Shown here: piece after piece, positions 1 to 43,494 of the stretch
How positions within the stretch are numbered: position 1 is the stretch's first letter
How the letters are laid out: the number at the start of each line of letters is the position of its first letter
Source of the DNA: a bacterium
GTDB taxonomy: Bacteria > Bdellovibrionota_C > UBA2361 > OMII01
Assembly: GCA_017853605.1 (NCBI GenBank)
Contig: JAFMJG010000006.1
Location: 1 to 43,494 of the forward strand
Reading direction: 5' to 3'
Length of the DNA: 43,494 nucleotides
Notes under the pieces: model-generated
Database searches by the model: none
Seen by the model: only the letters and a program-made list of their open reading frames with translations
Told to the model about the DNA's origin: nothing
Position numbers and translations under genes: made by a program

Positions 1-16
1 TCAGCACAGCAGCAGC

Positions 17-448
17 ATGAACCCCGCCCAGAGGCTCGAAGCCCTTCGGGCGCTGCAGGACCAGGGGCCCCTGCACCTCGCGGTTGCCAACGTAACGCAG
101 AAAGCCGCGGTCATTGAGAGGCCTTCAGGCGACTTCCTGCTCCAGGTGACGTATCAGGAAGACCTTATTCGAGTCTCAACCTCAGAGAGCGTGCTCTTCA
201 GCCGTGATGGGGCCTTCATCCGTGGCTCCCGGGTTATTCACTCCGCTCAGCAAAGCGGTATTGGGGGCAGAGAGCCAGTAGCCGAGAGCTTCGAGAGCCT
301 GACGTCCTTGGCTGCAGACAGCCTTCTCAAGCATCTCAGGCACCTCTCAAGCCGGACTGTTTTCGGCTCAGCGTCCAGGGAGCAGGTGGTGGATCTCGCT
401 GTGCCCGAGGGGCGGCAGGAGTGGCTCAAGTGGTACGGCCGGCCCTAG
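17..448 (+). CDS. Unknown protein, possibly cut at its 5' end by the window edge
   Basis: A 143-residue frame from ATG 17. The frame is also open from base 2 to the ATG and there is no ribosome binding site in the 16 bases before it, so the true start may lie outside the window. The product is soluble, with no signal peptide or membrane segment. It has an N-terminal helix, a middle that looks beta-rich (residues 20-75, with short alternating hydrophobic strands) and a helical C-terminal part. I do not recognise a family. It converges on the minus-strand membrane protein that ends 15 bases away. GC-rich third positions support it being real coding sequence. Confidence 0.6.
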   Translation: MNPAQRLEALRALQDQGPLHLAVANVTQKAAVIERPSGDFLLQVTYQEDLIRVSTSESVLFSRDGAFIRGSRVIHSAQQSGIGGREPVAESFESLTSLAADSLLKHLRHLSSRTVFGSASREQVVDLAVPEGRQEWLKWYGRP

Positions 449-463
449 TAGGCGCAAGGTTTA

Positions 464-889
464 CTACGGCGCAGCGAGCAGGTGCCCCGAGATCACCACT
501 GCCCAGGGTAGTATGGCGAGCAGCACGTACGTGACGATGAGGCCCGCGATTATGGGCCTGATCCAGCGGCGGCGGTGAGCACGCACAGTCAGAAACACAA
601 CGAACAGTATCGCTGCAACCTTGACGAAGAATAGCGCCGGCGCAGCCCCGTAAGCGGCCGCAAGCTCCCTGATGAGGGAGTTGCCCTCCATGCCAACCCC
701 ATAGAGAGACACCCCGGCGAAGGTCAGCGCCCCATCGAGCACCTGAAGAGCTGCGAGGAGCGCCCCAAGCACCAGCGCCTTGCGAGACACCGAAACTGCT
801 CCTACCTGGATAAGCACGGTAGGGTTGCGCCGACGGGCTCCCCGCAGTGAGATGTGCTCAGTCTCGCCCTTGACGACCTTGAACTTCAT
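464..889 (-). CDS. DUF5658-like small integral membrane protein
   Basis: A 141-residue protein with a basic N-terminal cytoplasmic segment (residues 1-36) and three predicted membrane helices at about 37-60, 84-105 and 113-137. In helix 1 the motif LDGALT, followed by a loop containing EGNSLI, matches the spaced D...T / E.N pattern of DUF5658 proteins, whose function is unknown. It starts at ATG 889, 21 bases downstream of the parvulin stop on the same strand, so the two may be co-transcribed. No good Shine-Dalgarno is visible. The family assignment rests on the motif and topology and is moderate. Confidence 0.7.
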   Translation of the reverse strand: MKFKVVKGETEHISLRGARRRNPTVLIQVGAVSVSRKALVLGALLAALQVLDGALTFAGVSLYGVGMEGNSLIRELAAAYGAAPALFFVKVAAILFVVFLTVRAHRRRWIRPIIAGLIVTYVLLAILPWAVVISGHLLAAP

Positions 890-910
890 GCGCGAAGCAG
901 CCGCGGCCGG

Positions 911-1942
911 CTACTCTTCTGCGCCTGCCTTCAGCTGCTCGTCTATCGTGTTGAGCTCCGGAAACAGGTAGGTGATCTTCGCCTCCTTGCGGAGCTGGGC
1001 AATGCGGCCAGAGACAGCCTTGTCCTGCTTCTGCGAGAGGAGCGATGCCCGAACTTGTTCCTTGGCGGCCTCAAAGTTCGGCTTGGCAGCCGGCTTGTGC
1101 GAGTTGACCTTGATAATGTGGAAGCCAAAGTCGCTCCGCACCGGCTCGCTGATGTCGCCGGCCTTGAGGGAAAAGGCAGCCTTCTCAAACTCGGGCACCA
1201 TCATTCCCCGCTCGAATTCGCCAAGGTCCCCGCCGTCATTCTTCGAGCCCGGATCGTCGCTGTACTCCTGGGCCAGCTTGCCGAAGTCTGCGCCCGGAGC
1301 AACTGCTTTCTTGCGCACCTCGTCAGCCTTAGCCTTGGCAGCAGCCACCTGCTCGGGCTTGGCGTCCTTGGGGACAGCGATCAGTATGTGCTGCGCGCTT
1401 ACCGTCTCGGGAGCCGCATAGAGCTCCGGATTCGCCTTGAACGCTGCCTGCACCTCCTCGTCTGAAACAGAGACCCCCTTTAGCAGGTCTTGCTGGAGGT
1501 AGCGGTCAATCGCCAGCTTGTTGAGAGAGTCACCCAGGAACTGGTCGTACGGGATGCCGTGGGCTTTTAGGGTTGACTCAACCTGGGCCTTGCCTCCCCG
1601 GGCAGCCACCATCTCGTCGAGGGACTTCTGGTCCTCTTTTGGGGCGTACGAGGCAGAGCTCTTGGCCGCCTTGATCAGGAGATCCGTGATGATTTTCTGT
1701 GAGAGCACCGTGCCCTTCAGCTCGGTAAGGGCCTCAGGGTCGTCCTTAATGCCATCGAGGAGAACCTTGAGCTGCGGATCCTCCAGTTCTCGGTTGAGGT
1801 CAGCAACAGTTATCTTTTGGTCGTTTACCGTAACGAGCACGGTCTTCGGGTCGTTGAGGGCGGCTTTGTTGTTCTCCGCCAGGACGGGTACGGCGATCAG
1901 CGCAGCCGTGACGAGCACGAGGGGCAGGTAGCGGGTCTTCAT
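911..1942 (-). CDS. Secreted parvulin-type peptidyl-prolyl cis-trans isomerase (SurA/PrsA/PpiC-like)
   Basis: A 343-residue protein with a cleavable signal peptide (basic MKTR, hydrophobic 5-20, a VLA-type cleavage site near residue 22). An N-terminal SurA_N-like helical chaperone region covers about 33-160. A single rotamase domain covers about 181-280, with the family marks QHILI, GADFGKLAQEYSDDPGS, GGDLGEF and FGFHIIKV. Proteins of this type catalyse proline isomerisation and help fold outer-membrane or periplasmic proteins. ATG 1942 is chosen over a start 33 codons upstream because it begins directly at the signal peptide and has a GAGAGAG Shine-Dalgarno just before it. It has one parvulin domain, unlike E. 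coli SurA with two. A lipobox is absent, so it is probably soluble in the periplasm. Confidence 0.92.
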   Translation of the reverse strand: MKTRYLPLVLVTAALIAVPVLAENNKAALNDPKTVLVTVNDQKITVADLNRELEDPQLKVLLDGIKDDPEALTELKGTVLSQKIITDLLIKAAKSSASYAPKEDQKSLDEMVAARGGKAQVESTLKAHGIPYDQFLGDSLNKLAIDRYLQQDLLKGVSVSDEEVQAAFKANPELYAAPETVSAQHILIAVPKDAKPEQVAAAKAKADEVRKKAVAPGADFGKLAQEYSDDPGSKNDGGDLGEFERGMMVPEFEKAAFSLKAGDISEPVRSDFGFHIIKVNSHKPAAKPNFEAAKEQVRASLLSQKQDKAVSGRIAQLRKEAKITYLFPELNTIDEQLKAGAEE

Positions 1943-2151
1943 GAAAACTCTCTCAGGATTGAGGTTTAGGGGCGTCCTGTCGGCCACAGTGAGCAGCCCG
2001 TCGCTTGCCCAGAGAGTAGTGATCGCTGAGCCGTGAGGCAAGGCAAAAAGGGCGCCAAGGCCGATTGCTGTTGCATGGTCAGCCCTTGTTTCTCAAAGGT
2101 GAATCAGACTAGAAGTGATCAGGGCTTGTGCTAGCCGAGGAGGGGAATCAG

Positions 2152-2799
2152 ATGGCCATAGACGAGTCAATTAGGGGCGCCCGCAAGGATTACGAGCAGG
2201 CGGCGCTCGATGAGTCAGCGCTTGAGGCCTCCCCTTTAGCTCAGTTCAGCGGCTGGTTTGCGGAGGCAGGGCGGGGCGTGGAGATTGAGCCAAACGCATG
2301 TGCCCTGGCCACCGTCAGCGGAGAGGGGCAGCCAACCTGCCGAATGGTGCTGCTTAAGGCGGTGGATGAGCGGGGGTTCGTGTTCTTTTCGAACCGTGCG
2401 AGCCGCAAAGGCTTAGACTTGGCCCAGAACCAGCGGGCAGCGCTGCTCTTTTACTGGGCCTCGTGCGAGCGGCAGGTGCGCATCGAGGGGGTAGCTGCTC
2501 CGGTCAGCCCAGAGGAATCTGACGCCTACTTCGCCTCGCGCCCGAGGGGGGCACAGATCAGCGCTGCAGTCTCACGGCAGAGCCAGGTTGCGGCATCACG
2601 AGGCGAGATCGACCGCGCTTTTGCCGAGCTGGAGAGGGGCCTCAATGGCGCGCCTGTTGCCCGGCCGGCTGACTGGGGAGGCTACCGTCTTGTGCCAGAG
2701 AGTTTTGAGTTTTGGCAGGGGAGGGCGAGCCGCCTGCACGACAGGATTCGGTACAGGCGGGACGGATCAGCATGGATCGTGGAGCGCTTGTGGCCGTAG
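2152..2799 (+). CDS. pdxH: Pyridoxamine/pyridoxine 5'-phosphate oxidase
   Basis: A 215-residue FMN-dependent oxidase that makes pyridoxal 5'-phosphate from pyridoxamine or pyridoxine phosphate, the last step of vitamin B6 synthesis and salvage. Visible family marks are RMVLLK (64-69, FMN binding), FFSNRASRKG (78-87), RQVRIEG (107-113), the AVSRQSQ region (about 139-145) and the C-terminal PDXPH_C motif EFWQGRASRLHDRIRY (186-201). Length is normal. ATG 2152 is preferred over an in-frame GTG at 2128 because GAGGAGGGG at 2137-2145 gives ideal spacing. It is divergent from the parvulin gene and overlaps the next gene by 28 bases, suggesting translational coupling. Confidence 0.95.
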   Translation: MAIDESIRGARKDYEQAALDESALEASPLAQFSGWFAEAGRGVEIEPNACALATVSGEGQPTCRMVLLKAVDERGFVFFSNRASRKGLDLAQNQRAALLFYWASCERQVRIEGVAAPVSPEESDAYFASRPRGAQISAAVSRQSQVAASRGEIDRAFAELERGLNGAPVARPADWGGYRLVPESFEFWQGRASRLHDRIRYRRDGSAWIVERLWP

Positions 2800-3641
2800 T
2801 GCGGGGTCGAGTTGCGCTCATTGGTGGCGGATACGCGCTGCAGGCCCTTGCCGAGACGCTTCCCCAGGGCTCGTTTGTCATAACCTCCCGCTCGGCGGAA
2901 ACGTGCGGGGAATTTCGTGCCCGGGGCTGGCTCGCTGCGCAGCTTGACCTTACCGATCGCGCATCGGTGGCCAGCTTCGCCGCAGCCCACCCAGGCCTCT
3001 CGGCAGCTGTCGACAGCGTGCCTCCCCTTCGCGGCGCGCCAGATCCTGCGCTTGGCGTGAGGCACCTCATTGAGGCGCTCGAGGGAACGGAGATCAGCCG
3101 GATTATCTACCTAAGCACCACGGGCGTCTTCGGAGTCCGGGATGGATCGTGGGTCTCAGAATCCACGCCAGCTGCGCCGTGGCACGACCAGGGCAGGGCT
3201 CGGCTGCGCTGCGAGGAGACGTACCGCGCGGGGAGAATTCCCTCCTGCGCCTTTCGCCTGCCGGCAATCTACGGGCCGGGCCGCGGGCTGCTGCAGGCTA
3301 TTCGAGCTGGCACGTACTCCCTGATCGGCAGCGGAGCGGCCTTCACTAACAGGATTCATGTGCGCGATCTTGCGGCAGCGCTCAAGAAGGCGCTGTCGTG
3401 CGAGGAGCTTCCTGCAGTGCTGTGCGTCGCTGATGACTCTCCCGCGCCCGCGAGTGAAGTGGCTGCATTTGTGTGCGCCCAAGAGGGCCTGCCAGCTCCC
3501 CCATCGATTACAGAGGAGGAGGCTCTTCGCCGTGGAGCCTTCACTATGCTGTCGAACCAGCGGATCTCAAATGCAGAGATGAAGCGCGTGCTTGGCTTGG
3601 TGCTCTCGTACCCAAGCTACCGTGAGGGGTTTGCCCGCTGA
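2772..3641 (+). CDS. NAD(P)-dependent epimerase/dehydratase-like Rossmann protein (YeeZ-like)
   Basis: A 289-residue extended-SDR protein. Residues 14-22 (ALIGGGYAL) form the dinucleotide-binding turn. An IYLSTTGVFG strand (about 112-121) and the following WVSE..P..P segment match the YeeZ/NAD-epimerase group, and RLPAIYGPGRG (162-172) and RIHVRDL (194-200) are typical of the sugar-nucleotide epimerase fold. There is no clear YxxxK catalytic pair, as in other YeeZ-like proteins, so the reaction cannot be stated. The ATG at 2772 lies inside the end of pdxH, giving a 28-base overlap, so the two are very likely expressed together. A methyltransferase gene follows after 52 bases. Confidence 0.82.
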   Translation: MDRGALVAVVRGRVALIGGGYALQALAETLPQGSFVITSRSAETCGEFRARGWLAAQLDLTDRASVASFAAAHPGLSAAVDSVPPLRGAPDPALGVRHLIEALEGTEISRIIYLSTTGVFGVRDGSWVSESTPAAPWHDQGRARLRCEETYRAGRIPSCAFRLPAIYGPGRGLLQAIRAGTYSLIGSGAAFTNRIHVRDLAAALKKALSCEELPAVLCVADDSPAPASEVAAFVCAQEGLPAPPSITEEEALRRGAFTMLSNQRISNAEMKRVLGLVLSYPSYREGFAR

Positions 3642-3693
3642 CAAGGGTTGCCTCGGAAGGGTGCCTCGATGACAATGCTGGCCAGGACGGCCG

Positions 3694-5190
3694 ATGAACG
3701 ACTCTGTGACATCCTACGCGCAGCACCCCTACCGCACTCTTGCAAGAAAGGAGTGCGATACAGCCCGCATGGCGGCTATCGCCCGGCTGCACGGCCTCAA
3801 CGCTGCGCTGCCGTCGGCAAGCCGGGTGCTTGAGATAGGCTGCGGCAGCGGTGGAAACATTATTCCTCTTGCGGAGCGTTACCCTCAAAGCACCTTCGTC
3901 GGGATTGATGCTGAGGAAGCTCACATTGCTGAGGCACGCCGCGAAACAGGGCTGCTGGGCATCACCAACGTGGAGTGGGTGTGTGCCGACCTGCGCCGCT
4001 ACAATCCCGGCCGTGGCGAGTGGGACTACGTCCTCGCGCACGGTGTCTACTCGTGGGTATCGGCGGATGTGCAGGCACGGCTCCTCGCGCTGTGCCGGAG
4101 CGCGCTGTCAGCCGAGGGGGTCGCTCTCGTCAGCTTCAATGTGCTGCCGGGGTGGCGGCAGCGGGGAGCTGTGCGCGACATCATGCGCGTCGGTGCTAGG
4201 CTGGCGGGCGGACTCGATGGGGCGGAGAGGCTTCAGTCGGCGCTCGCGCTGCTTAAGCTTGTGGGATCCGTCCGCAAAAGCGCCTCGGATTCGTACGGGA
4301 GCTACATTCGCGAAAGCGTCTCGCGGCTCTCTGCCTCGGACCCCTCATACCTCATTCACGAATTTCTGGCTGACTACAACGAGCCGGAGCTCTTTGCGGA
4401 CTTCATGCAGTCTGCTGCGCGTGAAGGGCTGCAGTTTCTCTCTGAGGCAAAGATCTCGATGATGTCAGCGGACGACCTGGGCCCCGATGTGGCTAGCGTC
4501 TTGCGCCAGCTAGAGGGGGACATCGTGGCGCAGGAGCAGGTCCTTGACCTGTGCCGAAACCGCGCCTTTCGCGAGACGATGCTGTGCCACGACGGGCTGA
4601 CGCTCACCCGGGGGCTCAAGGCGGCTGTCTTTGAGAGCCTGACATTCCGGACCACCTTGCGGCCGCAGGGAGCTGTTGAAGGGGGGCAGGCTTTCACCGA
4701 TCTCGTTTCAGGCCGTGCCCTCACGGTGCCATCAGGCGCTGCAGCTGACGTTCTTGCTGGCCTTGCGGGCTCTGGACCGTTTGGCGCAACGCCAGGCGGC
4801 TTGCTGGGGCGGATAGGCGCCGCAGCGCCCCAGAAGGTGTCTCACGCCGACGTGACGAGCGCGCTTGTGTCCCTGTGGAGGGCTGGTTTTGTCGAGGCCG
4901 TGTGCGATGGGACGCCAGCCAGCTCAAGCGCGTTTGCCAAGGCGCTGTCGATCGCACGGCTGCAGGCAGAGCGCGCCCTTCCGGCGACCTCGTTTCGGCA
5001 TGAGGCGCTGCCGGTTTCTGCGGTAGAGAGGGAGCTGCTTTGCGCCGCAGACGGCAGCTTTGGGCGCGCAGGGAGCGTTGCTGCTGCGAGCAAGGCGACA
5101 GGCTGCGCCCTGGAGCAAGCGGATGCGGCGTACGAGCGGCTTGCTCAGCTCGGGTACTTTTGTGCCGGGAGCAGCGAGCGTGGCGGCTGA
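3694..5190 (+). CDS. Class I SAM-dependent methyltransferase with methyltransferase regulatory domain
   Basis: A 498-residue protein. The N-terminal Rossmann methyltransferase has motif I VLEIGCGSGG (45-54) and the acidic residue after strand 2 in GIDAEE (about 73). LAHGVYSWV and FNVLPGWR are the marks of the family that carries the PF10119-type regulatory domain. That domain follows at about 215-300 (HEFLADYNEPELFADF, EAKISMM). A C-terminal winged-helix-like region resembles the part found in putative protein-lysine methyltransferases. The substrate is unknown. The porin gene begins within its last codons, which suggests the methyltransferase and the outer-membrane protein are made together. 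Its own start is ATG 3694, with only a weak ribosome binding site. Confidence 0.87.
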   Translation: MNDSVTSYAQHPYRTLARKECDTARMAAIARLHGLNAALPSASRVLEIGCGSGGNIIPLAERYPQSTFVGIDAEEAHIAEARRETGLLGITNVEWVCADLRRYNPGRGEWDYVLAHGVYSWVSADVQARLLALCRSALSAEGVALVSFNVLPGWRQRGAVRDIMRVGARLAGGLDGAERLQSALALLKLVGSVRKSASDSYGSYIRESVSRLSASDPSYLIHEFLADYNEPELFADFMQSAAREGLQFLSEAKISMMSADDLGPDVASVLRQLEGDIVAQEQVLDLCRNRAFRETMLCHDGLTLTRGLKAAVFESLTFRTTLRPQGAVEGGQAFTDLVSGRALTVPSGAAADVLAGLAGSGPFGATPGGLLGRIGAAAPQKVSHADVTSALVSLWRAGFVEAVCDGTPASSSAFAKALSIARLQAERALPATSFRHEALPVSAVERELLCAADGSFGRAGSVAAASKATGCALEQADAAYERLAQLGYFCAGSSERGG

Positions 5191-6280
5191 CCTGGATGCG
5201 CCGGCCAGTGGGCTTTCGGGCCAAGCGCTGGTGCGCCGGTGCGCCACGGCGCTCGTTGCTGCGCTCGTTGCCTCTCCCGTTGGGGCTAGCGCAGGAGGCC
5301 CAGAGGTTTCCACAACGCTCTTCGCTGACACGTACTATGCCCACGACTTCAACGACCTGCCATCGCGCGAGAGGCCATACACCACGCAGGCCTACTTTAA
5401 CGATGAGTACGCAGTCAGCCTCGGCTTTGGCAGCATTAGTGTCGCAAGCGAGAATTGGCGCGGCAGGCTTGCGGCGCAGTACGGCACCAGCGTTCTCGTG
5501 AACTATGAGCCTGAGCCAGACCTCTTCTGGCGCTACATCCAGGAGGCTGTCGTCGGGTATCGGGTTTCCCCCAAGCTTTGGATCGACGCCGGCATCTATT
5601 TCTCGCATATCGGCTCGGAGAGCTGGATATCGAGCAGGGATGTCACCTACACGCGCTCCCTGGTGGCCGACAACTCCCCGTACTACCAGAGCGGCATTCG
5701 GGCTTCGTACGAAATCGATAGCGACCTGTCGGCCCAGCTTCACCTGCTGCGGGGCTGGCAGAATATCTCGGCGGACGAGAGCCTATCGCTCGGCACGCAG
5801 CTCAAGTGGAATGCGGGCAGCCGCTTTACCCTTACGCATAACACCTTCCTGGGAGACATCCACGGCACCCGGTTCTTCAACGACTTCATCCTCGCATACG
5901 AAGGGGAGTCAGGATGGAAGACTACCCTGACAGCGGATGTTGGGGTGCAAGAACAGCGGGCTGCGGGGGGCACCGCTTGGTGGCACGGCTGGTCTCTCGT
6001 CGGGCAGTACCCGCTTGCGCAGGCGCTTCGCCTCGGCGGCCGCGTCGAGCGCTACGCGGATCCCGACAAGGTGATTATTCAGGCGGTAAACGGCAAGAGC
6101 GTCAACTTCACCGGACTTTCAGCCAATGTTGACTGGCAGATCGGCGAGTACCTGTTGTGGCGCAACGAGTACCGAGTGCTCTTTGACACCCAGGGCGTAT
6201 TTCCAAATGGCGACGGCTTTCGGGACTACGATCAGCTGTTGGTTACTTCGCTCACCGTGCAGTTTGACAGGCCGGCGTAA
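5180..6280 (+). CDS. Outer-membrane beta-barrel protein, BBP2/OmpL-like porin
   Basis: A 366-residue protein if begun at GTG 5180, which overlaps the methyltransferase stop by 11 bases and has GGGAGC upstream. A second candidate, GTG 5231, would place a compact signal peptide (RRC then ATALVAALVASPVGASA) at the very N-terminus; I cannot decide between them. After the signal comes FADTYYAHDFN (an aromatic-rich first strand) and regular amphipathic strands, with WIDAGIYFSHIGSESW, LHLLRGWQNI, LTHNTFLGD and a last strand ending VQFDRPA. This is the pattern of the putative beta-barrel porin-2 family (PF07642). It probably sits in the outer membrane as a porin; the transported solute is unknown. 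Confidence 0.85.
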   Translation: MAADLDAPASGLSGQALVRRCATALVAALVASPVGASAGGPEVSTTLFADTYYAHDFNDLPSRERPYTTQAYFNDEYAVSLGFGSISVASENWRGRLAAQYGTSVLVNYEPEPDLFWRYIQEAVVGYRVSPKLWIDAGIYFSHIGSESWISSRDVTYTRSLVADNSPYYQSGIRASYEIDSDLSAQLHLLRGWQNISADESLSLGTQLKWNAGSRFTLTHNTFLGDIHGTRFFNDFILAYEGESGWKTTLTADVGVQEQRAAGGTAWWHGWSLVGQYPLAQALRLGGRVERYADPDKVIIQAVNGKSVNFTGLSANVDWQIGEYLLWRNEYRVLFDTQGVFPNGDGFRDYDQLLVTSLTVQFDRPA

Positions 6281-6333
6281 CATCTTGGCGCGTAAGGGTG
6301 ATTTCGCTCCGTCTGTAAAGAGTGAAGCAAAAA

Positions 6334-6345
6334 TCCCGGCCGGGA
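6334..6345. repeat. Perfect 12-bp palindrome TCCCGGCCGGGA
   Basis: An uninterrupted palindrome 39 bases upstream of the small helical gene at 6384 and 54 bases after the porin stop. It has no loop and no T-run, so it is not a terminator. It could be an operator-like site or chance in GC-rich DNA. Confidence 0.3.
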
Positions 6346-6383
6346 GGATATGGGGGTGAACGTCGTAGGTAAGAGAAACTCGC

Positions 6384-6707
6384 ATGTCACAGCAATTGGC
6401 TACGAAATTAACGCAGGCACTCAACAGGCTCGACGGCGCCATCGAAAGCGCTGCCGCTTCAGCAGCCTGCCTCGTTAACGAGGACCCCCGCATCGCTGCG
6501 CGGCTTGAGTCCTACCGCGAGGTTGTTCGCCGCCAGCGCGCGCTGGTTTCCGATATCTCCACCGCTGCTGCCCGTCGCGACTGGCGCGAGGTGGCTCGCC
6601 TCGGCTCCCTTCTGCAGAAAGCCTCGATCCTCATCAAGCTCGATCTCGACCACATCGTAAGCTCCATCAAGTCCCTTAAGGGCGATGCGCTGAAGGCTGC
6701 TGCCTAG
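6384..6707 (+). CDS. Small all-helical protein of unknown function
   Basis: A 107-residue protein, predicted almost entirely helical, with heptad-like hydrophobic spacing in two long helices (about 4-30 and 38-65) and a third at about 70-95. It has no signal peptide, cysteine cluster or recognisable motif beyond one central cysteine. The frame has the strong GC-ending codon bias of its neighbours, so it is likely real. It begins at ATG 6384 with only a weak purine-rich stretch (AAGAGAAA) upstream, and it converges on the SURF1 gene 22 bases beyond its stop. Helical hairpin proteins of this size often bind partners, but nothing here identifies one. Confidence 0.65.
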   Translation: MSQQLATKLTQALNRLDGAIESAAASAACLVNEDPRIAARLESYREVVRRQRALVSDISTAAARRDWREVARLGSLLQKASILIKLDLDHIVSSIKSLKGDALKAAA

Positions 6708-6729
6708 GCGCGCAAAAGAGCCCTGCAGC

Positions 6730-7611
6730 TCAAGCCCGACGTCCGGCATCCTTCCCAGAAGGAGTTCCTGCTGAACCACGCGGACGCCTCATCTGAAGCA
6801 CTGCGCCGATGAGCAGCGTAATGAGGGCGATGAAGGCCCACTCGTACACGTACCCCAGGTGGATGTCCGGAGGCGGGGTCGTGTCGTACGCCGGCACCGG
6901 GTAGTCCGCTTCAGGGGAGTCCATGCCAAAGTTTTGTGCGCCCGACTGGCCAGCCATATTGAGCACGTCGTGACGTCCAGCTTCGCTGGCCTTGAGGATC
7001 TGGGAGGGGAGGAGGGGATCGTTCGGATCCTTCATCGTCTCCAAGTACACTGGCAGCACGCGATAGGGGAGCTGCCGCGATATTCGGCCGATATCGACCC
7101 GCAGCCACTGGTCAACCCACGGCCCGCCCGGGACAGGTTCAGGATCATTGGGGGCCAAGAGCTTCGGGCTAACTGATTGCTTGATAAGGCCATACAACTC
7201 GGCATGCGCGGGGCGCTGGTATCGCTCTCGCTCCGTCCTTCCTTCACGCCCCAGGGGGATAAAACCCCGATCCACGAGCACCCGAACGTCACCAGCTCCG
7301 TCGATGAGCAGTGGCGTGATGACGTGTACCCCTGCGCGTCCATCAAAGGAGCGGTTCCGAAGCAGGAACTCGTGCTCGAAATCAAAGCTGCCTGAGAGCT
7401 TTACCCGCCGCCACGACAGGGCCCCCCAGTCGGGGTTCCCGGTAATCAGCTCAGCGAGGGACACGGGTGCGAGCGTAAGCGTTTCGTGAAGGGTGCTGAT
7501 GAGGGATTGCTTCTCGAGGTGCCGAGTCCACTGCCAAGCGCTCATGCCGAGCATCGAGGCAGCGAGCAGGGCACAGGTTGCTGATGTCTTTAGGGAGAAG
7601 CGAAAGCTCAT
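6730..7611 (-). CDS. SURF1 family protein (cytochrome oxidase assembly)
   Basis: A 293-residue inner-membrane protein with the SURF1 topology: a first helix at about 10-27 ending in the hallmark WQWTRHLEK, a large periplasmic domain, and a second helix at about 254-273 in GYVYEWAFIALITLLIGA. Internal marks include RVLVDRGFIPLG and LRNRSFDGRAG, both typical of SURF1/Shy1. The family helps insert heme a or otherwise mature subunit I of aa3-type cytochrome c oxidases. No oxidase structural genes lie in this window. ATG 7611 is chosen over a start 24 codons upstream because it starts just before the membrane helix. The gene diverges from the ketosynthase pair. Confidence 0.93.
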   Translation of the reverse strand: MSFRFSLKTSATCALLAASMLGMSAWQWTRHLEKQSLISTLHETLTLAPVSLAELITGNPDWGALSWRRVKLSGSFDFEHEFLLRNRSFDGRAGVHVITPLLIDGAGDVRVLVDRGFIPLGREGRTERERYQRPAHAELYGLIKQSVSPKLLAPNDPEPVPGGPWVDQWLRVDIGRISRQLPYRVLPVYLETMKDPNDPLLPSQILKASEAGRHDVLNMAGQSGAQNFGMDSPEADYPVPAYDTTPPPDIHLGYVYEWAFIALITLLIGAVLQMRRPRGSAGTPSGKDAGRRA

Positions 7612-7889
7612 TGTGACAGGATAGTATCCCGTAGCTGGCCTGCCGTGAAGGAGCGCCCCGGTTGCCCCTAAAACGGGCGACATCGCTCAGCAGTTGCTCC
7701 GGCTGGAGCCTGCGGCACCAATTGAGCGAGTGGCGGCAGCTGTGCGCAGAAGGATTTTTATAACTACCTGAAATTAGGGGGCTGCGGAGGTTGTACTCGA
7801 ACTCCAACGGAGTGGTATCCTCTGCACCCATACGCGGGGGTGGCAGGAGCGTGGAAGCTCGTTCCACCAGAGGGGGAGATTTTCCAAAA

Positions 7890-8858
7890 ATGTTCATACT
7901 AGGGGCCGGCGCTTCGTATCCAGAGGGGGTCATCACGGATAGTGATCTGGCCGCGCTCGGGATCCCCCTGTCTGCGGCAACCCAGGATGCGCTTGCAAGA
8001 AGCGGGGTGAAGGCCCGCAGGACGATCCTTCCCGATGGTTTCATCCGAACTCACAAGGGTGCGGATGTGCTTCAGTCGCGAGCCGCCGCAACCTCTTCGC
8101 CCACGGCTCTAGGCCTCGCTGCAGCGCGCCAGGCTCTTGCCCGCGCCGGTGTTGCTGCAGAACAGGTTGGCCTCGTCCTGGCTGATTGTGCGACTCCACG
8201 CCAGACCTGCCCATCGGAGGCCCAGAGGATTGCGGGCTCCCTGGGACTCAAGGTTCCTGCCTACGACATTACTGCTGGCATCGGGGCATTAGCTCTCGTT
8301 CTCGATGTGCTCGGCTCGTGGAAGCCGGAGCGCGTTCCAGACTACGTCCTGTGCATGTCGACAAACACTCCGACAGAGCTCGTTCGCTACGGGGAAGATC
8401 CCCTTGCCGCGAGCCTTCTTGGCGATGCCGCTTCGGCAGTGGTCGTGTCCCCCAGGCACCGCGCAGGCCTCGAGGCCAGGAGATCGTTCCTGACGCGGGA
8501 CCGCTCGGTGCGCCCCCCAGTTTCAGTCTCCCGCGCGGTTTCCGTTGATCTCTCCATGCCAGGCGAGCTGCTCCGCAATCAGCTCAGCTCGGGGCTCTTG
8601 CAGCTTGGCGCTCCCAAGGCAGCGCGCCTCATCGGTCCGCAGCTCTTTGGCGCCGAGCTGCAGCGCATAGCAGCGAGCTTGTCGGTCGATCCCGACAAGG
8701 TCGTCGACTCGGCCAAGGAGGCGGGCTACTCGCTCGGCTCGAGCTTGGGCTGCGCCCTCTCTGCTGTGTGGGATGAGGTGTCACGGGGCGAGAGCGTGGC
8801 AATTCTTCATGAAGGCGATGGCATCTCAGCTGGTGCGCTATTAGAGAGAGTGGGCTAG
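7890..8858 (+). CDS. KAS III-like (FabH-fold) protein lacking the catalytic triad
   Basis: A 322-residue thiolase-fold protein, clearly related to 3-oxoacyl-ACP synthase III: CATPRQTCPSEAQRIAGSLG and VPAYDITAG match the FabH fold, and the next gene is its active paralogue. Alignment by eye to that paralogue shows all three catalytic residues replaced: Cys by Ile 131 (in DITAGIGAL), His by Pro 250 (IGPQ) and Asn by Ser 284 (LGSS). It is therefore probably not a condensing enzyme by itself. Inactive KAS III partners are known, for example PqsB in the PqsBC heterodimer, so a structural or regulatory partner role is my inference. ATG 7890 has AGGGGGAGA at 7871-7879. The next gene starts 7 bases after its stop. 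Confidence 0.88.
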   Translation: MFILGAGASYPEGVITDSDLAALGIPLSAATQDALARSGVKARRTILPDGFIRTHKGADVLQSRAAATSSPTALGLAAARQALARAGVAAEQVGLVLADCATPRQTCPSEAQRIAGSLGLKVPAYDITAGIGALALVLDVLGSWKPERVPDYVLCMSTNTPTELVRYGEDPLAASLLGDAASAVVVSPRHRAGLEARRSFLTRDRSVRPPVSVSRAVSVDLSMPGELLRNQLSSGLLQLGAPKAARLIGPQLFGAELQRIAASLSVDPDKVVDSAKEAGYSLGSSLGCALSAVWDEVSRGESVAILHEGDGISAGALLERVG

Positions 8859-8865
8859 GGAGCAT

Positions 8866-9849
8866 ATGCTTGACATTCTCGGGATGGGAACGTGCCATCC
8901 AACCACATCCATCGACAACAAGTTCCTCGAGGCGCTCGATGTCGGCACCAATGCCCAGTGGATCGAGGAGAAGATCGGAATTCTTGAGCGCGTTACGACG
9001 CTGACGGCAGACTACATAAAGACCACGCGCAACCAAGACCCTCGCATGGCGGCCGAAATTGCTTCCATGTCGGCCACGGACATGGGAACGGAGGCGGCAA
9101 AAAAGGCGCTTGCCCAGGCTGGTATCGCTGCCAAGGATGTCGGGATGATAATCGTCAATTGCTGCGCGCCGAGGGAGACCCTTCCGGGGGAGGCAGTGCG
9201 CATCGCCGAGCGCCTTGACTGTCCTGGGGTTGCCTACGACGTCTACACGGCCTGCCCTGCATTTGCCCTGCACGTGGACTTCCTGCGCAACTTTAGGGAA
9301 GAGGAGCTTCCGGAGTTTGTGCTCTGTATCTCGACAGCCGCGATGACGCAGCACGTCAACTACAATGACCGTTCAGACGGGGCGATCTGGGGAGATGGCG
9401 CCGCAGCGTGGGTCATGTCCGCCCGCCACAAGGGGAAGCTTGAGGTGCTGGAGAGCTTCTTTACGGCAGATCCGACCCGGTGCGAGGCGGTTGTCGTCGA
9501 CAGCTTTGGCTTCTTTAGGCAGGACGGCAGGGCTGTGCGCGACTTCTCCGTGCGCCAGACAGTGCGCCTCGTCAAGTCGATAGAGGAATCACACGCGATT
9601 GACTGGGGCCGAGACGTGTTCATCGGCCACCAGGCCAACCGCACCATGCTCGAGCAGATCGTCAACAACCGCGACATCCCCGCGTCGAACCACTGGCACA
9701 ACGTGACCTACCTTGGCAACCAGGCGGGCGCTGGAGCTCCTGCGGTGCTCTCGATGCACTGGGACAAGATCGTCCCGGGCCAGCACATCGTTGTGGCTGT
9801 TGTGGGAGCGGGGCTTTCGTGGGGATCAATCGTGATGCGCGCGCGCTAG
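8866..9849 (+). CDS. 3-oxoacyl-ACP synthase III family ketosynthase, catalytically complete
   Basis: A 327-residue KAS III-like enzyme. The Cys-His-Asn triad is intact: Cys 130 in YDVYTACPAF, His 255 in GHQANR and Asn 285 in YLGNQAGAG. The family condenses an acyl primer (usually acyl-CoA) with malonyl-ACP or another acyl thioester by decarboxylative or related Claisen chemistry. The N-terminus (GMGTCHPTTSIDN) is FabH/OleA-like, but the primer and product cannot be read from sequence. The Shine-Dalgarno GGGAGC lies between the preceding stop and ATG 8866, so the pair is one operon. No acyl carrier protein, malonyltransferase or reductase gene is nearby. Its stop overlaps that of the converging gene in the four bases CTAG. 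Confidence 0.93.
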   Translation: MLDILGMGTCHPTTSIDNKFLEALDVGTNAQWIEEKIGILERVTTLTADYIKTTRNQDPRMAAEIASMSATDMGTEAAKKALAQAGIAAKDVGMIIVNCCAPRETLPGEAVRIAERLDCPGVAYDVYTACPAFALHVDFLRNFREEELPEFVLCISTAAMTQHVNYNDRSDGAIWGDGAAAWVMSARHKGKLEVLESFFTADPTRCEAVVVDSFGFFRQDGRAVRDFSVRQTVRLVKSIEESHAIDWGRDVFIGHQANRTMLEQIVNNRDIPASNHWHNVTYLGNQAGAGAPAVLSMHWDKIVPGQHIVVAVVGAGLSWGSIVMRAR

Positions 9850-11225
9850 GCGGCGCCTGCGACGACCGGTCTCTGCCGTTCCCGTATTGAGCACAGCAGG
9901 CTCCCAACGAGCATCCACACGATGATGAGCACCTCGCTGTCCCCGATGTTGTACTCAACCAAGCCCGCGGCCTGCCAGGAAATGAAGGCGCACCCTGCGC
10001 TCACGGCGAGAATATCCCTCCTATGCGCGAACGAGCAGCGAAGGAGCGCAACAATGAACCAGGCAAAGAGCGCCAAGCCTATCCAGCCCATCTCTGCAAG
10101 GATGTTGAGCGCATTGTTGTGGAAATGCTTGAGCTCTTGCGGAATCTCAGGGGCTAGCTGGCGGATGATTCCGCTATTGTGGTACCCGATTCCAAGAGGA
10201 TACTCGGATGCCAAGTCGAGGGCCATTCTCCACATCGTGCTCCGGCCCCCGGGAATGGTGAAGTGCTCGTAGGATGCCGCGATCCGTTCCCGAACCGGGG
10301 CGAGCGCGACGACAGCAAAAGCGCTCGCTCCCAGAAGGGCGCCAAGCACCCGCCGTGCGTAAAAGGCAAAAAAGACGGCGCAGCCCGCGAGCACGCCCAG
10401 CCACGGGCCGCGCTTGAGGTTTAGCAGAAGGGCGCTCACGAGCAGGGGAGCCTGAACAGAGGCGAGCAAGGCGACCCGCTGGGCTGCTCCAGAGGATCTC
10501 AGGGAGCGGCGAATGAGCCACAGGAAGAGGAGAGCTGTGAAGCCGATCAGGGCTGCAAGCGCTGCGGGCTGCAGCGCAAGCTGCTGATGAAAGCCCAGGG
10601 AGGTAAGCGCCACGGCGAGAACGCATCCAGCAGCGATGCAGCTGCGGGCATGCATGCGGCTGCGGTCCTGCTGCGCGTAGTGCCACATGAGCCCGATTGC
10701 CATGACGGTAGTGACAGCGAGCTGTCCGGCTTCGGTGACCTTGCCCTGGAAGAGCTCAGGCACAGCGGCTGGAAATGCCGACTCGAGCACCGAATGAACA
10801 GCCGAGATGCTTTGGCCGGCGAGCACAGCAGATGCCGTCTGCGCGAGCGGCGCGTGCCGCAGGAATACCACGATGGTGCCCGCGAAGAACGCGAGGGAGA
10901 TGAGAGACGGGAGCCCGTTTCGGAAGCTAACGCCGACACACAGGGAGAGCGCGCAAGTGACGAGAAAAAACGCCACTGGAACCAGCACCCGGCGCTCTTG
11001 GCTCGTAAGCGCAGCACGATGGGACGCCGTCACGGCGGAGACAAGCCACAAGACGATCAGGGGCGCGAGCACGGCGTAGGCCAGCGAGAGCTTGAGCGGC
11101 ATCAGGAATGCCGCTAGGGGGCAGCCGACTGAAAAAATTGTGGCCTTTGGGGAGCGTGCGGCCTGTTCCCAACCCGTGGCGCCCCTATCGCTGCGCTCCG
11201 TTTCGGGTTGAGAGTTAGTGGCCAT
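9846..11225 (-). CDS. O-antigen ligase/polymerase-like membrane protein (Wzy_C family)
   Basis: A 459-residue protein with about ten to twelve membrane helices and the Wzy_C signature: LKRGPWLGV (about 270-278, essential-arginine region), the loop with GRSTMWRMAL (327-336) and PLGIGYHN (343-350), then HFHNNALNILAEMGWIGL (367-384). Members either ligate O-antigen to lipid A-core (WaaL) or polymerise or transfer other glycans; sequence alone does not separate them. It acts in the inner membrane with its catalytic loop in the periplasm. It lies downstream of the membrane-anchored repeat protein on the same strand (88 bases between them). Together with the GT9, GT-C-like and SGNH genes at 16-21 kb it points to a surface polysaccharide. 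Confidence 0.85.
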   Translation of the reverse strand: MATNSQPETERSDRGATGWEQAARSPKATIFSVGCPLAAFLMPLKLSLAYAVLAPLIVLWLVSAVTASHRAALTSQERRVLVPVAFFLVTCALSLCVGVSFRNGLPSLISLAFFAGTIVVFLRHAPLAQTASAVLAGQSISAVHSVLESAFPAAVPELFQGKVTEAGQLAVTTVMAIGLMWHYAQQDRSRMHARSCIAAGCVLAVALTSLGFHQQLALQPAALAALIGFTALLFLWLIRRSLRSSGAAQRVALLASVQAPLLVSALLLNLKRGPWLGVLAGCAVFFAFYARRVLGALLGASAFAVVALAPVRERIAASYEHFTIPGGRSTMWRMALDLASEYPLGIGYHNSGIIRQLAPEIPQELKHFHNNALNILAEMGWIGLALFAWFIVALLRCSFAHRRDILAVSAGCAFISWQAAGLVEYNIGDSEVLIIVWMLVGSLLCSIRERQRPVVAGAA

Positions 11226-11313
11226 GATGCTTCAGTGCGCGTTCCGTTTGTTGACGTTGCAGTAACCAGCTGCGCCCCTCGCCCTGCAGGCTGCTGCTGG
11301 TGACTGCTGGGGC

Positions 11314-12390
11314 CTATGAGCCGGAGTCCGCCGCCTCGTTCTCCTGCTGGCTGAACTCCTCCTTGATCTTTTGGGCAAACTCAACTGCAACTGGCGACCT
11401 GTTCCTTTCAATCACGGAATCTACATACTCCTGGAGGCCGTCCTCGAGGTTCACATGTTCCATTGCATCCTTGAGCAGGGCGCGGTCGGCCTCTGGGTTC
11501 TGCGAGGACTCAAGCTCATTGAAGACCATCATGAGCCCCGGCATGCCAGAGTTGAGCGCAGACTTCACCCACAGGTGGGAGTAGCTGTCGCGCTGGTTGA
11601 TGAGCGGCTGCACGGCGGGAAGGGAGTCCTCGTCCAGGATCATCTCTCCCGGCCCGATGCCAGACGCGTAGTAGCCATCTGGATCGCCCCGCTCGCGAAT
11701 GTGGTTGTTGAGGAGCTCCACCGCCTGCACCGTCCCCTGGTTTGTGATCGCCGCGACCGAAGCCTCCCTAAGGGTGTCATTTGGGGAAACCATCTGATCG
11801 CCGAGAAATCGGACGACATCCTCATTGCCGAGCGCGAGCTCGACGGCTTCGGCGTACAGGTCGGCGTCCTCGTTTGTTCGGGCGCTCTTGATAGAGTCGA
11901 CGAGGGCCTGCACGTTCTCAAGCCGCCCGCTGATCGCCAAGATCTCGGCCATATAGGCGCGCTGCTCTTGGGGTGTTGAGGGGTCAGAGGTCTTTTCGCG
12001 GACAGACTCATAGAAGGCCGGGCACCACGAGCAGTCGGGCCCTGGCAACGTGAACTGCTCAAGAATAGAGTCATCATAGTCCTTGCTACCCTTGAGGATC
12101 GCTTCCATTGCAGCGTCGGCCGATGGATATATCTCTGAGGCAGGCTTTACCTGCGGCAGGCTCTCAGAGTCGTCCGTCTCCTCGCGGTCAGCCAGGCTCT
12201 CGCGCCCGATCGGGATCGGATTCGCCACTGAGCCCCCAGTTGAGGGGGAACCAGGCTTGGGATTTGCAGGCTGTCGGGCTTGAGGGGTGTTATTGTCTGC
12301 GACCCTCTCTGAGCCTCGCGGTCGGCTGAAGGAGTAAACGGCGGCGGCTATAACTGAGAGGAGGATAAGGGGGACGATAGCTTTCTTCAT
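11314..12390 (-). CDS. Membrane-anchored protein with helical (HEAT-like) repeats and a CxxC motif
   Basis: A 358-residue protein. Residues 3-20 form a signal anchor or signal peptide. A low-complexity Pro/Gly/Ser/Asp linker covers about 24-85. Helical repeats cover about 90-345, with spacing reminiscent of HEAT/ARM repeats (for example VRFLGDQMVSPNDTLREASV). A CSWC pair at 120-123 sits at the start of the folded part and could form a disulfide or hold a metal. I do not recognise a named family. ATG 12390 is preferred to a start 53 codons upstream because it begins the hydrophobic segment and has AAAGG before it. It probably faces the periplasm. Confidence 0.75.
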   Translation of the reverse strand: MKKAIVPLILLSVIAAAVYSFSRPRGSERVADNNTPQARQPANPKPGSPSTGGSVANPIPIGRESLADREETDDSESLPQVKPASEIYPSADAAMEAILKGSKDYDDSILEQFTLPGPDCSWCPAFYESVREKTSDPSTPQEQRAYMAEILAISGRLENVQALVDSIKSARTNEDADLYAEAVELALGNEDVVRFLGDQMVSPNDTLREASVAAITNQGTVQAVELLNNHIRERGDPDGYYASGIGPGEMILDEDSLPAVQPLINQRDSYSHLWVKSALNSGMPGLMMVFNELESSQNPEADRALLKDAMEHVNLEDGLQEYVDSVIERNRSPVAVEFAQKIKEEFSQQENEAADSGS

Positions 12391-12634
12391 GGTTCGGTTA
12401 CCTTTGGGGATCAACACCAAGCTGCTCGGACGCCTGTAGAGGGGGAATATTTCTCGGCGCCCCAAGCGAGCTCCTACGTTATAGAGGCAAGTGGCCCGAA
12501 GGGAAAGGTCAAAAGCCCCAAGAATCATCGCTATGAGCTTGGTATTCATGGATTTTTTGCGGAAGCCACAGTGTGCAAGTTAGGCCCAGCTAGAGCTGTC
12601 CAAGGGCGTTAAGGCTCATGCGACCCCTATCATC

Positions 12635-12686
12635 CCTGTTAACCCGAGATGAAACGCGCGTGTTGCATGGGTCCTGCGAACCCGAG
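12635..12686 (+). repeat. Two 14-base direct repeats (CCTGnnAACCCGAG) in the metH upstream region
   Basis: Copies at 12635-12648 and 12673-12686 match at 12 of 14 bases and are offset by 38 bases. They lie 150-200 bases upstream of the metH start codon. They could be paired binding sites for a regulator or part of a structured leader; neither is proven. Confidence 0.45.
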
Positions 12687-12777
12687 CAAGCCGGTTTCCG
12701 CCCGGATACAAAGCTGATATAGCCGTATTTACAGGCGGTTGCGCACCTACTAGGGTGCCCCTTCCCTGTCCGCCACC

Positions 12778-12808
12778 AGCCGCCCAAAAGGGCGTTAGCG
12801 AGGCGGCT
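12778..12808 (+). promoter_or_regulatory. Mutually exclusive hairpins before metH
   Basis: CGCCC (12781-12785) can pair with GGGCG (12790-12794) across an AAAA loop. AGCCGCC (12778-12784) can instead pair with GGCGGCT (12802-12808). The two stems share bases 12781-12784, so only one can form at a time. The structure ends 30 bases before the metH ATG. This resembles a translational switch, but no ligand-binding fold is recognisable. Confidence 0.35.
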
Positions 12809-12838
12809 GTTTCGAGTACTAGCGTGTAGAGTGAAGTA

Positions 12839-15800
12839 ATGGCGCCTGCGGACCGATTTTTAAGACGGATGAAAGAAAAGGTGATCATCGCCGACGGGGC
12901 GATGGGCACCATGATCCAGCTCGCCAATCCGTCGGTCGATGACTACGGCGGACTTGACGGGTGCAATGAGTACCTAATCTGCACCAAGCCCGGCCTCATC
13001 AAGGAGATCCATGCCAAGTACCTTGAGGCGGGTGCGGACCTCATCGAGACCAACACCTTCGGCTCCTCAAGGCTTGTGCTCGCAGAGTACGACGTGGGGG
13101 AACGGGCCTACGAAATCTCCAAGCTCAACGCGGAGGCTGCGCGCGCTGCGGCATCAGACTTTTCTTCTGCGGCATGGCCCCGCTTCGTGTCGGGCTCCGT
13201 TGGGCCAGGCACAAAGCTGCCTACCCTTGGGCACATCACCTACGATGACATGTTTGAGTCCTACCTGCCGCAGATGATGGGGCTGCTCGATGGGGGGGTA
13301 GACCTTCTTCAGATTGAGACCTGCCAAGACATGCTCCAGGCCAAGTGTGCCGTGGCGGCTGCAATTGAGGGCATGCGGCGCTGCAAGAGGCGGGTGCCGA
13401 TCTGCGTCACCGTCACGATTGAGACAACGGGCACGATGCTTGTCGGCACGGAGGTGGCGGCTGCCCTCGTGGTGCTTGAGAGCCTTCCGGTTGACATGAT
13501 CGGGTTTAATTGCGCAACCGGCCCCGACATGATGCAGGAGAACGTGAGGTACCTGTGCGCGTCGGGCCGGTACCCAGTTGCCGTGCTGCCGAACGCGGGA
13601 CTGCCCCGCAATGACGGCGGCCGCGCGGTATACGACCTCTCTGCTGAAATGCTTGCCGACTACCACGAAGTGTTTGTGAAAGACTTCGGCGCCGCGATTG
13701 TTGGCGGCTGCTGCGGAACGACTCCCGCGCACATCCAGGCGCTCTTTAACAGGGTCGGGAGCCTGGCCCCGAAGGCTCCGCAGGGGAAGCTTGAGCCCCA
13801 CGTGGCGTCGAATTACAGCGCGGTTGCCCTCGACCAGCCCGGCACCTCCCCGCTTATCATCGGCGAGCGCTGCAATGCCAATGGATCAAAGCTCTTTCGC
13901 GAGCACCTCTTGGCCGAGAATTGGGAAGCTATCGTTGAGATGGGCCGCAAGGAAGTTGAGGAGGGGGCGCACGTCCTCGATGTGTGCACTGCGTACGTGG
14001 GGCGGAACGAGGTCAAGGACATGACAGAAGTCGTGTCCCGCTTCGTTGGACAGGTCACCGCGCCCCTCATGATCGACTCGACGCAGCTTGATGTTCTTGA
14101 GGCAGCCCTCAAGCTCGTGGGCGGCCGGGCGATTATCAATTCGATCAATCTTGAGGATGGCGAAGAGAAGTTTGACAAGATCTGCGAGCTGGCGAGCCGG
14201 TTTGGCGCAGCGCTAGTCGCCCTGACGATTGACGAAGAGGGCATGGCGAAGACAGCGGACAAGAAGCTCGCTGTCGCCGAGAGAATCTACAAGCTGTGTA
14301 CCGAGCGCCACGGCATCCCAGGCGAGGCCCTGATCTTCGATCCCCTTACCTTTACTATTGGTTCTGGTGACGAGGACAGCCGAAAGGCTGGCATAGAGAC
14401 CTTGAGCGGCATTAGCCTCATCAAGCAGCGGTTTCCGGACGTTAGGACGGTGCTCGGGCTCTCGAATATCTCGTTTGGGCTCAAGCCCTACCCGCGGCAG
14501 ATCCTCAACTCAGTGTTCCTCGCGGAGGCCATCAAGAGCGGGCTCGATTCCGCCATTGTGCACCAGGGCAAGATACTGCCAACGCACAAGATAGCTCCCG
14601 AGCTGCTGCAGATATCGCTCGACCTCATTTATGACCGCCGGAGAGACGGCTACGACCCCCTCTTTTCGTTTATCGAGAAGCTCCAGGGCGCAGTTGCCGA
14701 AAAGACAGAGGAAACATCGCTTACCGGGCCGATTGAGGAGGTCCTAAAGAGGGTCATCATCGACGGCAGAAAGCAGGGCATAGAGCAGCTCCTCGACAGG
14801 GGGCTTGAGAGCTACGCGCCGCTTGAGATCATAAACAACGTGCTTCTCGAGGGAATGAAGGTCGTCGGTGACCTGTTCGGCCGGGGCGAGATGCAGCTTC
14901 CGTTTGTGCTGCAGTCAGCAGAGACGATGAAGAAGGCTGTGGCCTACCTTGAAAAGTTCATGGACAAGGTAGAGGGCAGCGAAAAAGGCTGCATGGTGAT
15001 CGCCACCGTGAAGGGAGATGTCCACGATATCGGCAAGAACCTTGTGGATATCATCCTCACAAACAACGGCTACAAGGTGGTCAACCTCGGCATTAAGCAG
15101 CCGCTTGAGGCGATTCTTGCGGCAGCCGAGGAGCACAAGCCGGACGCCATCGGCATGTCAGGGCTTCTGGTGAAGTCGACCCTCGTCATGAAGGAGAACC
15201 TTGAGGAGATGAGCCGGAGAGGGGTGTCGACCCCAGTCGTATGCGGGGGCGCAGCGCTAAACCGCGCGTATGTGGAGGTTGACCTGAGCGCAGCCTACAC
15301 GACAGGCAAGGTGTACTACGGCGCAGACGCGTTCACGGGCCTCAAGATCATGGATGAGCTGACCGGCCGGGCAGCCGAGAAGGTCCTGACCTCTGATGCG
15401 GCCCAGCCGAAGGAGCGAAAGGGCGAGATGCGCGTTGAGCGTGAGGCGCGGGTTGCCGGCAAGGCGGAGGAGTACTTCGACACGCAGACGCCGCAGGTCG
15501 AGTCAGTTCCCGTTCCGCCTTTCTGGGGCGTCCGCTACGTTGAGCAGCCAGAGCTTAACTTGCGCGAGCTCTTTACCTTTATTAACCGCAAGGCGCTGTA
15601 TGCAAACCAATGGCAGTACCGGCGCGGAACGCGCTCCACAAAGGAGTACAAGGACTTTGTCCAGAGCCACGTTGACCCCCTCTTCTACCAGTGGTGTGAG
15701 AGGGCGATCGACCGCGGCTGGATTCAGCCCAAAGTGGCGTACGGGTACTTCCCGTGCAACAGCGACAGGAATGAGCTGGTGGTGTTTCGCCCGGACGACC

Positions 15801-16306
15801 ATGGCAAGGAGCACTGCCGCATCAAGTTTCCGCGGCAGATTGCGGATGCGCGCAGGTGTATCGCGGACTTCTTTCTTCCCCTCTCGTCGGGGCGGAGAGA
15901 TGTCGTGGCATTCCACGTTGTCACCTCTGGGGCGCTTGCGTCCGAGAAGTGCGCAGAGCTGTTTAAGTCTGACCAGTACACCGACTATCTCCACTTTTAT
16001 GGGCTGTCCGTCGAGACTGCCGAGGCGCTCGCGGAGTTCTGGCACCGGCGCATACGCCATGAGCTGGGGATTGCAGGCGAGGATGGCGCGACGATTGAGT
16101 CGCTCTTCCGGCAGACCTACCACGGGGAGCGCTACAGCTTTGGGTACCCCGCGTGCCCGAACCTTGAGGACCAGAAGCATATCTTTGAGTTGCTTGAGCC
16201 TGAGAGAATCGGGGTCACGTTAAGCTCGGAGTGGCAGCTCGTTCCAGAGCAGTCAACCTCGGCAATAATCGTGCACCATCCGGAGTCCTGCTACTTCTCG
16301 ATTTAG
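12839..16306 (+). CDS. metH: Cobalamin-dependent methionine synthase
   Basis: A 1155-residue enzyme that transfers a methyl group from 5-methyltetrahydrofolate through cob(I)alamin to homocysteine. All four modules are present. The homocysteine/betaine methyltransferase domain (about 8-310) has zinc ligands Cys 224 (GFNCATG) and Cys 291/292 (GGCCGTTPAH). The pterin-binding domain (about 340-600) has IGERCNANGS and MIDST. The B12 cap and binding domains (about 620-850) have the DxHxxG motif at Asp 727, His 729 and Gly 732 (VKGDVHDIGKN). The AdoMet reactivation domain (about 880-1150) has RYSFGYPACP. Length is slightly under E. coli MetH (1227). The start at ATG 12839 gives a normal N-terminus. 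It is the only gene of its pathway in the window. Confidence 0.98.
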   Translation: MAPADRFLRRMKEKVIIADGAMGTMIQLANPSVDDYGGLDGCNEYLICTKPGLIKEIHAKYLEAGADLIETNTFGSSRLVLAEYDVGERAYEISKLNAEAARAAASDFSSAAWPRFVSGSVGPGTKLPTLGHITYDDMFESYLPQMMGLLDGGVDLLQIETCQDMLQAKCAVAAAIEGMRRCKRRVPICVTVTIETTGTMLVGTEVAAALVVLESLPVDMIGFNCATGPDMMQENVRYLCASGRYPVAVLPNAGLPRNDGGRAVYDLSAEMLADYHEVFVKDFGAAIVGGCCGTTPAHIQALFNRVGSLAPKAPQGKLEPHVASNYSAVALDQPGTSPLIIGERCNANGSKLFREHLLAENWEAIVEMGRKEVEEGAHVLDVCTAYVGRNEVKDMTEVVSRFVGQVTAPLMIDSTQLDVLEAALKLVGGRAIINSINLEDGEEKFDKICELASRFGAALVALTIDEEGMAKTADKKLAVAERIYKLCTERHGIPGEALIFDPLTFTIGSGDEDSRKAGIETLSGISLIKQRFPDVRTVLGLSNISFGLKPYPRQILNSVFLAEAIKSGLDSAIVHQGKILPTHKIAPELLQISLDLIYDRRRDGYDPLFSFIEKLQGAVAEKTEETSLTGPIEEVLKRVIIDGRKQGIEQLLDRGLESYAPLEIINNVLLEGMKVVGDLFGRGEMQLPFVLQSAETMKKAVAYLEKFMDKVEGSEKGCMVIATVKGDVHDIGKNLVDIILTNNGYKVVNLGIKQPLEAILAAAEEHKPDAIGMSGLLVKSTLVMKENLEEMSRRGVSTPVVCGGAALNRAYVEVDLSAAYTTGKVYYGADAFTGLKIMDELTGRAAEKVLTSDAAQPKERKGEMRVEREARVAGKAEEYFDTQTPQVESVPVPPFWGVRYVEQPELNLRELFTFINRKALYANQWQYRRGTRSTKEYKDFVQSHVDPLFYQWCERAIDRGWIQPKVAYGYFPCNSDRNELVVFRPDDHGKEHCRIKFPRQIADARRCIADFFLPLSSGRRDVVAFHVVTSGALASEKCAELFKSDQYTDYLHFYGLSVETAEALAEFWHRRIRHELGIAGEDGATIESLFRQTYHGERYSFGYPACPNLEDQKHIFELLEPERIGVTLSSEWQLVPEQSTSAIIVHHPESCYFSI

Positions 16307-16660
16307 GGCTGGCATGAGTGCGGGCGCGTTGCCGCTGGATCAGAAGCGGCGTGAGCTGTGCCTCCTGCCCGGCGCTGGCGAGCTCCTCGGCGACGGAACC
16401 GGCGTCCCAGGCGGATAGTGAGCACCGGCCGTAGAGCTTGTGTGGCGCACGGAGTGCCAGATGGCCACAATCGCCAAAAAGCGCGCTGGGCAAATCGTGA
16501 GACCTAGTCAAGCGGCGAAGAACGTTCCACACTTGTTTCTTCAGGAGCGCCGCCAGCAGCACTGTTGAGGCCTGCCCTAAACTTTTGGAGCGTGCTGAAT
16601 AATGAATTTCCGCAGTCGGAAGGGCAGGGCCGGCTTGGCAGCTGTGCCGAAGGTCCTGTC
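16307..16660. other. 354-bp region between metH and the GT-C-like gene
   Basis: Its left part carries the SGNH gene remnant described separately. The right part (about 16450-16660) shows no recognisable gene, terminator or strong promoter; a GAAGG ribosome binding site at 16649-16653 serves the next gene. Confidence 0.5.
16331..16450 (-). pseudogene. Decayed 3' fragment of a second SGNH hydrolase gene
   Basis: Bases 16331-16393 align without gaps to 18618-18680, the 3' end of the intact SGNH hydrolase gene, at 49 of 63 positions by eye, including the identical 13-mer at 16372-16384 and 18659-18671. Read on the minus strand it gives VAEELASAGQEAQLTPLLIQR against IAEQLASAWQEEWLKPLPIQR in the intact gene (one segment of each). 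The stop codon is lost, a one-base indel follows, and the catalytic DxxH motif is destroyed (only KLYGRCSL remains where KYHPSI is expected). Upstream similarity fades by about 16450. It is a remnant of a duplicated or exchanged gene copy, not a functional gene. Confidence 0.75.
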
Positions 16661-18544
16661 ATGCTAGGCCAGCAAGATGCTTCTATGAGGCGCAGGGTAG
16701 CTGGACAGAGGCCGCATTGGCTCCTTATTCGCGCACTCGTTTTCGCGTTTGCCATTAACGCGGCACAGCTCTATGTGTACTGGGCTTCTCAGGGAAATTC
16801 GCCCCACTCGCTTCAGGACGTGACGGATGAGTCGCTCTACCTCCGGATAGCCCTCGACCAAGGGCGTTTCATGCCGCAGGAGGCCATATATGTGGAGCAC
16901 GCAAAGGCGCTCCCGCTCGTTGAGCTCCTGACACACTGGCGCCCTGACCAAACCTACTCACACTTTGCCGTCGGCCGGCTTGCCGTCCTGCTCGGCCTTA
17001 ACGTTCAGCAGCTAAACCTGCTTCTCGATCTGGCGTGCGGGACGGCTGGATATATCACGATGTATTTTTTGTGCGCCCTTGCTCTTGGGCCCTCGCGCCT
17101 TCGGTTGGCAGAGCTTGCAGCGGTTACCAGTCTCTGCCTTCCATGGCTCTCGTCGCTCGAAAGCCTGATAGACGTGCACACGTTATTTCCGTCGGTAACA
17201 GCGCAGATTGGGTCCGTCCAGCACACAGTTCTTCCGATACAGGAGGGCGTTGAGTCGCAACTTTCAGTTGTTTGGATGGGGCTGACGCTCATCGCATTTG
17301 TTTCGTGTGCACGAGATGCCTTCAGCCGAGATTTGCCGCTTATTGCCCTCGGGGCGGCAACTGGGCTTGGGATCTACTTGTATGTGCTGGAATGGATCGC
17401 CGCAACAGTGCTCATTCTCTGCCTCTTCCTTGCTGCACCGATCTTTTTTGGAGGACGACTGGAAGCCCGGCGTGTGCCTCGCGCGCTCATCCTCTTTGGC
17501 GCCAGCTTTCTTTGCGCCTCCTTGCCGGGCCTCATTCAGATACAAGCCATACGGGAGACAAAACATATATTCATAAACGATCCGGCAACCTATCGGGCGG
17601 CATTTTATGCGCCTGTCGAGTGGCTCATTATCCTCGTGGCTGGGGGGGCGATGTTGTGGGTACTGCGAGGGCGGCTTTCCCTGCTTGCGGGTTGCCTGAG
17701 CGCCGCAATTCTCGCCACAATTGTTGCAGAGCTCTGCATCTTAAACATGCAGCCACTCTTTGGGGTGGCAACCGTTGGCATCTTCACGGTGTCCTTATTC
17801 ACGCGGCCGCTTCTCTCCGCTCTTTTGGTGGCGCTTCTCTTTCTTCGATTCTCGGAGGAAAAAAAGTATCGAGCGGTGCTCGGGGCGAGTGCCGCTTTTA
17901 TTGTCATGGGTTCGTGCATTGCCAACTGCTGGCGGACATCCTTGAGCACGCAGCAGGAGGGGGGACTTTCCCAGCTGATCTCATTCGTCCGGCAGCATGT
18001 CCCTCAAGGCTCCGTAATCGCGATGGTAACGTATGAGAGGCCTTTTCAGGCTGCCACTCGGGAGTGGGATTGGCGATGGCAGCCGAGCGCGCTTGCGGCG
18101 CTGACGGGCACGCATCTTCTCAAGGAGCCGCTGGGGCTTGAGTGGGGGGCACTTTCTCCTGAGGAGACGATATCTCGCGAGCTGGCCTTAGGAGCGGTCT
18201 TCACAGGGATCCCGAAGCTCATCAGGGGCTGTGCACAAGAGATTGTGACTGAGCCGAAGCGGATGTTTTTTCAGCAGTGGATACCAGTCCAGCTGACTCG
18301 ACGGTTCAACTGCGAGCGCGCACGCGACGCCATACGGGACATGGACACATGCCAGGCGCTCAGGAGCTACGCGGTAGATTACGTCGTATGGGAGGAGAAG
18401 TTCAGCCTGCGCAAGCCTGATTACTTTAGCAGCGCGGCCCGCTTGGCCTGGCGAAGCACAAGCGGCGATATCGAGCTCTTCGCCTTTGATAGGGAACGGG
18501 CCGTGAGGGAGGTGTGTGGGGGTGCTGGATCAGCTGCAAGCTAG
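16661..18544 (+). CDS. Large multi-pass membrane protein, GT-C glycosyltransferase-like
   Basis: A 627-residue protein with a first membrane helix at about 20-40, then a loop with an acidic pair in DVTDESLYLRIA (Asp 55, Glu 57 region) of the kind found in the first periplasmic loop of GT-C enzymes. About nine further helices run to about 440, and a soluble C-terminal domain (about 445-627) begins LISFVRQHVPQGSVIA and includes YAVDYVVWEEKF, as in lipid-linked-sugar-dependent mannosyl/arabinosyl transferase relatives. That suggests sugar transfer on the periplasmic face, but the family is not certain. ATG 16661 is chosen because GAAGG lies 7 bases upstream; ATG 16685 has no binding site. Its codons appear somewhat more A/T-rich around 17540-17600 than in neighbours. 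Confidence 0.72.
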   Translation: MLGQQDASMRRRVAGQRPHWLLIRALVFAFAINAAQLYVYWASQGNSPHSLQDVTDESLYLRIALDQGRFMPQEAIYVEHAKALPLVELLTHWRPDQTYSHFAVGRLAVLLGLNVQQLNLLLDLACGTAGYITMYFLCALALGPSRLRLAELAAVTSLCLPWLSSLESLIDVHTLFPSVTAQIGSVQHTVLPIQEGVESQLSVVWMGLTLIAFVSCARDAFSRDLPLIALGAATGLGIYLYVLEWIAATVLILCLFLAAPIFFGGRLEARRVPRALILFGASFLCASLPGLIQIQAIRETKHIFINDPATYRAAFYAPVEWLIILVAGGAMLWVLRGRLSLLAGCLSAAILATIVAELCILNMQPLFGVATVGIFTVSLFTRPLLSALLVALLFLRFSEEKKYRAVLGASAAFIVMGSCIANCWRTSLSTQQEGGLSQLISFVRQHVPQGSVIAMVTYERPFQAATREWDWRWQPSALAALTGTHLLKEPLGLEWGALSPEETISRELALGAVFTGIPKLIRGCAQEIVTEPKRMFFQQWIPVQLTRRFNCERARDAIRDMDTCQALRSYAVDYVVWEEKFSLRKPDYFSSAARLAWRSTSGDIELFAFDRERAVREVCGGAGSAAS

Positions 18545-18615
18545 GGAGCCTACAGTCCGCGCCGAGCTGCTGGGCGCCTTGTGGCGCTGCTTGCTGATCG
18601 AGACCCGCTGCCGCC

Positions 18616-19992
18616 TCACCGCTGGATCGGGAGCGGCTTCAGCCACTCTTCTTGCCATGCGCTGGCGAGCTGCTCGGCGATGAACTGGGCGCCCTTGATT
18701 GACGGGTGGTACTTGTCGTCAAAGAAGTACTCCTCCTTGTTCGGCACATTTCGGAAGCGCTCCTCCAGGTCAACGAGGGGCAGGCCCTCCTTGACGGCGA
18801 ACTCTCGCAGGTACTCGTTGTAGGCTTGGATTGTGATGCCGATGCGGTTGGTCGGCTCGAAGTTTTGCAGGAAGGTGGTGAGGATTACGCGGGTGCCAGA
18901 GGTGCGCGCGAGGTCACACATCCCTTTAAGGTGAAAGAGGAAAACGTTTTGGGCGTTCTTGGTGATGTACATGCGCCAATTGGCATCCTCAGACGGGAGC
19001 TGGTCGAGGAGCTGCTTCACCCGAGGCGGAAGGTTTTCCGCCGGGGCTTGGGTGTCTGCAAACGCATGTGTGGCAAGGATGCCGTGGCCGGTCAGCGCCT
19101 GCTGCCAGGTCTGCAGCTTTTTAAGGAACGGCACCTCGTGCACGAGGAAGTAGTAGGTCAGGGAGCGCACGTAGAGGTTCTGTCCCTGGCTCTGGAGGGC
19201 CCAAAAGTTCATGATCGATGGCGCGGTCAGCACCGCCTCTATCATGAAGAGGCTCTGGTCATTGGTTGTCTCTCCGCCGTACACGTCATTGCGGGCGCCG
19301 TAGTAGATGAGTGTTGTCGGATGGTGGGGCCTCACGCGCAGATGGTACTTGAGGAAAGCCTGCAGGGCGTTGAAGGCATTGTTGCCGGCGTTAATGACGT
19401 CTATGTCCGTTGAGTGATACTTCTCGCGCAGCCTGTTCTCGAGCAGGTGGGACCAGGTCTCAGAGTTTCCCAGCCCAAAGCCAAACGTGGAGCTCTCGCC
19501 AAGGGCGAAGATTCGTGGGCCGGGTGAGCCGTCATCCCAGCTGCCATTTGCGTGGGTGCGGAAGCCGTATCGGTCGGTGGTAAACTTTCCCCCTCCCCAG
19601 CTGTTGTTTGGCGCCGCCTCAAAGCCAAAGAATGCGGAGCGCTTGTGCCCCCACGCCTTGTACTCGTCAAATGGATCCTGAGCCTTGAGTGTCCGCGTGA
19701 GGATCGTTTCGGAGGCTAGGAAGAGAAACATGGCGAGAAAGACGAGGAAGTCGAAGTACAGTGGCCCAGAGAGGCTCCTGCGCCGGTGGCTGTGGATCGC
19801 CAGAGTTACGGCCAAAACTGCGGCTAGCACGCAGGTAATCGTAACAAAGAGGGAGTAGTCGGGGCTCCAGGCACCAGGTGGGAGCTTTGGCGAGGTATGA
19901 AAGAAGAGCGGCAGCACAAGAAGGGCGCATGGGAGCCCGACGAGCACGACCGACCACAGCAGGTAGTTTCTCTTTCTGGCTTCTGGGTTCAT
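18616..19992 (-). CDS. Membrane-anchored SGNH/GDSL hydrolase
   Basis: A 458-residue protein with three N-terminal membrane helices (about 10-30, 46-66 and 79-97) and a C-terminal SGNH hydrolase domain. All four blocks are seen: block I GESSTFGFG with Ser 167, block II NAGNNAFN with Gly 203, block III YYGARND with Asn 235, and block V DDKYHP with Asp 426 and His 429. The fold carries esterase or O-acetyl transfer chemistry, and in polysaccharide loci it commonly acts on acetylated glycans, which fits the neighbours. ATG 19992 has a strong AAGGAG six bases upstream. It converges on the GT-C-like gene. A decayed copy of its 3' end sits on the other side of that gene, at 16.3 kb. Confidence 0.88.
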   Translation of the reverse strand: MNPEARKRNYLLWSVVLVGLPCALLVLPLFFHTSPKLPPGAWSPDYSLFVTITCVLAAVLAVTLAIHSHRRRSLSGPLYFDFLVFLAMFLFLASETILTRTLKAQDPFDEYKAWGHKRSAFFGFEAAPNNSWGGGKFTTDRYGFRTHANGSWDDGSPGPRIFALGESSTFGFGLGNSETWSHLLENRLREKYHSTDIDVINAGNNAFNALQAFLKYHLRVRPHHPTTLIYYGARNDVYGGETTNDQSLFMIEAVLTAPSIMNFWALQSQGQNLYVRSLTYYFLVHEVPFLKKLQTWQQALTGHGILATHAFADTQAPAENLPPRVKQLLDQLPSEDANWRMYITKNAQNVFLFHLKGMCDLARTSGTRVILTTFLQNFEPTNRIGITIQAYNEYLREFAVKEGLPLVDLEERFRNVPNKEEYFFDDKYHPSIKGAQFIAEQLASAWQEEWLKPLPIQR

Positions 19993-20214
19993 GTGGCTCC
20001 TTAACTCGAGGCTATGCGCCTCAAAAAAACTAGAAAAACCGGGTCGTTATCTCTCTCTTGTCGGTTACTAGCACAGTTTCTTTTCAGGGCGCAATCAACA
20101 AAAGCTCTCTCTCCAGCACCGCTTCGCGGGCGTGCTGGCCGCCCGTGTGCCCAAGAGTTGCTCGGGGTCTGGCCTGGGTGCCTGCACCGCGCCTCATCCC
20201 TCGTTCTTGCCGGA

Positions 20215-21564
20215 TTACGGCAGGGTGGTGGCTGGAGCGGACTCTGGGCTAGCGCTGCCTTGCGCACGGCTGCGCGCACTGGCACCGATGTACACCAGGG
20301 GCTGCGGAGCAAGTATGGATGCCCCACGCTCAAGGTACGGCAGGACGCCATTCACAGTTCGTGTTTGGACCTCACCCGCGATCAGGCGCAGCGACATCTC
20401 GGTGACCACGTGTGGCGGGATGGTCTTGATGCAGGCGTTGTCGGTGCACTTGGAGTGCTTGTGGTTGAGCGCCGAGATGCATGGACTACAGTGAAAAAAC
20501 GTGTAGAGCACGACTGCCTCGCCGAGCGGGCCATACATGAAGGGGCTGTCGGTGCTAAATATGCCGAGAATAGGCGTGTCGGTCAGCGACGCAAAGTGCA
20601 AAGGCCCATTATCGTTTCCGATCAGGAGCTCTGATGCCGCAAGGAGGTCCATAAGCTCCCCGAGGGAGCGAGTTTTGCCGCACAGGTTGTGCACCCGGGG
20701 GCTTCCGATCAGGGACTCAAGCTCTCCGCAGATGGCCTTGTTGAGCTCGACGCCGATGATCGCGATGTGCCGACCGGGGCTCTCGTCGAGCAGCTGCTGC
20801 GCAACCTTGGCGTAGGACGCGACCGGGTAGTTGCGCACCGAGAGGTTGGTGCCGACATCCGGGCAGATCACAACCACACTCTCGCCCTCATCAAGCCCGA
20901 GAGACTCTCGAACCTGCCGGGCTCCCTGGGGGGAGAGCTCGTACTTAGGGAGCTTTAGGTCATCCGGGTTAATCCAGTCTTTGAGGTTTGGATAGCTCTG
21001 CTCGGGGCGCAGGGCACCTTTTGCGACGGCAAAAAAATTGAGCGCAATGTGCTCATTTTGGTTGAAGGCGCACGGAGAGTCGATCAGGCTAAAGCCGCGG
21101 TAGAGCCCCTCGTACTCGTAGCGGTGGAACCCAGCGATGCGGCGGGCGCCAGCCAGCACAGAGAGGATCACAGAGATACGCGAAAACTTTTCAAGGTCAA
21201 TGACGAGATCAATCCCGATTGTCCTAAGCTGCCTGACAGCACGGGCTGCCGACGAGACAAAGCTCCACAGGCTTCTTCCATCGAGGCAGATGATCCTTTC
21301 CTTGGCGAGTAGGTCTGAGATCTCCCATGAGGTGCGGTTGCCTATGGTAGTGAGGACGTAGATCTCAGCATCAGGCTTCCGCTCAAGCAGGTGCCGAACA
21401 GCCGGCAGGACCATCACCGAAGCCCCCATCTCAAAGAGCTCAATCATGAGCACCTTTCGGTCAGAAGGGCTGTAGGGCCGAACACGCCGGAACAGGGAGA
21501 GAGCAAAGCACAGCAGGGACCCAACCCACCGGTCCAAAAATCGTAAGAGCCTCGATTCCTTCAT
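20215..21564 (-). CDS. Glycosyltransferase family 9 (heptosyltransferase-like)
   Basis: A 449-residue GT-B glycosyltransferase. The N-terminal domain has VLMIELFEMGASVMVLP, the equivalent of the RxxxxGDxxxxxP start of heptosyltransferases but with EMGAS instead of G-D. The C-terminal domain has VVVICPDVGTNLSVRNYP and GNDNGPLHFASLTDTP, the family's donor-binding site, followed by a cysteine-rich segment (CSPC ... CTDNACIKTI) found in many GT9 proteins. GT9 enzymes add heptose or similar sugars to lipopolysaccharide core at the inner face of the inner membrane. A hydrophobic N-terminal stretch (about 13-24) may associate it with the membrane. It is upstream of the SGNH gene on the same strand (222 bases apart). 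Confidence 0.88.
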   Translation of the reverse strand: MKESRLLRFLDRWVGSLLCFALSLFRRVRPYSPSDRKVLMIELFEMGASVMVLPAVRHLLERKPDAEIYVLTTIGNRTSWEISDLLAKERIICLDGRSLWSFVSSAARAVRQLRTIGIDLVIDLEKFSRISVILSVLAGARRIAGFHRYEYEGLYRGFSLIDSPCAFNQNEHIALNFFAVAKGALRPEQSYPNLKDWINPDDLKLPKYELSPQGARQVRESLGLDEGESVVVICPDVGTNLSVRNYPVASYAKVAQQLLDESPGRHIAIIGVELNKAICGELESLIGSPRVHNLCGKTRSLGELMDLLAASELLIGNDNGPLHFASLTDTPILGIFSTDSPFMYGPLGEAVVLYTFFHCSPCISALNHKHSKCTDNACIKTIPPHVVTEMSLRLIAGEVQTRTVNGVLPYLERGASILAPQPLVYIGASARSRAQGSASPESAPATTLP

Positions 21565-21781
21565 CTCGCTTCGTGCCGGCGGGCCCGCCTAGGGCAAGCT
21601 CTTAGGTAAGCTGGGCTGGAACATCCCCTCCTGAGGGGTAAGATGAGGGAGGAAGCGATTCCGTTCGCCTTATTTGCTGTTCGCTCGCGCCCACCTGCGT
21701 TACAGCGGGAGCGCACTCCCAAAGTCCCCTGGGGAGCTCATTTAAATCAGAATGTTAGAGCAGGTTTTTGGGGCTCTCGCC

Positions 21782-22840
21782 TTACATGGGCCTGAAATCG
21801 GTCCGGCTCGTAATCGACTGCACAAAGCCAGCCAGGATCTTGATAGCGCCCTGAAGATCCCGGTAGCTGCACACCTCTACCTGGCTGTGCATGTAACGGT
21901 TTGGAATTCCAATGCTCGCGGCCGCCACGCCCCGTCCTGATACCTGGATTGAGTTGGCGTCGTTGCCGAGAGGCCGGGGGGAAGGAGCGAGCTGAAAGGG
22001 GGCCTTGGCCCTCTTGGCTGCGTCCCTGAGCATCTTGCCGACCACAGGATTGGTGTTCGGGCCGCTAGTGATCGTTGGGCCCCCGCCAAGCTTGCAGGGT
22101 GGAGCTTTGGCGTTATCGTGTCCCGGATTGTCAGTGGCATGCGTCACGTCGATCGCAATCCCTACCTCTGGGCTGATGCCGAACGCCGACGTTGCAGCCC
22201 CCCGCAAGCCCACCTCCTCCTGCACAGTGCTGACGGCGTAGAGGCCGACGCTCAGCTTCTTGGAAGAGCAGACGCGCAGAGTCTCCATGGCAACGAAGAG
22301 GCCCACTTTGTCATCGAGGCCAGGGGCACAGATGAGCCCGTCTCCCATCTCGAGGACGCCGAGCTTAAAGGTTGCGCAGTCCCCGACAGAAACCCGCTTT
22401 TCAGCCTCTTTCTTGCTCTTGGCGCCGATGTCGATCCAGATCTTTTCGATGTCGTTCTTCGTCTTGTCCCTTTCGTCAGGGCTCTGCGCATGAATCGGCT
22501 TTCTGCCGACGATCCCCTCGATGGGACCTTTCTCGCCGTGGATTGTCACGCGCGTGCCGTGGAGCACTCCGATGTCCATGCCGCCGAGGGCTGACACGTA
22601 CACGAAGCCCTCAGCCGTGATGTGCCGCACCATCAGCCCTATTTGGTCGCAGTGCCCGGCGAGCATCACCTTCCGCTCTGCCTTCGGGTTTAGCGCAACG
22701 ATTACGTTGCCGTGCAGGTCGGTCTCAATGAGGTCTGCGTAGCGCTTCATTCGGCTCCGCACGATTCGCTGCACCGGCTGCTCAAAGCCTGTTGGTGATG
22801 GAGTTTCGAGAAGCTTGTGGAGAAAATCTTTTGAGTCCAT
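21782..22840 (-). CDS. M42 family aminopeptidase (FrvX/endoglucanase-M-like)
   Basis: A 352-residue cytoplasmic metallopeptidase of the tetrahedral aminopeptidase type. The two-metal site is complete: His 63 (AGHCDQIGLMV), Asp 176 (GLDDKVG), Glu 208/209 (QEEVGLRGA), Asp 231 (AIDVTHA) and His 318 (MHSQVE). The PDZ-like insertion domain characteristic of M42 lies at about 72-165. The likely role is trimming of peptides; the older glucanase label for the family is misleading. ATG 22840 is preferred to an in-frame TTG ten codons upstream. No operon partner is visible; it diverges from the six-hairpin protein across a 202-base gap carrying a palindrome. Confidence 0.93.
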   Translation of the reverse strand: MDSKDFLHKLLETPSPTGFEQPVQRIVRSRMKRYADLIETDLHGNVIVALNPKAERKVMLAGHCDQIGLMVRHITAEGFVYVSALGGMDIGVLHGTRVTIHGEKGPIEGIVGRKPIHAQSPDERDKTKNDIEKIWIDIGAKSKKEAEKRVSVGDCATFKLGVLEMGDGLICAPGLDDKVGLFVAMETLRVCSSKKLSVGLYAVSTVQEEVGLRGAATSAFGISPEVGIAIDVTHATDNPGHDNAKAPPCKLGGGPTITSGPNTNPVVGKMLRDAAKRAKAPFQLAPSPRPLGNDANSIQVSGRGVAAASIGIPNRYMHSQVEVCSYRDLQGAIKILAGFVQSITSRTDFRPM

Positions 22841-22877
22841 GTAAGAGCCGTCTTGTCCGTTGAGGCGCAAAGAAAGG

Positions 22878-22905
22878 TTGCCTGGCTTCTACTGTACAGT
22901 AATAT
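22878..22905 (+). promoter_or_regulatory. Putative promoter overlapped by a perfect palindrome
   Basis: TTGCCT (22878-22883) and TAATAT (22900-22905) are 16 bases apart and each match the sigma-70 boxes at four of six positions, reading toward the gene at 23043. The perfect palindrome TACTGTACAGTA (22890-22901) lies in the spacer and touches the -10 box, a good place for a repressor. The same site is 50 bases upstream of the opposing M42 gene. The assignment is by inspection only. Confidence 0.35.
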
Positions 22906-23042
22906 GCCGGCGGAGGGCAGGGCGCCCGTGCAGCAGCTCTTGCGCTGAGTACGGGCTCTAGCGCTGCCGCTCGCCTACACTGTTTTTAGATGCAGCGAGC
23001 GGCCCTTTCGGAGCGTCTACGGTAATCCGGAGTTTTATTTCT

Positions 23043-24695
23043 ATGGTGTCTCAGAAACGTTTGGCGCAGCTTCGCTCCCTTGATACGCAGCTTCTGGCAG
23101 AATTGGAGCGCCGCATCTCGCTCAGGACTCCCGGCAAGCGTGCGCGTGAGCGCTCGTTCGACGCATGGCAGGCGCGAGCTGAGAGCGCTGATGGCGTGCG
23201 GCTGCTGAGCGGCATCCTCGCCAAGGGCGGGGCCTTCGCGATGAACATCGAGAGGCACCGGGTCCGGGACATCGATGGCGACCAGTTCACCATGACGATC
23301 GCGCGTGCTGCGGTGACCGACATGTGGCCGATGGGGACGAGCTACTGGGTGCGGGACAACGCCCTCGTCGCCGCCCGGTGCCTCGCAAGCGGCGCGCGGG
23401 AGGGGGAGGCGCTGGGCAAGGCGATGCTCCTGTCGGCCTTGAGCTTCATGTCAACCGTTAGCCAGCTCAGGCGCTTTGAGGCGATAGCGCGCTCGCCTTC
23501 GGCAAAGTTCAAGAATAGCCCGGGAAATTGGCCCTACATATTCGCCTCGGTGAAGGGCAACCTTAACGCAGCAACCGAGGAGCCGTGGGCGCACAAGCAG
23601 GATGCGTGGCAGATCGTGGCGTGGCACGTTCTTGAGGCGCTCACCGGGGGGCAGATCTCCCTCCGGGAGCTTAACGCCAAGCACAGGCGCTTCCTGGGCC
23701 TCATCGTTCCGTTCCTGTGCAGCATCGACTTTGTTCGGTTTGAGAACAGCGGATCCTGGGAAGAGATCCCCGCAGTGCGAAGCTCGGTAAGAGTGTGGGA
23801 GCACATGCTCGCGGTGCGCCTTGCGGAGCTTGCATGCCAGCCCGAGTATGGATTCATCTCACGGGAATTTGCCCGACAGAGGCGACACCTCAAGGCCCCC
23901 TTCCGAAAGCTCTCGTTGCACGAGGCAGTAGAGCGAATGGATAGGGACGCATGTGCGGTGATGTCCCGTGACCTTCCGTTTGAGAGCCCCGGGTACCCCA
24001 AGCGGGACATTCGCTACCGCGAGGCCGATGGCACGCTGCTGTACCTGTTGCAGCTGGGATACCCGCAGTTCTTGGCCCGGCGTGCCGGCCGGCCGGCCTC
24101 CTGGGCGGCTGCGGTTGAGGCCAAGATACTCAAGCAGGTGCTGTCGCTCGTTGACCCCAAGACAGGGGCGATCTGCCGCTACGCAAGCGACAACTACCAG
24201 CGCAACGGATTCTTTCGGCACGTTACCGTTGCCCGGCTCACGGAGCTGTACGGGGGGCCCTCGGGGGACGCAAGCGGGCTCTTCTCGAAACGGGATGCCC
24301 TCATCCCAAAGGGGCGCAAGGCTTCGTGGACGCATTTGGCGTGGCAGCTCTGCGCCTGGGCGGGCGAGCGATTCCTGGCCACGGGAAGTCCGCGCTACCG
24401 TGCCCTGCACGACCGGTTCTTCAGGAAGGGGCTCGGTTTTGTGACCGGACGCCGGGAGGTGTCGATCGATCAGGGTGCTGACGGCCTGTCCCGAATAATT
24501 CCCCTGCCGCAGCTTCGGATGCCCGAGTGCTTCATAGCTGACCAGGGGCCCTCTGGCCGGGAGCTCCTCTTCCCGTCCCCGCACACCCCCCTAAATTGGG
24601 CTGTCGCCGAGATGCTCAATGCCTTTCGAGTTCGTGAAGAGGTGCTCGAGCAGGGCGCCAGCCAGCCAGCGGCGCGCCGGCGCCGTGCCGCATAG
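23043..24695 (+). CDS. Six-hairpin glycosidase-like protein (GH15/phosphorylase-kinase-like)
   Basis: A 550-residue soluble protein. Repeated alpha-hairpins with YWVRDNALVA (101-110), HKQDAWQIVAWHVLEAL (184-200), SGSWEEIPAVRSS, SWTHLAWQLCAWAGERFL and a final SPHTPLNWAVAEM are the pattern of (alpha/alpha)6 barrels of glucoamylases and the regulatory subunits of phosphorylase kinase. The RDN and the W-E pair occupy places where GH15-like enzymes have substrate-binding and acidic residues, but I cannot confirm which acids are catalytic. A role in alpha-glucan handling is therefore an inference. There is no signal peptide, so it is cytoplasmic. ATG 23043 has CCGGAG about ten bases upstream. lysS follows after 101 bases. 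Confidence 0.7.
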   Translation: MVSQKRLAQLRSLDTQLLAELERRISLRTPGKRARERSFDAWQARAESADGVRLLSGILAKGGAFAMNIERHRVRDIDGDQFTMTIARAAVTDMWPMGTSYWVRDNALVAARCLASGAREGEALGKAMLLSALSFMSTVSQLRRFEAIARSPSAKFKNSPGNWPYIFASVKGNLNAATEEPWAHKQDAWQIVAWHVLEALTGGQISLRELNAKHRRFLGLIVPFLCSIDFVRFENSGSWEEIPAVRSSVRVWEHMLAVRLAELACQPEYGFISREFARQRRHLKAPFRKLSLHEAVERMDRDACAVMSRDLPFESPGYPKRDIRYREADGTLLYLLQLGYPQFLARRAGRPASWAAAVEAKILKQVLSLVDPKTGAICRYASDNYQRNGFFRHVTVARLTELYGGPSGDASGLFSKRDALIPKGRKASWTHLAWQLCAWAGERFLATGSPRYRALHDRFFRKGLGFVTGRREVSIDQGADGLSRIIPLPQLRMPECFIADQGPSGRELLFPSPHTPLNWAVAEMLNAFRVREEVLEQGASQPAARRRRAA

Positions 24696-24796
24696 GGAGT
24701 CTGGCGTCGCCACGAGCGCCTTCTCCACCTTTGGGCGGTGTACCGGGGCGCCACTTTTGCTGTAGTATCGTGCGGAGAGACTAACTGGGCAGGGCC

Positions 24797-26311
24797 ATGG
24801 CAACCGAAGAGAACAGTGCGGGAGTAGAGGTTACAACTGATGGGGTGGCGGAGCGCGCAAACCGCCTCGCAAAGCTTGAGGCGTTCAAGGCCGCGGGGGT
24901 TCATCCGTACCCAGCCCGATTCGACAAGCAGATGGACCTCAAGGACGCGCGCGAACTGCCCGAAGAGGCGCCGGTCAAGACAGCGGGCCGAATCATGCTC
25001 TTTCGCCAGATGGGGAGCATCACCTTCGCGCACCTCCAGGACTTTAGCGGCCGGATGCAGGTGATCTTCAAGAAAGACACGCTCGGGGCCGACCTGTACA
25101 AGCTCATCACCAAGAACCATGACCTTGGGGATTACGTTGGCGTTGAGGGCACGATCTTCACCACCAAGACGGGCGAGAAGTCGGTATTGGTAAGGGAGTG
25201 GACCTTCCTCGGCAAGGCGATCCTGCCGCCGCCTGACAAGTTTCATGGCCTAAAAGACAGGGAGATGCTGTACCGGCAGCGTTACCTCGACCTTATGGCG
25301 AATGAGGAGACCCGCAAGCGCTTCGCCTTCAGGTCTGACTTTCTCCGTGGAATACGGGAGTTCTACTGGCAGGAGGGATTCGTCGAGGTTGAGACGTCGA
25401 CGCTCATGCACCAGGCGACGGGCGCGGCCGCACGCCCGTACCACACTCACAATAACGCCCTCGATATCGATGTCGTGCTGCGCATCTCGCTTGAGCTGCC
25501 GCTCAAGGAGCTTGTTGTCGGGGGCTTCGAGAAAGTTTTTGAGATGGGGAAAGCCTTTCGCAACGAGGGCCACGATCCCTCCCACCTTCCGGAGCACACC
25601 CACCTGGAGCACTACGCTGCGTATTGGAGCTTTGAGGAGAATATCCGCTTCACGGAGCGGCTCTTCGATTACCTCTTCACCCGGCTCAATCTGCCCCGCC
25701 AGATGATGATCAAGGACCGTGAAGGAAACGAGCACTTGGTTGACTGGAGCACGCCTTGGCCGAGAGAGAGCTACGTTGAGCTCATCAAGCGCGACTCCGG
25801 CATCGACGTCATGAGCTACTCCGACGCCGATGTCCTGCGGGCCGAGCTGCGGGCCCGTGGCATCGAGTTTGACGGCATGAAGAGCATGGGGCTCACGACG
25901 CTGATCGACAACCTATACAAAAAGGTCAGCCGGCCAAAAATCATGCGGCCTACCGTGCTTGTCCAGTACCCAAAAGTCTTGCAGCCCCTCGCCCGCACCA
26001 GCGACGCTGACGCGCAGCTGGTTGACCAGTTCCAGGTGGTCGTGAACGGCTGGGAGATCGTCAAAGCGTACTCGGAGCTCGTGGATCCACTCGATCAGCG
26101 AGAGCGCTTTGTTGGCCAGGCAGCTGCCCGGAGCCAGGGAGATGAGGAGGCGATGGAGGTTGATGAAGGCTACCTGGTTGCCATGGAGCACGGCATGCCC
26201 CCCATCAGCGGCTGGGGCTTGGGAGTTGATCGTGTGCTGGCGCTGCTCACAGGCCAGGACAATGTGCGTGACGTCGTGCTCTTTCCGCTCATGCGCCCCG
26301 ATCACTCATAG
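24797..26311 (+). CDS. lysS: Lysyl-tRNA synthetase, class II, divergent
   Basis: A 504-residue enzyme with an N-terminal OB-fold anticodon-binding domain (about 62-140) and a class II catalytic core. Motif 1 lies near GFVEVETSTLM (194-204), motif 2 is FRNEGHDPSHLPEHTHLEHY (254-273) and motif 3 is GLGVDRVLALLTG near the C-terminus. It charges tRNA-Lys with lysine. Compared from memory with E. coli LysS/LysU, the usual HNPEFTMMEL of motif 2 reads HLPEHTHLEH and the usual GREIGNGFSEL reads GWEIVKAYSEL. The pocket glutamates are kept, but the conserved Asn is Lys and the Phe is Tyr. The overall assignment is safe; the details suggest a separate LysRS lineage. The next gene starts six bases after the stop. 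Confidence 0.93.
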   Translation: MATEENSAGVEVTTDGVAERANRLAKLEAFKAAGVHPYPARFDKQMDLKDARELPEEAPVKTAGRIMLFRQMGSITFAHLQDFSGRMQVIFKKDTLGADLYKLITKNHDLGDYVGVEGTIFTTKTGEKSVLVREWTFLGKAILPPPDKFHGLKDREMLYRQRYLDLMANEETRKRFAFRSDFLRGIREFYWQEGFVEVETSTLMHQATGAAARPYHTHNNALDIDVVLRISLELPLKELVVGGFEKVFEMGKAFRNEGHDPSHLPEHTHLEHYAAYWSFEENIRFTERLFDYLFTRLNLPRQMMIKDREGNEHLVDWSTPWPRESYVELIKRDSGIDVMSYSDADVLRAELRARGIEFDGMKSMGLTTLIDNLYKKVSRPKIMRPTVLVQYPKVLQPLARTSDADAQLVDQFQVVVNGWEIVKAYSELVDPLDQRERFVGQAAARSQGDEEAMEVDEGYLVAMEHGMPPISGWGLGVDRVLALLTGQDNVRDVVLFPLMRPDHS

Positions 26312-26317
26312 GACGAG

Positions 26318-28600
26318 ATGTCAGCGACTCTCCGCACTGTAGCGCAGCTCGAAGCCTTGAGGATCTCAGACCTCAAGGTGCTTGAGGTCGCTGTCCGTGA
26401 GGCTGGCCCCTACCGCATTGATCGCCAGTGGGGCAATTTTGACGAGCTCGGCGTGCGCGCCGTCGATGACCTGTGGTTCCCGGAGGAGGCTGCGGAGCGG
26501 GTAGTTGCTTTTGTGTCCGCCGAGCTTGCTGAAGGCGCAGATGTAGAGGCGGTTTCGATACCGGCTGCGATAGCGCTGGAGCGCGCCTTCTTTCACATAC
26601 AGGAGGTGACCGCAGTCGCCATCAACCCCGCTTTCGAGCCGGGCGGCTTGTCGGAGCTGCAGGCAGGGGCGGTTGCTGCGGTGCAGCGCTCGGGTGGGCC
26701 GGAAGTCATGCTTCGTCGTGGAGAGCTGCCAGCGGTGCTGGGCATGCTCGCTGTCGGAAGAAAGCGCATCGCCGATCCGCTGGCGCGCGCGCAGCGGGCA
26801 TTTCGGGACGGCTCCCTCTTCGAGTCTTACTTCCTCGCGCGCCGCTGCCGGGAGTCGGGCCGGGGAGATTCTGGCCACGCTTGGTTCATCGAGCTGATGA
26901 GCTTGAGCTTCTTGGGCCTGCCTGAAGAGGCGATCCTTGCGTACGAGGAGTATCCGGAGCGCGGCAGCGCAAGCCCCCAGGCGCTGCTCCTAGCGGCCCG
27001 CTTTAGGCTACTGCTGAAGCAGATGAACGAGGCTCGCACGATCCTTCACACCTTAACGTTTAACGATGCCGTTGGCGCTTTTGCGGCTTGCGAGCTGGCG
27101 CGCTCGTACGCGGCGTCCGGCGACTTTAGCCGGGCGATTGACACGGCGGGCCAGGCTATCCTTAAGGACCCTTCCTACGCTGAGCCATACCTCGTGCGGG
27201 GGATAGCCCATCGTGGCATCGCATACCCGTCGGGCGAGGAAGAGGGGCTGCGCGAGGCCCTGGCGAATTTTGAGGCAGTCGCGAGGAGGGGCGGCTTTGC
27301 GGCGGCTGAGGCCTCGTTCCACGCTGCGACGGTGTTCGGGCGTCTCGGCGCGCTCGATGCGGCAGAGACATCGCTCCGGCAGTCGCTCTTCCAGCGAGAC
27401 CGATTCTCAAGCCGGGATGCTCTGGTGCGGGTGCTGTGCGCCGCCGAGAAGGGGCTCGACGCCCAAGATGAGCTCTCGTTGGTGCTCAAGCTTGCGCCGA
27501 CGATGGGCCGCAAGCTCGCTGACGATGTTGGCACCCACCTGAGCGCAGGAGGCCGCCCGCCGGCGGATGGGGATGTCGGTGTCGTGGCAGATCTTTGGAG
27601 CGCTGACTTTGCCGTTGCGTGCCACGCTGCTGCAAAGGTCGTGGAGTCCTGGAAGCTTCCGGTTCGGCGGGGGCTTGATGACTTCGTCATCCTTGACGAC
27701 TTTATCAACCGCTTCGCGCCAGCAGGGGACTTTCCTGGCACTGGAGAGTGGGCCTCCCTTGGTGCGTGCGATTCCGCCACACTCTCAAGGGTCTTCTCGC
27801 TCTACCTTGGGTCGCTCCTTGTTGAGCTCGGGCTCGGCTCATGGACAGGCATAAACCCGGAACACCTCGTCATCGAGCTCAAGAGCGCTGGAACGCGGCT
27901 GCCGATTGAGGCGTTCGTGAAGGAGCGCATCGTTCTGGGGGCGAGCGGAGACAATTTTTCCTCCCTTGAGTCCCTCGTCGCCGACGCCCGAACCGGAGAC
28001 GACCTCCTTCGGCCGGTCGCGCTGCCTAACTGGTGGCGGGCCGCCACTACAGAAGAGGCTGAGGAGTTCGCAAAGCATGCAGAGGCGTGCAGGAAGCGCC
28101 TGGCGGAGATGGGAGCTGGGCTCAAGAGCGGCCTGGGAGACCTGGAGGAGGTTGATCGCATCATCGATGCCTACTTCGAGCCCGGTGGGGAGGTAAAGGC
28201 AGGCATGGAGGCCACGGTCGGGGAAAGCGTAGAGGCATTTGTGCTTGAGGCCGGGCTGCTCGTTGGCAGCATCGTTGCCCAAGCGCTTGGCGCCTCCTGG
28301 CACAGCCACGAGCAGCCTGAGGGAATCTCGCTTTTTCATCCGGTGCTCGGGCGCGTTTTTCCGGTTTCAAAGGTGCAGCGCCGGGTGTACCTCGCCTCAG
28401 CTGCTGACTTTGGCGCCAAACTGGGCAGCTTCGCCTTCGGCGTTGCGGCGGTGGCTGCCCAAGAAGGGATCAGGGCTGGAAGGCTCTCAGGTGTCGAGCA
28501 GGTGCGAGACTTTCTTGTGGCGACCCTGCCCTCGATGCGCAGCTTTCCAGAGGCAGAGCTTCAGGGCGTGGCGCAGTCCCTGCTTGGCGCTCGCCTGTGA
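26318..28600 (+). CDS. Large TPR protein with a duplicated C-terminal domain
   Basis: A 760-residue soluble protein with no signal peptide. Residues 150-400 are tetratricopeptide-like helical hairpins (for example FAACELARSYAASGDFSRAID and AEPYLVRGIAHRGIAY). Two copies of a roughly 100-residue domain follow at about 457-554 and 612-709. Both contain a FxPxG start, a hydrophobic helix ending LGLGSW or LGASW, then a proline, a beta region and ASGDNFSSL or ASAADFGAKL. The N-terminal 140 residues match nothing I know. No function can be given; TPRs imply protein partners. It lies six bases downstream of lysS and is probably co-transcribed with it. Confidence 0.78.
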   Translation: MSATLRTVAQLEALRISDLKVLEVAVREAGPYRIDRQWGNFDELGVRAVDDLWFPEEAAERVVAFVSAELAEGADVEAVSIPAAIALERAFFHIQEVTAVAINPAFEPGGLSELQAGAVAAVQRSGGPEVMLRRGELPAVLGMLAVGRKRIADPLARAQRAFRDGSLFESYFLARRCRESGRGDSGHAWFIELMSLSFLGLPEEAILAYEEYPERGSASPQALLLAARFRLLLKQMNEARTILHTLTFNDAVGAFAACELARSYAASGDFSRAIDTAGQAILKDPSYAEPYLVRGIAHRGIAYPSGEEEGLREALANFEAVARRGGFAAAEASFHAATVFGRLGALDAAETSLRQSLFQRDRFSSRDALVRVLCAAEKGLDAQDELSLVLKLAPTMGRKLADDVGTHLSAGGRPPADGDVGVVADLWSADFAVACHAAAKVVESWKLPVRRGLDDFVILDDFINRFAPAGDFPGTGEWASLGACDSATLSRVFSLYLGSLLVELGLGSWTGINPEHLVIELKSAGTRLPIEAFVKERIVLGASGDNFSSLESLVADARTGDDLLRPVALPNWWRAATTEEAEEFAKHAEACRKRLAEMGAGLKSGLGDLEEVDRIIDAYFEPGGEVKAGMEATVGESVEAFVLEAGLLVGSIVAQALGASWHSHEQPEGISLFHPVLGRVFPVSKVQRRVYLASAADFGAKLGSFAFGVAAVAAQEGIRAGRLSGVEQVRDFLVATLPSMRSFPEAELQGVAQSLLGARL

Positions 28601-28632
28601 CAAGGCGAGGCCGCGGGCCAGATCATTTTCTC

Positions 28633-28661
28633 TTGAAATTTGCCGCTGGAATGATCACTAT
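28633..28661 (+). promoter_or_regulatory. Possible promoter of the ABC/Gld-like operon
   Basis: TTGAAA (28633-28638) is followed after 17 bases by CACTAT (28656-28661). The -35 is good and the -10 is weak. It lies 150 bases before the ATPase start, in the only sizeable gap before the operon. The gap also holds a small hairpin CGGCGC-taa-GCGCCG at 28721-28735. Confidence 0.3.
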
Positions 28662-28809
28662 ACGGGGCGGGTAGATTTCGAATATATTTCGCATCTTATC
28701 GCCACCTGGGCCGCACAGCGCGGCGCTAAGCGCCGTTGTGAGGCAGTCCGCCATAGGGACAGCAGTTCGGTGGGCGGTAATCCCGAAACCCCTTCTAAGA
28801 GTTGGAGCG

Positions 28810-29556
28810 ATGATAGAGGTAAGGAATCTTTGCAAGAGCTACGGCGACTATAAGGCCGTCATCGACGTCAGCTTTACCGCTGCCAAGGGGCAGATTGTCG
28901 GCTTTCTGGGGCCCAACGGGGCTGGAAAGACTACCACCATCAGGATGCTGTCAACCTTCTTGCCGCCGACCTCGGGATCCGCCACGGTAGCGGGCTTCGA
29001 TATCGTGGCGCAGTCCGACGAAGTTCGGCGACGCATCGGGTACCTCCCCGAAAATCCGCCGCTGTATGGCGAAATGACAGTGGAGGAGTACCTTCGCTTC
29101 GTGGGCGACATCAAGGGAGTTCCGCGCGCGAGCTTGCGCAGCCGCATTTCGGAGGTCCTGGAGCGCTGCTTTATCGTCGACGTGCGGAGAAAGCTCTGCC
29201 AGCACCTCTCGCGCGGGTACCGGCAGCGCGTGGGGCTCGCCCAGGCGATTATTCACGAGCCGGAGGTCATTATTCTCGATGAGCCGACCAGCGGCCTCGA
29301 TCCGAGGCAGATTATTGAGATTCGGCAGCTCATCAAGTCGCTCGGTAGGGATCACACCGTGCTCTTAAGCACGCACATCCTTCCGGAGGTCTCGATGGTT
29401 TGCAACAAAGTGGTGATTATTAGCCGGGGCCGCGTCGTGATGGAGAGCCTGCTCTCTGAGCTGTCGCGGGACAAGAGCCTGGAGCAGGTGTTCCTTGAGA
29501 GCGTGAGCCGAGAGGAAGTTGTTGATGCTGCCGCTTGTGTCAATCAGGGCGCATAG
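28810..29556 (+). CDS. ABC transporter ATP-binding protein, GldA-like
   Basis: A 248-residue ABC ATPase with Walker A GPNGAGKTT (34-42), Q-loop region GYLPENPPLYGEMTV, signature LSRGYRQRVG (133-142), Walker B VIILDEPTSGLDP (152-164) and H-loop STHILPE. YLPENPPLY is typical of the GldA/ABC-2 exporter group. It powers the membrane subunit encoded next. ATG 28810 is chosen because the 24 upstream codons of the frame do not resemble the family. The gene heads a four-gene operon (ATPase, ABC-2 permease, GldG-like protein, DUF4340 protein). In Bacteroidetes the Gld genes are linked with gliding; elsewhere the role is unsettled. Confidence 0.95.
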   Translation: MIEVRNLCKSYGDYKAVIDVSFTAAKGQIVGFLGPNGAGKTTTIRMLSTFLPPTSGSATVAGFDIVAQSDEVRRRIGYLPENPPLYGEMTVEEYLRFVGDIKGVPRASLRSRISEVLERCFIVDVRRKLCQHLSRGYRQRVGLAQAIIHEPEVIILDEPTSGLDPRQIIEIRQLIKSLGRDHTVLLSTHILPEVSMVCNKVVIISRGRVVMESLLSELSRDKSLEQVFLESVSREEVVDAAACVNQGA

Positions 29557-29575
29557 GAGAGAGGAGACCCGACAC

Positions 29576-30346
29576 ATGAGAAACATCCTGGCAATCTGCA
29601 AGCGAGAGCTGCTGTCCTTCTTTGTCTCCCCAATAGCGTACTTTGTCATTACTGGCTTTACCCTTCTTGTCGGCTTCTTCTTCTTCAACTACTTCTCGCT
29701 TTTCTTACGGATGTACCAGATGGCGCCCTACCTCCAGATGCGTGGGATGCCGATGCCGAACCTGAACCAAACGATTATTGAGGGCGTGTACCAGACGATG
29801 CTCGTGATTCTGGTGTTCCTGGTGCCCCTGCTGACGATGCGGATCGTGGCCGAGGACAAGAGACGGGGCACGTTTGAGCTGCTTCTCACCTCTCCGGTGT
29901 CGGTGTCAGAGATTGTGCTGGGCAAGTACCTCAGCCTGGCCGTTGTCATCTTCGTCATGCTTGCTATCACGTTCATCTTTCCGCTGCTGCTCATTGTGTA
30001 CGGCACGCCTGAGGTTCCGCCGATACTTTCCGGTTTTGTCGGCGTGCTTCTCTGCACCCTGGGGTTTGCGAGCATCGGCATGGCGGTTTCCTCGTTTACC
30101 GAAAACCAGATCGTCGCAGGCGTAAGCAGCATGGTAACGCTCCTGCTTCTGTACGTTATCCAGGCGCCTGCAGAGTCTCTCGACGGCACGGCGGCGGCGG
30201 TGTTCCGCTACCTGTCGCCGGTTGATCAGGTTCAAGATTTTGTCCGGGGCGTGGTGACGCTGAAGTCCACGGTGTACTTCCTCAGCATGATTGTGCTCGG
30301 GCTATTTCTGTCACAGCGCGCCCTCGATGCGCTCAGGTGGCGGTAG
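29576..30346 (+). CDS. ABC-2 type permease, GldF-like
   Basis: A 256-residue membrane subunit with six predicted helices (about 17-40, 60-82, 105-125, 135-155, 167-187 and 230-250). Family marks are the N-terminal KRELLSFFVSPIAYFV, the coupling segment RIVAEDKRRGTFELLLTSPVS and the conserved RYLSPVDQVQDFVRG. It forms the membrane channel with the ATPase encoded 19 bases upstream. ATG 29576 has a GGAGAGAGGAGA stretch ending eight bases before it. The substrate is unknown. The long first loop rich in Met and Pro (about 50-60, LQMRGMPMPNL) is a feature seen in GldF-like permeases. Confidence 0.93.
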   Translation: MRNILAICKRELLSFFVSPIAYFVITGFTLLVGFFFFNYFSLFLRMYQMAPYLQMRGMPMPNLNQTIIEGVYQTMLVILVFLVPLLTMRIVAEDKRRGTFELLLTSPVSVSEIVLGKYLSLAVVIFVMLAITFIFPLLLIVYGTPEVPPILSGFVGVLLCTLGFASIGMAVSSFTENQIVAGVSSMVTLLLLYVIQAPAESLDGTAAAVFRYLSPVDQVQDFVRGVVTLKSTVYFLSMIVLGLFLSQRALDALRWR

Positions 30347-30372
30347 GCGGCTGCGGAGATAAGGAGACACGT

Positions 30373-31983
30373 ATGGAGATGGCGCTTCGATTCTTTGGGT
30401 ACATCGGCACGGTCCTTCTGCTCTTTGGGGTGCTCGGTGCGGTTATTGTCGGGTCGTTTCTTGAGCAGCCGCTGATCGTCCTGCACCTGATTCTTGGCAC
30501 CCTGTGCCTCGTTGCGTGGGGGGTCACCTCAGGGCTGTCGAGCTTCTCGCGGGCATCGGCTGCTATCTCTGGCCGCACCGCGCGATTTGGCTACAATGCG
30601 GCGCTCTACACGGCAGTTTTTGTTGGGCTCATCGTTGTTGCCAACATCTATGCAGCGATGAATGACCAGCGGTGGGATCTCACGGCTGAGGGCGTCTACA
30701 GCCTATCGGAGAAGTCGCAGAAAGTTGTTGCGGGGCTTTCCAAGCCGCTTAGGCTCGTCGCGATCGACAATCCCCAGCTTCAGGACATGGGCCAAGCGCG
30801 AGACCTGCTTGATCTGTACCGCTACCATAACGACAAGATGGTGACGGTCGAGATGATTGATCCGGCATCACGGCCGATTGAGATAGACCAGCTCGGCATG
30901 AAGCCCGGGAACCTGCTGTACGTTGAGTACGGGGAGGGGGCTGCAAAGGGCGTAAGCCGGCTCAACACGATCGATGAGCAGTCAGTCACAAACGCAGTCC
31001 TTAAGCTGTCGAGGGGCGCGGCGAAGAAGCTCTACTACGTTCAGGGGCACGGCGAGCCGGGCCTGGATTCCGCAGCGCAGGGGGGAGTAAAGGAGCTGGC
31101 TGATGGGCTAAACGACGAGCACATCACGGTCGAGGGGCTGTTGTTGGCGCAGGCAGGCTCAGTGCCCGCCGATGCCTCTGCGGTTATTCTCGCCGCGCCG
31201 AAGCGCCCCCTGCAGGACAGCGAGCGGCAGGCGCTGATCTCGTACGCCCAGAATGGCGGGCGCCTGATACTGTTTGCGAACGCAGAGGACAGGGACTCTG
31301 ATGACGTTCGGGCGATCGCCAAGGCGTTTGACATCGAGGTTGGCCGTGACATCGTCCTGGACGAGCAATTAAGGCTCTTTGCCGGGCCGCAACTCGGGGT
31401 TCAGTTCGTTGCCCAGGGGCTCAGCCCACATCCCATTACGAGCAAGCTTAGCAAGACCGAGCCTCCGGTTTTCACCTTCTCGACGAGCGTGGTGGCGCCG
31501 AAAAGCAAGGCACAGGGAGTGACGTACACCGAGCTTGTGAAGTCAGGCCCCAAGTCGTGGGCCGAGAAGAACCTCGCCGACCTGCTCGACACCCAGAGCC
31601 CGTCAGCCAATCTCGACCCTGAGGACATCAAGGGCCCCGTCCCGGTGGCCGTGGCCCTGGAGAAGAAGCTCCCCAGGACGGGCGAGGGGGATGACGCGTC
31701 ATTTGACCGGGAGACGAGGGTGGCGGTGTTCGGCGATGCAAGCTGGATTGAGAACGGAAACTTCGCGCTCTACGGCAATCGTGAGCTGGTGCTCAACGTC
31801 ATGAACTGGGCCGTCGGAGAGGAGGGCGGGATCGCGGTCGGGCCCAAGAAGATTAAGTCGTCGAGTTCGCCGTTCGCCCAGGCCACCTACAGCGTCATTT
31901 TGGCCCTGAGCTTCATTGGGCCCGAGGTGATCCTGCTCTTGGGGCTCTTCATCTGGTGGCGGCGAAGGGTGATGTTGGCCTAG
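30373..31983 (+). CDS. GldG-like ABC transporter auxiliary protein
   Basis: A 536-residue protein with three N-terminal membrane helices (about 8-28, 34-55 and 77-96), a large extracytoplasmic domain and a C-terminal membrane helix (about 510-528) followed by a basic tail. RWDLTAEGVYSLSEKS (after helix 3), YYVQGHGEPGLDS, NGGRLILFAN and the late FGDASWIENGN segment match the ABC_transp_aux/GldG domain. Such proteins associate with GldA/F-type transporters and may bind a ligand outside the membrane. ATG 30373 has AAGGAG at 30361-30366 and starts at the first helix. It sits between the permease and the DUF4340 gene, the usual order. Confidence 0.93.
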   Translation: MEMALRFFGYIGTVLLLFGVLGAVIVGSFLEQPLIVLHLILGTLCLVAWGVTSGLSSFSRASAAISGRTARFGYNAALYTAVFVGLIVVANIYAAMNDQRWDLTAEGVYSLSEKSQKVVAGLSKPLRLVAIDNPQLQDMGQARDLLDLYRYHNDKMVTVEMIDPASRPIEIDQLGMKPGNLLYVEYGEGAAKGVSRLNTIDEQSVTNAVLKLSRGAAKKLYYVQGHGEPGLDSAAQGGVKELADGLNDEHITVEGLLLAQAGSVPADASAVILAAPKRPLQDSERQALISYAQNGGRLILFANAEDRDSDDVRAIAKAFDIEVGRDIVLDEQLRLFAGPQLGVQFVAQGLSPHPITSKLSKTEPPVFTFSTSVVAPKSKAQGVTYTELVKSGPKSWAEKNLADLLDTQSPSANLDPEDIKGPVPVAVALEKKLPRTGEGDDASFDRETRVAVFGDASWIENGNFALYGNRELVLNVMNWAVGEEGGIAVGPKKIKSSSSPFAQATYSVILALSFIGPEVILLLGLFIWWRRRVMLA

Positions 31984-32017
31984 CGCAGAGCCGCGCAGCC
32001 GTTGACGGAGGGAATCC

Positions 32018-33454
32018 ATGAACCCGAAGAAAACCCTGATCCTTGCGGCAGTGCTCGTTGCTGCCACCGTGTACCTCCTCAAGGTTTCCATTCCGAGGCA
32101 GGAGAGCGAGGCGAAGACACAAGCGGCGCTTAAGGGCCAGGCAGCGCAAGACCTCTCGTCAGTTGTTGTTTCGCTTGGGGAGCCTAGCGTGGAGAGCTAC
32201 ATGCTCGTTCGCGCCGGTGCGCAGCCCACGCAAGGGGAAGGGGCCGAGGGGACAGCCCAGGGGGAATGGGAGCTGGATGGCCTCAAGGGCGCAGTTCTAG
32301 AGCGAACGGCGGTGGCCCAGTTTGTGGAGGCGCTCTTGGGCCTCAAGGTGACCGGGCCAATTAGCCAGAGGTCGCAGTCGCAGGATTTCTCTACCTACGG
32401 GCTAGACAAGCCGGCGCTCACCCTCGTGGCGCATGGCGCAGGGGGGGCAGCAACAGAGATCGCTCTCGGCAAGGAGAACGCGTTCCTGTCTCAGCGGTAC
32501 GCAAAGGTGTCGGGGCGGGACGGGATCTTTATGGTGGAGACGCAGCCCTTCACGGCGCTCAACAAGAGAGCGGCTGACTTGCGCTCAAGGACCCCTCTTA
32601 AGGTTGCGGCAGCGGACGTTCGGGAGATTACGCTAGAGTCGCCCAAGGGAAAGGTTAAAGTTGCTCAGCCGGTTGTAGGCGAGTGGAAGATTGTGGAGCC
32701 GCGCGAGCTTCCCGCATCCTCTGAGGATGTCGATGCGCTGGTCGCGTCGATCAGCGGGCTGTCGGCGCAAGAGTTCCTCGATGGCCAACAGGCTCAGTTG
32801 GCCCGTTTCGGCCTCGATAAGCCGGCGGTGAAGATCTTGATGCTCGTGCGCCCTGGGCTTGAGCCGCAGGCCAGGACCATCTCCGTGGCCTCCCAGGAGG
32901 CAGAAAAGGGCAGCTATTTCTTCTATGAGGGAGCCCCCTCTGTCTTCAAGAGCAGCGCTGACGCAGTTGCCACGCTCTCCCGAAGCGCAGACGACCTTCG
33001 GGAGAAGCGCCTCTTCGGCTTTTCAGGCTCGGCGATCGCCTCTATTCAAGCCCAGGGCGCTGGCGGCGCTGCGCCGGTTGAGATCGTGGAGGCCAAGGGC
33101 GACTGGGAGGTCAACAAGAAGGCCGGAGATCCGGTTTTTGTTGATGACTACCTGAATGATGTGGCGGCCCTCAAGGCCAGCGAGTTTCCTGATGCTGCCT
33201 CGGTGCCCAAGGACGCCTTTGCGGATCCCTTTCTCTCGTTGACGATCGTCAAGAAGGGCGATGCAAAGGAGCCCGTTTCGCTGGTAGTCGGCAAGGCCCG
33301 CAGCGGCCCTGCCCCCGCGCCGCGCTACGCCCGAGTGGGGGATAACGGGCCAGTGGTGCTCATTGCCGACGTCGAGGCGAAGCGCATCGTGCCGCACGAG
33401 GAGGCCCTCTTGCCTGCCAAGAATCCGGCGCCGCTTCCCCGCCCGGGAAGGTAG
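32018..33454 (+). CDS. DUF4340 domain protein
   Basis: A 478-residue protein with one N-terminal membrane helix (about 6-22) and a periplasmic part. The repeated pattern FGLDKPA / YGLDKPALT, ISGLSAQEFLD and a strand-rich surrounding is the hallmark of DUF4340, and two or three copies of the unit appear (around 100-170, 195-290 and 320-430). DUF4340 genes accompany GldG-like ABC systems in many bacteria; their job is not known. GGAGGG precedes ATG 32018 by seven bases. It is the last gene of the operon; a short GC-rich hairpin follows. Confidence 0.88.
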   Translation: MNPKKTLILAAVLVAATVYLLKVSIPRQESEAKTQAALKGQAAQDLSSVVVSLGEPSVESYMLVRAGAQPTQGEGAEGTAQGEWELDGLKGAVLERTAVAQFVEALLGLKVTGPISQRSQSQDFSTYGLDKPALTLVAHGAGGAATEIALGKENAFLSQRYAKVSGRDGIFMVETQPFTALNKRAADLRSRTPLKVAAADVREITLESPKGKVKVAQPVVGEWKIVEPRELPASSEDVDALVASISGLSAQEFLDGQQAQLARFGLDKPAVKILMLVRPGLEPQARTISVASQEAEKGSYFFYEGAPSVFKSSADAVATLSRSADDLREKRLFGFSGSAIASIQAQGAGGAAPVEIVEAKGDWEVNKKAGDPVFVDDYLNDVAALKASEFPDAASVPKDAFADPFLSLTIVKKGDAKEPVSLVVGKARSGPAPAPRYARVGDNGPVVLIADVEAKRIVPHEEALLPAKNPAPLPRPGR

Positions 33455-33486
33455 GGCCGAGGACCCTGCCGCTCCTAAAAAGCCGT

Positions 33487-33506
33487 GGCCGCCTCTCGGT
33501 GCGGCC
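33487..33506 (+). terminator. GC-rich hairpin after the ABC/Gld-like operon
   Basis: GGCCGC (33487-33492) and GCGGCC (33501-33506) can form a six-base stem with an eight-base loop. The nearest T-run (TTTTT) is about 20 bases downstream, so it is not a classic intrinsic terminator. It lies between the DUF4340 stop and the PBP1A gene. Confidence 0.3.
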
Positions 33507-33571
33507 TGAGCCGATGATTCAGCGTTTTTGGCAGTGAGGGATCTTTCCTCTGGCCGAGAGGAGGGCTACCC

Positions 33572-36025
33572 TTGTTGGGGATGTTTCGGAAGATCTTCGG
33601 CTTTTTTCTGGTAACGGGCGTTTCCGTGGCTGCTGTTGGTGCGCTCTTTGGCACCTGGGGGTACTTCTACCTTACGAGGGACCTTCCCCGCCTCGCTCGC
33701 ATCGAGGACTACACCCCCGCGGCCGTCAGCCGGGTTCTCGCCCGAGATGGAAGCTTGATTGCGGAGTTCTACTCGGAGCGCCGCTACCCCGTTAAGTTGG
33801 CGGAGGTTCCTGACATCGTCAGAAAGGCGTTCCTCGCTGCAGAGGACGCTTCGTTCTACAGCCACCACGGAGTGGATCCGGTCAGCATCCTCCGGGCGGT
33901 GTACAAGAACATGCAGAGCGGCAACGCCAAGCAGGGGGCATCGACAATTACCCAGCAAGTGGTGAAGAACCTCCTCCTCACTCCAGAGAAAAGCTTCGTT
34001 CGAAAGGGAAAGGAGGCGATCCTCTCCTACAGGCTTGAGCGCCGGTTCAAGAAAGACGAGATATTTGAGATCTACCTGAACCAGATCTTTTTTGGGAATG
34101 GCGCCTACGGCATCAAGGCAGCGGCGCGCATCTACTTTCACAAGGAGCTGCCGGAGCTGACCCTGGCTGAGGCGGCGATTCTTGCGGGGCTTCCGAAGGC
34201 GCCGAGCAGCTTCTCTCCCCTCAAGAACCCGAAGCGCGCCCGGGAGCGGCAGAGGCAGGTGCTCACGCAGATGGTGGAGGCGCACTTTATCACGGCGGAG
34301 CAGAAGGAGCGCGCCCTTCAGGAGAAGGTCGCAGTGCACCCGGCCTCGCAGCAAAACATCTTTGCCTCTCCGTACTATGTTGGCGAGGTTCGCAGGGTTT
34401 TCCAGGAGAGCTTTAAGGACCTGGACCTGGACAGTGACGGGCTCGAGGTCATCACTGCCGTAGACGTCAAGGCGGACCAGCTTGCAATGGCAGCCCTGCG
34501 CAAGGGGCTTCGTGAGGTTGACAAGCGCAGGGGCTGGCGTGGGCCGCTGGCGAAGATGACAGAGGCGGATTACCGGGTAAGGCACAGGGATGCCGGCAGT
34601 GATCGAGACTCGCCGGCGCCCGCCCTCGTCATGTCGGTGTCGCGCGGGACGGCAAAAGTGCTGCTCGGAACGCAGGCAGTCTTGGTGGACCTCAATGAGT
34701 CAAGCTGGGCCAAGAAGCTCCTGCTCGCCGATGACTCAACGCGCTTCGGGTCTCCTGCGGATATGGTGCGGCCGGGAGACGTGATTGAGGTGGCATGGCG
34801 CGAGTATTCAGCGCCCGCGAAATCCTCGAAGGAGCCAGACAGCGAGGCGCAAGGCCGTTATGTGCTCGACCAGACGCCTGACATCGAGGGCGCGCTCGTC
34901 CTGATTGACCCCCACACCGGCGAAGTCCGCTCTATGGCCGGGGGATACGACTACACGCAGAGCCAGTTCAACAGGGTGACCCAATCGCTACGGCAGCCAG
35001 GATCATCCTTCAAGCCAGTCATCTACTTGGCAGCGATTGACAAGTTCCACTACACGCCCTCAACGATAATGATCGACACCGCGCGCACCTTCAAGGTGGG
35101 GGACACCTTCTGGACGCCCGCCAATTTCGATGAGCAGTTTCTCGGGCCGATCACGCTTCGCACTGCCCTGGAAAAGTCGAGGAACCTGGTTTCAGCAGAC
35201 ATCGTATCGCGGATCGGGGTTGATCCGGCGATACAGTACGCCCGCACGCTTGGCATCCGCAGCCCCCTGGGCCGCAACCTCTCGCTGTCGCTCGGCAGCA
35301 GCGAGGTGACGCCGCTAGAGATGACCCGCGCCTACGGTGTATTCGCCGCCAGGGGGGTGCTCTTTGACTCGGTGTTTATCACCAAGATCACTGACCGGTT
35401 CGGCAAGGTGCTCTACGACTACGAGGCTGAGAAGGCATCCAAGGGCCAGCAGGTAATCACTGAGGATAGCGCTTTCGTGATGGCAAACCTCATGAAGGGA
35501 GTCGTGGACCACGGCACCGGGTATCGGGTCAAGGAGCTAGGGCGTCCGGTTGCCGGAAAGACGGGCACATCTAACGACCAGATGGACACGTGGTTCATCG
35601 GGTATACGCCGTCATGGGTGTGCGGAGTTTGGGTGGGATTCGACCAGAAGAAGCAGATCGGGCCGAAGGAGACGGGGGGCGTGGTCGCGGCGCCAATTTG
35701 GCTGTACTTCATGCGCGACTTCCTTGCGCACCAGGAAGAGAGCGCCCGTGGCGCTGCGGAGGCTGAGGCGAGGCGCGAGGCGCAGGCGCTCGGGATAAAG
35801 TACCAGCCTCCGGACCTCGCCGAGCAGCGCGACTTCATCATTCCGGATGGGGTTGACCTGTTCTGGGTTGACAAGGCGTCCGGAAGGCGGAGCTCAGATG
35901 GCGCACCTGGCGCGATACAGGAGTACTTCCTCAAGGGGACTGAGCCTGAGTCTGCCGCTCTGAGCGGCGAGGAGGATGGGTACGAGCTAAGCGAAGGCAC
36001 GTACGTAGAGGCCCCTGACCTGTAG
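33572..36025 (+). CDS. mrcA: Class A penicillin-binding protein 1A
   Basis: An 817-residue bifunctional peptidoglycan synthase in the inner membrane. It has an N-terminal helix (8-32) and a GT51 glycosyltransferase domain (about 55-230) with catalytic Glu 91 in AAEDASFYSHHG and GASTITQQVVKN (122-133). An OB-like insert follows at about 290-430. The transpeptidase domain has SSFK with Ser 478, SRN at 536-538 and a KTGTS box near residue 665. A charged C-terminal tail follows. The start is TTG 33572, judged from GAGAGGAGGG at 33555-33564; the first ATG (33581) is spaced too far. It polymerises glycan strands and cross-links peptides. It is followed by a converging cyclophilin gene. Confidence 0.95.
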   Translation: MLGMFRKIFGFFLVTGVSVAAVGALFGTWGYFYLTRDLPRLARIEDYTPAAVSRVLARDGSLIAEFYSERRYPVKLAEVPDIVRKAFLAAEDASFYSHHGVDPVSILRAVYKNMQSGNAKQGASTITQQVVKNLLLTPEKSFVRKGKEAILSYRLERRFKKDEIFEIYLNQIFFGNGAYGIKAAARIYFHKELPELTLAEAAILAGLPKAPSSFSPLKNPKRARERQRQVLTQMVEAHFITAEQKERALQEKVAVHPASQQNIFASPYYVGEVRRVFQESFKDLDLDSDGLEVITAVDVKADQLAMAALRKGLREVDKRRGWRGPLAKMTEADYRVRHRDAGSDRDSPAPALVMSVSRGTAKVLLGTQAVLVDLNESSWAKKLLLADDSTRFGSPADMVRPGDVIEVAWREYSAPAKSSKEPDSEAQGRYVLDQTPDIEGALVLIDPHTGEVRSMAGGYDYTQSQFNRVTQSLRQPGSSFKPVIYLAAIDKFHYTPSTIMIDTARTFKVGDTFWTPANFDEQFLGPITLRTALEKSRNLVSADIVSRIGVDPAIQYARTLGIRSPLGRNLSLSLGSSEVTPLEMTRAYGVFAARGVLFDSVFITKITDRFGKVLYDYEAEKASKGQQVITEDSAFVMANLMKGVVDHGTGYRVKELGRPVAGKTGTSNDQMDTWFIGYTPSWVCGVWVGFDQKKQIGPKETGGVVAAPIWLYFMRDFLAHQEESARGAAEAEARREAQALGIKYQPPDLAEQRDFIIPDGVDLFWVDKASGRRSSDGAPGAIQEYFLKGTEPESAALSGEEDGYELSEGTYVEAPDL

Positions 36026-36062
36026 CCTGGCAGCGCGCAGCCAAGAATGGTTGGGGCGCCGA

Positions 36063-36668
36063 TCACCGGCCATTTTTGCGGACGTACACCGTGACCTTCC
36101 GAATAGAGTCTCCTTCCTGCAGCTGCTCCAGCACGTCATGTCCCGCAACGACCCGGCCGAATACAGTGTAGTTGCCGTCCATGTGGGGAGCATCATTGAG
36201 AAGGATGTGAAACTGGCTGCCGCTCGACCTGCGCTCTGGATTCACTGCCCGTTTGGGATCGCCGATCGCGTCCGGCTTGCGCGCCATGCCGAGCGATCCA
36301 AAGACGTGGTGCCTTCTGCTGAATTCCGGAGGCAGCGTGTAGCCCGGGCCGCCGAAGCCTGTTCCCTTCGGGTCTCCCCCCTGGATGATGTACCCTGGCC
36401 GGTGCAGGTGAAAGGAGAGCCCAGAGTAGAACCCCTTGTCCGAGAGGTACTTAAAGTTGCTGACGTGCCACGGGGCCTCCTCGGGGTAGAGCTCAATGAA
36501 GAGCGAGCCACGGCTGGTCTCCACAATCGCGCTGCGGATCGTGAGGACTTCGGCTCTGGGCGGGATTTCAAATGGGGGGGTGTCATCTGCTCGCGGAGAT
36601 GGCGCAAGCCCCAGCAGCAGGCCAAGCGCGAGTGGCAAAGCAAAGCGCCTAGGATTTATGCAACTCAT
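36063..36668 (-). CDS. Secreted cyclophilin-type peptidyl-prolyl isomerase
   Basis: A 201-residue protein with a signal peptide (basic PRR then ALPLALGLLLGLAPS, cleavage near ADD) and a bacterial cyclophilin domain (about 45-195). Marks are SNFKYLSDKGFYSGLSFH, PGYIIQGGDPKGTGFGGPGY, LGMARKPD, SGSQFHILL and GNYTVFGRVVAG. It would isomerise prolyl bonds in the periplasm. The canonical FHR of the active site reads FHLHR, with the arginine retained. It starts at ATG 36668; no clear Shine-Dalgarno. A TATACT -10-like box on the minus strand (36734-36739) lies upstream. It is the second secreted prolyl isomerase of the window, from a different fold family. Confidence 0.92.
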   Translation of the reverse strand: MSCINPRRFALPLALGLLLGLAPSPRADDTPPFEIPPRAEVLTIRSAIVETSRGSLFIELYPEEAPWHVSNFKYLSDKGFYSGLSFHLHRPGYIIQGGDPKGTGFGGPGYTLPPEFSRRHHVFGSLGMARKPDAIGDPKRAVNPERRSSGSQFHILLNDAPHMDGNYTVFGRVVAGHDVLEQLQEGDSIRKVTVYVRKNGR

Positions 36669-36813
36669 CGAAACAACTCGCTTTATTTACGAACGGGTTA
36701 GGCTCGTCGAGGCTGAACCGGCCCTACTCCATTAGTATAGCTAATTCGGCGTCTTTAGTGATTTTACCTTTCTGACGACAGTTCCTGTACGGGCTCCTGG
36801 GAGGGAGCTTCCA

Positions 36814-38892
36814 ATGAAGCTAAGGATTTGCACATTCTTCAGGTCGCCTGGCAACGTCCAGGGGGCATGGCGGCAGGCAGTCGGTAGGCTCTTGCTCTCA
36901 GCAGCGTTGGCGATCCTTTCGCCGCTGCTTTGGGCCAGCGCAGAGCAGGAGGAGGGCAGCAAGAAGCCGAAGCCCGTGGATGTCGTGCTGCTCTTTGACA
37001 CCTCGGGGAGCATGCTCAAGACAGATCCCCTGCAGCTTCGCTACCAGGGCGTAAAGCAGGTCAGCAATTTCCTGGGAAAGAGCGACCGGCTGGCCGTCAT
37101 CGGGTTCTCTGATCAGGCGCGCATATTTCGGCCGCTCAAGCGTATTGCGCCCGACTCCCTTGCTGAGTTTGAGAGCGAGATGGGCGCCATACGGAGCGAG
37201 GGCCAGTACACAGACATCCTTGAGGGCATCCAGGCCGCCCAGCGCCTCCTCGAGAGCGACCCTCGTGCGGGCGTTGAGCGTGCAGTCGTCCTGATCTCGG
37301 ACGGAAAGATGGAGCCGACGCCGGCCAAGGGTCTGCCCTTCGCCCGAACCCTTGAGCTTGTGCACGATGTGCTTCCGATCCTCAAGAGCAAGGAGACGCG
37401 AGTCTACACGCTCGCCCTAAGCGAGCACGCAGACAGGCCCTTACTGCGCGAGATAGCCGGCGCGACTGATGGCGTCAGCTTCTACGCGGCAAGCGCCTCC
37501 GAGCTGAAGCAGGTCTTCGAGCAGCTCTTCGAGGCCATGGTCCCAACGACGGCCCAGCCGGTGGCGATCCGCTCCTTCCATGTCGAGGAGGCAGCAGAGG
37601 AGGCGTCTTTCTTCGTGAGCCACTCCGCCGGGGCCAAGATCTCGCTGACGGCCCCAAACGGAGACCACATCTCGCCCATTCACAAGCCGGATCATGTGCG
37701 GTGGTTTACCGGAGAGAAGTTCTCGTTTGTCACCATCCCAGAGCCTGAGTCCGGCGACTGGGAGGTCGAGGGGATCGAGCCGGCTGACAGCTTCGCTGCC
37801 TTGCTTGGAAACCTTAAGCTCGCGGTTGATTGGCCTGTCACTATCCGGTCAGAAGAGCCGGCGCTCATGCAGGCCAGGCTCTACGAGGGGGACAAGCCGA
37901 TCTCCCTTCCGGAGATGAGCAGCCTCGTGCGGGTCGGCTACCAAGTGGCTCCCACCGACCGGATCTCTGCCCCCATCCTTGATGGATCTCTCAATGACGA
38001 GGGAAGGAGCGGCGACAAGGTGGCAGGGGACGGGATCTTCTCGGGCGAGGTGTCGCTGAAGGAGATCGGCGAGTACCGCCTCACCATTTCGGCCAAGAGC
38101 CCGAATTTCACGCGGGCACAGCAGGTCTCTTTTCGGGTCAAGCCACGGCTCCTCGTGCTTGAGGCTGAGCTTGGCGGGCACCCAGGGCAGCATGAGGCGG
38201 AGCCCGAAGCGGGCGAGAGCGAGCACGGATCGGGCCATCAGGGAGATGAGGGGGAGAGGGGAGCTCTTCGCGGTGATGAGCACACCATCTTTAAAGCGCT
38301 GGTGAGCAGGGAGGTCGCCAATATGCGCGATGTTTCCGTTACGCTCATCGCGCGCTCTGCAGACCGCAAGCGGTACGAGATACCGCTCAAGCGCTCAGCG
38401 GAGGACCCGTACGTGTATGAGGTTCATGCGGGCGCGCTTCCCAAGGATGGCCGCTACACCCTGAGCGCAGAGCTTCGGGCGCAGGGAAAGAACAGGCTCG
38501 GAGTCTCCGGGAGCACGCCGGAGCTGGCCTTTATTCGAAAAGTCTCGCCTCATCCTGCTGAGACACGGGCCACGGTTGTGGTCCAAGAGCAGGAGCCTGC
38601 CGCAAAGGAGCAGCCGCTCACCCTCGTAACGGTTGGAATTATCACACTGCTCAACGTTGCCTTGGGGATTGCGGCCTACGTGTTCTTGTGGAAGAAGCGC
38701 CCTGTGCGCAGCACACCGGCCCCGAAGTATATTCCGCAGCGCTCTCTGCTCGATGCCATCGGGGAGCTTGAAGGGAAGGTGGCAAAGAGCGAGATCGCCC
38801 TCGACGATCCGCTTCTCGAACAGATGCGCGCCAGGGCCAGCTCGCAAGCGAGCGAGACGCCACCCGAGCCGGCAAAGGAGGCTTCGCCATAG
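36814..38892 (+). CDS. Envelope VWA-domain protein with C-terminal membrane anchor
   Basis: A 692-residue protein with a signal peptide (about 19-43) and a von Willebrand factor A domain (about 54-245) with an intact metal site: DTSGS at 62-66, Thr 133 in QYTDI and Asp 163 in ISDGK. A beta-sandwich region follows, where DGSLNDEGRSGDKVAGDGIF (390-409) matches the GDxxAGDGIFSG mark of choice-of-anchor-X-type domains. Next come a His/Glu/Gly-rich linker (about 455-490), a second beta-rich domain (about 495-585), a membrane helix (about 602-626) and a 65-residue cytoplasmic tail rich in acidic and alanine residues. The VWA faces the periplasm. GGGAGGGA precedes ATG 36814. It is followed after seven bases by a coiled-coil gene, so the two likely work together. 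Confidence 0.85.
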   Translation: MKLRICTFFRSPGNVQGAWRQAVGRLLLSAALAILSPLLWASAEQEEGSKKPKPVDVVLLFDTSGSMLKTDPLQLRYQGVKQVSNFLGKSDRLAVIGFSDQARIFRPLKRIAPDSLAEFESEMGAIRSEGQYTDILEGIQAAQRLLESDPRAGVERAVVLISDGKMEPTPAKGLPFARTLELVHDVLPILKSKETRVYTLALSEHADRPLLREIAGATDGVSFYAASASELKQVFEQLFEAMVPTTAQPVAIRSFHVEEAAEEASFFVSHSAGAKISLTAPNGDHISPIHKPDHVRWFTGEKFSFVTIPEPESGDWEVEGIEPADSFAALLGNLKLAVDWPVTIRSEEPALMQARLYEGDKPISLPEMSSLVRVGYQVAPTDRISAPILDGSLNDEGRSGDKVAGDGIFSGEVSLKEIGEYRLTISAKSPNFTRAQQVSFRVKPRLLVLEAELGGHPGQHEAEPEAGESEHGSGHQGDEGERGALRGDEHTIFKALVSREVANMRDVSVTLIARSADRKRYEIPLKRSAEDPYVYEVHAGALPKDGRYTLSAELRAQGKNRLGVSGSTPELAFIRKVSPHPAETRATVVVQEQEPAAKEQPLTLVTVGIITLLNVALGIAAYVFLWKKRPVRSTPAPKYIPQRSLLDAIGELEGKVAKSEIALDDPLLEQMRARASSQASETPPEPAKEASP

Positions 38893-38899
38893 GGCCGCC

Positions 38900-39562
38900 A
38901 TGTTCGGAACCACTGTCATCATCGGGCTCGTCCAATCGCTCGTCCTGGGAGGAGTCGTGTTCTTTGTGATGCGCGCCGCAAGCTCGGGGCGCGAGCGCAC
39001 CTACGCCACTGTGCTGGAGGAGGTCGAGCAGAAGAGGGAGATGTGGTCCCAGATTCAGCGCCTGTCTTCGGAGTTGGCCGACCCAAAAGAGCTTGCCGAC
39101 AAGGTGAAGGGGTTTACCATGGCTCGAGAGTCGCTCAAGGCGGAGCGCGGCCGAGTAACCATAGCGCAGGCTGAGCTTGACATGATTGAGGTTCGGCTGC
39201 GCGAACTTGAAGAGATCAACCGCGAGCTTGAGGCGAGCACTACGGAGACCAAGGAGGAGCTGAGAATCCTGCAGCGGAAGGAGGACGAGCTTAAGACAAA
39301 GAACGACCACCTCCGGGTCCAGATAGCTGAGACGAACGCCAAGATGGACCTCCTCATGTCAGAGATCGAGCTCTCTGCCCAGATGGAGGAGCAGGTAGTT
39401 AACCTGAAGGCAGAGCTGTTGCGCTCCGAGGAGCAGGTGCAGACCTTGGTCAACGAGATCCAAAAGGGCAACGAGCAGTACTTCATTCTCAAGCGCCGCT
39501 ACGATGCTCTCGACGTTGAGTATGCCCAGCTCTACCAGCAGTTCACCGAGAGCCAGCGGTAG
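38900..39562 (+). CDS. Membrane-anchored coiled-coil protein
   Basis: A 220-residue protein with an N-terminal membrane helix (about 5-24) and a nearly unbroken coiled coil from about 35 to 215. It is rich in Glu, Lys, Arg, Leu and Met at heptad positions (for example ELDMIEVRLRELEEINRELE and LVNEIQKGNEQYFILKRRYD). There is no enzyme motif. The positive charges after the helix (RER) suggest the coil is cytoplasmic. It starts at ATG 38900, seven bases after the VWA gene, with AGGGCC upstream, and its frame upstream of 38900 only shadows that gene. Its stop is one base from the end of priA on the other strand. Confidence 0.82.
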   Translation: MFGTTVIIGLVQSLVLGGVVFFVMRAASSGRERTYATVLEEVEQKREMWSQIQRLSSELADPKELADKVKGFTMARESLKAERGRVTIAQAELDMIEVRLRELEEINRELEASTTETKEELRILQRKEDELKTKNDHLRVQIAETNAKMDLLMSEIELSAQMEEQVVNLKAELLRSEEQVQTLVNEIQKGNEQYFILKRRYDALDVEYAQLYQQFTESQR

Positions 39563-39563
39563 C

Positions 39564-41873
39564 TTACAGCATGTCCTGGGGGTCGAGATCAAAGACGATT
39601 CGCGCCTGCTTTGCGTCCGCCAGCGCAGCCTTTATCTGCTGCATGACGCCCTGAAGAAGCGAGGCTGAGGAGGCCTTGCACACGATGTGGTAGCGCCACA
39701 GGTTCCGCACCTTCTCGAGCGGCGCAGGCGCCGGCCCAAGAACGGCGATCCCCCGGCCAGCGCAGGCCGCCGCCGTGACAGAGGACACCTGTTGGGCCCA
39801 CTGCTGGGCAGCGTTTCTGTCCTCAGCCGCGATGATAATCCGCAGAAGCCTCTGAAAGGGAGGGTACTCAAGCGCCTTGCGCAGCTCGAGCTCCCCCTCG
39901 GCAAAAGCGCCGTAGTCTGCGCGCACCGTCTGCTGCAGGCTCGCGTGCGACGGCACCCTGGTCTGAAGCACGACTCGCCCCGGCTTGTCCCGGCGTCCAG
40001 CCCTGCCCGCCGCTTGGGTCAAGAGCTGGAACGACCGCTCTGAGGCCCGGAAGTCAGGCATGTGGAGCCCAACGTCACAGTCGACGATCCCGACAAAGGT
40101 CACGTCCGGCAGGTCATGGCCCTTCGCAATCATCTGTGTCCCGACGAGGATATCAACCTCGCGGTTCCTCACGCGCCGCAAGATGCTGACGTAGTCATCG
40201 ATCGACCTGACCGAATCGCGGTCAAGCTGTGCAATGCGAGCCTCTGGAAGGAGGGAGGCGATCTCCTCCGCGACGCGCTCAGTGCCAGCGCCCCTGTGGC
40301 TAAAGAGGGGATCTGCCTTCTCTCCAGGAACCGGAAGCGGCTCCCGCGCCCCGCAGCCGCTGCACACCAATGGGGGAACCGTCGAGAAGCCGCAGAAGTG
40401 GCAGAGCAGCGAGTTGTCTCGCCGGTGAAACGTGAGGGTAACGCTGCAGTGCGGGCAACCAAGAACGTGCTCACACGAGGAGCACTGGAGGTAGCTGGCA
40501 AACCCTCGCCGGTTATAGAGCACAAAGGACTGCTCCCCTGCCTTGAGAGTCTCCGCCAGGCCGTTGAGGAGCTGGGCAGAGATGCTCCTCGACGGCATCT
40601 CCCAGGGCTTGGTGCGATTGAGGTCAACCAACTGGTGAGCCAGCGGCGGGGAAGAGAAGAACCGCTTGGCAATCCGGAGGTACCCGTGCCTTCCGCTCCG
40701 CGCGTTGTGAAACGTCTCAAGTGAGGGAGTGGCAGATCCCAGCACGATCGGGCAGCTCGCAAGCTTCGCCCGAACCAAGGCGAGGTCTCGCGCGTGGTAG
40801 CGGATGCCTTCGCCTTGCTTGAAGGAGCTGTCGTGCTCCTCATCAATTATGATCGCGCCAAGATCGCGCATCGGGGCAAACAGGGCTGAGCGCGCGCCCA
40901 CAGCCACCCTGTACGATCCATTGCAGAGCCCCTGCCAAAACTGCCACCGCTCGCGGGGAGAGAGGCTGCTGTGAAGCAGCGCGACCCGGCAGCCGAGCCG
41001 CCGCTCGAAGCGCTCGATGAGCTGAGGCGTCAGGGCTATTTCAGGCACCACGACTAGCGCGGAGCGGCCCCCTTTGAGCGCCTCAATCATGAGCTCGAGG
41101 TACACCTCGGTCTTCCCGCTCCCTGTGACGCCGTGGAGCAGAAAGCTGGCGAAGGAGCCCTCCCGAACATGGCCGACAACCGCATCAACGGCACTGTTCT
41201 GCTCTGAGGTCATAGATGCGCGCAGCGACTCAAGGCGGATCGCCGAAGGATCGAATGCTGGAGGGGCGGGCAGCCGCGATTCCTGCTCAATGAGCCCGCG
41301 CGCAACGAGGCCCCTCACGGTTGCTGCAGGGGCATGTACAGACTGCCGCAGCTGGGCGAGAGGGACCCACTCACTTTCGTTAGAGGACAGGGCGCCGAGA
41401 ATAGCCTGCTGGGCGCGGCCGAGCTTGGCATCAGGGGGTGCTGCTCCCCGCAGCCGTAAGAAAGACTCCAGTTTCGCTGGTGCTGGGGGAGGAACTGCAA
41501 GGTCAAGGATCTTTGATAGGGGCTCTGCGTAGTACCTTGCTATCCAGCGGAAGAATCCGAGGTGCTCGGAAGAAAACGCCTGAAGTGGCGCCGCACCGGA
41601 GGCGAGCTGCTTCACGCGCACTCCGCGCTCACGCATCTGCGCCAAAGAGGAGGCTTCGTTCTCGGAGTCCACAGAGACAACGAAGCCGGTCGCTGATCGC
41701 TTGCCGAGCGGAACGGTCACAAGTGAGCCCACAGCGATGGGATCATCCTGGGATGGGGGGCAGGCGTACAGGAACTCCCCGTCGAGTGGCGAAACCACGA
41801 CCGAGATCAGGCGAGAGCCCTCTGGCAGGCTGGGTGAGGAGGTGTCGCTGGATATCAAGGATAGTTGAGACAT
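39564..41873 (-). CDS. priA: Primosomal protein N' (replication restart helicase)
   Basis: A 769-residue 3'-5' helicase that restarts stalled forks. It has an N-terminal 3' DNA-binding and winged-helix region (about 20-200), Walker A GVTGSGKTEVYL (247-258), DEEHDSSFKQ (344-353), GSATPS (motif III, about 379-384), the zinc-binding domain with paired cysteines CSSC, CPHC, CHFC and CSGC (about 464-507), and late motifs VGTQMIAKGHDLPDV and QAAGRAGRRDKPG. The C-terminal domain (FDLDPQDML end) is complete. Length is close to E. coli PriA. It starts at ATG 41873 with a weak binding site. It converges on the coiled-coil gene with a one-base gap. Confidence 0.97.
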   Translation of the reverse strand: MSQLSLISSDTSSPSLPEGSRLISVVVSPLDGEFLYACPPSQDDPIAVGSLVTVPLGKRSATGFVVSVDSENEASSLAQMRERGVRVKQLASGAAPLQAFSSEHLGFFRWIARYYAEPLSKILDLAVPPPAPAKLESFLRLRGAAPPDAKLGRAQQAILGALSSNESEWVPLAQLRQSVHAPAATVRGLVARGLIEQESRLPAPPAFDPSAIRLESLRASMTSEQNSAVDAVVGHVREGSFASFLLHGVTGSGKTEVYLELMIEALKGGRSALVVVPEIALTPQLIERFERRLGCRVALLHSSLSPRERWQFWQGLCNGSYRVAVGARSALFAPMRDLGAIIIDEEHDSSFKQGEGIRYHARDLALVRAKLASCPIVLGSATPSLETFHNARSGRHGYLRIAKRFFSSPPLAHQLVDLNRTKPWEMPSRSISAQLLNGLAETLKAGEQSFVLYNRRGFASYLQCSSCEHVLGCPHCSVTLTFHRRDNSLLCHFCGFSTVPPLVCSGCGAREPLPVPGEKADPLFSHRGAGTERVAEEIASLLPEARIAQLDRDSVRSIDDYVSILRRVRNREVDILVGTQMIAKGHDLPDVTFVGIVDCDVGLHMPDFRASERSFQLLTQAAGRAGRRDKPGRVVLQTRVPSHASLQQTVRADYGAFAEGELELRKALEYPPFQRLLRIIIAAEDRNAAQQWAQQVSSVTAAACAGRGIAVLGPAPAPLEKVRNLWRYHIVCKASSASLLQGVMQQIKAALADAKQARIVFDLDPQDML

Positions 41874-42117
41874 GAGCCGGCTGTTGTAGCCTGGTCATTC
41901 TACCCTGTCATGCGGCGATGAGAAGGGCTTTCATCTGCGGCGCTGCCTGTTACGGGCGGAGGGGCAAAAAGAGGCTCCAAGGGTGCTTATCTGAGGGCGG
42001 CCCAGAAAAAGCCCAACGTATCGCGGAGGATAGCGCCTGACGTGCCCTTTGAGGGGGAGGCTTGCCGAGGCTACTGCCCAGAAACTTCCTTGCGTGCTCC
42101 CCGAATCTCTCGCCCGC

Positions 42118-43494
42118 ATGAGGGGTTCAGCTCGGCTTACGGGAGGATTACGGGCAGCGGTGTGTGCGCGGTCCGCAAGGATAACCGCTGGGGTCCATGT
42201 GTCTCGCGAGGGAGCAACGGTGGCCTACGTCAGCAGTGTCGGATCTCTCAATCCCGCTCTGGTGAGGGTAGTGCGCGCGCCGTGGGATGGCCGAGAGGAG
42301 CCCCTTGCCAGTGCGCTGCAGCGCGCTCAAGCCTGTTTCTCTGGCAGGGTGGCTGGCGTGAGTATCGCCCTTCCCACCGCACGCTACCTCATTCAGCCTA
42401 GGGTGCCAGCACCGGGAGTCGGCGAGGAAGGGGAGGTTGGAGGCGCATCTGCGCCCAGCCGGGAGCGTTTGCGGTGGATTCGGCAGAGGGCCGGTTCGGT
42501 GGTGGTGGCTGCTGGCCTGCGGGAGGGGGATCTTGAGGGGTGTGTCGATGTGGCCCGGGCGTTCAAGGGCGAGCTGATCGGTGTCCTGCCCGGCATCGCA
42601 GCGCTGCATGCCGTGATTCAACCCGCCTTGGCGGGCGCCCCAGAAGCTCCCGTCGTGGTGGCGCACAGCGACTTAGGGGTCACCGACCTCGGCATCTTCA
42701 TCGGCGGGGAAGCGGTTGATGTCTGCAGCCTTCTGTGCCCGCAAGATGCCCAAGCTTGCTGGCGGGAGCTCGGGGCGTGTATCGGCGCTTCGCTACGTTC
42801 TGCTGGAGTGTCGTCTGAGGAGCGAGCGTTACGGATAGTTGCTTCCGGCCTCCTGGAGCTCTCCCGGCCCGAGCGCGCTTTCTCCCCGAGAGCCCCCCCT
42901 CCCTCAGTCGAGCCCCTTAGGCGCTACTCCCCGTTCCTTGCAGCCCTGGCTCCGCCCGTGAGAATAGCCGCAGCGCTCGCCCTGCACGCAGCGTCCGCGA
43001 GCCGTGGGCCCACGGCAGCTGGGCCGCTCAATTTTTTTGCTCCTGAGCTCAGGGCAAGGGCAAACGTTGCAGCAAAAGTTCAGGGGGGTGCCCGCGCGAG
43101 CGCTGCCATCGTTGCTCTCTCTGCACTCGGAAGCCTCGTCTTGGGTGGCGCGGCGAGCGCTCTCCACGAGGAGACGAAGGCGCTCGGCCTGCTGGTTGCA
43201 GAGGCTGCGCGTGCCAGCGCCACTAGGGCCGTTGCCAACGAGCAAGAGGATGCTCGCCAAGCTGCCAGCAGGAGCGAGGAGGTGGTGACGAAGCGCTACC
43301 CGGACGCGTCGCGGCTTGTCGCCATGGTGAGCGAGTCCACTCCGCCTGGAGTTGTGCTCTCCCAAATTGAGATTGACGGGGACGCCATTGTGGTTGAGGG
43401 GCGGGCAGTAGAGGCGGAGGGGGCAGCTGTGCTCAGGAGCCTTCTTGCGCGCGCGCTGCCCGACTCTGCCGTCCGCCTAGAGCGGGCAACGGTC
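42118..43494 (+). CDS. GspL/PilM-PilN-like assembly protein, truncated by the window edge
   Basis: The frame stays open from 42034 to the last base. Residues 1-260 resemble a degenerate actin-like domain: VSIALPTARYLIQ and VVVAHSDLGVTDLGIFIGGEAVD are the marks of PilM/GspL cytoplasmic domains. A membrane helix lies at about 329-350 (AIVALSALGSLVLGGAASA), then a coiled linker and a PilN/GspL-type periplasmic domain with STPPGVVLSQIEIDGDAIVV. Such proteins link the motor ATPase to the inner-membrane platform of type IV pili or type II secretion. The start is uncertain: ATG 42118 has no Shine-Dalgarno, whereas GTG 42160 has GGGAGGA at 42141-42147. The gene is divergent from priA. Its 3' end is outside the window. 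Confidence 0.75.
   Translation, partial: MRGSARLTGGLRAAVCARSARITAGVHVSREGATVAYVSSVGSLNPALVRVVRAPWDGREEPLASALQRAQACFSGRVAGVSIALPTARYLIQPRVPAPGVGEEGEVGGASAPSRERLRWIRQRAGSVVVAAGLREGDLEGCVDVARAFKGELIGVLPGIAALHAVIQPALAGAPEAPVVVAHSDLGVTDLGIFIGGEAVDVCSLLCPQDAQACWRELGACIGASLRSAGVSSEERALRIVASGLLELSRPERAFSPRAPPPSVEPLRRYSPFLAALAPPVRIAAALALHAASASRGPTAAGPLNFFAPELRARANVAAKVQGGARASAAIVALSALGSLVLGGAASALHEETKALGLLVAEAARASATRAVANEQEDARQAASRSEEVVTKRYPDASRLVAMVSESTPPGVVLSQIEIDGDAIVVEGRAVEAEGAAVLRSLLARALPDSAVRLERATV

Follow-up and report, generated by a model that had tools for sequence, protein, structure and literature searches.

A KAS III-fold protein without its active site, kept beside a catalytic partner across an uncultured bacterial order, as the probable pocket-shaping half of a heterodimer

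Why should a ketosynthase gene that has lost every catalytic residue be kept, directly upstream of a catalytic homologue, across an order of uncultured bacteria? The question is raised by two adjacent genes, here called A and B, in a stretch of bacterial DNA of 43,494 nucleotides that was analysed as a whole (the window). The positions of the two genes, of the residues discussed below and of a divergent neighbour are collected in Table 1.

Table 1. Coordinates in the window of the A/B gene pair, its key codons and the adjoining SURF1 family gene
Feature	Position	Strand	Basis or remark
Gene A, KAS III-fold pseudo-ketosynthase, 322 aa, without Cys/His/Asn	7890..8858	+	
Gene B, catalytic KAS III, 327 aa, with Cys130/His255/Asn285	8866..9849	+	
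Spacer between A and B, 7 bases, stop to start	8859..8865	+	coordinates
Codons of A 103-113 (PRQTCPSEAQR), equivalent of the E. coli FabH Phe87 loop	8196..8228	+	1ebl alignment, conservation scans
Codon of A Ile131, in place of the nucleophile Cys	8280..8282	+	alignment
Codon of A Pro250, in place of the catalytic His	8637..8639	+	alignment
Codon of A Tyr280, in place of the catalytic Asn	8727..8729	+	alignment
Codon of B Cys130, nucleophile, motif ACPAFALH	9253..9255	+	sequence, alignment
Codon of B His255, motif GHQANRTML	9628..9630	+	sequence, alignment
Codon of B Asn285, motif GNQAGAGAP	9718..9720	+	sequence, alignment
SURF1 family gene, divergent neighbour of the pair	6730..7683	-	position next to the pair conserved throughout the order and in the outlying family f14

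The original prediction described two well-aligned KAS III-fold genes seven bases apart. The coordinates agree with this description, as does an alignment of A with B from end to end (31% identity, E 5e-43), and the start codon of A is supported by its close homologues, all of which begin at the same methionine. The nearest NCBIfam models of both proteins are of the FabH type, with both scores under every curated cut-off; in Pfam, the two ACP_syn_III cut-offs are passed by B, and A falls slightly short. AlphaFold2 monomer models have a mean pLDDT of 92.6 for A and 86.6 for B, and they match the E. coli and Aquifex FabH structures over their full length (TM about 0.8 or higher), as five-layer thiolase folds. 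The catalytic residues announced for the second gene, Cys130, His255 and Asn285, are all present in B, and the triad is kept in 21 of 21 B partners. For the first gene, Ile, Pro and Ser had been named at the same places: Ile131 and Pro250 are right, and the third residue is Tyr280, Ser281 lying one column off, a correction that leaves the point unaffected.

A search for the same pair in relatives had been proposed along with the prediction, and the two genes turned out to keep their pairing, gene order and close spacing throughout a taxonomic order. With B as the query, a scan of 84,980 public genomes returned 19 homologues at 58-88% identity over their length, plus one weak match elsewhere; the 19 come from metagenome-assembled genomes labelled Deltaproteobacteria, Oligoflexia, Bdellovibrionales, Dadabacteria or just bacterium. 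An A-type gene lies directly upstream and in the same direction in 18 of the 19, the exception being L023, and the gap between the two genes ranges from a 4-base overlap to 46 bases (19 pairs, including that of the window). Plasmid-borne relatives, among the best matches listed, were generic KAS III proteins only, at about 25-28% identity. Within a phylum set of 46 genomes, 29 of them belonging to the window's order, B was found in 25 of these 29, as well as in two members of another family (f14), and full-length A adjoins B in 23 of the 25. Directly upstream of B in the two f14 genomes lies a shortened A of 218 or 256 aa (L056:2475-3131 and L057:2512-3282, both on the minus strand), of which mostly the N-terminal half remains, including the interface loop; by hhalign, this assignment is supported for L056 (E 2e-5) and weak for L057 (E 0.007, probability 5%). 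Shortened forms of about 283 aa also occur in L022 and L053. A is absent beside B in G018, a 94% complete genome with a B locus (L045) identical to L023, and in G023 (70% complete; L055), and the places concerned are L023:7763-7995 and L055:2547-2638. No genome holds A without B, save G005, where the first 130 residues of A lie at a contig end and B is missing.

Loss of the active site is general among the relatives of A. The original prediction held that A would be a decaying copy if its homologues usually kept Cys-His-Asn; none of the 21 full-length A homologues does, a catalytic Cys or His being found in 0 of 21 and the Asn alone kept in three, with Pro at the position of the catalytic His in 13. 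Set against the complete triad of every B partner, these counts exclude chance as the source of the split into dead and active proteins. Across the 21 pairs, every B has Cys, His, Asn, Trp32, Lys36, Arg169 and Asn258, whereas the corresponding positions of A are scrambled; positions that behave in this way include the B equivalents of FabH Trp32, Arg151 and Asn247, which in FabH make contacts to CoA or the active site. Yet A is under purifying selection, looser than that acting on B. In comparisons of close A pairs, about 60% of third codon positions and 15-24% of second positions are different, and the corresponding second-position differences in B amount to 4-7%; at fourfold sites A is as diverged as B, and at second positions it evolves about three times faster. 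Ten residues are invariant across 21 A sequences. In a phylogenetic tree, A and B come out as sister clades, the branch that separates them having 100/98 support, and both are set apart from FabH, from an OleA-like protein and from another KAS III of these genomes, a topology that fits one duplication, after which A would have lost its active site early.

What selection has kept in A is concentrated in a loop which, in enzymes of the FabH type, crosses from one monomer to the other. In FabH-type homodimers, the Phe87 loop is supplied by the other monomer, and residue 87 sets chain length, Phe87 versus Thr87 corresponding to acetyl-CoA versus long-chain preference in the FabH of E. coli versus M. 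tuberculosis; in PqsD, the acyl channel is lined by Asp87 and Pro88 of the second chain (PMC3734052). An A/B heterodimer predicts an asymmetry in this region, with the loop of A, reaching into the live site, constrained and the loop of B, reaching into the dead site, free to drift. The loop is indeed the best-conserved stretch of A: mean pairwise identity over A 105-114 is 0.72, compared with 0.33 over the whole of A (circular-shift p about 0.003), whereas the same columns in B give 0.53, compared with 0.66 over the whole of B. When every aligned 10-column window was scanned, the excess of A over B was largest at A 103-112, and that of B over A was largest at A 221-233, over the nearly invariant QDGRAVRDFSVRQ segment of B. 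An interface-wide comparison found the equivalents of FabH 105-130 and 180-200 not specially conserved in A, so that the interface segments that stand out are the crossing loop and the one immediately following. Within the loop, Cys107 aligns without gaps with E. coli FabH Phe87 (1ebl alignment), and relatives of A have Cys, Thr, Ile or Val at this position; by analogy with the FabH work cited above, a small residue here suggests an acyl chain longer than acetyl. Thr106 and Gln112 are invariant or nearly so in A and variable in B. The sole invariant acid of the A loop, Glu110, lies three residues past the Phe87 position and is equally invariant in B.

The B proteins found without A provide a natural experiment on this loop. 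In both of them (L023 and L055) it reads QTTPxExQ, which is the A type. The motif [QE]T[CTI]PxExQ, which was defined after the sequences had been seen, is present in 20 of 22 A proteins, in 0 of 23 B proteins with an A neighbour and in 2 of 2 B proteins without one, these last standing for two lineages only, one of them from a genome (G023) that is about 70% complete. When all B proteins were scored against an A-derived profile, the two A-less ones ranked above all others in likeness to A in 11 of 312 windows, and 9 of these windows lie over the loop. In the B tree the two fall on separate branches, L023 having as its sister L021, an A-bearing lineage, and L055 having f14 as its sister. In f14, where A is shrunken, both partners, as read from the sequences, are without the Glu and Arg of the loop. 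Since B persists alone in two lineages, it can work without a full A. It could be hypothesized that A was lost twice and that an A-type loop then appeared in B, restoring a self-sufficient homodimer, and that across the lineage the enzyme is otherwise a heterodimer in which the loop of the dead subunit sets, in trans, the acyl specificity of the live one; we place the odds on this scenario at about even. If a loop lent in trans was indeed regained in B, it would become directly testable how a heterodimer with a dead subunit evolves and how it is reversed.

The comparisons made here point to A and B as an obligate heterodimer that has a single active site, located in B, and an acyl pocket shaped by A, a reading to which we assign a probability of roughly 0.8. 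That the dead subunit of a heterodimer shapes the pocket had already been proposed for this locus, and the proposal gains support from the conserved pairing, from the selection on A, from the conservation of its loop and from the loops of the A-less B proteins; it is from these that we infer the physical dimer. An old tandem duplication would have given rise to A and B. Cys130 of B would take an acyl group from CoA (or ACP), and His255 and Asn285 would run the condensation in the manner of FabH. A, with its own active site and CoA contacts lost, would make up the second half of the dimer, and its loop 103-113 would cross the interface into the acyl pocket of B, setting the shape of the pocket and the choice of substrate.

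Other readings of the pair lead to different expectations for A. If it were a functionless decaying duplicate, the disappearance of all its catalytic residues, its fast evolution, its shortening in L022, L053 and f14 and its absence beside B in two genomes would be readily accounted for. However, because A is under purifying selection, it is not decaying; it has stayed open and adjoining B across an order, with its invariant residues and a hyper-conserved loop. Decay is largely refuted by codon selection together with conservation and pairing, and we consider it highly improbable. A and B might instead form separate A/A and B/B homodimers, A being a repurposed binding protein or regulator (e.g. 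an acyl-CoA or lipid sensor) that is merely co-transcribed with B. Pseudoenzymes often become regulators, and A has kept a complete fold, to judge from its pLDDT, but its pocket and CoA positions are not conserved, unlike what a sensor needs, and the part of it that is conserved is the cross-subunit loop. The dependence of A on B in its distribution and the A-type loop of the A-less B proteins also speak against separate homodimers, which we regard as unlikely.

A further possibility is a sub-case of the heterodimer, and its probability overlaps with that of the main reading: A could give a chemical group to the active site of B, which would then run a non-FabH condensation. Cross-dimer catalytic Glu residues are known, such as Glu117 of OleA and Glu105 of PpyS (PMC4578411), and the activity of LstAB requires Glu60 of LstB, being lost with the E60A substitution (PMC12141560); in A, the specific and near-invariant Thr106 and Gln112 sit in the crossing loop. 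No A, however, has an acid at the Phe87 position, and because Glu110 is just as invariant in B, a chemical contribution by A, while possible, is less supported than a structural, pocket-shaping role, and we find it rather unlikely.

Among known systems, PqsBC of Pseudomonas aeruginosa is a FabH-type heterodimer encoded, like the A/B pair, by adjacent genes, and likewise includes a protein, PqsB, in which all three catalytic residues are missing (PMC4807248). The C-terminal half of PqsB has drifted beyond easy alignment, and the active-site cavity of PqsBC extends toward the partner (PMC4807248). PqsC has only Cys and His, with Val at the Asn position, whereas B has the full triad, and PqsBC belongs to an alkylquinolone operon, whereas the A/B pair has no linked pathway gene: pqsA- and pqsD-type genes are not found beside it, their place being taken by SURF1, O-antigen ligase-type and housekeeping genes. 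PqsB and PqsC are also absent from the best 60 PDB matches of the A or B profile, below which a weak kinship may lie. The lipstatin synthase LstAB is likewise encoded by two adjacent KAS III-like genes, with the Cys-His-Asn triad in LstA, and LstA and LstB are reported to be soluble only if co-expressed, neither forming a stable homodimer (reviewed in PMC12141560). It differs in belonging to a beta-lactone cluster, in joining two long acyl-CoAs and in the essential Glu60 of LstB; among the A sequences, no A-specific conserved acid was seen that might compare with this Glu, the only invariant acid of A, Glu110, being shared with B. Neither the window nor the related loci were seen to contain lipstatin-type (beta-lactone) genes. 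KS-CLF of type II polyketide synthases and ApeO-ApeC follow the logic proposed for A/B, in that a working ketosynthase is paired with an inactive homologue by which chain length is set; these are KAS II-type (FabF-like) enzymes with a Cys-His-His site, whereas A and B are of the KAS III type. The A/B pair would work like PqsBC and LstAB but appears to be a separate duplication, to judge from the PDB matches, from gene context and from the Asn that B has and PqsC lacks.

The FabH/KAS III homodimer shares with the pair its fold, the triad, the Trp32/Arg151-equivalent contacts of B and the crossing Phe87 loop, but B scores 131.8 bits and A 58.4 against the curated FabH cut-off of 292.1. The possibility that B is the only FabH of the organism was rejected, since a separate FabH on C184 scores 332 bits, above the cut-off. 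An OleA-type assignment was also rejected: B scores 59.9 bits versus a PRK09258 cut-off of 285, and an OleA-like gene with ole-like ORFs is found elsewhere (C173). Membership of A/B in PqsBC or OleA is not supported by profile scores, PDB matches or gene context.

Few KAS III heterodimers with an inactive subunit have been described; PqsBC and LstAB were found in the open-access literature, each in a dedicated secondary-metabolite cluster. No earlier report of the A/B pair was found in that literature, and this pair is kept across an uncultured order without a linked cluster. Its natural variants form a graded set, from an intact through a shrunken to a missing A, and make the recruitment of a dead subunit, what such a subunit needs (apparently one loop) and its undoing testable.

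That no pathway gene lies nearby, as first noticed, is borne out by the neighbours of the pair, namely SURF1, an O-antigen ligase-type protein, metH and other housekeeping genes. None of the conserved neighbours (the divergent SURF1 gene, a Wzy_C protein and a secreted coiled-coil protein) points to a substrate. The position of SURF1 beside the pair is conserved from the genus out to f14, and the 206-base gap between SURF1 and A (window 7684-7889) is perhaps a shared promoter region. The secreted coiled-coil family, recognized by GRLPDGRAYRTDxxGNQIVDYIAELE near its start, is encoded by the gene directly after B in the more distant relatives but is not found there in the window's genus (examples are L014:9111-10208, L056:989-1588 and their equivalents), and it has no Pfam family above cut-off. 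Another conserved downstream gene, present in 12 of the compared loci, encodes a 411-aa protein, also without a Pfam match (window 11314-12549, minus strand).

Because the genome contains a FabH of its own, as well as OleA-like and type III polyketide synthase-like genes, ordinary fatty acid synthesis can be initiated without B. On contig C173 of the genome (G000; L081:2095-6652), an OleA-like gene, named from its match to an OleA-type model and cut by the contig end, is followed by an apparent fused OleB-OleC ORF of 871 aa and an OleD-like reductase, the OleB-, OleC- and OleD-like names coming from reading the sequences; this arrangement suggests long-chain olefin synthesis. On contig C8 (L079:3970-8165), genes again named from sequence reading include a type III polyketide synthase-like gene beside an isoprenylcysteine methyltransferase-like gene and, about 2 kb off, a rhodopsin-like gene beside a carotenoid desaturase-like gene.
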